In this document: positions 1 through 33,789 of the stretch, piece after piece
How the letters are laid out: each line of letters opens with the position of its first letter
Position numbering within the stretch: the first letter of the stretch is position 1
IMG/VR virus record: IMGVR_UViG_3300013101_000044
Span: 1-33,789 of that record
DNA length: 33,789 nucleotides
Source of the DNA: a virus
Direction: 5' to 3' (one strand)
The notes under the pieces: generated by a model
What the model was told of the DNA's origin: nothing
Database searches by the model: none
Seen by the model: the letters and a program-made list of their open reading frames with translations, nothing else
Position numbers and translations under genes: made by a program

Positions 1-1116
1 ATCATATGGTCTTATATCGGCAGAACCTGTTGATATTTTGGCCAAGCCTATTAATTTATAAGTTGCACCTACAATTAAGTCACTTCCAAGATACGTGGTG
101 TTAAACCGACCTAACGCCCCAGACTCATTATCAACATAAGTGATTTTAACTCCACCATCATCATCATCTATAGTGTTTGTTCCTGATACCACCCATTGGC
201 TTGCAGTCGCATCTGATATCTTCTCAACCCCATCAGTAACATCCCAACTATACCCCTCAATCCCATTCCACGAGTGACCAAAGACACTACTTAGCTCATA
301 TGGATTGCCTGTGATTCCTGCCCATGTCACCGGAGGCATACCTGCGTAATCAGCTAGGCATGTGATATCTGTTGAGTTTTGTGCTAGGGAGTTACTGTAG
401 ATTATTGTTCCGTCTTGTCGCTTGATGACTAGGTTGGAGAGATTTACGTTGTTGAGTATAAGACTAGGAACACTGCTCGACCCTACAAATAATTCATCAA
501 GAATCATTACGGTCTGAGTACCAGAAGAAACGTTGTTAACTAGAACTCCATCTAAAAGTATATTATATAAAGTACCTGACCAGACTATACTTAAAGTATG
601 TTTTCCTATAGCTATTGATTCAGTTGCACTTGTATAAGCAGTAAGTCCGCTACCGTTAGAAATAATAGTGATAATTTCATTTTCTAATGCTCCGGTAGTA
701 GACCCAAGACGTACACCAGTACCAGCATTGTCAGAGTCAATATGTAAAGGTTCCATCCCTGCCGTACCGTTATCAATAGCAACCTTATTATAAAACTCAA
801 TCTCAAGAGTCCACACTTCTGCATTCAGGTGCTCGTATCCAGCGAGGTCAACTGTACCATAGCTTGATCCGTCTGATTCCCAGGAGACTGCCTTAGTCGC
901 AACATGAGTGCCTGTGGCAGCTAGGTCTTTTAGTTGGGATTCGTCTGAAATCCAGGTGTCTTTCCACCATGCTTTTGCGCCTGTCAGACAGATCTTAAGC
1001 TCCGCCACAGCTTGCGTTCTTCTTTTCTTGCGTATGCGCCATAACGCCCACGCCATTCGATTTCTTGCCAACTTGTTTTTGCCCCAGTTAGGTCTAGGCT
1101 TTACTGAGTAACCCAT
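1..1116 (-). CDS. Tail fibre / receptor-binding protein with LamG-like fold (partial)
   Basis: The frame is open from an ATG at 1116-1114 to the window edge: 372 codons with no stop, so the C-terminus is missing. The start follows a near-perfect SD (AAAGGAGGTAG, about 6 bases upstream). The first 60 residues are basic and Trp-rich, with WALWRIRKKRRTQ near residue 23. Residues of about 75-250 alternate short beta-type stretches (WTLEIEFYNK, HTLSIVWSGTLYNILLDG, LILNNVNLSNLVIKRQDG), the pattern of concanavalin A/LamG-like jelly rolls that phages use for glycan binding. It is the last virion gene visible, 34 bases after the 490-residue fibre gene, where receptor-binding genes usually sit. The fold is inferred from pattern only. 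It could also be a structural tail-tip decoration protein. Confidence 0.7.
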   Translation of the reverse strand, partial: MGYSVKPRPNWGKNKLARNRMAWALWRIRKKRRTQAVAELKICLTGAKAWWKDTWISDESQLKDLAATGTHVATKAVSWESDGSSYGTVDLAGYEHLNAEVWTLEIEFYNKVAIDNGTAGMEPLHIDSDNAGTGVRLGSTTGALENEIITIISNGSGLTAYTSATESIAIGKHTLSIVWSGTLYNILLDGVLVNNVSSGTQTVMILDELFVGSSSVPSLILNNVNLSNLVIKRQDGTIIYSNSLAQNSTDITCLADYAGMPPVTWAGITGNPYELSSVFGHSWNGIEGYSWDVTDGVEKISDATASQWVVSGTNTIDDDDGGVKITYVDNESGALGRFNTTYLGSDLIVGATYKLIGLAKISTGSADIRPYD

Positions 1117-1150
1117 GAAGACTACCTCCTTTCGGGATGGATTTTATAGC

Positions 1151-2623
1151 TTATGCTATCGCAATTGACTCAAGGTCAAAAGAAAGATTTGTTACTGTAA
1201 ATATTGTAAAAATTTCATCTGACTTATATCGGACAATGTACTCATGCCCTGCCTCTAATTCTGTAGGAAATGAAAAAGATCTACTAGATTCTTCTGTGCT
1301 TCTGGCTATGGTCACTACATACACACCATGTTCTTCTGAATCCGTTACGTCCCATATCTGAATCGACACATATCTCGCAGATGTGAGTGAATTGGTCAAT
1401 AGCGAGATGCTCGCTGTGGCTCTGTACCAACCGCTATTAGGAACTTCGATGGTGCCTGCAGTTACGTCAACAACGGCGTTAATACTTACTTCATTATCGT
1501 ATTCAGTGAAATTCTGATAAGAGGAGGAGATCGCAGCATACGTTGGGACGCCGTAGATGTAACCAAATACTGGAGGCAATGTGACGTTGTTTTCTATCTC
1601 TAACTGCAATGCTCCGTTTGCGCCTGTAACTAACACGCCTCCAATTTGAGTTGCTATGAGTGGTCGTGTTATTGTATAACCGCCTGGAATCGTGTCTGAT
1701 AAGAATAATGTAACACCTGGACTGTACCCATTTAAATCTACGTCATTAACTCTTCCTTGAACAGTTATAAAGCCTTCGGCATTATCTACTATATCGTGGG
1801 TGGCAATCCCTGCTACTAACGCGTTAAAGAAAGTATCAGCTAACGCTAATGCTACCGTGGGAAGAGTGGACAAGGCGTCCACCCCTGTAGGCTTAACAGC
1901 CGAACCATTAGGGATAGTAGCTCCTGTCTTGTTGATGATTCTTACAAGCGTTTCTTGTCCAAGATTCCAAGTAACATCAGGAATATCGGTATACAGCGCT
2001 AAACCTTTAGTGGCATCATCATAGAAGATCTTTCCTTCGTAGTATGCAGGAGGAGTTAACTGTGGATTGAAGATTATTGGATCTGCATTCAGATAAGGCA
2101 CTCTTAAATCAATTTCTGCTTGTTGCGGCGTTGAAACGGCTTTGTCGTCATCAGCTGTATTATCAACATTCCCTAAGCCAATATCAGTTTTTGTATGCGT
2201 ATGATTGCCTTCTGAAACGGCACCTACAATTGTACCAAAGTTCTTATTGAAGGCTGTATTTTTAACGCCAATACCATCTTCCTTCTGATTCCAATTAGTG
2301 ATTTGGGCCGTAGAAACAAATCTGGCCAACGAGGTCTCAGTTATTGTAGAAGTCGCCTGTACCCCTGTGTGACTCCCCCTCGCAAACACATCTGCGGCTA
2401 TGGCTTGAGGATTGTACACCGTCTCCCATCCGACAAAAAGCTCGTCAACATAAGACTTTGTAACTGGGTCAAATGGTAGGGTAGGGGTAAAATTCACCGT
2501 ATTCCCCTTCACTAGAACTTGTGAAGCCTCTAGTTTCAGGGAATACAACTCAGACGTTTGGGAGTTGATCTTCCCTCTGTGGATGCCGTTAGACTCACCA
2601 TTAATTAGTTCTTGATATGCCAT
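1151..2623 (-). CDS. Tail fibre protein
   Basis: 490 residues, starting at an ATG preceded by AAGGAGAG. The N-terminal third contains GLGNVDNTADDDKAVST (about residues 146-162), a segment that recurs in phage tail fibres and collar-type fibre shafts, preceded by SEGNHTHTKTDI. The middle (about 220-350) has short beta-rich repeats and the C-terminal 120 residues (from about VFGYIYGVPTYA) look like a C1q/TNF-like beta-sandwich knob (FTEYDNEVSINAVVDV, GWYRATASISL, ARYVSIQIWDV). This layout of shaft followed by a trimeric knob is typical of host-recognition fibres. It lies between two other fibre-like genes. The C1q-like knob is inferred from pattern, not from an alignment. Confidence 0.75.
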   Translation of the reverse strand: MAYQELINGESNGIHRGKINSQTSELYSLKLEASQVLVKGNTVNFTPTLPFDPVTKSYVDELFVGWETVYNPQAIAADVFARGSHTGVQATSTITETSLARFVSTAQITNWNQKEDGIGVKNTAFNKNFGTIVGAVSEGNHTHTKTDIGLGNVDNTADDDKAVSTPQQAEIDLRVPYLNADPIIFNPQLTPPAYYEGKIFYDDATKGLALYTDIPDVTWNLGQETLVRIINKTGATIPNGSAVKPTGVDALSTLPTVALALADTFFNALVAGIATHDIVDNAEGFITVQGRVNDVDLNGYSPGVTLFLSDTIPGGYTITRPLIATQIGGVLVTGANGALQLEIENNVTLPPVFGYIYGVPTYAAISSSYQNFTEYDNEVSINAVVDVTAGTIEVPNSGWYRATASISLLTNSLTSARYVSIQIWDVTDSEEHGVYVVTIARSTEESSRSFSFPTELEAGHEYIVRYKSDEIFTIFTVTNLSFDLESIAIA

Positions 2624-2632
2624 TTTCTCTCC

Positions 2633-3979
2633 TTACAGCTCTGCGTCAAGAGTAACATCTGTGTTAAACTCTCCGATGCCTGGCGTACTGGTTTTTTCTG
2701 CCGAAAGTGTGAGATGATATGGAAGGGCTTCTACAAGCGTTGGATTGCCTGTTAACCCAACTTGTGTCGCTTCTATTAATACGTCAGGAGCTTGTATCAT
2801 CTCGTTGTAAGCAAATGTAAAATACCACTCATAAGCGGAAGTTGCAGCGCTATAAAACCTAGATCTGAGGGTAGACAAAGACACACGGTACTTATGGCAT
2901 TCCCTCTTTATCTCCAAAAGAGCCGGACGTAGCACAGATAATTCTCTTTTATTTGCTGTTTCATACACTTGATACTCAGCAATATCAAAGGTTCCACTCT
3001 GTTGCCCCAAAGTATTGGTAACTGAATCGAAATCTGAACCAGCATCAAAATATATATCGAGTGTAAAATAACTAAGATCCCCGAGGGTCTTTCCTGCGTT
3101 ATTAGGTACATCAAAGAACGCTTTATACTTGGCCCAGGTTGCTGTTAACGCGATAGTTTCAATTTCTACTGCATAATCGCCAGCGGTGCCGCCATCGCCG
3201 TATACTTTTGAGTAGCTTAAAGAGATATCTTTAGAAGAGTCCGCCTTAGCATAAAAAATAACTGCGATCTGCTTACCAGCGAATCTACTTATATCGAGTA
3301 ATCTTGTCTTTTTGAAAACTCTATTTGCGCTACCTGCCACAGATGTTACAACAGTTCTTGAAAAATGCTTTGGATTCCCAGGCACGTCTGTCTGCCCTGG
3401 CGTAAAGTCCTGCATACTATGGACTTTTGTTGAACCTGTATTCAAGTTTTTAAACCTGTTGTCAGAACCATACCCACTTGATGTTTGAGTTATCGCGTAC
3501 TCCCAAAGATCGAAGGTTCCATTAAGCGCCATGTTTTCAACAAAAGGTTCAGTTGTTCCTATTTCATAGGCGCGTAAATCAGAAACTCTAACCATTTCTC
3601 CGCTTTCATCGCTATCAGCGATACCAAGAAGGGTATAATCTCCAATAGGTTGGCTTATTGAAATACTAGCTACTCCAGACGAATTTATGTAAATAAAGTT
3701 CATCACTGTTTCGCCAGCTGCAGCAAAAGCCATTGTAAGCGTCCCAGCGCCAAAGTCATATGATACGTCCGCAACCTGCGCTCTTCCGAGACTGTAGGCG
3801 ATTAAAGTACCGGAACCTCCGTAAGAGAGAGCACCCCCCGTGAAGATAAAGTTACGCATCATCATTTGTTTTTCAACAACATCCTTTATGGTCTGGTTTC
3901 TATGCCAATCAACGTCCCAATTACACTCTCCGGAATCAGGATTTGAAAGTTTCAAATTTGTTGTGTAAGTCCTTCCCAT
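2633..3979 (-). CDS. Tail fibre / carbohydrate-binding-module protein
   Basis: 448 residues from the ATG at 3979-3977. I chose this start rather than the in-frame ATG 39 bases further upstream, because GGGAGGTG lies 7 bases before it and the longer version would overlap the preceding gene. Residues of about 150-350 (ENMALNGTFDLWEY, FSRTVVTSVAG, GKQIAVIFYAKAD, WAKYKAFFDVPN, LDIYFDAGSDF) read like a phage CBM-type beta-sandwich: it opens with the N-G-x-F/W-x-x-W signature and has the YxKAD strand common in fibre-tip binding modules. The last 100 residues (LRPALLEIKRECHKYRVSL) match the usual continuation of such proteins. Probable role: binding surface glycans at the tail tip. No enzyme motif was seen. 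Confidence 0.7.
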   Translation of the reverse strand: MGRTYTTNLKLSNPDSGECNWDVDWHRNQTIKDVVEKQMMMRNFIFTGGALSYGGSGTLIAYSLGRAQVADVSYDFGAGTLTMAFAAAGETVMNFIYINSSGVASISISQPIGDYTLLGIADSDESGEMVRVSDLRAYEIGTTEPFVENMALNGTFDLWEYAITQTSSGYGSDNRFKNLNTGSTKVHSMQDFTPGQTDVPGNPKHFSRTVVTSVAGSANRVFKKTRLLDISRFAGKQIAVIFYAKADSSKDISLSYSKVYGDGGTAGDYAVEIETIALTATWAKYKAFFDVPNNAGKTLGDLSYFTLDIYFDAGSDFDSVTNTLGQQSGTFDIAEYQVYETANKRELSVLRPALLEIKRECHKYRVSLSTLRSRFYSAATSAYEWYFTFAYNEMIQAPDVLIEATQVGLTGNPTLVEALPYHLTLSAEKTSTPGIGEFNTDVTLDAEL

Positions 3980-3996
3980 TACAATGCACCTCCCTA

Positions 3997-4458
3997 TTAA
4001 TTGATGCTCAGAGTCCAAGTGAGGGTTAAGCTGTCGCTTACGCCTTTATTCTTAACAGGAAAAGTAGTTCGAGCTAACATCGTTCCAGCGCTAGCTGCAT
4101 TAAATATCCCAGCTTCTGTAATCGCTCCAGTGCCTTCTCCAGCGGGCCAAGAAGTGACATAAATCACTTTGTTCGCGTCTCCTCCCACTCCTTGATCTTT
4201 AGAGGTAAATGCCTTCCTATTAAGCTCCGTTTGAAGTGCTGTATCCGTAAGGGCTTGCGCCGTTGCTCCAGTACCTATAGCCATATGGGACATACTGCCC
4301 TGCAATAATCCCGCCAGCTGATCCGCAACATGCTCCTTTCCTGCTGTCACAACCATATTGTGGTGTGTTCTGGATTTAATCTTGCCATCAGGCCCGCGCA
4401 GCGTTGCAACTACTATTCCGCTTGTGGTGATTCCATCTTGTAAGCCGTTCTGTTTCAT
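3997..4458 (-). CDS. Tail-tip/fibre-associated protein
   Basis: 153 residues with SD AGAGGAA before the ATG. It carries a recognisable set of segments: MVVTAGKEHVADQLAG (about 35-50), MAIGTGATAQALTDTALQTEL (about 58-78), and ITEAGIFNAASAGTMLARTTF (about 113-133). Small proteins with this pattern occur in many phages next to tail-fibre genes and are usually annotated as tail-fibre-like or hypothetical. Its position between the 1332-residue tail-tip protein and the fibre genes supports a virion or fibre-assembly role. The exact function is not known to me. Confidence 0.6.
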   Translation of the reverse strand: MKQNGLQDGITTSGIVVATLRGPDGKIKSRTHHNMVVTAGKEHVADQLAGLLQGSMSHMAIGTGATAQALTDTALQTELNRKAFTSKDQGVGGDANKVIYVTSWPAGEGTGAITEAGIFNAASAGTMLARTTFPVKNKGVSDSLTLTWTLSIN

Positions 4459-4471
4459 CTTTTTTCCTCTC

Positions 4472-7400
4472 TTAAGAAATTTTTCTTAATGAAATTTTTG
4501 ATACGTACCCTTCAAACCCTGTTTGTGCTTGAATTCTAAATCGACCACTAGTGTCAGTGGGTGTTAGATCATAGTAGACCCAACCTGATGTACTACTTTG
4601 AATATAAACATCACCTAACAAGACTCTGTAGTTTCCTAACATTCTTGTTACAAAGAGTGTTGCTCTATATGTTTCTCCCGCCTCATATGGGACATCGAAT
4701 TGTCTTAAGGATGTTGTCGCTCCCAAACCATAAGAGCAGTAGGCAATTCGATCTAAACTAAGAATCCAAGGAGGATCAAAAGTCCAATATTTTTCACCCC
4801 ATACAAAATTACCGTCAATGAGGAGATCTCCACAATCTGCTATTCCTAAATCTCCAAACGTAGTAATTCCTAAACCATCACCAATCGAGGAACATCCAAA
4901 CCCATCAGAAGCTATTAAAGTATCTTCTGCTAGAACGGCTTCGTCAATTCCAGTCTCTGTCAAAATTAGGAGTTGGTCTGTCAAGGCTGTATTTTCGCTT
5001 TCATCGTTAGTTAAGTTTGTTTTTGATCCAAAAGGAATTTCGCAATTTGGCGCTCCAAAACCGCAGGAACCCATACACAATTTATGATCTAAACCAAACT
5101 GAATACCCAAAGATATAGCGTCCTCTAAGATAAGGTTGAAATCAGAAACAATGTCGTCTATCATCTCCACATCTCCACTTATTGCTGGATTGAATTTGAT
5201 TCTACATGATAAGTAGTCTGAGGGGCTTACACTGTCTATCACGTCAGTTGTATCTACAAACGACAATGCGTCTTCGAGCACGGCGCTATCGCCTAAAAAT
5301 GAGTCCAATCCCAAGTCTATCTCCAGGATGTCATTCATTACCACGGCCTCTAGTTCTGCGCCTTGATCGTCCCTTATGGGCGCGCCTATAGGAAGCCATA
5401 ATGCGTTTGGTCGGACGGACTGAGCTACGAAAGAGAGGGTATTTATTTGGTTGTTCTTTCCTGATCCGAAAACTCTAGCCAATTCTTTAACGGAGACAGG
5501 GAGTTTATTTAGCGACTGAAATTTAAAAGTAGAGACGGTTATGTAATCTTCCTTTTCAATGTCGTAACTGTCTAAATACCCACGAAAACTGTAGTAGGTA
5601 ACACTCTCTCCCAATAACCAAAGATAAAAATGTGCGAGATTGTTGGCCATTGACGGAAGGGAAGTTTCATCATCAACCGCTGATGGAATATCTTCATCAA
5701 TATCATAAGGATCTCTTACAAGATCGAAAAGCCATTGCTCTGGCTTTACTCTTTCTCCATGTTTCAAAATACTAGCTGCGTCGCTTACATAGGAAGTTCG
5801 TTGATATTTGCCTGCTCCTTCAGCGTCTGACAATCTATCAATCGTGTGGAAGAGATCAATTTTATTCACTATGTCGGCTACTGGACTACGTTTTGCTGAA
5901 AACGAGGCTAATTGGATTTGATCGGTGTTAAGATCCTTTGCTATAAGCCAATCATCAGTTTTACGCAATACGACTAATTTAGCTTTGCCGTTCTGCCACA
6001 GTAATTTTGACCTAGTCTGCCAGGTGATTTTCTGAATAGCAGCTTTTACTGACAAACCGCCGTCTATAACCCCGTCTAATCTATAATAATGAAAATCAAA
6101 CCAAGCTGCAGCCTCTTCAAACAAAGCGCCCTCGGGTACGACTGAAGTTTGCCCTGTGTCTGTCCATATGTCTGTATCATCCCATATGTCTGTATCATCC
6201 CAATAAGGACTATTACGATATACAGAGTCTAGCATAGATTCAGGTACGCCCGCTTTCTCTGTTAGTAGGTATTGTATTACAGCGTCTGGACGATTCTCTA
6301 TTACATTATTTGTGACGGAACAGGTAATTTCATCTGTTGTCTTAACTTCTCTCTGTCGATATTCAACCTCAAAACCGATATAAGTGACTATTATCTCTAC
6401 GTCTTCTGGGGCGGCGGAAGTCCAATAAGTAAGCTTAACTCTACGCCCAAGCCCGCCATTACTCATCCAACTCCAGTCAATTTTCTCTAAGTGATCCGTC
6501 ACATCAAATCTCTGAGCAACTGACCTGGAGGCATTCTCTTTTAGCGTGGTTATTAAATGTCTGTTAATCGGATCGCCCAGAAGGTCAAGCTCGATCAATG
6601 GTGCAACGTCATCTATTCCTTTACTAATAGGTTGGTTGTTACTATCTAGTAACTGGTTTAGTACTTCTGACGCCTTATCGTTCGCAGGATCAATATCCGC
6701 TTTAACTGATGTAGTAAAGAAATCAACACCGCTTTTATAAGTTGTGGTGAGCGTAAGTTCAACAAGCTTTACATTACCTCCAATAGCCTCTCTAGCTCCG
6801 TATCGAATTGAAAGGGAGGACACAAAAGAAGTTAAGTTGAAGGTTTGATCTACTGTTTTAGATCCACTCCATACAGGATTGTTGCCAGGAATATACAGTT
6901 CGACATAAGAGACAGCTTGATTAATAAACTGAATTCTCACCTTTTGTGCTATTATGGACGACAAATAGTGTGAAGCGTAGTAGTAGGTTCTTAGCGTGCT
7001 TCCAGTGCCTGGCGTGATAGTTATTGGAAGCCCAGTCGTGGAACCGTCCACATATTCTGCCCCTGCTGCGGAGGAAGTATGAAGATGTTGAGGATTGACC
7101 GTCAATAACGACGGATCTTTATTGTCATGATCATGACCTTCGCCATCCTCGTGATCGTGTTCATGGTCGATATCGACCTCGCCGCCCATATCAAAAATAT
7201 CTTTTTCGTTTGGTCTATTCAACCAACCAAGGATTACAGGTACTCCATCTATAGTTACGTATACGCCATCATTTTTATACGCCTTTGTAGCCCAATGATC
7301 TACTCTCAAAAAGACGTTAACAATTTGTCCCTTATCGGTAACTTCATCTGTCTGTAACAAGGCTAATACGTCCCTCACAGAACCGTAAAGGGATTGTCTA

Positions 7401-8470
7401 GTAATAATAGCGCCTAAAGCTTTATCCTCTATGTTGTACGCGTAGCTAGGATACAGTGCTGTATTTAATGCATCAGGTGAATCAAAGTACTCTTCTCTTG
7501 TCCTTGCACCTTTTGAATAGTCAGTAAAAAGAGGTTGTGCTTGAAACACAATCTTAGCAGGATTCAATTCAGGAAATACATCAAAGTCAATTGTTGGTGC
7601 TTGGCCTTTTACTTTTACATCGTCTATACTAGTAATTGGCCCTTGCCCTACAATATACTCAACAGTCGTTTGTGCTTGGATGATCTCAGACCCATCAGTA
7701 TGATCGCTCCTCTCAGTATTAAAGAGTCCACGCGCGACTACCTCAAAATAATCCGCTGTACGAGTAGTGTATTCTATTATTTCATCGTCAATCTGGAGAA
7801 AGCCCGCAGGTGTAGAAAAGCTCAGCTTGTCAAGATCAGCATTTGCGTAAACTCTTGTTGGATTCTTAAGAATTGAACCTAACATTGAGGTTACTGGAGG
7901 CTTCTTTGAGCATAAACAGCTTACTTCTCCTGCTTCTCCAATAATCAAAGAGATTGGTTTATTAACGTCCCTACTTAGTGCATTTGGAAACTTCTCTCTT
8001 GTTAAGTACTCCCCTACCTGCGCATAATAACGCATGTTAGACGTTATTAATTCAATATCAATAAGTGCGCTTGCTTCATTAAATTCAAGAGGATCCTGGA
8101 TAGTGAACTCGCCAATAAATGCGAATTCTTCAAAAGACAAGCCTTCAAAACCTTGATAGATATCAACAAACACACTTATTGGATCTTCGTAAAAGAAATA
8201 GTCTGTAAAAGGCTTAGGACTTGTTCCGTTCCATAATGTTACAGTGAGTTGCATTGTAGAGCTGATAGCGTTCTCGGCGCCAACCGTTGTAAGATTCCCC
8301 CAACTCTCTACCAAGCCTTGATACAGTTGTCCGTTAATTACGATATCTCTATCGCTAATAAAAACGTCACCTACGTCCACAGACTCAAAGTGAAAAATCA
8401 TCACTTGAATCGGCTTACGACGCTTTTGAACCATTGCTGCCAAAAAGGCTGGAGTTAAGTCAGTTCTCAT
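4472..8470 (-). CDS. Large tail tip / central baseplate hub protein
   Basis: 1332 residues, the largest gene in the window; its ATG overlaps the stop of the preceding tail gene (ATGA). The N-terminal 200 residues (IQVMIFHFESVDVGDVFISDRDIVINGQLY, IGEFTIQDPLEFNEASALIDIELITSN) resemble tail-tip proteins that attach to the distal tail. The centre (about 680-1000) holds hub-like strands and NLAHFYLWLLGE. A His/Asp/Glu-rich segment (about 432-450, DHEHDHEDGEGHDHD) could bind metal. A short tandem repeat (DDTDIWDDTDIW) lies near 756-767. Cysteines cluster near 184-186 (CLC) and 1129-1141 (CMGSCGFGAPNC). The last 110 residues (WTFDPPWILSLDR, AGETYRATLFVTRM) look like a beta-sandwich binding module. 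The role as tail tip is inferred from size and position after the tape measure. Confidence 0.7.
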   Translation of the reverse strand: MRTDLTPAFLAAMVQKRRKPIQVMIFHFESVDVGDVFISDRDIVINGQLYQGLVESWGNLTTVGAENAISSTMQLTVTLWNGTSPKPFTDYFFYEDPISVFVDIYQGFEGLSFEEFAFIGEFTIQDPLEFNEASALIDIELITSNMRYYAQVGEYLTREKFPNALSRDVNKPISLIIGEAGEVSCLCSKKPPVTSMLGSILKNPTRVYANADLDKLSFSTPAGFLQIDDEIIEYTTRTADYFEVVARGLFNTERSDHTDGSEIIQAQTTVEYIVGQGPITSIDDVKVKGQAPTIDFDVFPELNPAKIVFQAQPLFTDYSKGARTREEYFDSPDALNTALYPSYAYNIEDKALGAIITRQSLYGSVRDVLALLQTDEVTDKGQIVNVFLRVDHWATKAYKNDGVYVTIDGVPVILGWLNRPNEKDIFDMGGEVDIDHEHDHEDGEGHDHDNKDPSLLTVNPQHLHTSSAAGAEYVDGSTTGLPITITPGTGSTLRTYYYASHYLSSIIAQKVRIQFINQAVSYVELYIPGNNPVWSGSKTVDQTFNLTSFVSSLSIRYGAREAIGGNVKLVELTLTTTYKSGVDFFTTSVKADIDPANDKASEVLNQLLDSNNQPISKGIDDVAPLIELDLLGDPINRHLITTLKENASRSVAQRFDVTDHLEKIDWSWMSNGGLGRRVKLTYWTSAAPEDVEIIVTYIGFEVEYRQREVKTTDEITCSVTNNVIENRPDAVIQYLLTEKAGVPESMLDSVYRNSPYWDDTDIWDDTDIWTDTGQTSVVPEGALFEEAAAWFDFHYYRLDGVIDGGLSVKAAIQKITWQTRSKLLWQNGKAKLVVLRKTDDWLIAKDLNTDQIQLASFSAKRSPVADIVNKIDLFHTIDRLSDAEGAGKYQRTSYVSDAASILKHGERVKPEQWLFDLVRDPYDIDEDIPSAVDDETSLPSMANNLAHFYLWLLGESVTYYSFRGYLDSYDIEKEDYITVSTFKFQSLNKLPVSVKELARVFGSGKNNQINTLSFVAQSVRPNALWLPIGAPIRDDQGAELEAVVMNDILEIDLGLDSFLGDSAVLEDALSFVDTTDVIDSVSPSDYLSCRIKFNPAISGDVEMIDDIVSDFNLILEDAISLGIQFGLDHKLCMGSCGFGAPNCEIPFGSKTNLTNDESENTALTDQLLILTETGIDEAVLAEDTLIASDGFGCSSIGDGLGITTFGDLGIADCGDLLIDGNFVWGEKYWTFDPPWILSLDRIAYCSYGLGATTSLRQFDVPYEAGETYRATLFVTRMLGNYRVLLGDVYIQSSTSGWVYYDLTPTDTSGRFRIQAQTGFEGYVSKISLRKIS
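4696..4702 (-). other. Start of C-terminal binding-module region of the tail tip (approximate marker)
   Basis: This is only an orientation mark within the 1332-residue gene. Around here the reading changes from Cys/Asp-rich linker sequence (FGCSSIGDGLG, LGIADCGDLL) to aromatic beta-strand sequence (WTFDPPW) typical of an appended carbohydrate-binding module. It is not a separate gene. Confidence 0.2.
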
Positions 8471-8835
8471 ACATATTCCAATTGTAGTCTTCCTGAGTAT
8501 ACTTCAAAACTTGTTTCAGGGAAGTCTATAACACTATCGAGAATAACGACCTCTCCTACAACGCCTCTTTCGTCGGTAAAGTCAAACGAAACCATACCTC
8601 CGTTAGCTACGTTTAAAAACCAGTCAATGAGCGCTAAATAATCAACCTTTGGCATTAAGTTGAAAGCGAGTGTTCGCTTACTAACGTTTACACCAAGATC
8701 CTCCACCTGAAGAACTCCAGCTGCTGTTCTGTCTTGAACCTGGAACAACGCTACAGGTCGCGATGCAGGATAATCCGCAGCTGCTTCAAATTGTAACGTA
8801 GAGGCTCCGGACTCAAATTTCATTAGTGTTGCCAT
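8467..8835 (-). CDS. Minor tail protein (tail tip, distal)
   Basis: 122 residues, SD GAGG about 10 bases before the ATG. The sequence is mostly beta (MKFESGASTLQFEAAADYP, RTLAFNLMPKVDYLALIDWFLNVANGGMVSFDFTDERG). Small proteins of this kind lie between the tape measure and the large tail-tip genes in many siphoviruses and form rings at the distal end of the tail tube (the position of lambda gpM). It has no enzyme signature. The assignment rests on gene order and size; no family was recognised with certainty. The last codons overlap the start of the 1332-residue gene, so the two are probably translated together. Confidence 0.6.
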   Translation of the reverse strand: MATLMKFESGASTLQFEAAADYPASRPVALFQVQDRTAAGVLQVEDLGVNVSKRTLAFNLMPKVDYLALIDWFLNVANGGMVSFDFTDERGVVGEVVILDSVIDFPETSFEVYSGRLQLEYV

Positions 8836-8838
8836 ATA

Positions 8839-10506
8839 CTAATACCTCGCAGCATCTCTTTGTTGTTGTTGAGTAATATCTAATACTTGACTCTTGCTCA
8901 TCTTTTGAGTGAAGTTGTTCGTTATTTGTGCGCCGACTCCACTGTTATTTTGCTGCTGTTGTTGTGGCTCAGGCACATCCCCAATAGGGCCTTGATCTTC
9001 AGTCACCCAACGATCACCGTCCCACCTGGCTTCTTTTCCGCCTATAAGAACGGAGAGACCACTCGCAGCTTGCTCCTCCGCTGCTTTCTTTGTCCACTCA
9101 ATAGTTCTTTTAAGCGCGGCTTCCAAGTTTGCATAAGATTGTATGGTCGCTTCTACTTCCTTATTCATCTCTTTTTGAAGCGTGGAGATTTCTCTCTCCA
9201 GCCAGGCTTCTGCGTCTGCTATCTTAACACCTGCGGCTATCCAGGTGTCCGCCTTTGCTTCAAGTAAGGCGGTCTCATTGTCAAAGTGCTCCTGCGCCAA
9301 CTCTCCAGTTGCTTCGTAGGTTTCCTTGACAGTAGCTACTCGCTGGAGCTGTGCAGCTTCGAGTAGCTTAGCTTTATCTGATTCCGCGTTTATCAAATCG
9401 TCTTTAATTTTTTGCTCTACTCGCAACTTCTCTTCCGCCACTTCTCTATTTTTTATCATCAACCTATCAGAGAGCGCTAGGGATTCCTCCATCGCGTGTT
9501 TTGCTGCGTTCAGTCCAGTCACATTCTTTACTTTATCTAGGTAGTCTCCCCAAGCCTCAGACAACGACCGAGTACCTGTAGTAACGTCAAACATACCTTT
9601 ATATAGTCCGAAGAAAACGTCAGCTAATTCGGCACCTTTATTAGCGCCCTCTCCCCAAACTACAAACAGTTTTCCTATAAGAGGAACTAATTCAGAAGCC
9701 CCTTTTACCAATCTTAGTACGTGCTCGTTGATTGGCTTCATTACATCGGCCATTCCCGTCATGACTTGCTCGTTCCCAAACAATTCTGTTTGAAGCGTTT
9801 TGAGTATACCGATCCATGATTCGGTTGATCCAGAAGTTCTAGCCAATTCTTCTCGAAACAATAAGTACGAAGTTCTTGTCCTCTCCATCTCAGCATTAAG
9901 TGTCTTTGCTGCTCTGGCTGCTGCGCCTTCAGCTGCAACTCTCATCAACTCCGTGAACTTGGGCAAGAAGTCAGAGATAACAACGTCGCCTTCTCGTACG
10001 GCGTCCTCAAATTCTTTGTATGTCGATTTGCCGTCTCCAAAAGCTCTTACGGCTTTTGCCATTGATCCAGGAATATGCTCAGCAAGTTGTCTACGTAAAT
10101 CCTGCATAGACAATTTACCTTTTGATACTATCTGCTGCAAAGCGAGGAATGCGCCCTCTGCCGTACGTGCGGGCGCGTGAATCCCTGCGAGAGCCGTCGA
10201 AACGTCCTCAAACATAGTAAAAATCTGCTCTTTTTTGAATTGAGTAGCGGAGGCTGCGAATTTTGCAAACGGCAGAACAGCGCCCTCAAACGACGTTCCA
10301 AGGGAGTCTGTAATTTCTCTAATGGAGCCTAGATCTACTCTGGCTGCTGACAATGAACCTGCAGACGAAATTAGAACACTCTCCATAGCTTGGATTGTGT
10401 TTGTTGCTTCCGTTAACGAAGTTACTATGGACTTTGCAGCGCCCACCATCTGACCTGCGCCAGACACAAACTCATTCGCTACGAGAGTTGCAACTAATAC
10501 AGCCAT
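8839..10506 (-). CDS. Tape measure protein
   Basis: 555 residues; its ATG overlaps the TAA of the chaperone frameshift frame (TAATG). Residues of about 60-230 contain the conserved tape-measure N-terminal domain: SFEGAVLPFAKFAASATQFKK, ARTAEGAFLALQQIVSKGKLSMQDLRRQL, EHIPGSMAKAVRAFGD and FEDAVREGDVVISDFLPKF. This is followed by long helical segments (about 330-480), likely coiled coil, and a Gln-rich tail ending NNFTQKMSKSQVLDITQQQQRD. The protein fixes tail length and is packed in the tube. By the usual rule of about 0.15 nm per residue the tail would be near 80 nm, which is short for a siphovirus. It follows the assembly chaperones, its normal place. Confidence 0.92.
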   Translation of the reverse strand: MAVLVATLVANEFVSGAGQMVGAAKSIVTSLTEATNTIQAMESVLISSAGSLSAARVDLGSIREITDSLGTSFEGAVLPFAKFAASATQFKKEQIFTMFEDVSTALAGIHAPARTAEGAFLALQQIVSKGKLSMQDLRRQLAEHIPGSMAKAVRAFGDGKSTYKEFEDAVREGDVVISDFLPKFTELMRVAAEGAAARAAKTLNAEMERTRTSYLLFREELARTSGSTESWIGILKTLQTELFGNEQVMTGMADVMKPINEHVLRLVKGASELVPLIGKLFVVWGEGANKGAELADVFFGLYKGMFDVTTGTRSLSEAWGDYLDKVKNVTGLNAAKHAMEESLALSDRLMIKNREVAEEKLRVEQKIKDDLINAESDKAKLLEAAQLQRVATVKETYEATGELAQEHFDNETALLEAKADTWIAAGVKIADAEAWLEREISTLQKEMNKEVEATIQSYANLEAALKRTIEWTKKAAEEQAASGLSVLIGGKEARWDGDRWVTEDQGPIGDVPEPQQQQQNNSGVGAQITNNFTQKMSKSQVLDITQQQQRDAARY

Positions 10507-11176
10507 TACTTTTTCTCCTTGTACAATTTATCAATGTACACTACACATTGAAGAAGGTAGTCTCGTTCGTCTTCGCTCGTTATCCGCTGAAAACGACAAT
10601 AATCGTAAATACTACTATTGAAGTATTGCAACGTGTGATAGATGTTGAGCACTCGGTTTGTCTCAGGAGATATTTTTGGCTTGGCATCCTGTCCTTTTGT
10701 AGTTATGCCGTCCTTAGCCAACCTTTCGAACCATGCCCGTTGTTCGGAAGTGTACTTAACCTTCCAAGCTAAGGCTTTTTTATGTCCGCAACGACCTCAC
10801 CAATACCTATACTTCTATAATTCTCAATGTCCTGCGCAATATTCCTTACAAGGTTTCTAAACTCCTTGTACTTTGTAAGTAACCTAATAGCATTCTCAAA
10901 GCTGTATTTGATCGGAAACCTTTTACCTTTCTCATCTTTGTCGTCCAATCCCTTCCAATCAAGAAGAACGGTCTTAGCCATAACACGTATTAAAATCTCC
11001 GAAGCTTCTTCATCAGTACATGTCGCCGATCTGTACGGAGCCATTTCTTCGCGAAGCATGTTTATGTACGCGGTGTTGTTGGCACGTGCGACTTTAAGTG
11101 ATGCTCCATCGCCTATGTTGCGCCATACACCCTTGACTTCCAATAGCTCATCTGTTGCGAAATCAGAAATGTTCAT
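10506..11176 (-). CDS. Tail assembly chaperone, long form by -1 frameshift
   Basis: Predicted fusion of 223 residues, equivalent to lambda gpGT. Ribosomes read the 135-residue frame down to lysine 134, slip back one base on A AAA AAG (10781-10775), and continue in the -1 frame through ALAWKVKYTSEQRAWFERL to the TAA at 10508-10506. The second frame is open for 89 codons but has no start codon with an SD near its beginning; its first ATG (10721) is internal to the domain. This is the classic arrangement directly upstream of a tape measure gene. The T part would bind the tape measure while the G part recruits tail tube subunits. The frameshift itself is inferred, not measured. Confidence 0.85.
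10769..11176 (-). CDS. Tail assembly chaperone, short form
   Basis: 135 residues, SD AAGGAG 6 bases before the ATG, preceded by a CCACCAT leader. Unshifted translation ends at CCT TAG right after the slippery heptamer. The protein is mostly helical and acidic (ATCTDEEASEILIRVMAKTVLLDWKGLDDKDEKG, FENAIRLLTKYKEFRNLVRNIAQDIENY). The IRVMAKTVLLDWKGL segment resembles tail chaperones of the DUF-type family in which this part follows ExA. It would act as the gpG-like form that coats the tape measure during tail assembly and is absent from the mature virion. Assignment comes from position, size and the frameshift site. Confidence 0.85.
   Translation of the reverse strand: MNISDFATDELLEVKGVWRNIGDGASLKVARANNTAYINMLREEMAPYRSATCTDEEASEILIRVMAKTVLLDWKGLDDKDEKGKRFPIKYSFENAIRLLTKYKEFRNLVRNIAQDIENYRSIGIGEVVADIKKP
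10775..10781 (-). promoter_or_regulatory. Programmed -1 frameshift slippery site (A AAA AAG)
   Basis: On the minus strand the zero frame reads ATA AAA AAG CCT TAG. A AAA AAG is a classical X XXY YYZ heptamer and one of the most slippery in Escherichia coli. After a one-base backward slip the next codons are GCC TTA GCT TGG, which join directly to the 89-codon downstream frame. The zero-frame stop two codons later adds a pause. I see no obvious strong pseudoknot immediately downstream. Confidence 0.85.
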
Positions 11177-11211
11177 TGTTTCTCCTTTATGGTGGCTTAA
11201 GAAGAGGTTCA

Positions 11212-11245
11212 GGGTGCAGTCACCACCATTAGGAGACTGACACCC
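11212..11245 (-). other. Hairpin between major tail protein and chaperone genes
   Basis: On the minus strand GGGTG, a one-base bulge and CAGTC pair with GACTG and CACCC across a loop of about 13 bases. No T-run follows, so it is not a standard terminator; it could slow or process the transcript and so lower chaperone levels relative to tail tube. The 83-base gap (11177-11259) holds no other feature besides the CCACCATAAAGGAG leader. Confidence 0.5.
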
Positions 11246-11259
11246 CTCCCCTCTAAGTC

Positions 11260-12423
11260 TTACACTAAGTTGCGGGTTATTTGAAAAGTAAACAAGGCGT
11301 CAGGATCCATGATAGCGACGAAAGTCCCTTCTACCATTACATCATCGTCCTTCCCTGTCACGTTAGCAGTTGCAGAATCAAATTTACATTCTGGCAAATA
11401 CAAGTTATAAGAGTTGCCTAACGAATCTGTCAATGTAATTGACAAACTGAAGGCTGCGGAGTTTAAGTACCGATTATAATAAGTCTCGTCGTTGAAGTAC
11501 ATTGAAATGCTGCCGCCCATGAGAATGGACTTCGCGTCAGCGTCACAAAAACCAAGTTTTGCTACTCCAGTCTTTCCGGCAACCTGATTATCTAAAGTAA
11601 AATCTACCTTCTGCAACAAGCAAGACGAGAGAGCCGCACCATCAATAGCGATTTCACCAACAGAGGAAACAGCATTCAAAATTGGAGTGACTGGCAGCGC
11701 AGTAGGCGCTCCTGTACTAGCCGTTGTTTGTGCAAGCGCCTCGTCTTCTCCGATAAACGCTAAGTTTGCCATAATGGGCGAACCAGCCTCGATCGTCATT
11801 TCCAACGTATTAGGTGTCATCCCTGTGTATAAAAAGAATTGACTAACGTCGTTGTTGGCTCTTTCAATTGAAAAAGAACGTTTGGCGACACCTGTACGAA
11901 TGTACTCGCCTTCGAAAGTAACTGCTACAGAAGACTCCGTCACTAGAGGCTGAACGACCTGAACATGCGTTCCGTCTGGAAGCGCCTTGACTCTGACAAA
12001 AATATTATTGGATACAGAACCAAGAATCCAGAAGCATTGTCCTATCTTATACAAAGAAGAATCGGCCACGGTCATTATACCGCCTAATCCTCCGCCTGTC
12101 TCTATTGTAAAAACAACTGACTCGCCAGCAGGAGGGGTGTTCCAACCACCACCAACTTTATCGTCATACAAGAATCCAGGAAGTAACAAGTCAAGATTAG
12201 TAGCTTGGAATTCTGTTTCAAAACCACCCCCTGTTTCAGCGCCAACCTGAACAAGATCAACTGTCTGTCTATCTGGTCTTACATTGTTTGAGACTTGGTT
12301 CTCAATGTTGAACGCCATGTCTTCAGACACAAAGTTAACTCCATTGAATTGTCCCGGATCCACTGAACCCCAGACCGCTTCCAGTCTAAACGATATACCG
12401 CTTTGGCTGCCCTGTGCTCCCAT
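11260..12423 (-). CDS. Major tail (tube) protein
   Basis: 387 residues, SD AAAGGAG before the ATG. It begins MGAQGSQSGISFRLEAVWG, and contains FSIERANNDVSQFFLYTGMTPNTLEMTIEAGSPIMANLAFIGEDEA (about 180-225), a segment typical of phage tail tube proteins of the TTP_13-like group, and a C-terminal beta domain (FSLSITLTDSLGNSYNLYLPECKFDSATANVTGKDDDVMVEGTFVAIMD). It would polymerise into the tail tube. It lies between the tail terminator gene and the assembly chaperones, the expected position. Extra domain(s) around 80-170 make it longer than lambda gpV. Confidence 0.85.
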   Translation of the reverse strand: MGAQGSQSGISFRLEAVWGSVDPGQFNGVNFVSEDMAFNIENQVSNNVRPDRQTVDLVQVGAETGGGFETEFQATNLDLLLPGFLYDDKVGGGWNTPPAGESVVFTIETGGGLGGIMTVADSSLYKIGQCFWILGSVSNNIFVRVKALPDGTHVQVVQPLVTESSVAVTFEGEYIRTGVAKRSFSIERANNDVSQFFLYTGMTPNTLEMTIEAGSPIMANLAFIGEDEALAQTTASTGAPTALPVTPILNAVSSVGEIAIDGAALSSCLLQKVDFTLDNQVAGKTGVAKLGFCDADAKSILMGGSISMYFNDETYYNRYLNSAAFSLSITLTDSLGNSYNLYLPECKFDSATANVTGKDDDVMVEGTFVAIMDPDALFTFQITRNLV

Positions 12424-12446
12424 GTCGTACTCCTTTTATTAATTAT

Positions 12447-12836
12447 CTAAGGCGTGTGAGTGTCAGTTTGAACGTCGATTATGACGTTTCGCTGGTACCA
12501 CTCCTTGTAGTTCCCTACTCTCTCATTTACGACTTTGAAACAGAGCAGCGTACTGATCGCGTAATTGCGAAAAATTCTAACTAATTCGTCACACAATAAG
12601 AGGTTTGCTCCTGCTCCTGCTCCTTTGGGCGTGAATACTTGTATTGTCAACAAGTCAAAGTCTCTAACGCAGGTTATAGATAAATTCTCACTGTCGATAC
12701 CATCAAGAGTGCAACGAATGTATGGTACTCCCGTTTTAGGCACTTTATTAGAATCATCCCAAAATATAACGGTGCTTGCGCCCCATTCGGAGTTTAATCG
12801 TGTCTCAAGCAGTTGTCTCACGGTATTACTAGACAT
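12447..12836 (-). CDS. Tail terminator protein (DUF4128-like)
   Basis: 129 residues from the ATG at 12836-12834. A TTG two codons upstream is also open, but ATG is more likely; it overlaps the end of the previous gene by 8 bases. Residues VRQLLETRLNSEWGASTVIFWDDSNKVPKTGVPYIRCTLDG and DLLTIQVFTPKGAGAGANLLLCDELVRIFRN give the pattern of tail terminators (lambda gpU / DUF4128 group): an N-terminal helix, a beta sheet, and a long helix facing the ring. It would cap the tail tube and join it to the head. It directly precedes the major tail gene, as expected. Confidence 0.75.
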   Translation of the reverse strand: MSSNTVRQLLETRLNSEWGASTVIFWDDSNKVPKTGVPYIRCTLDGIDSENLSITCVRDFDLLTIQVFTPKGAGAGANLLLCDELVRIFRNYAISTLLCFKVVNERVGNYKEWYQRNVIIDVQTDTHTP

Positions 12837-13233
12837 TGTCAAATGGCCTTACGTGAAGTTCATAGTGTGCGTCTGCTGGATCTCCGCTTACGCCAAGTAC
12901 TCTCCAAAATACGTGTGTCTCTAGGTCTTCTATTACATCGTTTACGCTTGGTACAACAGTCATTAACAATGAAGAAAAAATTACTAACCTGTCAATTGTT
13001 CGAATAGGTTCTTCGTCATTTAGAATATCGGTTGAGAAGGATCGAGTTGGAACAAACTCAGAAAACACAACACTTATATTGTCCGTGGACAATACGGTGT
13101 TCGTCCAAGTTCCTGTTGCTTCGTCATAAGCAGAGGCGCTCATCGCGGAGTACGTAATGGCGCGTTGAACTGTTCCGAGCTTATCAAGCCCTTTATTCAC
13201 CTTGTTTTTTATTTTTGCTCTGAGATCAGTCAT
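12829..13233 (-). CDS. Head-tail connector / head closure protein
   Basis: 134 residues; ATG overlaps the previous stop region and an AGGAG lies about 12 bases upstream. Beta-rich sequence (RAITYSAMSASAYDEATGTW, ISVVFSEFVPTRSF, RTIDRLVIFSSLLMTVVPSVNDVIEDLETHVFWRVLGVSGDPADAHYELHVRP) matches the build of small beta-barrel head-closure/stopper proteins (gp16/gpFII-like), where VNDVI and WRVLGV mark the barrel strands. It sits in the normal place between the capsid genes and the tail terminator. The family is inferred from order and pattern. Confidence 0.65.
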   Translation of the reverse strand: MTDLRAKIKNKVNKGLDKLGTVQRAITYSAMSASAYDEATGTWTNTVLSTDNISVVFSEFVPTRSFSTDILNDEEPIRTIDRLVIFSSLLMTVVPSVNDVIEDLETHVFWRVLGVSGDPADAHYELHVRPFDNV

Positions 13234-13639
13234 CTAGTTTGTCAAACTCCTTTTGCAATCTTCTATCAGCTCTTCGTGCTGAGTTCTTAAAGAAATTTGC
13301 TGGTGCTTGTGAAGAGTAACCATCCTCTAATCTTCCAATATAAGCCACTTGACTGAAGATGTATAACGTGTCATCAGCTTTAAGTCTAGAAAAAGTAGGT
13401 GTCTTTGCAGGAGAGAAACTTCCTTCTTTTGGTTTTTGTATGTCTCCTCCTCTTGGAGGTTTGCTATTTATGCTGGTCTTCCACATACTAGAAGCGAAGT
13501 TTGTCAATTTCGGTGTAAGGTCTACGACCTCACTAAACCAATGCCCTGCTTCTCGTTGAATAGCGGCATGTCCGCCTCTTGGTATGTCGTCGGCAAAGTT
13601 CTTTATTGCCTTTTTAAACTTCTTCATGCCTCTAAACAT
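13226..13639 (-). CDS. Tail completion / HK97 gp10-like protein
   Basis: 137 residues, strongly basic. I kept the ATG at 13639; an alternative in-frame ATG at 13627 has GAGG too close to it. The N-terminal helix MKKFKKAIKNFADDIPRGGHAAIQREAGHWFSEVVDLTPK and the following TSINSKP...YIGRLEDGYSSQAPANFFKNSARRADRRLQKEF are the layout of HK97 gp10-like minor tail proteins: helix, DxTP-type turn, YIGRLEDG (the family's usual Y-x-x-x-x-E-x-G strand) and a final helix. It should help join head and tail. Neighbours support this. Confidence 0.75.
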   Translation of the reverse strand: MFRGMKKFKKAIKNFADDIPRGGHAAIQREAGHWFSEVVDLTPKLTNFASSMWKTSINSKPPRGGDIQKPKEGSFSPAKTPTFSRLKADDTLYIFSQVAYIGRLEDGYSSQAPANFFKNSARRADRRLQKEFDKLDD

Positions 13640-13642
13640 TAA

Positions 13643-14074
13643 CTACACCCGTGTTAAATCTTCAGTTCCTATTGCGGTAGTGCAATGGATACTCATTAAG
13701 GAATCTGGAAGACCAAAAGAACTAAGGTCGCCTACTTCGTTAGAACCCGCGCCAGCAAAGGTTTCATCCACAGTGATAGAACCTGCCTTTATCATTTCAC
13801 GAGTAGTCTTTCTGGTATCGGCCGTTTCAGGTTCACCGTACAGATTACCAACAGAGTCCGCCAGGGCGTACAAAGCACAAGCGTGTTTAATCTCTTCTGG
13901 AATATTAACGGTATCCGTCCAGTCAACGTCTACGCATGTCCATCCTGTTTGGATGTACAAACTCGCGTTATAAATATGTGCTTCCTTTTCAGGATCTGTA
14001 AGCGCCAACCAATCTGCGTAACCCGCTAAATAAGCATCCGCTTCTGCGATTGTTATGATAGGTGTAATAGCCAT
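13643..14074 (-). CDS. Head-tail adaptor (DnaT-like/connector family)
   Basis: 143 residues starting MAITPIITIAEADAYLAGY, with a stretch of helices (LTDPEKEAHIYNASLYIQTG, EEIKHACALYALADSVGNLYG, ADTRKTTREMIKAGSITVDETF). Phage proteins with TxAEADAYLA...W..L.d.eK...L..AS.yId and an IKxAxAxxAL helix are head-tail adaptors sometimes labelled 'DnaT-like ssDNA-binding protein'. The role here is most likely the adaptor ring under the portal, as shown by its location directly after the capsid group and before gp10-like and terminator genes. The SD is AAGGAC, 12 bases upstream. Confidence 0.75.
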   Translation of the reverse strand: MAITPIITIAEADAYLAGYADWLALTDPEKEAHIYNASLYIQTGWTCVDVDWTDTVNIPEEIKHACALYALADSVGNLYGEPETADTRKTTREMIKAGSITVDETFAGAGSNEVGDLSSFGLPDSLMSIHCTTAIGTEDLTRV

Positions 14075-14082
14075 TGCCGTCT

Positions 14083-14253
14083 CTAGTCCTTTTTCTCAGC
14101 TTCTTTGCGATCACTAGCGGATTTGCGTGCCATCTCATTTAGAGAAGCCAAAGACAGATCCATGATGGGTTCGTCAAGTTTTTCTTCTACTGCCGGCTTT
14201 GCCTTTTCTTCTACTTCAAGTTTTGTCTTTTCTTTTAACGGAGTCTTTTTCAT
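14083..14253 (-). CDS. Small charged protein, 56 residues
   Basis: ATG at 14253-14251, stop at 14085-14083, with a good SD (GAGGAAAGAAAATG). Sequence begins MKKTPLKEKTKLEVEEKAKP and ends RKSASDRKEAEKKD. It is dominated by Lys and Glu and probably helical or disordered, with no hydrophobic core. Small KE-rich proteins are common at this point of siphovirus head modules. Function unknown. It fills what would otherwise be an unexplained gap between the decoration protein and the adaptor, with 8 bases to the adaptor start, so translation is probably coupled. Confidence 0.75.
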   Translation of the reverse strand: MKKTPLKEKTKLEVEEKAKPAVEEKLDEPIMDLSLASLNEMARKSASDRKEAEKKD

Positions 14254-14275
14254 TTTCTTTCCTCAATGGTGGTGA

Positions 14276-14308
14276 TTAGCGCGCAACTTACTATAAGTTG
14301 AGCGCTAA
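14276..14308 (-). other. Strong intergenic hairpin
   Basis: TTAGCGC plus CAACTTA pair with TAAGTTG plus GCGCTAA around a TAG loop, with a single mismatch: 14 base pairs in all. No T-run follows on the minus strand. It lies in the gap between the decoration protein and the 56-residue gene, immediately before a CACCACCAT-type leader. A transcript-processing or 3'-end-stabilising role is plausible. Confidence 0.6.
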
Positions 14309-14318
14309 AATTTTATTT

Positions 14319-14882
14319 TTAATAAGCACTTCCAAGGGAAATCCTTCGCCAATTTCCTGCTACCGTATCCTTCTCAACGCATACATACAAATATGAAGCG
14401 TCAATCAACTGATCTCCAGGCTCCCCAGACGTTCCGTCAACCCCTGCGGCTTCTGTTCCCAGTACCACAGCATCAAAGAGATTTGTTCCCGTGGTAAAAC
14501 TACTTACCGTAGGTATGGCGTTTCCATACGTACCCGCATTTTTGGCGGTCAACACTAAATCGTCGCCTGTAAAGGCGGCAGGGACATCTATTCTAATTTG
14601 TGCGGTATTGAAGGTATCTGAACCATCAAGCGCAGCCACAATAGCAACCAAACAAGCCGCGACATTCGCGCCTATACCAATTTGATTAGCTGCCGCTGTA
14701 GCTCCCGCTTTAAAGGTATACAAAACACCATCGACAGTCATTGTGTCTTCCGCTGTAACCTGAGTATCAACGGTAAGCTTTCCTGCGGCCTTGACTGAAC
14801 AAACTGCAGTTCCCTGTGTAGGGAGTTTTTTGTTTATGGAATCTGTTCCGTTTCGTCCTTGTGGCAATCCTTGTACATTCAT
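14319..14882 (-). CDS. Probable head decoration / capsid-associated protein
   Basis: 187 residues, SD AAGAGGA before ATG. Rich in Ala, Thr, Gly and Val with regular beta pattern (AEDTMTVDGVLYTFKAGATAAANQIGIGANVAACLVAIVAAL, FNTAQIRIDVPAAFTGDDLVLTAKNAGTYGNAIPTV). The TVDGxxYTFKAG...NQI..G.......NLxxAIN-type segment is widespread in phage structural proteins associated with capsid or tail sheath. It directly follows the major capsid gene, separated by a hairpin, which favours a decoration role. The C-terminal 35 residues (DASYLYVCVEKDTVAGNWRRISLG) resemble a common short beta motif in fibre and decoration proteins. Confidence 0.55.
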   Translation of the reverse strand: MNVQGLPQGRNGTDSINKKLPTQGTAVCSVKAAGKLTVDTQVTAEDTMTVDGVLYTFKAGATAAANQIGIGANVAACLVAIVAALDGSDTFNTAQIRIDVPAAFTGDDLVLTAKNAGTYGNAIPTVSSFTTGTNLFDAVVLGTEAAGVDGTSGEPGDQLIDASYLYVCVEKDTVAGNWRRISLGSAY

Positions 14883-14912
14883 TGTAGTCCTCTTATCAGC
14901 GAATTTAATTAA

Positions 14913-14940
14913 GACGCCTCGTCAACAAAGAGGAGGCGTC
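14913..14940 (-). other. Hairpin after the major capsid gene
   Basis: GACGCCTC and GAGGCGTC form a perfect 8-bp stem around a 12-base loop, 20 bases after the capsid stop codon. The following bases (TTAATTAAATTC) are AT-rich but not a T-run, so termination would be weak. It probably protects the 3' end of capsid mRNA or gives partial termination, so that the capsid gene is expressed above its downstream neighbours. Confidence 0.55.
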
Positions 14941-14960
14941 GCGTCCTATGCGGAGGTTAA

Positions 14961-15968
14961 TTAGTTGTTATGCTTGAGGAAAGCCATCCCAACTTGCTTA
15001 CGAGCTACAACACGATCCCACTCAACAGCTTCGGCAAGTTCTGCCAAGGTAGCGGACTGTCCAACAATACTGGCGGATACGAATTGGAATCCGTAAGGAT
15101 GAATGATGTCAGCGGAGCGAGAGTGAACGATATCCTGGCCGCCACCGTAACCGGCTCCAGCGACTCTTTCAAGTTCCGAAGGCTTCATGGTGTTTCCTTT
15201 TCCATGATCAAAAGCACCAGTAGAGAAAAGAATAGTGGTGTACGCAGGGGAATTCGAACCAGCGGTAACTGGGAGAGAGTCGTCAACAACAACCCGCAAC
15301 TCAAGGTACGTAGGAATAACGACAGCGCCACTTGCGTTGGGAATAAAGTCAATCAGATTCTGCTTCTTGAGATTACTATAAGTAACAGAATGCATAGCAA
15401 TTGCGGTGAAAACGCCTTGATGATCTCCAGATGTCTGCTGTGTGTCGATAACAGCTTCAGCAGAAATGATATTGGAATCTGCAGGAGATGCTAAGTCGGA
15501 ATAAATAACGTTAGCCATATCGCCCGAGTCATTAGCTATGTTATCAGCCAAAACGCCCATTGCAGATTGGATAACACGCTTTTCCTTCTGAGTAGCCCAC
15601 CATCCGCCGATTTTTTGTACAATGGCGGCAAGCGGATCCATCAGGGCAAGCTCACGAGTAAGATCCATTGTAGACCAGGAGTAATGCATAGAAGCCAGGC
15701 GATAAATCATCTTGGCTGTTCCGATCTTTGCAGGCGTGGAAGTATGCGCTGGATCATCATCAACATAATCAGGCTCTGTTGCAGTAGCTAATGGCGAATG
15801 GAAAGGAAGCTCCCCAATATTGCCACCGACAGATGCCATGTTGCTTAACTTTGGACTTTCAACCATAACGCCGGACTGCAAAAAAGCATTAAGTTCTGCA
15901 GCTGCTTCGTCTACAGCTGCTTCGAATACGAGAGGGTTATAAATGTCTGACAATTGAGTTGTGGCCAT
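14961..15968 (-). CDS. Major capsid protein
   Basis: 335 residues; SD TGAGGTAAT before ATG. N-terminal TTQLSDIYNPLVFEAAVDEAAAELNAFLQSGVM, then SVGGNIGELPFHSPLATATEPDYVDDDPAHTSTPAKIGTAKMIYRLASMHYSWSTMDLTRELALMDPLAAIVQKIGGWWATQKEKRVIQSAMGVL give the E-loop, spine helix and P-domain pattern of an HK97-fold coat protein used with a separate scaffold. The MHSVTYSNLKKQNLIDFIP segment (about 200-218) is the usual A-domain region. Order scaffold-capsid-decoration is standard. No prohead protease is seen, so the scaffold may exit or be degraded by host enzymes. Confidence is high for role, lower for the precise family. Confidence 0.88.
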   Translation of the reverse strand: MATTQLSDIYNPLVFEAAVDEAAAELNAFLQSGVMVESPKLSNMASVGGNIGELPFHSPLATATEPDYVDDDPAHTSTPAKIGTAKMIYRLASMHYSWSTMDLTRELALMDPLAAIVQKIGGWWATQKEKRVIQSAMGVLADNIANDSGDMANVIYSDLASPADSNIISAEAVIDTQQTSGDHQGVFTAIAMHSVTYSNLKKQNLIDFIPNASGAVVIPTYLELRVVVDDSLPVTAGSNSPAYTTILFSTGAFDHGKGNTMKPSELERVAGAGYGGGQDIVHSRSADIIHPYGFQFVSASIVGQSATLAELAEAVEWDRVVARKQVGMAFLKHNN

Positions 15969-15990
15969 GGTATTACCTCATAAATTGTGA

Positions 15991-16036
15991 ATAAATAAAA
16001 AGACGATATCTTCATCTTCATGATGTAGATACCGCC
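15991..16036 (-). terminator. Terminator-like hairpin upstream of the capsid gene
   Basis: On the minus strand GGCGGTATCT pairs with AGATATCGTC (two G-U pairs), with an inner CATC/GATG stem, followed by CTTTTTATTTATT. This has the form of a Rho-independent terminator, but lies inside the virion operon, about 25 bases before the capsid start. It may act as an attenuator overcome by antitermination, or be a processing site that gives capsid mRNA its own 5' end. Confidence 0.65.
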
Positions 16037-16051
16037 TTTAGCAGAACGCTC

Positions 16052-16113
16052 AATTGGCTTCACCAATTAAACTTATCTCACAATTGCGTACTAGGCTTTA
16101 CCAAGCCGCAATT
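16052..16113 (-). other. Two further hairpins in the capsid leader
   Basis: AATTGG/CCAATT (16052-16068) and a larger stem in which GCAATT/AATTGC (16082-16113) encloses GGCTT/AAGCC (16094-16107). With the terminator-like stem they fill most of the 154-base gap between scaffold and capsid genes. I see no clear -35/-10 pair here, so this leader is probably a structured RNA region and not a separate promoter. Confidence 0.5.
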
Positions 16114-16122
16114 TGTTTAAAA

Positions 16123-16788
16123 CTAATTAAATTTTGCTTTGAGTGCTTTGTACTGGTCTGGATTTGACGTTGCAATCTTAGATTGCTCTGTCAAATTGTA
16201 AGCTGCATTCTTTTTATCAAAGAATTTTTCACTGGCGTCCAGGTTGCCGTCTTCACTACCGTCACCACCTCCGCCAGATTTTCCACTTATGATAAAGTGT
16301 TTTCCTACATCAGTCGTCGCCCAGTCTTTAACGTAGTCGACCACCGATTTGTCTCCAACAACAGGCACCCCATCTTTACCTACGGCCACTTTATCCAAAA
16401 GCGTGGCTACTGCAACATCGTGGAGTTCAGGTTTGATTTTACTACCAAGCAAAGCGGTAGATAGTGCGTTTGTCTTTGTGCTGTTCGCCAGGTTAGTGAC
16501 GAGTTCAGTGTTGCTTAGTGTAAGCTTATCAATTGTTGTCTTATTGTCTATCTTCTGCTGATCATACATCTTTTTGTACTCACCGTCCGCTTCAAGCTTG
16601 TCTGCCTTTAGCTTAGCAAGCTCTTCTGATGCCGAGGTGAGTGCAGCAATATCTAAGCCCTCAATCTTGACCAACCCTTCATTGGCCGTTTTTAATTTTC
16701 CCAAAAGTTCGGTGTTTTTGCTCACAAGCCCTTCCGTAGCTGCTTTCACTGCTGCTTCGACGGCTAGTTCTAATTCTGTTTTTGCCAT
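16123..16788 (-). CDS. Capsid scaffolding protein
   Basis: 221 residues, SD AGGAGAAGG before ATG and a CCACCAT leader. A long Lys/Glu/Leu helix covers residues of about 1-110 (ELAVEAAVKAATEGLVSKNTELLGKLKTANEGL, ELAKLKADKLEADGEYKKMYDQQKIDNKTTIDKL), predicted coiled coil, then a Gly-rich linker (SGKSGGGGDGSEDGNLD, about 170-185) and a short helical, basic C-terminal segment (LTEQSKIATSNPDQYKALKAKFN) suited to binding coat protein. Proteins with helix, flexible linker and C-terminal coat-binding end immediately before the capsid gene are scaffolds of the gp6/gp20 type. It would direct procapsid assembly and leave before DNA fills the head. Confidence 0.8.
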   Translation of the reverse strand: MAKTELELAVEAAVKAATEGLVSKNTELLGKLKTANEGLVKIEGLDIAALTSASEELAKLKADKLEADGEYKKMYDQQKIDNKTTIDKLTLSNTELVTNLANSTKTNALSTALLGSKIKPELHDVAVATLLDKVAVGKDGVPVVGDKSVVDYVKDWATTDVGKHFIISGKSGGGGDGSEDGNLDASEKFFDKKNAAYNLTEQSKIATSNPDQYKALKAKFN

Positions 16789-16814
16789 TTCCTTCTCCTA
16801 TGGTGGTTTTTATA

Positions 16815-18380
16815 CTACTCGTCCGCTATTTTATCAGCGGAGTTAGTGGCAGGAGGATCAGACGGTTTCTGTCCCTTCTGTCGTTTAGCTTCCGGATCTT
16901 CCGGCGTGTTGGCGGTAACTAAGGCGTCAACCTTAGCTTCAATTGCTGCAAGCGCCGCAGTCATCTTCAATTCTGTCTCTCTTCTAGCTTCGGCTTCCTT
17001 CTCAATATCAGCCATCTCATCTTCAAATTGACGGCTACCTTCGATAATCTCACCCTTCTTGAGAAGTTCAAAGAGAGTCTTCTTACTGAAACCTTCCTTG
17101 AGTACAGATGATACGTAAGACGAAACATCTGCGCCACTGAGCGTTAACGGTATAAAGTCTTCGTTAATCTGGACTTTAGTATCTTCAACAAAGAAGCCTC
17201 CCCAATCAGATGCAACTACAACAAGATTTGTAAGCTCTTCGCTAAGGCCGCTGACCATTGACGATAAACTTGCCGTTTCTGTCGCACTTCGTATACTTGC
17301 CGCTGTAGCTGTTTCGTCAAACGCACTTTTCGGCACTAGTATCTGAGAGGACAATACAGTGATGTTACTCATTGTACTATCCATGGAGGTTTTTACTTCT
17401 CCAAGACCCTTGCCTGAGAACTCCAACATTCCAGCTTTAGCGCCCAATGGCAGGAACCACAACTTTTGTGGGCCAATTGTCTTGGGTGCGTTTTCATCTT
17501 TTGGATCTACCCCCTCAACCCAAGGAGTTGGTAACGCTGTGTAATGTAGTCCATGCTGATAATCCGCATCCTTCATATACCAATGAATATTCTGTTCAGC
17601 GATTGGTAGCATTATAGGCGACGCTACTGTAGGGCCTCCGTGAATCACAAAAGGAATAAAACTAAAAGGCTTGTTGTCCTTAAAGGGTGTGATCGTTTTT
17701 ACATGCACCAGGTCGTTATCATAAATCTCTTGCGAATAAACGCCTTTAACTAATCTTAGCACACGGTAGCTGTTTTCATAGACGTGTTCAAACTCATTCT
17801 CTGAGACGTCCTTAAGTTCATGAAGCACTACAAGAGTCAGTGTGTTTATATTATTTTCTGTGCTTGTCTTCCAATTTATAATAGAAGTATGATTGTAAAA
17901 AGCCAATCTAGCAGTTACGTTTTGTGCTTCAGCGTCAGCCAGGGATTGATTTGGATCAGTTGACGGCATTTCAATAAGCGTGCCACAGCGTCTGTACTGT
18001 AGAAACTGCCTTACCAATTTTTCAGCATACCCTTGTATAGAGGTACCTTTACCATCACAATTTTTAAAGAAAGGATGTTCCTCGTCAATGCCTTCGATGA
18101 GAAGATCCTTTCTCATAGCCATACCAACAAAACTATCAAGCGTATGCTTTGTGAACATTGGGAACTCTGCACGACGCTTGTACCCTTCGTACTGGGGGTC
18201 AGTCATTTCATCAAGTCTTGGTAAGTACTCTACGCCCTTGCTCTGTACGTGTTTTTCAGAGACACACGTGTCGTACATTACAGCCCAACTATCCAACATC
18301 GCTGTATGCGCTGGATGCTTAGTATCTACGCCTGCAGTTGCGCCAGTTTCTTCTGTCTTCGGTTTGGTCGGGGCGGGCAT
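16815..18380 (-). CDS. Portal protein (DUF4055 family)
   Basis: 521 residues. Its ATG overlaps the terminase stop (TAATG), with GGAGG in the terminase C-terminus as SD. HPAHTAMLDSWAVMYDTCVSEKHVQSKGVEYLPRL, EYKRRAEFPMFTKHTLDSFVGM, YRRCGTLIEMPSTD, LAFYNHTSIINWKTSTENN, FSFIPFVIHGGPT and AEQNIHWYMKDADYQHGLHYTALPTPWVEG match the DUF4055 phage portal family: entry region, wing and the helical stem. The C-terminal 100 residues are charged helices (MADIEKEAEARRETELKMTAALAAIEAKV). Twelve copies would form the DNA channel and bind terminase. Position directly after the large terminase agrees. Confidence 0.85.
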   Translation of the reverse strand: MPAPTKPKTEETGATAGVDTKHPAHTAMLDSWAVMYDTCVSEKHVQSKGVEYLPRLDEMTDPQYEGYKRRAEFPMFTKHTLDSFVGMAMRKDLLIEGIDEEHPFFKNCDGKGTSIQGYAEKLVRQFLQYRRCGTLIEMPSTDPNQSLADAEAQNVTARLAFYNHTSIINWKTSTENNINTLTLVVLHELKDVSENEFEHVYENSYRVLRLVKGVYSQEIYDNDLVHVKTITPFKDNKPFSFIPFVIHGGPTVASPIMLPIAEQNIHWYMKDADYQHGLHYTALPTPWVEGVDPKDENAPKTIGPQKLWFLPLGAKAGMLEFSGKGLGEVKTSMDSTMSNITVLSSQILVPKSAFDETATAASIRSATETASLSSMVSGLSEELTNLVVVASDWGGFFVEDTKVQINEDFIPLTLSGADVSSYVSSVLKEGFSKKTLFELLKKGEIIEGSRQFEDEMADIEKEAEARRETELKMTAALAAIEAKVDALVTANTPEDPEAKRQKGQKPSDPPATNSADKIADE

Positions 18381-19708
18381 TACAAGCCTCCTACGGATGT
18401 AGTAAACATTTTATTAGGGCGTAAAGGAAAATGAAAGTATATTGGGTACGTACCTGAATCAGTAATATCGTCGCTCTTAAGAGCGCCTTTCTCTGGTAAT
18501 CCATTCTTATCGTAGGCTTGCTGCACTAAGGATTCCGTAAACACTGGGCACTTCTTTGTGTCTACGAACACCTTCCTAACCTCTAAAGAATTACAAAAAG
18601 CAGCATTTGATGCGGTGACACGATCCTTTATTGGAGGATTCTGGTTTAGTTGCTTTATCCTAAACCCTGCGTGCCGCATTAACGCTATGTCGGTTAATGT
18701 TGCGTTAACTGACTTCCTGTTGGAACCAGTCGCATCTGGATATAATAAGCGTTCCTTGAAGAGTTTTGGATCCAATTGTTCGTCCAACACTCTAATTGTA
18801 TCGTGGGTATCAAAACTATCTACAACTTCTCCAGCGGCTATCATTACTTTTAATGGTTGGTCTGTTGTGTTAGCTGGATGCTCTTTTTGTAAAATCCTAT
18901 CCACGTAAGTTACCGCGCAACCTCTACCTACATTAAAGTCCTGTCCTACGTGAACTAATTCACCTGGAGCAATATCAACACTTAAATGATTCGCGTCCTG
19001 ATCAAAACCAGACCAAACACCTAAACTACTTAAATTTACAAATTTACCTTCCAAGTAAGCTTCAATAAGTTGTGGAGGATAACTATTCTTCAAATCGTCA
19101 ATATAATCCTCCGGTAAATTGTGTTTGTTACTGTACGTGGACATTTGAATCAATCTAGAGTCCGGCACAGGTTCTTTTTTAAATAATTTATAGGTCGCCC
19201 TAAAACCTTCTGGTGTTGTCGTTACGAAAATTTGATTCTTTTTATAGACAACTTTACCGTTTGACTTATCAGCGTCAACAACCCGCTGCCTACAACGCGC
19301 TTTTATCTTCATAAACACTGCTTCTGCTTTTTCAGTAGCTAAGGTATCTAATTCGTCTAAAAATGCGTCAACAACTTGAAACCCAATCAGTCTCTCAGGG
19401 TTATCCATACTCCTACAGAAGATCTTTCCATATCCGTGTAGATATACAATAGATTCAGACTTGTTTACCGTGTACTCAAGCCCTAATTGTGGAAGAAAGT
19501 CTCCAAGTTTGGCCCACAATATGTCTCTTATCAATGGTATAGTAGGCGCACAATATAAAAAATCAGCTTTCGGGTGTTTCAACATGGACGTTATTAGCCG
19601 AAACATAGCTACTTCTGTTTTTCCAGACCCGTAACCAGCAACCGCGCAAGTTGCCTTAGCGTTACTAGTAAAGAAGTCTCTTTGTGGTGGTGAAAGGGCT
19701 ATGTCCAT
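18380..19708 (-). CDS. terL: Terminase large subunit
   Basis: 442 residues, SD GAGGAA before ATG. Walker A G25-Y-G-S-G-K30-T (GYGSGKT), Walker B FLDE with D118-E119, and coupling motif TTT at about 162-164 form the packaging ATPase. The C-terminal nuclease has QDFNVG (D257), AAGEVVDSF (E294) and YPDATG (D325), matching the acidic triad of the RNase H-like domain. The enzyme pumps DNA into the procapsid and cuts concatemers. The size is standard. It follows the small subunit after 5 bases. Confidence 0.96.
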   Translation of the reverse strand: MDIALSPPQRDFFTSNAKATCAVAGYGSGKTEVAMFRLITSMLKHPKADFLYCAPTIPLIRDILWAKLGDFLPQLGLEYTVNKSESIVYLHGYGKIFCRSMDNPERLIGFQVVDAFLDELDTLATEKAEAVFMKIKARCRQRVVDADKSNGKVVYKKNQIFVTTTPEGFRATYKLFKKEPVPDSRLIQMSTYSNKHNLPEDYIDDLKNSYPPQLIEAYLEGKFVNLSSLGVWSGFDQDANHLSVDIAPGELVHVGQDFNVGRGCAVTYVDRILQKEHPANTTDQPLKVMIAAGEVVDSFDTHDTIRVLDEQLDPKLFKERLLYPDATGSNRKSVNATLTDIALMRHAGFRIKQLNQNPPIKDRVTASNAAFCNSLEVRKVFVDTKKCPVFTESLVQQAYDKNGLPEKGALKSDDITDSGTYPIYFHFPLRPNKMFTTSVGGL

Positions 19709-19713
19709 TGAAA

Positions 19714-20220
19714 CTATTCCTCATCTTCTTCATACAAACTAAAGTTGAGAACCACTCCTTTTCCTGAACCTGGCGTGATAGGTTTAAGCCCAGCAGCTTT
19801 CCCATATTTCTCTGGTGCTATTTTCTCAAGCAATGCAATAGCTGCGTTCACTTCCGTATTATTATCGGCTTTTTCAATAATACGCAGCATTCTTATAACC
19901 AACTCCGCACTAGCAAACAACTCCGCTTTAATCAACGCGACAAATTTGGACACAGAAAGCCCTTCGCCGCTAAGAGCGTGCTGCATTACAGTTTTAGAAA
20001 CCTCCGCTGAGTACGCGGCATCTTCAACCGACAAACCCATAGCACGTGACGTTTGATAAACCTCAATCTCATAAGACCCGAGAACATCGTCATAGATAGG
20101 CGTATTGGTGAAGTTAGGGAAAAGCACTTTCGCCTTCGCCACAAGCTCTTCGTGAGGAAGCTTAACCTCCTCAGCTAAATGAAGAAGCATATCATAATCG
20201 TCTCTAATAGTATCGTCCAT
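19714..20220 (-). CDS. Terminase small subunit (probable)
   Basis: 168 residues, first gene of the virion block, SD AAGG before ATG. The N-terminal part is acidic helices; residues of about 50-100 (SYEIEVYQTSRAMGLSVEDAAYSAEVSKTVMQHALSGEGLSVSKFVALIKA) have the helix-turn-helix look of small terminases that bind the packaging site; the middle helix ELFASAELVIRMLRIIEKADNNTEVNAAIALLEKIAPEKYGK is a good oligomerisation helix and the tail (GSGKGVVLNFSLYEEDEE) is the likely large-subunit contact. The assignment comes mainly from position directly before terL. The short acidic C-terminal EEDEE is typical. Confidence 0.8.
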   Translation of the reverse strand: MDDTIRDDYDMLLHLAEEVKLPHEELVAKAKVLFPNFTNTPIYDDVLGSYEIEVYQTSRAMGLSVEDAAYSAEVSKTVMQHALSGEGLSVSKFVALIKAELFASAELVIRMLRIIEKADNNTEVNAAIALLEKIAPEKYGKAAGLKPITPGSGKGVVLNFSLYEEDEE

Positions 20221-20242
20221 ACTAACCTTATGTGTTCTTTAA

Positions 20243-20269
20243 ATAAACTTATATAGACTATAAGTTTAT
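20243..20269 (-). promoter_or_regulatory. Perfect 11-bp inverted repeat at the late promoter start (putative operator)
   Basis: ATAAACTTATA and TATAAGTTTAT flank a 5-base spacer (TAGAC). The repeat covers the -10 box of the minus-strand promoter and is centred at 20256, close to the predicted first transcribed base. This position is typical of an operator whose bound repressor blocks RNA polymerase; alternatively it forms a hairpin at the 5' end of late mRNA. Confidence 0.7.
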
Positions 20270-20291
20270 CATGGATTAGCAAAAAAGTCAA
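20263..20291 (-). promoter_or_regulatory. Sigma70-like promoter for the virion operon
   Basis: Minus-strand -35 TTGACT (20291-20286), 17-base spacer, -10 TAAACT (20268-20263). The predicted start lies near 20256, giving a 5' leader of about 36 bases to the small terminase. The bases around -35 (GCTTGACTTTTTTG) are identical over 14 bases to the plus-strand promoter at 30237, which supports both as true phage promoters. Confidence 0.75.
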
Positions 20292-20417
20292 GCACTATTT
20301 TAAACGCTACACCTCTTACACTCTCAGGCCACATCGCGACGACCAACCATAGAAAGAAAGGATGATCAGTCAAGTTACAATTCGTGGTTTCTTTACAATT
20401 ATGCTGGTGTTTCGCAC

Positions 20418-20532
20418 GGATTTTTAGGTATGGGGAGTGGTTTTTGGTTTTGGTTTTTGTGGGGATTGGTGATTTGGGTATTGGTGTTGTGAGGGGTAGG
20501 TGTGGGGTATTGTGGTTGGGGAATTATGGGTG
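20418..20532 (+). other. 115-base C-free, G/T-rich tract
   Basis: There is no C on the plus strand from 20418 to 20532. The tract contains five GGGG runs (20432, 20461, 20493, 20504, 20518) and one GGG (20476), with T-rich spacers. The four runs in 20476-20521 have spacers of 14, 7 and 10 bases, longer than an ideal G-quadruplex but permissive. Such strand asymmetry is not explained by any gene. Confidence 0.7.
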
Positions 20533-20716
20533 CTTGCGTACAGGGACAACAGGCGGATAATCCCTCCCCACACCCCGAGCGACGCCGAGAAAACCTGGAA
20601 TTCAAGCGAAAACCTGGGCAAAGCGCTGCGAAAAAATTTTTGCTATGTGAAATTCTACGCGGGAAGATCGACGCGCAGCGAGCGTTTTCGAGACGATTTA
20701 AGGGTGTTTAAAAAAG

Positions 20717-20814
20717 TCCTATAAAAACAAGGAGTTAAATAAAAATCCTATAAAAACAAGGACTTAAGTAACAATAGATAAAAAACGCTAACAAAACAAA
20801 CACTTAAGTAACAA
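20717..20814. repeat. AT-rich direct repeats
   Basis: TCCTATAAAAACAAGGA occurs at 20717-20733 and 20746-20762 (29-base spacing), and ACTTAAGTAACAA occurs at 20762-20774 and 20802-20814 (40-base spacing). ACTTAAGT is itself palindromic. These short iterated AT-rich units in a gene-free region could be initiator-protein sites or a DNA-unwinding element. Confidence 0.6.
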
Positions 20815-20837
20815 GTTACAAAGAAGCTAGTAAATAA

Positions 20838-20939
20838 AGGCTTCCAGGACAAGAGGCGCGCAGAGCTTAGCCTGGCTAAGGATTGCGGGAAAGCAAAAAT
20901 AAAAATAATAATCTGAGAAAAACAACCGCCTGGAAGCCT
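20838..20939. repeat. 11-bp inverted repeat, 80-base spacing
   Basis: AGGCTTCCAGG (20838-20848) is repeated in inverse as CCTGGAAGCCT (20929-20939). Between the arms lies CTTAGCCTGGCTAAG (20866-20880), a 7-bp palindrome around one T. The arms could pair in a transcript or be paired protein sites. Confidence 0.55.
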
Positions 20940-21000
20940 AGCTGACAAAGGCTTTGCGGAAAGGGTGTCCCAGGACGCTAGCCAGGCAAGGGTTTGCGGA
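20868..21000. repeat. Three copies of a TAGC..GGCAAGG.TTGCGGA-type repeat
   Basis: Copies start at 20868 (TAGCCTGGCTAAGGATTGCG), 20939 (TAGCTGACAAAGGCTTTGCG) and 20979 (TAGCCAGGCAAGGGTTTGCG), all on the plus strand. The first and third are followed by a GC..AAA(A)ATAAA tail. The third runs directly into the TTGACA element at 21015. Directly repeated sites of this length next to a promoter suggest binding of a regulator or initiator. Confidence 0.55.
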
Positions 21001-21014
21001 GGGCAAAATAAAGT

Positions 21015-21043
21015 TTGACATAATACCCGATATCGAAGAAAAA
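21015..21043 (+). promoter_or_regulatory. Possible early promoter (weak -10)
   Basis: TTGACA (21015-21020) is a perfect -35 and is preceded by GCAAAATAAAGT, nearly the same upstream sequence as the promoter at 23201. At 17 bases spacing the -10 would be GAAAAA, a poor match. It may need an activator, or the true -10 is displaced. The first gene (21094) lies 50 bases downstream. Confidence 0.4.
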
Positions 21044-21093
21044 GAAATCAACAGAACGGGACATGAGTCCACCAGTATAGGAGACCTTCTGAC

Positions 21094-21177
21094 ATGATAA
21101 TCGCAATAATCGCCATCACGGTAGCACTGGAAATTTCGATAGGATGTATGGGATACGCCGGAGGACATTTCGCATAG
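21094..21177 (+). CDS. Very small hydrophobic protein, 27 residues
   Basis: ATG at 21094, TAG at 21175-21177, SD TATAGGAGACC 8 bases upstream; that exact 18-base leader recurs before the gene at 21922, which supports translation. Sequence MIIAIIAITVALEISIGCMG then YAGGHFA: residues 1-18 make one transmembrane helix. It is too short for common ORF calling. A small inner-membrane peptide made early in infection could alter the host membrane or act in exclusion, but no function can be assigned. It is the first gene of the early block. Confidence 0.55.
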   Translation: MIIAIIAITVALEISIGCMGYAGGHFA

Positions 21178-21187
21178 AAATATTTCT

Positions 21188-21242
21188 CATCTATCTGGGA
21201 ATATCGCTTGATATTCCTGGACAGATGGATAATAATTCCATC
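21188..21242 (+). other. Overlapping alternative hairpins
   Basis: Stem 1: CATCT...GGAATATC pairs with GATATTCC...AGATG (21188-21227), an 18-pair stem with GCTT loop, two G-U pairs and one mismatch. Stem 2: GATGGA (21224-21229) with TCCATC (21237-21242). The 3' arm of stem 1 and the 5' arm of stem 2 overlap, so only one can form fully. There is no T-run. This looks like a switch-like or processing structure 47 bases before the 169-residue gene. Confidence 0.5.
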
Positions 21243-21288
21243 ATACAGAACGGGACATTAGTCCACCACCAAAAATTGGAGATACAAA

Positions 21289-21798
21289 ATGAGTGAATCT
21301 AAAATGACAATCAGTGAAGCATGTACAGCAATTGCCTACAATCCAGCAGCAGGTTTTGAGAACAAAACTGAGAAACAACAATGGTCTATGATCAAAGCCA
21401 AACGTATCGAGCGCGCTGTTCGTGACGCAAAATCAGTCCTGGCCGACTTTGTAGGATGTGCGGCGTATACCGGACTCGACGAATCTATTCAGGCTGCCAT
21501 AACGACAATCGCTGTGAAGCGTACTGGCGGTGGCGGTGGCGGAATTCGACGTAACGTATTCATGGATACTCTTCGCGGACATCTGGTAGAGGTAGGAGAT
21601 TCCGTAGACGAACTTACCATGTTCAAAGATACCAAAATGGGACGTGGCGAAATTCGCGCCAAAATTCGGGAGAATCTCAAGTCTGCTGAGCTTGATGACC
21701 GATTTTGGGTAGAGCTGGACGCCGACTCTGAAGAATGGGTACTTATCGGATTGGGCGAAGATCAGCCCGACGGATGGAACGGCAACCCGATAGAGTAA
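21289..21798 (+). CDS. Unknown early protein, 169 residues
   Basis: SD TTGGAGA 7 bases before ATG. The sequence begins MSESKMTISEACTAIAYNPA; residues of about 30-75 are helical and basic (QQWSMIKAKRIERAVRDAKSVLADFVGCAAYTG), a six-Gly run (TGGGGGGIRR, about 79-88) separates this from a second domain (FMDTLRGHLVEVGDSVDELTMFKDTKMGRGEIRAKIRENLKSA) ending in WVELDADSEEWVLIGLGED. The C-terminal part could be a winged helix with a terminal beta wing (DDRFWVELDADSEEWVLIG). A DNA-binding role in early regulation is possible because of the basic N-terminal helix and position at the head of the early block, but I do not recognise the family. Confidence 0.75.
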   Translation: MSESKMTISEACTAIAYNPAAGFENKTEKQQWSMIKAKRIERAVRDAKSVLADFVGCAAYTGLDESIQAAITTIAVKRTGGGGGGIRRNVFMDTLRGHLVEVGDSVDELTMFKDTKMGRGEIRAKIRENLKSAELDDRFWVELDADSEEWVLIGLGEDQPDGWNGNPIE

Positions 21799-21821
21799 CA
21801 TACTCTAACTAGAATTCCCTA

Positions 21822-21851
21822 GGACGCTATCATAGCAATATGGTAGTGTCC
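21822..21851 (+). other. 13-bp RNA hairpin with GNRA tetraloop
   Basis: GGACGCTATCATA pairs with TATGGTAGTGTCC (two G-U pairs) around GCAA, a stable GNRA tetraloop. No T-run follows, so not an ordinary terminator. It lies in the 123-base gap between two early genes. It may stabilise or allow processing of the mRNA. Confidence 0.65.
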
Positions 21852-21921
21852 ATAGATCTTGTTATACAATATAGTATAGCCGGATTTATGGGCACTAACT
21901 ATTATAGGAGACCTTCTGACC

Positions 21922-22212
21922 ATGGAAACAATTATAGTAAAATCTAATGGTATAAATTGGATCAATTACCAGTTTGTATGTCTCGACTCATCCTCCAATA
22001 CTGCACACCTCGGATATTCCTGGCGGGCACATAAGTATGAAGATAGAGGACTCCATGTATCGGCTCATCCTGATGCTATAGTCTACGCTAGGTCACACGA
22101 CATATCTCAATGGCAAGAGGATGGTCGTCCTGGTGGCTTTGATGGGTGCAAAAATAATTACCGTAGGCCACCATACGCTGTGGTGGATGGAGTGCGCTAC
22201 GATGTAGTATAA
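21922..22212 (+). CDS. Unknown early protein, 96 residues
   Basis: SD TATAGGAGACC, 9 bases before the ATG, part of the 18-base leader also seen before the 27-residue gene. The sequence (METIIVKSNGINWINYQFVC, AHLGYSWRAHKYEDRGLHVSAHPDAIVYARSHDISQWQEDG, NNYRRPPYAVVDGVRYDVV) has many aromatic and His residues and looks like a compact mixed alpha/beta domain. No motif or family is recognised. Early small proteins of this kind often inhibit or redirect host enzymes, but nothing in the sequence says which. Confidence 0.7.
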   Translation: METIIVKSNGINWINYQFVCLDSSSNTAHLGYSWRAHKYEDRGLHVSAHPDAIVYARSHDISQWQEDGRPGGFDGCKNNYRRPPYAVVDGVRYDVV

Positions 22213-22217
22213 GATTA

Positions 22218-22291
22218 GATGCAGCAGTACACCCTATGAGCCTGGCCGCCATAAGCCGCAACCAGGACGGGAGCTTATGTACTGCCTCATC
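22218..22291 (+). ncRNA. Structured intergenic RNA element (candidate)
   Basis: GATG..GCAGTACA (22218-22231) pairs with TGTACTGC..TCATC (22278-22291), 12 of 14 positions complementary. Inside, CCTGG pairs with CCAGG, and short GC-rich stems (CCC/GGG, GGC/GCC) are possible. It is neither a tRNA (no TTCGA arm) nor followed by a T-run. The element lies 52 bases upstream of the next ATG. Confidence 0.45.
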
Positions 22292-22343
22292 TTCCCCAAC
22301 TCAACCTACCATGGCTGTAAACCCGACCATGTAAGGAGACTTT

Positions 22344-22559
22344 ATGAAGGCCCATGAAAAAAGGCTACTCGATGCACTACAGGAAAACTATGGCACCCAC
22401 TTTGTCAATACCGACAATATCGCTACGCTGTTCGACGATGTAACCAATCTCATTGTGGCCAGGAAGTCGTTCGGCCCGATAGGCGACCATCCCTATAGTA
22501 AGTTGCTTGCCGCATTAGACTGTGCTTCTGACATGGTCAGGAAGTGGAACGCAAATTAA
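22344..22559 (+). CDS. Unknown early protein, 71 residues
   Basis: SD AAGGAGAC before ATG at 22344. Three predicted helices: KAHEKRLLDALQENYG, NTDNIATLFDDVTNLIVARKSFG and YSKLLAALDCASDMVRKWN. Small acidic helical bundle with no catalytic motif. It is the last gene before the Rho-independent terminator, so it closes the first early transcription unit. Function unknown; small helical early proteins are often host-takeover factors. Confidence 0.65.
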   Translation: MKAHEKRLLDALQENYGTHFVNTDNIATLFDDVTNLIVARKSFGPIGDHPYSKLLAALDCASDMVRKWNAN

Positions 22560-22587
22560 TTACCAAACTCAGTCACTCAGTAGAAAG

Positions 22588-22627
22588 CCGCCTCTCTTAC
22601 AATAAGTAAGGGTAGGCGGTTTTTTAT
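22588..22627 (+). terminator. Rho-independent terminator
   Basis: CCGCCT plus CTCTTAC pair with GTAAGGG plus AGGCGG around AATAA, followed by a run of seven Ts (22620-22626). It ends the first early transcription unit 29 bases after the 71-residue gene. Confidence 0.9.
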
Positions 22628-22647
22628 TGGTTGTACGTCTGTATGTG

Positions 22648-22667
22648 TAGTTCCAGTACTGGAACTA
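22648..22667. promoter_or_regulatory. 20-bp perfect palindrome (candidate operator)
   Basis: TAGTTCCAGTACTGGAACTA reads the same on both strands. A half-site copy, TAGTTCCGGTA (one mismatch in 11), occurs at 23372-23382, just before the 149-residue gene. This suggests a dimeric DNA-binding protein with one full and one half site flanking the repeat region. Confidence 0.6.
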
Positions 22668-22776
22668 TGTCCTTAAAGGCATTTCCTTTAGTGGTAGGCT
22701 CTTTTCTTTAAACCATATTCAAATATGTGTATCTTATTGCTGTGTCTTTTCGCCAGAAGACTAAGCCCCTAAAAAA

Positions 22777-22822
22777 CACGACGCCAGCACTACGCTTGTA
22801 CGACGCTTGTACGACGGCTACG
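22777..22822 (-). repeat. Left 46-base repeat array (11-base units, minus orientation)
   Basis: Read on the minus strand it starts CGTAGCCGTCGTACAAGCG and contains two TCGTACAAGCG units plus two diverged ones, with an 11-base period. It matches the right array (22994-23039) in inverted orientation at 40 of 46 positions. Confidence 0.75.
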
Positions 22823-22863
22823 GCGTGACCTGAAACACAGGACGACGTAGGATCTACGATAGA

Positions 22864-22945
22864 GGCACTACGCCACAACGCCAAAAAGTTGATAAAACGA
22901 AAAACGTAAAAAAACGTACTTTTGATGGAAAATAGGCGTAGTGCC
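22864..22945. repeat. Inner 11-bp inverted repeat
   Basis: GGCACTACGCC (22864-22874) and GGCGTAGTGCC (22935-22945) are perfect inverted copies. The 60 bases between them are A-rich on the plus strand (AAAAAGTTGATAAAACG, AAAAACGTAAAAAAACG), as expected for an easily melted element. Confidence 0.75.
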
Positions 22946-22993
22946 GTCGTGAAATGACACCTTCCCCTACCTTTCATCCTTTTCAGGTCTTGA

Positions 22994-23041
22994 CGTAGCC
23001 GTCGTGCAGGCGTCGTGCAGGCGTCGTGCAGGCGTCGTGCG
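22994..23041 (+). repeat. Right repeat array: four 11-base tandem units
   Basis: Four direct units of the form (G)GCGTCGTGCA start at 22998, 23009, 23020 and 23031, preceded by CGTA. The period is exactly 11, about one helical turn, so all units face the same side of DNA. Array is followed by GATTTTTAAA. Confidence 0.85.
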
Positions 23042-23200
23042 ATTTTTAAACCGGCTACTTTTTTCCTATAATTCCGAGAACTTACCCCCACTACGCCTGA
23101 AAAATAACGTGCGAACGCACAAAACCCCATTCTCGCCGCGTCCCGCAAACCCTACACCAGCTAGGATCTCTGTAAAAACGCGTAAGACGCAAAATAAAGC

Positions 23201-23229
23201 TTGACTTCCCAGACAAATAATGACAAAAT
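23201..23229 (+). promoter_or_regulatory. Sigma70-like promoter for second early unit
   Basis: -35 TTGACT (23201-23206), 17-base spacer, -10 CAAAAT (23224-23229), preceded by AT-rich AAAATAAAGC. It lies about 175 bases before the first gene (23404), leaving a long leader. The upstream block is shared with the element at 21015. Confidence 0.55.
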
Positions 23230-23403
23230 AAGGGAAACTAAGTTTTTAAGCGTAGCGGCCACAACAGCTACCACCAACCTAAATAATTGTAAGACCTGGA
23301 GAACAACAGAAGAGCAACTAACACAACAACTGGAACAAGGACTCTGCAATAAATCTTAACCTGTATATCTTTAGTTCCGGTAATTGAAAATAGGAGACAC
23401 ATA

Positions 23404-23853
23404 ATGAGTATCACGGAAAAACAATTTGCTGAAATGGTGAGAGGGACGGTTCATGAAGGGCGGTATGCCCCTGAAAGAGAGCCTTTGCCTCCAGTGGAGC
23501 AGCTGCATCCTGATGGTGATTCAAAGCAGCCACCTATGCCTAAGAAGCATAAACGTAGTTCACGTCCTGTGCGTAGCGAGAATATTCGGGAGACGGAACG
23601 GCTGTCTGGTACGATTAACGCTGTGTTACCGTGGGCTGTGGGTATACGCCTGGTTACGAGTCCAGTCGCCTGGGGCTTGCTTCTTATCATAGCGTTGCAT
23701 TTTATCTTATTGTCTAAAGTCATCCTGGCTGCGATGTCTATGCCTTTTATGGCTGCGTATATTATTGCTAGAGAATGGGGTGGTATTGTCCTGATGGTTC
23801 TCGGTGTGGCGTATGCGCTGTATCTTACAGCTAAACCTATCGTTAAGAAATAA
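23404..23853 (+). CDS. Membrane protein of unknown function, 149 residues
   Basis: SD TAGGAGAC before ATG. Residues 1-70 are soluble and Pro/Arg/Lys-rich (REPLPPVEQLHPDGDSKQPPMPKKHKRSSRPVRSENIRETERL). Residues of about 78-145 hold two to three transmembrane helices (WAVGIRLVTSPVAWGLLLIIALHFILLSKVILAAMSMPFMAAYII and GGIVLMVLGVAYALYLTA). It is first in its transcription unit. Its layout is unlike a typical holin (long charged N-terminus, early location), so membrane anchoring of replication or exclusion of other phages is more likely; this is inference only. Confidence 0.75.
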   Translation: MSITEKQFAEMVRGTVHEGRYAPEREPLPPVEQLHPDGDSKQPPMPKKHKRSSRPVRSENIRETERLSGTINAVLPWAVGIRLVTSPVAWGLLLIIALHFILLSKVILAAMSMPFMAAYIIAREWGGIVLMVLGVAYALYLTAKPIVKK

Positions 23854-23863
23854 GGAGTGCGTA

Positions 23864-24130
23864 ATGTCCAAAGACCTTATGTCCTCAACAACAGCCAGGG
23901 TACTTCTTACCAGTATGTACGTTAACGATGCTCATGTGCCCTTCTTCAAACCTATCCTCACTCCACAAGAATGCATCACAACGTTCTTATCTGATTGGGA
24001 GAACCATGAATGTATTGATGAAGACGATGACCGGCTATTGTTTGAGCTGTACGAAGAGTACACAGCTAACCATGTAGAGGACGCCAGGCACAAACATTCT
24101 ATGCAACACTTCCGTGATCATGAAATTTAA
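23864..24130 (+). CDS. Unknown acidic protein, 88 residues
   Basis: I use the ATG at 23864, which has AAGGAGTG 5 bases upstream; the open frame extends further into the preceding gene but without a ribosome site. Sequence: MSKDLMSSTTARVLLTSMYV, then PILTPQECITTFLSDWENHECIDEDDDRLLFELYEEYTANHVEDARHKHS. Acidic helical small protein with an EDDDRLLFELYEEY segment. No motif or family recognised. It follows the membrane protein after 10 bases, so is co-translated with it. Confidence 0.7.
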   Translation: MSKDLMSSTTARVLLTSMYVNDAHVPFFKPILTPQECITTFLSDWENHECIDEDDDRLLFELYEEYTANHVEDARHKHSMQHFRDHEI

Positions 24131-24143
24131 AGGAGTCCCAACC

Positions 24144-24464
24144 ATGCCTACAGTAGAATTACTGAGCAACCCAGAAATTACCGACGATGTACCACAGGAT
24201 ATGAGAGACGTACTAGCTTATCTTAAGGCGTTGACAGCGATGAGAGGATACGAATTCACTGTCAAACCAGCTGGTCGTCTCTTTATCTTTGTTGAGGACG
24301 ATGGAGCCTTTGTACTCTGTTCTAATTACGAAGATGGCTCTGATGCCTCAGTCTGGCGTAACGGTGTATGGTATCGTCGGTCATCGACTACAGGGTTGGA
24401 GGGTGTTGTGCTTGGAGGGCGGCTTGAAGTTAAAGCGTATTGGGGTTATTACTTTATACAATAA
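24144..24464 (+). CDS. Unknown early protein, 106 residues
   Basis: Start at 24144 with AAAGGAGTCCC before it (an upstream in-frame ATG at 24114 lies inside the previous gene). Sequence: helical N-terminus (VPQDMRDVLAYLKALTAMRGYEFTV) and a beta-rich part (GRLFIFVEDDGAFVLCSNYED, SVWRNGVWYRRSSTTGLEGVVLGGRLEVKAYWGYYFIQ). Alpha/beta layout with aromatic C-terminus. Not recognised. It sits in a string of small genes separated by 10-15 bases, each with its own SD. Confidence 0.7.
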   Translation: MPTVELLSNPEITDDVPQDMRDVLAYLKALTAMRGYEFTVKPAGRLFIFVEDDGAFVLCSNYEDGSDASVWRNGVWYRRSSTTGLEGVVLGGRLEVKAYWGYYFIQ

Positions 24465-24473
24465 GGAGACGTT

Positions 24474-24689
24474 ATGATTGAAGTACCTGAAGCAGAAGTA
24501 GAACAGGACTGGTATTTTACTTTTGATAGTGGCCAGCCGCATCAAAATAAGTACGTTATATTGTTTGGTACGTGTGCGTCCACCAGAATGTTAATGTTTG
24601 CACGTTTCGGAAGGCGTTGGAGTATGCAATACCCAGAAGCTGATGGCCCTAGGGTAAAGGAGTTTCAGTACGAAGGAGAGCTTAAATAG
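24474..24689 (+). CDS. Unknown early protein, 71 residues
   Basis: SD AAGGAGACG before ATG, 9 bases after the previous stop. Mostly beta with many aromatics: VEQDWYFTFDSGQPHQNKYVILFGTCASTRMLMFARFGRRWSMQYPEADG. A small single-domain protein with no recognisable motif. It is followed by a structured gap and then the next gene cluster. Function unknown. Confidence 0.65.
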   Translation: MIEVPEAEVEQDWYFTFDSGQPHQNKYVILFGTCASTRMLMFARFGRRWSMQYPEADGPRVKEFQYEGELK

Positions 24690-24695
24690 CGCCCA

Positions 24696-24754
24696 TTATT
24701 ACCGTGTTCTGGCTGCCAGGCCGACTCAGTCTGGTGTCCAGGACTTGTTAATAA
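24696..24754 (+). other. Nested hairpin in early intergenic gap
   Basis: TTATTA/TAATAA at the outside, GTTCTGG/CCAGGAC (24706-24744, one G-U) inside, and CCAG/CTGG at the tip. The stem fills most of the 95-base gap between two early genes. No T-run. It belongs to the same series of non-terminator hairpins as those at 21188, 21822 and 22218. Confidence 0.5.
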
Positions 24755-24784
24755 CGACAAGACAATTTCATAGGAGAATAACTG

Positions 24785-25123
24785 ATGTTATCTAAGAAAG
24801 AACGTGCAACGCTCAAACATATGCTGTTATACGGAAACGCCTTAGTTATATGGATACAGCCGACGCAGCAGGACGCTAAGCGCCTTATTAAGGACGTAGC
24901 GAACAATCTTTGGGCGCTGAACATCTCGCATAAAGTCATATTATCAAAGCAAACCATTGTAGTACACGCAACACAGGGGATACTCGACATTATTATCCGT
25001 ACTTACCAAAAAGAACGCTTCCTCGGTTTCCACCACACAGTAGTATTCTTTGACGAACTTTCTAGTATTCCTGCAGACTCTTCGATCTTAAGAAAACATA
25101 AGGTTTATAGGAGCATGGGATGA
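24785..25123 (+). CDS. Walker B-like protein lacking a P-loop, 112 residues
   Basis: SD TAGGAGAA before ATG. Contains a Rossmann-type stretch (NALVIWIQPTQQDAKRLIKDVANNL), basic strands and HHTVVFFDELSSIP (about 86-99), in which FFDEL has the form of a Walker B strand of helicase/terminase ATPases (hhhhDE). However there is no GxxxxGK[ST] anywhere. The size would equal the part of an ATPase core between Walker A and Walker B. It may be a degenerate ATPase fragment or an inhibitor mimicking one, or the motif is coincidental. The stop overlaps the next start (ATGA). Confidence 0.6.
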   Translation: MLSKKERATLKHMLLYGNALVIWIQPTQQDAKRLIKDVANNLWALNISHKVILSKQTIVVHATQGILDIIIRTYQKERFLGFHHTVVFFDELSSIPADSSILRKHKVYRSMG

Positions 25124-25419
25124 AGCAAAAATCTTTCGAACAATACGAACACCATGCCTTGAAAGAAATACGTTTCCAGTTATCCAAACGCGAAGGGCTA
25201 GAACTTAAGATATTCTTTATATTGCAAACCATAGCCTACCGTTTGGAAACAATCACTGCGCTTATCCAGGATCAGCAAGCATACAGTCAGGAACCCATAG
25301 TGGATCCCGACGCTGTACACTACGTCTTGCTCAACATGGAGAACGATGGTGTGCTTACTTACAATAGTACCACAGAGCAGTATGTAGTTAGTGATTCACC
25401 TTATATGGAGGAAGATTGA
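25120..25419 (+). CDS. Probable small winged-helix-like protein, 99 residues
   Basis: ATG overlaps the stop of the previous gene by four bases. Helices (EQYEHHALKEIRFQLSKREG, LELKIFFILQTIAYRLETITALIQDQQ) are followed by DAVHYVLLNMENDGVLTYNSTTEQYVVSD, which has the recognition helix and beta-wing arrangement of a winged-helix domain. A regulatory DNA-binding role is possible; the fold is inferred from pattern only. Its stop overlaps the start of the next microgene. Confidence 0.6.
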   Translation: MKQKSFEQYEHHALKEIRFQLSKREGLELKIFFILQTIAYRLETITALIQDQQAYSQEPIVDPDAVHYVLLNMENDGVLTYNSTTEQYVVSDSPYMEED

Positions 25420-25499
25420 TGAAATACGTAAGAGCTTATGTGGGCATAACCTTCCTGCACACGTTGTATTGCTTTGCAGGGTATCTGGAGATGTTATGA
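25419..25499 (+). CDS. Microgene, 26 residues, possibly membrane-associated
   Basis: ATG at 25419 overlaps the preceding TGA (TGATG), and its own TGA overlaps the following ATG (ATGA at 25496). GGAGGAAG lies 5 bases before it. Sequence MKYVRAYVGITFLHTLYCFA then GYLEML: residues of about 5-22 are hydrophobic. The interlocked starts and stops and the good SD make it likely to be translated, possibly mainly to couple translation of its neighbours. No function known. Confidence 0.5.
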   Translation: MKYVRAYVGITFLHTLYCFAGYLEML

Positions 25500-25678
25500 A
25501 GAGAAGCAGAGTATGTAGGACGTGTTGCTGTTTCATGCAGTTTGATGAGATGGGAACCACTGGAATTGTCAACGCCAATGATGTAGAAGGTTATTGTGAG
25601 ATAACAGGTGATGACAAGTATAATGCTAAAACTGAAACCTGTCCCGCATGGGAGAGTTTGGAGACACTTACCCTATGA
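25496..25678 (+). CDS. Cys-rich probable zinc-binding protein, 60 residues
   Basis: Start at 25496 (GGAG 5 bases upstream, ATGA overlap). Cysteines at 7, 10, 11, 12, 34 and 49: C-x2-C at the N-terminus, then EGYCEITGD and ETCPAWE, giving a C-x2-C...C...C-P-x-W pattern. Small phage proteins with this arrangement bind one zinc ion (or an Fe-S cluster) and are common next to nucleotide-metabolism genes. The stop overlaps the start of the HD gene. Function unknown; the metal site is inferred. Confidence 0.7.
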   Translation: MKRSRVCRTCCCFMQFDEMGTTGIVNANDVEGYCEITGDDKYNAKTETCPAWESLETLTL

Positions 25679-26286
25679 CTAGAAACCCGTTGTATACAAG
25701 CCCAACCAATTCTAATATACTGATGCAGGGACGGTCAGTAAATCCTCTAGACCCAGACTCATTCGAGCCTAAACTAGAAGAGATTATTCACGCGTTATCA
25801 AACATTTGTCGGTTCAATGGCCACACGTCCAGGTTCTACTCAGTGGCTGAACATAGTCTAAACTGCGCGTTGATAGGCCACGATCTGTACTATATAACCA
25901 CGCCACACTGTAGCTTATACTTATTGCTCCACGATGGAGCGGAAGCGTATCTGCAAGACCTTATCAGACCATTAAAGCAATTCGCTACCGATGAAATGTT
26001 GTTGGCTGAAAAGAAGATAACCGAAAAGATAATGCAACTTATACCATGCTCTGATAAAGACAGGGAAGACTTCAAACATCCACTCTTCCAAGAAATGATG
26101 GACGAGATAGACACACGCATGGCGGTGACAGAGGTGGACACGCTGATTCCACACTGCAAAGGAATGTTGCCAGGCTACAAACCTTATGCTCTGGAAATAC
26201 CCGCCGTAGTATCGCTAAACGTCAAGATTGTGTTTGAAATTACAATAAAATCGTTAATGGCTGAACTGACACAGGAGACAAAATGA
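25675..26286 (+). CDS. HD-domain phosphohydrolase (YfbR-like)
   Basis: 203 residues from the ATG at 25675 (ATGA overlap with the preceding gene). An upstream in-frame ATG at 25648 has no SD. Residues 35-95 contain IIHALSNICRFNGHTSRFYSVAEHSLNCALI, with H50 and H60, and LYLLLHDGAEAYLQDL with H86-D87 and D95: the conserved HD metal-binding set. The 'RFNGHT..FYSVAEHS' signature belongs to HD hydrolases that remove phosphate from nucleotides (YfbR-like deoxynucleoside monophosphatase group). It probably adjusts deoxynucleotide pools during replication. Substrate not shown by sequence. Confidence 0.88.
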   Translation: MTRNPLYTSPTNSNILMQGRSVNPLDPDSFEPKLEEIIHALSNICRFNGHTSRFYSVAEHSLNCALIGHDLYYITTPHCSLYLLLHDGAEAYLQDLIRPLKQFATDEMLLAEKKITEKIMQLIPCSDKDREDFKHPLFQEMMDEIDTRMAVTEVDTLIPHCKGMLPGYKPYALEIPAVVSLNVKIVFEITIKSLMAELTQETK

Positions 26287-26461
26287 ATTTATCCGAAGAC
26301 GTAGCGGCTTTCGTAGAGAAAGCGAAGACGAGGTATGGAATAGCTATAACAGGAATAGACGTAGTTTGGACATTGGCGAATGTGATAGGAGACCGACACT
26401 GTACCCACACCTTTAAGGAAGCCAAGATAGTAGGAGTAACGACACAGGAGACAAAATGAAT
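26268..26461 (+). repeat. 21-base exact direct repeats flanking the 58-residue gene
   Basis: 26268-26288 and 26441-26461 are identical over 21 bases (ACACAGGAGACAAAATGAAT with one more G at the 5' end). Each copy contains the end of one gene (codons TQETK then TGA), the SD and the ATG of the next one. The same C-terminal peptide thus ends the HD protein and the 58-residue protein. A cassette insertion or tandem duplication through this junction would explain it. Confidence 0.85.
26283..26459 (+). CDS. Small unknown protein, 58 residues
   Basis: ATG overlaps the HD gene stop (ATGA), SD CAGGAGAC. Sequence MNLSEDVAAFVEKAKTRYGI, AITGIDVVWTLANVIGDRHC, THTFKEAKIVGVTTQETK. It ends with the same TQETK tail as the upstream HD protein because of the flanking repeat. 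Helix-turn-helix-like layout, one Cys and two His (RHCTHTF). Not recognised. It appears to be a one-gene cassette between the repeats. Confidence 0.65.
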   Translation: MNLSEDVAAFVEKAKTRYGIAITGIDVVWTLANVIGDRHCTHTFKEAKIVGVTTQETK

Positions 26462-27631
26462 CAGAGTAAATTGTTAGACGTCATGCGCTTTTACGGCGTA
26501 TCGAAACCTATGAGAGGTTCCGGGAACAACGGAAGGATAGTGAATGTAGACTTGGAAGATACACTAGGTGATCACTTCTTTGCGAAGAAGTTCCCTAACG
26601 ACAGTGAAGATAAGCGACATATGCAACTCCGTCGAACCATTCGACCTATGAAGAGCTACCGTTTTACCAACCTGAGTCCTGCGCAGCAAGCTGATGTAAT
26701 GAAGGATGATAATGGTTGGATAGGAGAGTTGAAGAGGAATGGGTGGCGTATTATTGTTACTCATATCCCTGGAGACCCGTTGCACTTCTTTGGTGGAAAC
26801 CTATCTACTACCGAGTTTCTTCCCGTAGACTACACTTACCATTTGCCTGTAATGAGAATAAGCCACCCAACTCCGCTAATGTTGGATTGCGAAGCAGTAT
26901 GTTTTGATACCGTAATCCAGCAAGATGGCTACCCTAGTACGGATACCAGGGAAGCGGTTGCGGCTATTCTAGGGTGTGGAGCAGAAACAGCTATTCATCT
27001 TCAACAGGACGTCAGGGTTGATTTCAAATGCTTTGACAGTATACCGAACAAACCTATGACGCTGTCTGCCAGGAAGAAAATACTTTCTACTATTGACTTC
27101 TCAACCACCAATATAACAATAGAAAAACACTACGCGGCGAACAAAAAGAAGGTATTAACGCGTTTCTGGAAAGCGCAAGAAGAAGGAATGATCCTCAAAA
27201 ACGTAAGCTCAGACTACGATTCTGGCGGACGTAAACGAACCCATTCGATCAAGATCAAAAAGTCCGCTGCGTCGCTTTTCGGGGACACAATAGATACTTT
27301 TGTGTCTGGTTTCGTCCTGACGGACGTCTGGAGCTATAAAGATCTTATTGGTGGGCTTGAGTTGTCCGTGTATATCGAAGACGAACCTCACGTGATTGCT
27401 ACAATAACCAACCTTACAGACCATATGCGATACAGTCTGACTGAGATAGTAAAAGGGTTGCCTGTGTTGGTTGAAGACGCATACGACAAGGTTCTTGAGA
27501 TTGATGGACAGGAATTGTCTACCAGGAATAGGCTTCTGATGCACGCTGTATTGGTAACAGGAGAGTTCAGGACAGACAAGAATGCAAGTGAATGTACAAT
27601 GGAGTGGTCAGACTTCGGGAGTAAGTTCTAA
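26456..27631 (+). CDS. ATP-dependent DNA ligase-like nucleotidyltransferase
   Basis: 391 residues. Motif I is GELKRNGWR with the predicted nucleotidylated lysine K93 (K-R-N-G; most ligases have K-x-D-G). Motif III LDCEAV (E146), motif IV EEGMILKN (E243...K248) and motif V SIKIKK (about 264-269) follow in order. The C-terminal 110 residues (LELSVYIEDEPHVIATITNLTD) fit an OB-fold domain. It would seal nicks in DNA, e.g. between Okazaki fragments or after recombination. The N in motif I and the N-terminal 75-residue addition leave an RNA-ligase role possible. ATG overlaps the previous stop. Confidence 0.85.
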   Translation: MNQSKLLDVMRFYGVSKPMRGSGNNGRIVNVDLEDTLGDHFFAKKFPNDSEDKRHMQLRRTIRPMKSYRFTNLSPAQQADVMKDDNGWIGELKRNGWRIIVTHIPGDPLHFFGGNLSTTEFLPVDYTYHLPVMRISHPTPLMLDCEAVCFDTVIQQDGYPSTDTREAVAAILGCGAETAIHLQQDVRVDFKCFDSIPNKPMTLSARKKILSTIDFSTTNITIEKHYAANKKKVLTRFWKAQEEGMILKNVSSDYDSGGRKRTHSIKIKKSAASLFGDTIDTFVSGFVLTDVWSYKDLIGGLELSVYIEDEPHVIATITNLTDHMRYSLTEIVKGLPVLVEDAYDKVLEIDGQELSTRNRLLMHAVLVTGEFRTDKNASECTMEWSDFGSKF

Positions 27632-27922
27632 ATGAAATTCGAAACCAAATACAGTATAGGAGATAAAGTTTGGGTTGCTGCAGGGTCAAATCCACGCAGA
27701 CCAATGCAAGCCACAATCGGTCAGGTCAACGTACAAGCCACAAATTCTCCAGGAATTGAAGGGGAGGACATGTTTGACAATTACAAACCGCAAAAAGGTT
27801 ATGTAGAAAAATACATGTGCATAGAAACGGGAATAGGTACAGGTACTTTATGGCAACCGGAACTTAATCTTTTTGCCACAAAGGAAGAATGCACAGACAA
27901 GATAACGCTTAAAGGAGCATAA
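27632..27922 (+). CDS. Small unknown protein, 96 residues
   Basis: Starts directly after the ligase stop (TAAATG). Opening KFETKYSIGDKVWVAAGSNP has the pattern of a small SH3/KOW-like barrel (Y-x-x-G-D-x-V-W), followed by RRPMQATIGQVNVQA and a linker, and ends with ELNLFATKEECTDKITLKGA. Such small barrels often assist nucleic acid-binding proteins. Not recognised. Its position between ligase and helicase makes a replication accessory role conceivable. Its stop overlaps the helicase start (TAATG). Confidence 0.65.
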   Translation: MKFETKYSIGDKVWVAAGSNPRRPMQATIGQVNVQATNSPGIEGEDMFDNYKPQKGYVEKYMCIETGIGTGTLWQPELNLFATKEECTDKITLKGA

Positions 27923-29529
27923 TGAAAGAGAAATCACCACCATACCCACACCAACTAGAGTGTTTTGACAAGTTCAAGTACGCTCAGTGGGCAGCAATAT
28001 TCGCTGCCATGGGAACAGGAAAAAGTCGTATGGCTATCGATATAGTCGAGTTTAAATATCATATGCGTAATCACGACAGATTAGTTATTATAGCTCCAGT
28101 AGCTGTTGGGCCTCAGTGGCATAACGAGCAGCTACCAGAACACTGTGGAGTTCCTTATCAATCATACGTTTACAGGTCTGGCAATCTCGTCAGGGATAAG
28201 CGCGCACAGGAAAAGTTCTTTGCAGACTGTAAGATGAACACTGATCTGCAGGTGTACATATTGAATCCAGAAGCTTTTGTGAAGGAGAAAGGCAATTCTC
28301 TGGTGCGTCGGTTTTGTAATACTTCTAAAAAACCGCCTATGTTTATAATTGATGAAGCGTCACGCATTAAGAATCCTGATGCCAAGTCTGTAATAAACAT
28401 CATGAAACTGAGGCGCGAGTATCCTGAGTCCTTTAGATCGGTGATGACGGGTACACCTGCGGCCAAGTCTCCAGTAGATATGTGGTCTATTTTTGAGTTT
28501 TTGAAGCAAGATTATATGGGTTGTTCCTTTATGGCTTTCCAGCATCACCATGAAATAATGTTCGATAGGAAGCTGAAGATAAAGGACAGGCTTGTTAAAA
28601 TCCGAACCAATCTTGATGCTCAGACGCAACAAAAGATTAGGCGATGGGTGTATAACAATACCAAATCCCCTGAAAATGCTGCTTATATCTGCAAACAGTA
28701 TGGTCTCAGTACAGTTGATTTTGAAATAATTGCGAACAATAAGGAGTTTATCAGATTCAAAAACGTAGATGAATTGCATAAAAAGATAGCTCCAGACACA
28801 TTTTCAGTTAGTAAAGAGGATTGTCTAGACCTGCCAGAAAAGGTTTACCAGGTGATCGAACTAGAAATAAACGCCGAACAGAAGAAACAAATCAAGCAGT
28901 TGGCTAAATACTCCGCTACAGTGTATGAAGGAGAGACGCTTACAATATCTACGAAGGCGTTGTTAGGCACAAGAGTACTTCAGATTTGCGGTGGAAACTT
29001 ACCCGTACACACTGAAAAAGACGGCGTTTACACCACCATTCCTATAAAAGGCACCAACGCAAAGCTAAACTACATTGTAAGTGACCTAGCTGAAGCAGGT
29101 GGGATGCAGTGTATTGTATGGGCTGTATATGTTGCAGAGATAGAAATGTTGATGCGAGAGCTTGGAAAAAAGTTCACAGTAGTAGGAATGTCTGGCGCTA
29201 CGCCTAAAAAAGACCGTCCTGCAATTGTAGAGGAGTTCAAACGAGGTGACGCTCAGATACTCATCTCTAATCCAGAGGTAGGCGGCTATGGTTTGAACCT
29301 GCAAGCAGCAGAGTTACAATATTGGTACAGCCGTTCATTTAGGACGGAAGCCAGGTTGCAAGCAGAAGACCGTAGCCACCGCATTGGCACAGTCAGAAGC
29401 CCAGTGTACAAAGATCTTGTATATAATAGTGGTTTCGAGAAGAATGTACTGGACGTATTGAAGGAAGGCAAGGACATGAATGCCACCTTCGTAACGACTA
29501 GTCTCAATGACATCTTCAAGATTCTATAA
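27922..29529 (+). CDS. SNF2-type superfamily 2 helicase/translocase
   Basis: 535 residues, SD AAAGGAG before ATG. Motif I AAMGTGKSRMA (K34), Ia IIAPVAVGPQW, II IIDEAS (D144-E145), III MTGTPA (T176-P179), V NPEVGGYGLNLQAAE and VI QAEDRSHRIG (480-489). The combination of DEAx, 'GLNLQ' and Q-x-x-x-R-x-H-R-x-G is that of SNF2-like helicases carried by many phages. It would translocate on double-stranded DNA during replication or recombination; phage versions lack chromatin domains and this one is minimal in size. It ends in the repeat that brackets the next gene. Confidence 0.93.
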   Translation: MKEKSPPYPHQLECFDKFKYAQWAAIFAAMGTGKSRMAIDIVEFKYHMRNHDRLVIIAPVAVGPQWHNEQLPEHCGVPYQSYVYRSGNLVRDKRAQEKFFADCKMNTDLQVYILNPEAFVKEKGNSLVRRFCNTSKKPPMFIIDEASRIKNPDAKSVINIMKLRREYPESFRSVMTGTPAAKSPVDMWSIFEFLKQDYMGCSFMAFQHHHEIMFDRKLKIKDRLVKIRTNLDAQTQQKIRRWVYNNTKSPENAAYICKQYGLSTVDFEIIANNKEFIRFKNVDELHKKIAPDTFSVSKEDCLDLPEKVYQVIELEINAEQKKQIKQLAKYSATVYEGETLTISTKALLGTRVLQICGGNLPVHTEKDGVYTTIPIKGTNAKLNYIVSDLAEAGGMQCIVWAVYVAEIEMLMRELGKKFTVVGMSGATPKKDRPAIVEEFKRGDAQILISNPEVGGYGLNLQAAELQYWYSRSFRTEARLQAEDRSHRIGTVRSPVYKDLVYNSGFEKNVLDVLKEGKDMNATFVTTSLNDIFKIL

Positions 29530-30199
29530 GGAATAGATATGATAGATTTTAGTATAATGCCTAGTTTAGAGTGCGATCTGCGGTGTTCTTTTTGCATGTA
29601 TGACGCGAGTCCAGAAAATAAGACAGAATTGGATTACGAAAAGACAAGGGAATTTGTAGCCAAATGGGATTTTAGTGCAATAAACAACGTAGGGTTTTAC
29701 GGAGGAGAACCTTCGATTAATTTTGTATTATATCAAAAATTTATAGACTTGCTACCAAAAGTACCAAAATTTGTAATAACCAACGGAGCTTGGTCTACCA
29801 GCGTAGATAGGACTGAAGCCTTTATAGAGTTTATTTACGACAACGACTTATATACAATAATATCTGGAACCAAAGAACACAAGATGTATCAAAATGAAGG
29901 CGTACTTAGGGCAATAAAGGAAAACGCGTACAATATGATTCGGTTAAAGGATGGCGATGTTATTCACAAAATGGGCAGAGGAAAAGACTACCCAGGCGCA
30001 ATGGACAAGTGTAGCGGATTTTGTTGTTTAGACGATAGAATTACTAGACTAGCCATTATGCCAGATGGAAACATTGTCTTCCAAAACTGTCATGGAAACT
30101 ATCCAATTGTGCAAACAATTGAAGATCCCTTTGAAGGAATATTGGAACGAACTATGAATGCGGTAAAGAATTGCGGCCTCAAGCTTCTATAAGGAATAG
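29516..30199 (+). repeat. 21-base direct repeats flanking the radical SAM gene
   Basis: 29516-29536 and 30179-30199 match at 20 of 21 bases (TCAAG, one variable base, then TTCTATAAGGAATAG). Each copy comprises the last codons and stop of the gene before it (K-I-L or K-L-L then TAA) and the SD of what follows. The second copy now leads into non-coding sequence. This suggests a one-gene insertion by recombination. Confidence 0.85.
29539..30192 (+). CDS. Radical SAM enzyme with SPASM/twitch-like C-terminus
   Basis: 217 residues. C12-x3-C16-x2-C19 (CDLRCSFC) is the [4Fe-4S] cluster motif of radical SAM enzymes, and GFYGGEPSI (G55-G56-E57-P58) is the SAM-binding motif. TNGAW and the C-terminal block C158-x3-C162-C163...MPDGNIVFQNC184 and C212 fit an auxiliary cluster of the SPASM/twitch class. 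It is short for the class but complete in the core. Substrate unknown; SPASM relatives mostly modify peptides, and some phage radical SAM proteins act on nucleotides. It is clearly more AT-rich than its neighbours (hand-counted blocks: about 35% GC versus about 46% in the helicase) and sits between 21-base repeats, so it appears acquired. Confidence 0.9.
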   Translation: MIDFSIMPSLECDLRCSFCMYDASPENKTELDYEKTREFVAKWDFSAINNVGFYGGEPSINFVLYQKFIDLLPKVPKFVITNGAWSTSVDRTEAFIEFIYDNDLYTIISGTKEHKMYQNEGVLRAIKENAYNMIRLKDGDVIHKMGRGKDYPGAMDKCSGFCCLDDRITRLAIMPDGNIVFQNCHGNYPIVQTIEDPFEGILERTMNAVKNCGLKLL

Positions 30200-30236
30200 G
30201 CGTTGAAGAAAAAACACGCTTCGATGCAGAAAAAGC

Positions 30237-30265
30237 TTGACTTTTTTGAAAAAATTTAGTAAAAT
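30237..30265 (+). promoter_or_regulatory. Strong sigma70-like promoter
   Basis: -35 TTGACT (30237-30242), 17-base spacer, -10 TAAAAT (30260-30265, five of six consensus bases). It starts the third early unit about 50 bases upstream of the gene at 30321. Its core GCTTGACTTTTTTG is identical to the late promoter on the other strand. Confidence 0.8.
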
Positions 30266-30320
30266 AAAAATCTACCATTCGACTATTGGAGTCGACAACC
30301 ACCATCACAAGGAGAACAAC

Positions 30321-30902
30321 ATGCCAGATTTAAGTCATCTTACCGATCATGCAGAAAACAACGAAGAAACCCCAACGGTATCGTCGTTGGAAGAAGTAAC
30401 CGCGTACTCAGAAGCATTGATTGAGAAGCGTGCTGAGCTTAAGATTATGGAAGCGGATGCAAAAGCCAAGAAGAAAGAAGTTCTTAAGCTGGAGCAGGAA
30501 TTACTTCCACAAGCTCTTTTATCCATCGGACTGCAGTCTATCCAATTACGGTCGGGCGAGACCGTATCAGTCAAAGAGGATATGTCCTGCTCAGTTAAGG
30601 ATTATTCTAAGCTGTATGACTTCCTGGAAGAACAGGGCGATGATGCTCTCATGAAAACATCAATCGAAGTAGGTAAGCTTCCTCAGAATATCTTGAACAT
30701 GATTCTTAAGGAAATGAAAGACACCTACGACATTGACGCAACCAGCCAATTGTACATCCATCCTAGTACACTGAAAGCGTACTTCAAGCGTTTATGTGGT
30801 ATTGGAGAAGGTGTTGAAGCTAAGGTGCCGCTTGCCTCCATTGATGAAGAAATGCTGGGAACCTTTACGTTTTACAAAGTCGCTGTCAAAAAGGCTAAGT
30901 GA
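30321..30902 (+). CDS. Coiled-coil early protein, 193 residues
   Basis: Start at ATG 30321 with CAAGGAGA 7 bases upstream; the open frame runs further upstream through the promoter but without a ribosome site. Residues of about 25-80 form a charged helix (SEALIEKRAELKIMEADAKAKKKEVLKLEQELLPQALLS), followed by LQSIQLRSGETVSVKEDMSCSVKDYSKLYDFLEEQGDDALMKT. The layout, a coiled coil then a small alpha/beta domain with GxxSVxLxxGxxV, is shared by phage proteins of unknown function that are usually encoded beside ssDNA-binding and nuclease genes. A role in recombination or replication is suggested only by this context. Confidence 0.75.
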   Translation: MPDLSHLTDHAENNEETPTVSSLEEVTAYSEALIEKRAELKIMEADAKAKKKEVLKLEQELLPQALLSIGLQSIQLRSGETVSVKEDMSCSVKDYSKLYDFLEEQGDDALMKTSIEVGKLPQNILNMILKEMKDTYDIDATSQLYIHPSTLKAYFKRLCGIGEGVEAKVPLASIDEEMLGTFTFYKVAVKKAK

Positions 30903-30903
30903 T

Positions 30904-31284
30904 ATGGAAACAACACCAGAGACAATCAGTAGTACAATATATTGGCTTCAAAGTCGACGACAAAACGTTATGCTTTGGCAGGACGAAGCATGGTCATTCG
31001 AGATAACTAAATTGTTTGGCCAGTTGCACAAGTCGTCTAAAAGAGTGACTGTTCTCAAGTGGAGGATTGTAAAGCGCGTAATCTTAGAAACGCCAATTGA
31101 GAACTTCGGAGAGTACTACGGCTACGAACCAGAAGAAAGATGCTATAGAGAAGGATGTAAAGGAACAATGCAGGATGAGCGAGAAGGAGGATGCAGTTGT
31201 CACATAAATCCTCCTTGTGGACACTGTACACACATACACACAATATGCGATACTTGTGATACTGAATACGAGTATCAAGCGTAA
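30904..31284 (+). CDS. Cys/His-rich putative zinc-binding protein, 126 residues
   Basis: Start at 30904, two bases after the previous stop; AAGG about 10 bases upstream. The N-terminal 70 residues are helical (SSTIYWLQSRRQNVMLWQDEAWSFEITKLFGQLHK). The C-terminus has eight cysteines at 80, 85, 97, 99, 105, 108, 115 and 118 and five His (CYREGCKG, GCSCHINPPCGHCTHIHTICDTC), enough for two zinc sites. It may bind nucleic acid or act as an adaptor. Not assigned to a family. Confidence 0.7.
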   Translation: METTPETISSTIYWLQSRRQNVMLWQDEAWSFEITKLFGQLHKSSKRVTVLKWRIVKRVILETPIENFGEYYGYEPEERCYREGCKGTMQDEREGGCSCHINPPCGHCTHIHTICDTCDTEYEYQA

Positions 31285-31311
31285 CAACCACCAATAACAA
31301 GGAGATACACA

Positions 31312-32046
31312 ATGGCAGCAACGAAAAAGACACCATCATTTGACCATCTGAAAGGCGCAATGGACGGAAGTGGTTTTGAAGACATCAAGATGGAAACGAT
31401 GGCTATTCCGTTCATCAAGATTATTCAGGACTTATCCCCACAGATGAAGAGAAGCAAGCCCGAATTTAACCCAGAAGCAGAGCCTGGTATGTTCGTTAAT
31501 ACAGTTTCTGGCAAACTTTATAAAGGCCCGATCAAGGTTATCATTGGTAAATTCGAGCGCATGTTTCTTGAGTGGGGAACAACTCGTGGCACTCTTGTAG
31601 GGGTGCATTCTCCCGAGAGCATTGAGCTTAATAGTAAGCTTATGCGTGACGACAAGAATCAATTGTTTGATCCGCAAACACAAAGTACTTTCCAGGATTG
31701 TTATACGTACTACGTCCTGGTAGCTGACGATCTTGATGAAGGTGTGTGTATTTTCTCTATGACGTCCACCAATATCAAGGAAGCCAAGAAGCTCAACAGA
31801 AACCTGCTTCACACATTACTGCCTAACACGGATCAACGTGCGATGCCTTACTTTATGCTTTGGGAAGTTTCTTCTGTAGAGAAGAAGAACGACCAGGGTG
31901 AGTGGTTTGGCGCAAGCTTCAAATTTGATTCCTTCGTCACACAGCTTCAGCTTGAAGCCGTAGTTGAGGAACGGAAGCAGATTCCAAAGAAGCACGTGGA
32001 TTACGCCCAAATCGAAGACAAGTCAAGCGAAAACACACAGTATTGA
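31312..32046 (+). CDS. Probable single-stranded DNA-binding / replication accessory protein
   Basis: 244 residues, SD AAGGAGA, with the same CAACCACCA leader as the gene at 30321. IPFIKIIQDLSPQMKRSKPEFNPEAEPGMFVNTVSGKLYKGPIKVIIGKFERMFLEWG is a hallmark of a widespread phage family that lies in DNA-replication clusters and is often annotated as ssDNA-binding. A beta-rich central region (TYYVLVADDLDEGVCIFSMTSTN) and an acidic tail (YAQIEDKSSENTQY) fit that idea, since acidic tails are typical of SSBs. Biochemical role is inferred. Confidence 0.65.
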   Translation: MAATKKTPSFDHLKGAMDGSGFEDIKMETMAIPFIKIIQDLSPQMKRSKPEFNPEAEPGMFVNTVSGKLYKGPIKVIIGKFERMFLEWGTTRGTLVGVHSPESIELNSKLMRDDKNQLFDPQTQSTFQDCYTYYVLVADDLDEGVCIFSMTSTNIKEAKKLNRNLLHTLLPNTDQRAMPYFMLWEVSSVEKKNDQGEWFGASFKFDSFVTQLQLEAVVEERKQIPKKHVDYAQIEDKSSENTQY

Positions 32047-32453
32047 TGTTTGAAGAAAGCTATACCATGCTTGGCATAGAACTGGCAGTCAAAGAAGTGA
32101 CTGTCGGTTCTTTCTTTCGTCTTGAATCTGATATTTACAATTATCTGAAGAGAACAACTACGTCAGGAGGTTATAAGTATCAGAGAATGGAGACCGTTGA
32201 TCAAGATGGTTTTCCAGATGTATTATTGTTTAAGCAAGAAGAGTACTGTTTGATCGAAGCAAAGAGGTTACAGAAGAAATTCTTAGCTTCCTTAGAGGAT
32301 GACCTCAAGTGGCAGTTCGGTCAGATAGGTTTTGCAGTTAGGTGCTTTACACTAAACATGGACTATCTACTAGTAGTCGGTAAGGCGAATAAATTAGCAT
32401 TCATAGGCCAGGAGCAATCATTATGGAAAATGACGCGCAACCTACACTTTTAA
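32046..32453 (+). CDS. VRR-NUC-like PD-(D/E)XK nuclease
   Basis: 135 residues from ATG 32046, overlapping the previous stop (TGATG). Motifs: GFPDVLLF (D58) and LIEAKR (E71-x-K73), which is the PD-(D/E)XK core, plus an early acidic helix (FRLESDIYNYL, E28) and a Q-rich helix DLKWQFGQIGFAV. This is the size and layout of the stand-alone phage VRR-NUC nucleases, believed to act as Holliday junction resolvases or flap nucleases. It may trim recombination intermediates before packaging. Confidence 0.8.
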   Translation: MFEESYTMLGIELAVKEVTVGSFFRLESDIYNYLKRTTTSGGYKYQRMETVDQDGFPDVLLFKQEEYCLIEAKRLQKKFLASLEDDLKWQFGQIGFAVRCFTLNMDYLLVVGKANKLAFIGQEQSLWKMTRNLHF

Positions 32454-33067
32454 TTACAACATCAATATTGGATTCTTTCGGTTGGTTGGAGAGATGTCCT
32501 CCTTCCTGGCGCGAAAGAGCGTATAAATCGCTCGTTGCGACGATTCGAAGGGAAAAGTATACGCCACACAAAACGGCGAAGAGAGGCGTGGATTTCGAGC
32601 GCGCAGTGTACGAAAACGCTGGCTCTGGAGGATCGAAGCACTTCAGAGAGGTGGCAGACAAAGTTCGTGGAGCAAAATTTCAGCAGGTATTGAAAAAGAA
32701 TATAAACGTAGAAGGAAGAGAAGTTCTGCTGTACGGCAAAGTAGACGCATTGTTTCCTACCAGAATAGTGGACATAAAGACTACTGAAAACTACAGAGGA
32801 AACGATAAGTATATGGGCGGATGGCAACATACTTTATATTGCTATATGTCTGGCCTAAAAGAGTTTGACTATCTTGTCGCGCTGTTTGAACCATATCCAA
32901 GGAATACAATGATAGCTGTGTATGAAATATGTTATAAAGCTGGCAGCGATGAGGCGTTGCTGGAGGAGATTCAAAGGGGCATCTGGCACTTTTATGAGTG
33001 GTTGATGGTAGAAGAGTTGTTCTACGACTACGAGAACATCTTCTCTAACCCTAGGAGAAATAGATGA
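32423..33067 (+). CDS. Cas4/RecB-like PD-(D/E)XK exonuclease
   Basis: 214 residues; ATG overlaps the previous gene's end, SD GGAGC. Motifs: GVDFERAVYE (E59), GKVDAL (D108), VDIKT (D117-x-K119) and the QHTLYCY motif (Q135...Y139): the RecB-family nuclease core. No Fe-S cysteine set typical of Cas4 is present (only C25 and C140), so this is closer to a plain phage RecB-like exonuclease. It would resect double-stranded ends in recombination-dependent replication. Its stop overlaps the start of the primase. Confidence 0.85.
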   Translation: MENDAQPTLLITTSILDSFGWLERCPPSWRERAYKSLVATIRREKYTPHKTAKRGVDFERAVYENAGSGGSKHFREVADKVRGAKFQQVLKKNINVEGREVLLYGKVDALFPTRIVDIKTTENYRGNDKYMGGWQHTLYCYMSGLKEFDYLVALFEPYPRNTMIAVYEICYKAGSDEALLEEIQRGIWHFYEWLMVEELFYDYENIFSNPRRNR

Positions 33068-33789
33068 AGTCCTCGAAAGCCTTTGTAGCAGACTTCCTTG
33101 AACTGTTCAAAGGAAACCAAGTATCTCATGGATTGCATACGCCCGAGACCAAAACCACAGAAGGCGTAAAGGCTCCTGGGAAAAGCTCAGTAGTGCATGA
33201 AGAGGTTACTGACGAGATTGTATCAAAACGTCTACACGGCAAGCAAGGATTGGGAATTATTCCGATCAATCACGAAAACAGAGTAAACTTTGCCGTGATA
33301 GATGTAGATGTGTATCCAGCCACACCGAAGAAGTACATAGCTATTCTTCGACGTGCTGGCGTACCAGCCATATGTTTTCGTAGTAAAAGCGGGGGGCTGC
33401 ACGTATTTATGTTCTTCTCAGACTCTCCGGAGGCGTCAAAGATAAGGCCGTCGTTAATGAAATTAGTCGGGATGTTTGGATTGCCTCTTACAGTAGAAGT
33501 GTTCCCAAAGCAGACAATGTTAGAAGAGGGAAAGACAGGTAATTGGATCAATTTACCTTACTTCAAAGCAACTGAGACCGAGCGCTATGCATACAGTTCA
33601 AAGGGAGAGGCGCTTTCTTTGGAGGACGCAATAACAATGATAAAAGGTGTACGGCAACCTTTTAAACAGTTCATTGCGTCAATAGCTAGCGCTCCTCTTG
33701 CAGAAGCCCCTCCTTGTCTTCAAACTATATTCTTGAACGGAGGGGCTGAAGAAGGAGAAAGAAACCATTATTTGTTCAATTGTGCGGGG
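33064..33789 (+). CDS. Archaeo-eukaryotic-type primase (partial)
   Basis: 242 codons to the window edge, ATG overlapping the previous TGA. Motif 1 FAVIDVDVY (D80, D82), motif 2 SKSGGLHVFMF (S109-x-x-x-H113) and motif 3 EVFPKQ (E145), followed by GNWINLPYF, the order seen in AEP-superfamily primases, including those of TOTE-type and PriCT-1-linked phage proteins. The segment PPCLQTIFLNGGAEEGERNHYLFN at the end is the beginning of a PriCT-like helical domain; a helicase domain may follow beyond the window. It would lay primers for phage replication. A rest of unknown length is missing. Confidence 0.88.
   Translation, partial: MKSSKAFVADFLELFKGNQVSHGLHTPETKTTEGVKAPGKSSVVHEEVTDEIVSKRLHGKQGLGIIPINHENRVNFAVIDVDVYPATPKKYIAILRRAGVPAICFRSKSGGLHVFMFFSDSPEASKIRPSLMKLVGMFGLPLTVEVFPKQTMLEEGKTGNWINLPYFKATETERYAYSSKGEALSLEDAITMIKGVRQPFKQFIASIASAPLAEAPPCLQTIFLNGGAEEGERNHYLFNCAG

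Follow-up and report, generated by a model that had tools for sequence, protein, structure and literature searches.

The stretch of DNA analysed here (the window) is a 33.8-kb viral record in which the structural genes lie on the minus strand and the early genes on the plus strand; the phage is of the siphovirus type, and its terminase is about 40% identical to those of Kagunavirus-type enterobacterial siphoviruses. An ORF on the plus strand (29539..30192), which starts with an ATG at 29539 behind the sequence AGGA and ends with a TAA stop codon, encodes a protein of 217 amino acids, a candidate compact radical-SAM/twitch enzyme. It is located between the gene of an SNF2/ResIII-type DNA helicase (27922..29529, + strand; PHROG 62, 4e-86; 69-73% identical in the relatives described below) and a sigma70-like promoter, TTGACT-17-TAAAAT (30237..30265, + strand), which is the best promoter match in the region and is followed by the gene of a Pam3 gp33-like protein (30321..30902, + strand; Pfam DUF7307, 1.4e-17; 63-70% identical in the relatives). 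An HD deoxynucleotidase gene at 25648-26286 indicates that the phage carries some nucleotide metabolism. Two further features were seen: the early promoter-like sites at 23201-23229 and 30237-30265 have AAGCTTGACTT in common, with a 17-nt spacer and CAAAAT or TAAAAT, the second site being kept in position in the relatives, and the 11-nt unit AGSCGTCGTGC occurs four times in tandem in a non-coding stretch at 22997-23040. The 217-residue protein contains the CxxxCxxC motif of a radical-SAM core (C12, C16 and C19), GGEP at 55-58, the cysteines C158, C162, C163, C184 and C212, and PDG at 175-177; this combination of core and C-terminal cysteine set, pointed out in the first-pass annotation, is confirmed by the ORF coordinates and residue positions. 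Pfam PF04055 (Radical_SAM) matches it at 8.7e-7, just above the gathering threshold.

The gene is bracketed by two copies of a 21-nt repeat, TCAAG[A/C]TTCTATAAGGAATAG, at 29516-29536 (TCAAGATTCTATAAGGAATAG) and 30179-30199 (TCAAGCTTCTATAAGGAATAG), both read on the plus strand and identical at 20 of 21 positions. The repeat consists of last codons, a stop codon and a Shine-Dalgarno (SD) sequence: in the left copy, the final 14 nt of the helicase gene are followed by the SD that the radical-SAM gene uses; in the right copy, the final 14 nt of the radical-SAM gene are followed by an SD-like sequence. Thus, the first-pass annotation was right about the near-identity of the repeats and about their stop codon and SD, but the gene does not lie exactly between them, since each copy overlaps a gene end. 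Scanning the window for repeat pairs with at least 19 of 20 matches and at most 2 kb apart returned four pairs, versus none in eight Markov shuffles. Each of the four is located in the early region, either at a gene border or in a leader. No copy of the 21-nt sequence was detected in a scan of other viral contigs. A second insert (26267..26461, + strand) has the same architecture: its 58-aa ORF (26283-26459) is flanked by exact 21-nt repeats (GACACAGGAGACAAAATGAAT, at 26268-26288 and 26441-26461) that copy the final TQETK-stop of the upstream HD-domain gene, an SD and an ATG, and both the HD-domain gene and the 58-aa ORF end in TQETK-stop. Separately, overlapping leader repeats (ACAGAACGGGACATKAGTCCACCA and TATAGGAGACCTTCTGAC) occur at 21051-21093, 21245-21268 and 21898-21920 upstream of small early ORFs, where one pair of copies brackets a hydrophobic ORF of 27 codons; one of the relatives (L002) repeats a similar leader, AGGAGACCTACTGACATG.

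We identified relatives of the phage by scans for its helicase, gp33-like and terminase proteins. They form two lineages, one represented by 3300035698_013823 (loci L005 and L006) and the other by 3300040778_000093 and 3300040801_002133 (L002, L003, L007 and L010), which look like members of a single lineage. In both lineages, directly after the helicase gene come the promoter, at the same place as in the window, and the gp33-like gene, and the flanking proteins are collinear and 63-73% identical. The radical-SAM gene is missing from this slot in both lineages, with no remnants detected there, and a profile search found no copy of its compact family elsewhere in the relatives' records. The right flank of the insert aligns from about position 30209 with the promoter-leader region of L005, a match equalled in none of 300 shuffles; together with the conserved flanks, this alignment indicates that the extra DNA amounts to the radical-SAM gene plus one repeat length, as far as a flank alignment can tell with relatives that, at about 70% protein identity, are too diverged to define the exact empty site. 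On either side of the ligase gene, in the slots towards the HD phosphatase gene and towards the helicase gene, the relatives have different small ORFs or an HNH-like ORF, and the slot of the second bracketed insert likewise holds different ORFs; therefore, the radical-SAM slot is one of several variable single-gene slots. The HNH-like ORF (L005:3681-4220) occupies the ligase-helicase slot, where the window has a 96-aa ORF.

Since both related lineages lack the gene and have the helicase gene, the promoter and the next gene adjacent to one another, the locus is most simply explained by the insertion of a single gene, a moron, at this slot. The cassette proposed in the first-pass annotation, which had also suggested a search of related phages for its presence or absence, is therefore supported by that comparison. 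This style of insertion is already known, because the window holds a second bracketed gene and a nearly identical case has been published: in mycobacteriophage Island3, gene 68 shares its 3' end with the upstream gene 67, while the close relative Brujita has one copy of the sequence and no gene (PMC3029335). The likeness lies in a single gene placed after another, with the same 3'-end sequence on both. However, the Island3 repeat is 60 bp long and accompanies an orphan protein, versus a 21-bp repeat and a recognisable enzyme here, and the empty site is visible in its sister phage Brujita, whereas the window phage has no close sister showing one. More generally, repeats at gene borders and variable single-gene slots between conserved genes resemble recombination at short boundary sequences and the morons of tailed phages, although the insert, in contrast to classic lambdoid morons, has no promoter or terminator of its own. 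Entry most likely occurred by recombination at gene-end sequences, so that the insert came to be flanked on both sides by a copy of the gene end, and its position after the helicase gene and ahead of the native promoter that serves the gp33/gp34 genes is strongly supported. The helicase ends in KIL in the window phage but in KIE or EIE in the relatives, and a radical-SAM homologue from another phage (L019, see below) ends in KLLQE; these endings, few as they are, hint that the incoming gene brought the shared CTATAAGGAATAG with it. As the right repeat covers the last codons of the radical-SAM gene, truncation of the enzyme by the insertion was considered and rejected, because the L019 protein also ends ..FCDKLLQE, and the KLL end looks native in this comparison.

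The reverse course of events, in which the gene is ancestral and the two relatives lost it, with the repeats either incidental or marking where the deletion took place, has in its favour that repeats at gene ends allow a gene to be precisely removed as readily as inserted; the authors of the Island3/Brujita study, who invoke recombination at such sequences, noted that the two directions are not readily distinguishable (PMC3029335). We consider it improbable here, as two lineages are without the gene and without remnants of it, the other known members of the family all come from unrelated phages, and the GC content of the gene is the lowest in the window. On the last point, the contrast with the helicase gene claimed in the first-pass annotation from a hand count (about 35% versus 46%) is real but smaller: the radical-SAM gene has 37.3% GC, the helicase gene 42.4% and the window 43.2%, and a GC content this low is seen in only 0.66% of 654-nt windows, all but one of which overlap the gene. 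On the other hand, its codon usage and trinucleotide distance are unremarkable, and thus composition alone is weak evidence of foreignness. An assembly artefact that joined foreign DNA through the 21-nt repeat might be suspected of a metagenomic contig in which the insert is flanked by the repeat, but it is very improbable given native flanks on both sides, intact reading frames and SD, and three other gene-border repeat pairs in the same genome.

Single-sequence scans of viral and genome contigs returned no relatives of the protein. A first full-length homologue was found in viral contigs with the degenerate motif C[DN]LRCxFCMY, and a second with the resulting two-sequence alignment; a scan with PKFxITNGxW returned only these two again. 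They are encoded on a 68.7-kb viral contig (L019, 44-45% identical) and a 214-kb viral contig (L020, 35% identical), both from phages unrelated to the window phage. The three proteins have in common C12/C16/C19, FYGGEP, NGxW, MGR, C158, C162, C184 and GxYPI; of the five cysteines after residue 150 one is not conserved, and C212 has a counterpart in the same region of all members, though gapped or misaligned in one homologue. The L019 gene sits between tRNA-Ser and tRNA-Phe genes in a 12.7-kb locus with 21 tRNA genes (L019:2182-10848), and the L020 gene between those of an AAA ATPase and a Cas4-like nuclease; no neighbour gene or small precursor gene is common to the three loci. An 18-codon TTG frame noticed by eye after the right repeat was set aside as a candidate precursor peptide, as it overlaps the conserved promoter. 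PHROG 1802 (radical SAM domain-containing protein) matches all three members, but only over their first 90-125 residues or so, the N-terminal core, in a profile of 556 positions, and the nearest annotated phage proteins (e.g. that of Campylobacter phage CC_R7, about 390 aa) share the core only, at about 23% identity. The family profile, which does recover its target when present, retrieved 65 cellular loci, none of them full-length: the matches cover the core only, within longer proteins mostly of about 480 aa and mostly of SPASM size. It gave no match at E<=1e-14 in 1588 cellular genomes from four phyla other than Pseudomonadota. Judged by these searches, the compact full-length family appears to be rare, phage-borne in our sample and without full-length cellular relatives in the sampled genomes. 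A phage-borne enzyme of this kind had been called unusual, which is overstated, as radical-SAM genes are common on phages, with twelve in one T4-like genome (PMC5332604) and radical-SAM gene cassettes distinguishing two pelagimyophages (PMC7029224); the rarity applies to the compact full-length family.

Structure prediction from the single sequence was not usable (pLDDT 32), whereas an AF2 model built from 24 aligned sequences of the fetched loci reached a pLDDT of 77.8 and a pTM of 0.77, with the C-terminal part resting on three sequences and with a pLDDT below 50 in the link 142-167 that carries C158 and C162. Twitch domains have a hairpin and then a helix after the core, with cysteines before the hairpin, after the hairpin and after the helix (PMC6231123). 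The predicted C-terminus follows this topology, with a hairpin at 170-182 (strands 170-173 and 178-182), a strand at 190-193 and a helix at 198-212, and so does the placement of C158 and C162 before the hairpin, C184 after it and C212 after the helix. With VIA-align, the best match was BtrN (Z 14.8 over residues 1-217, 195 of the 217 aligned, rmsd 3.1), followed by EpeE (Z 14.2), ChlB (14.0), anSME (13.5) and SpeY (11.6), the first three being tied within one Z unit. Since the alignment behind the model included other radical-SAM cores, a match in the core is expected, and the informative part is its extension to residues 213-217. The CxxxCxxC and GGEP motifs, invariant in the three members, the Pfam match and the fold all place the protein in the radical SAM superfamily, and the model and cysteine placement indicate a radical-SAM core plus a putative C-terminal twitch domain with four conserved cysteines, with neither an RRE nor a SPASM domain. 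A SPASM identity was rejected, as the seven-cysteine motif CX9-15GX4C..CX2CX5CX3C..C is absent. Accordingly, of the "SPASM/twitch-like" assignment in the first-pass annotation, which had proposed structural comparison with SPASM, twitch and QueE-type enzymes, the twitch part stands, on cysteine placement, hairpin and helix, and whole-length fold match, and the SPASM part does not; a QueE identity is not supported either.

A shared fold does not give the function, and in this enzyme class function cannot be read from similarity (PMC6231123). BtrN (2-deoxy-scyllo-inosamine dehydrogenase, PDB 4m7t) is alike in being a single-domain enzyme of core plus twitch with no RRE, in size (246 versus 217 residues), in its fold over the whole length and in having four cysteines for one auxiliary cluster. 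However, the two proteins are only 13% identical, no aminoglycoside genes lie near the radical-SAM gene, no 2-deoxy-scyllo-inosamine/butirosin pathway genes were found among the window ORFs scanned, and in BtrN a single cysteine precedes the hairpin, another follows it and two more lie beyond the helix (PMC6231123), in contrast to the 2-1-1 distribution in the window enzyme. By analogy with characterised enzymes, the cluster on C12/C16/C19 would cleave SAM to a 5'-deoxyadenosyl radical that abstracts a hydrogen from the substrate, and a second [4Fe-4S] cluster on C158, C162, C184 and C212 would accept or relay the electron, much as in the oxidations carried out by BtrN and SPASM enzymes. Electron acceptance by the auxiliary cluster has been proposed in the case of BtrN and seen in SuiB (PMC9012708). 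Such a reaction would yield an oxidised residue of a peptide or protein, either dehydrogenated or cross-linked, or an oxidised small molecule.

An epimerase of the EpeE/YydG type, which would abstract a C-alpha hydrogen and invert a residue in a phage or host peptide, is suggested by several matches. Among many weak NCBIfam matches to radical-SAM peptide maturases, YydG is the top one for all three family members, it is also the top PDB sequence match, and EpeE (PDB 8ai1-8ai6) shares NGxW, the fold and two clusters, as predicted here for the window enzyme. However, the NCBIfam score (32 bits) is about a tenth of the equivalog cut-off of 300, the sequence match covers the core only, the window enzyme is about 100 residues shorter, and neither an EpeX-like precursor gene nor a small precursor gene common to the three loci was found. 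Moreover, EpeE C223, the hydrogen donor needed for epimerisation (PMC8326336), is the second cysteine of the C222-C223 pair after the hairpin, which corresponds to C184-H185 here and to C-D in both homologues, a position read off the alignment of the hairpins rather than off coordinates. A different thiol could take the place of Cys223, but we regard an epimerase as unlikely. An enzyme acting on nucleotides, DNA or tRNA, either viperin-like or of the 7-deazaguanine/QueE type, seems to us distinctly doubtful. Viperin-like enzymes do appear in the fold list (Z about 11), the phage has the HD deoxynucleotidase gene, and one homologue lies within the cluster of 21 tRNA genes, but unrelated phage genes are commonly inserted in tRNA clusters. 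The NCBIfam models of QueE and viperin give scores well short of their cut-offs (20.1 bits, E 4e-4, versus 260, and 15.6 bits versus 180, respectively), no queuosine-pathway gene was found among the window ORFs scanned, and QueE and viperin are not known to have the auxiliary-cluster cysteines.

We consider it fairly probable that the locus is a recently gained single-gene accessory insert encoding a minimal twitch radical-SAM enzyme with auxiliary-cluster oxidative chemistry and a substrate supplied in trans. Translation should depend on read-through of the helicase operon, because the gene has no good promoter of its own and the only one in the region is situated downstream of it, and its Shine-Dalgarno sequence is supplied by the left repeat. 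The substrate is probably provided by the host or the phage in trans, because no neighbour or precursor gene is common to the three carrier phages. The gene product is thus most likely a rare phage accessory enzyme whose auxiliary cluster may support, by the above analogy, the modification of a peptide, from host or phage, or of a small molecule by oxidative radical chemistry. A further reading, unlikely in our judgement, is that of a phage-only minimal twitch family that spreads as single-gene inserts among unrelated phages and post-translationally modifies a host protein or defence component during infection; if true, it would represent a radical-SAM route of host takeover or counter-defence.

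Taken as a whole, this is a known kind of event, a moron bracketed by gene ends, and its cargo is a compact twitch radical-SAM enzyme about which little is known. Phages often carry radical-SAM genes, few of which have a known substrate; here a complete twitch enzyme of very small size (217 aa, no RRE) lies on an apparently dispensable insert, and therefore it can be cleanly expressed or removed to ask what is modified. In addition, the bracketed single-gene inserts in one genome make recombination at gene ends testable as a route by which phages gain genes.
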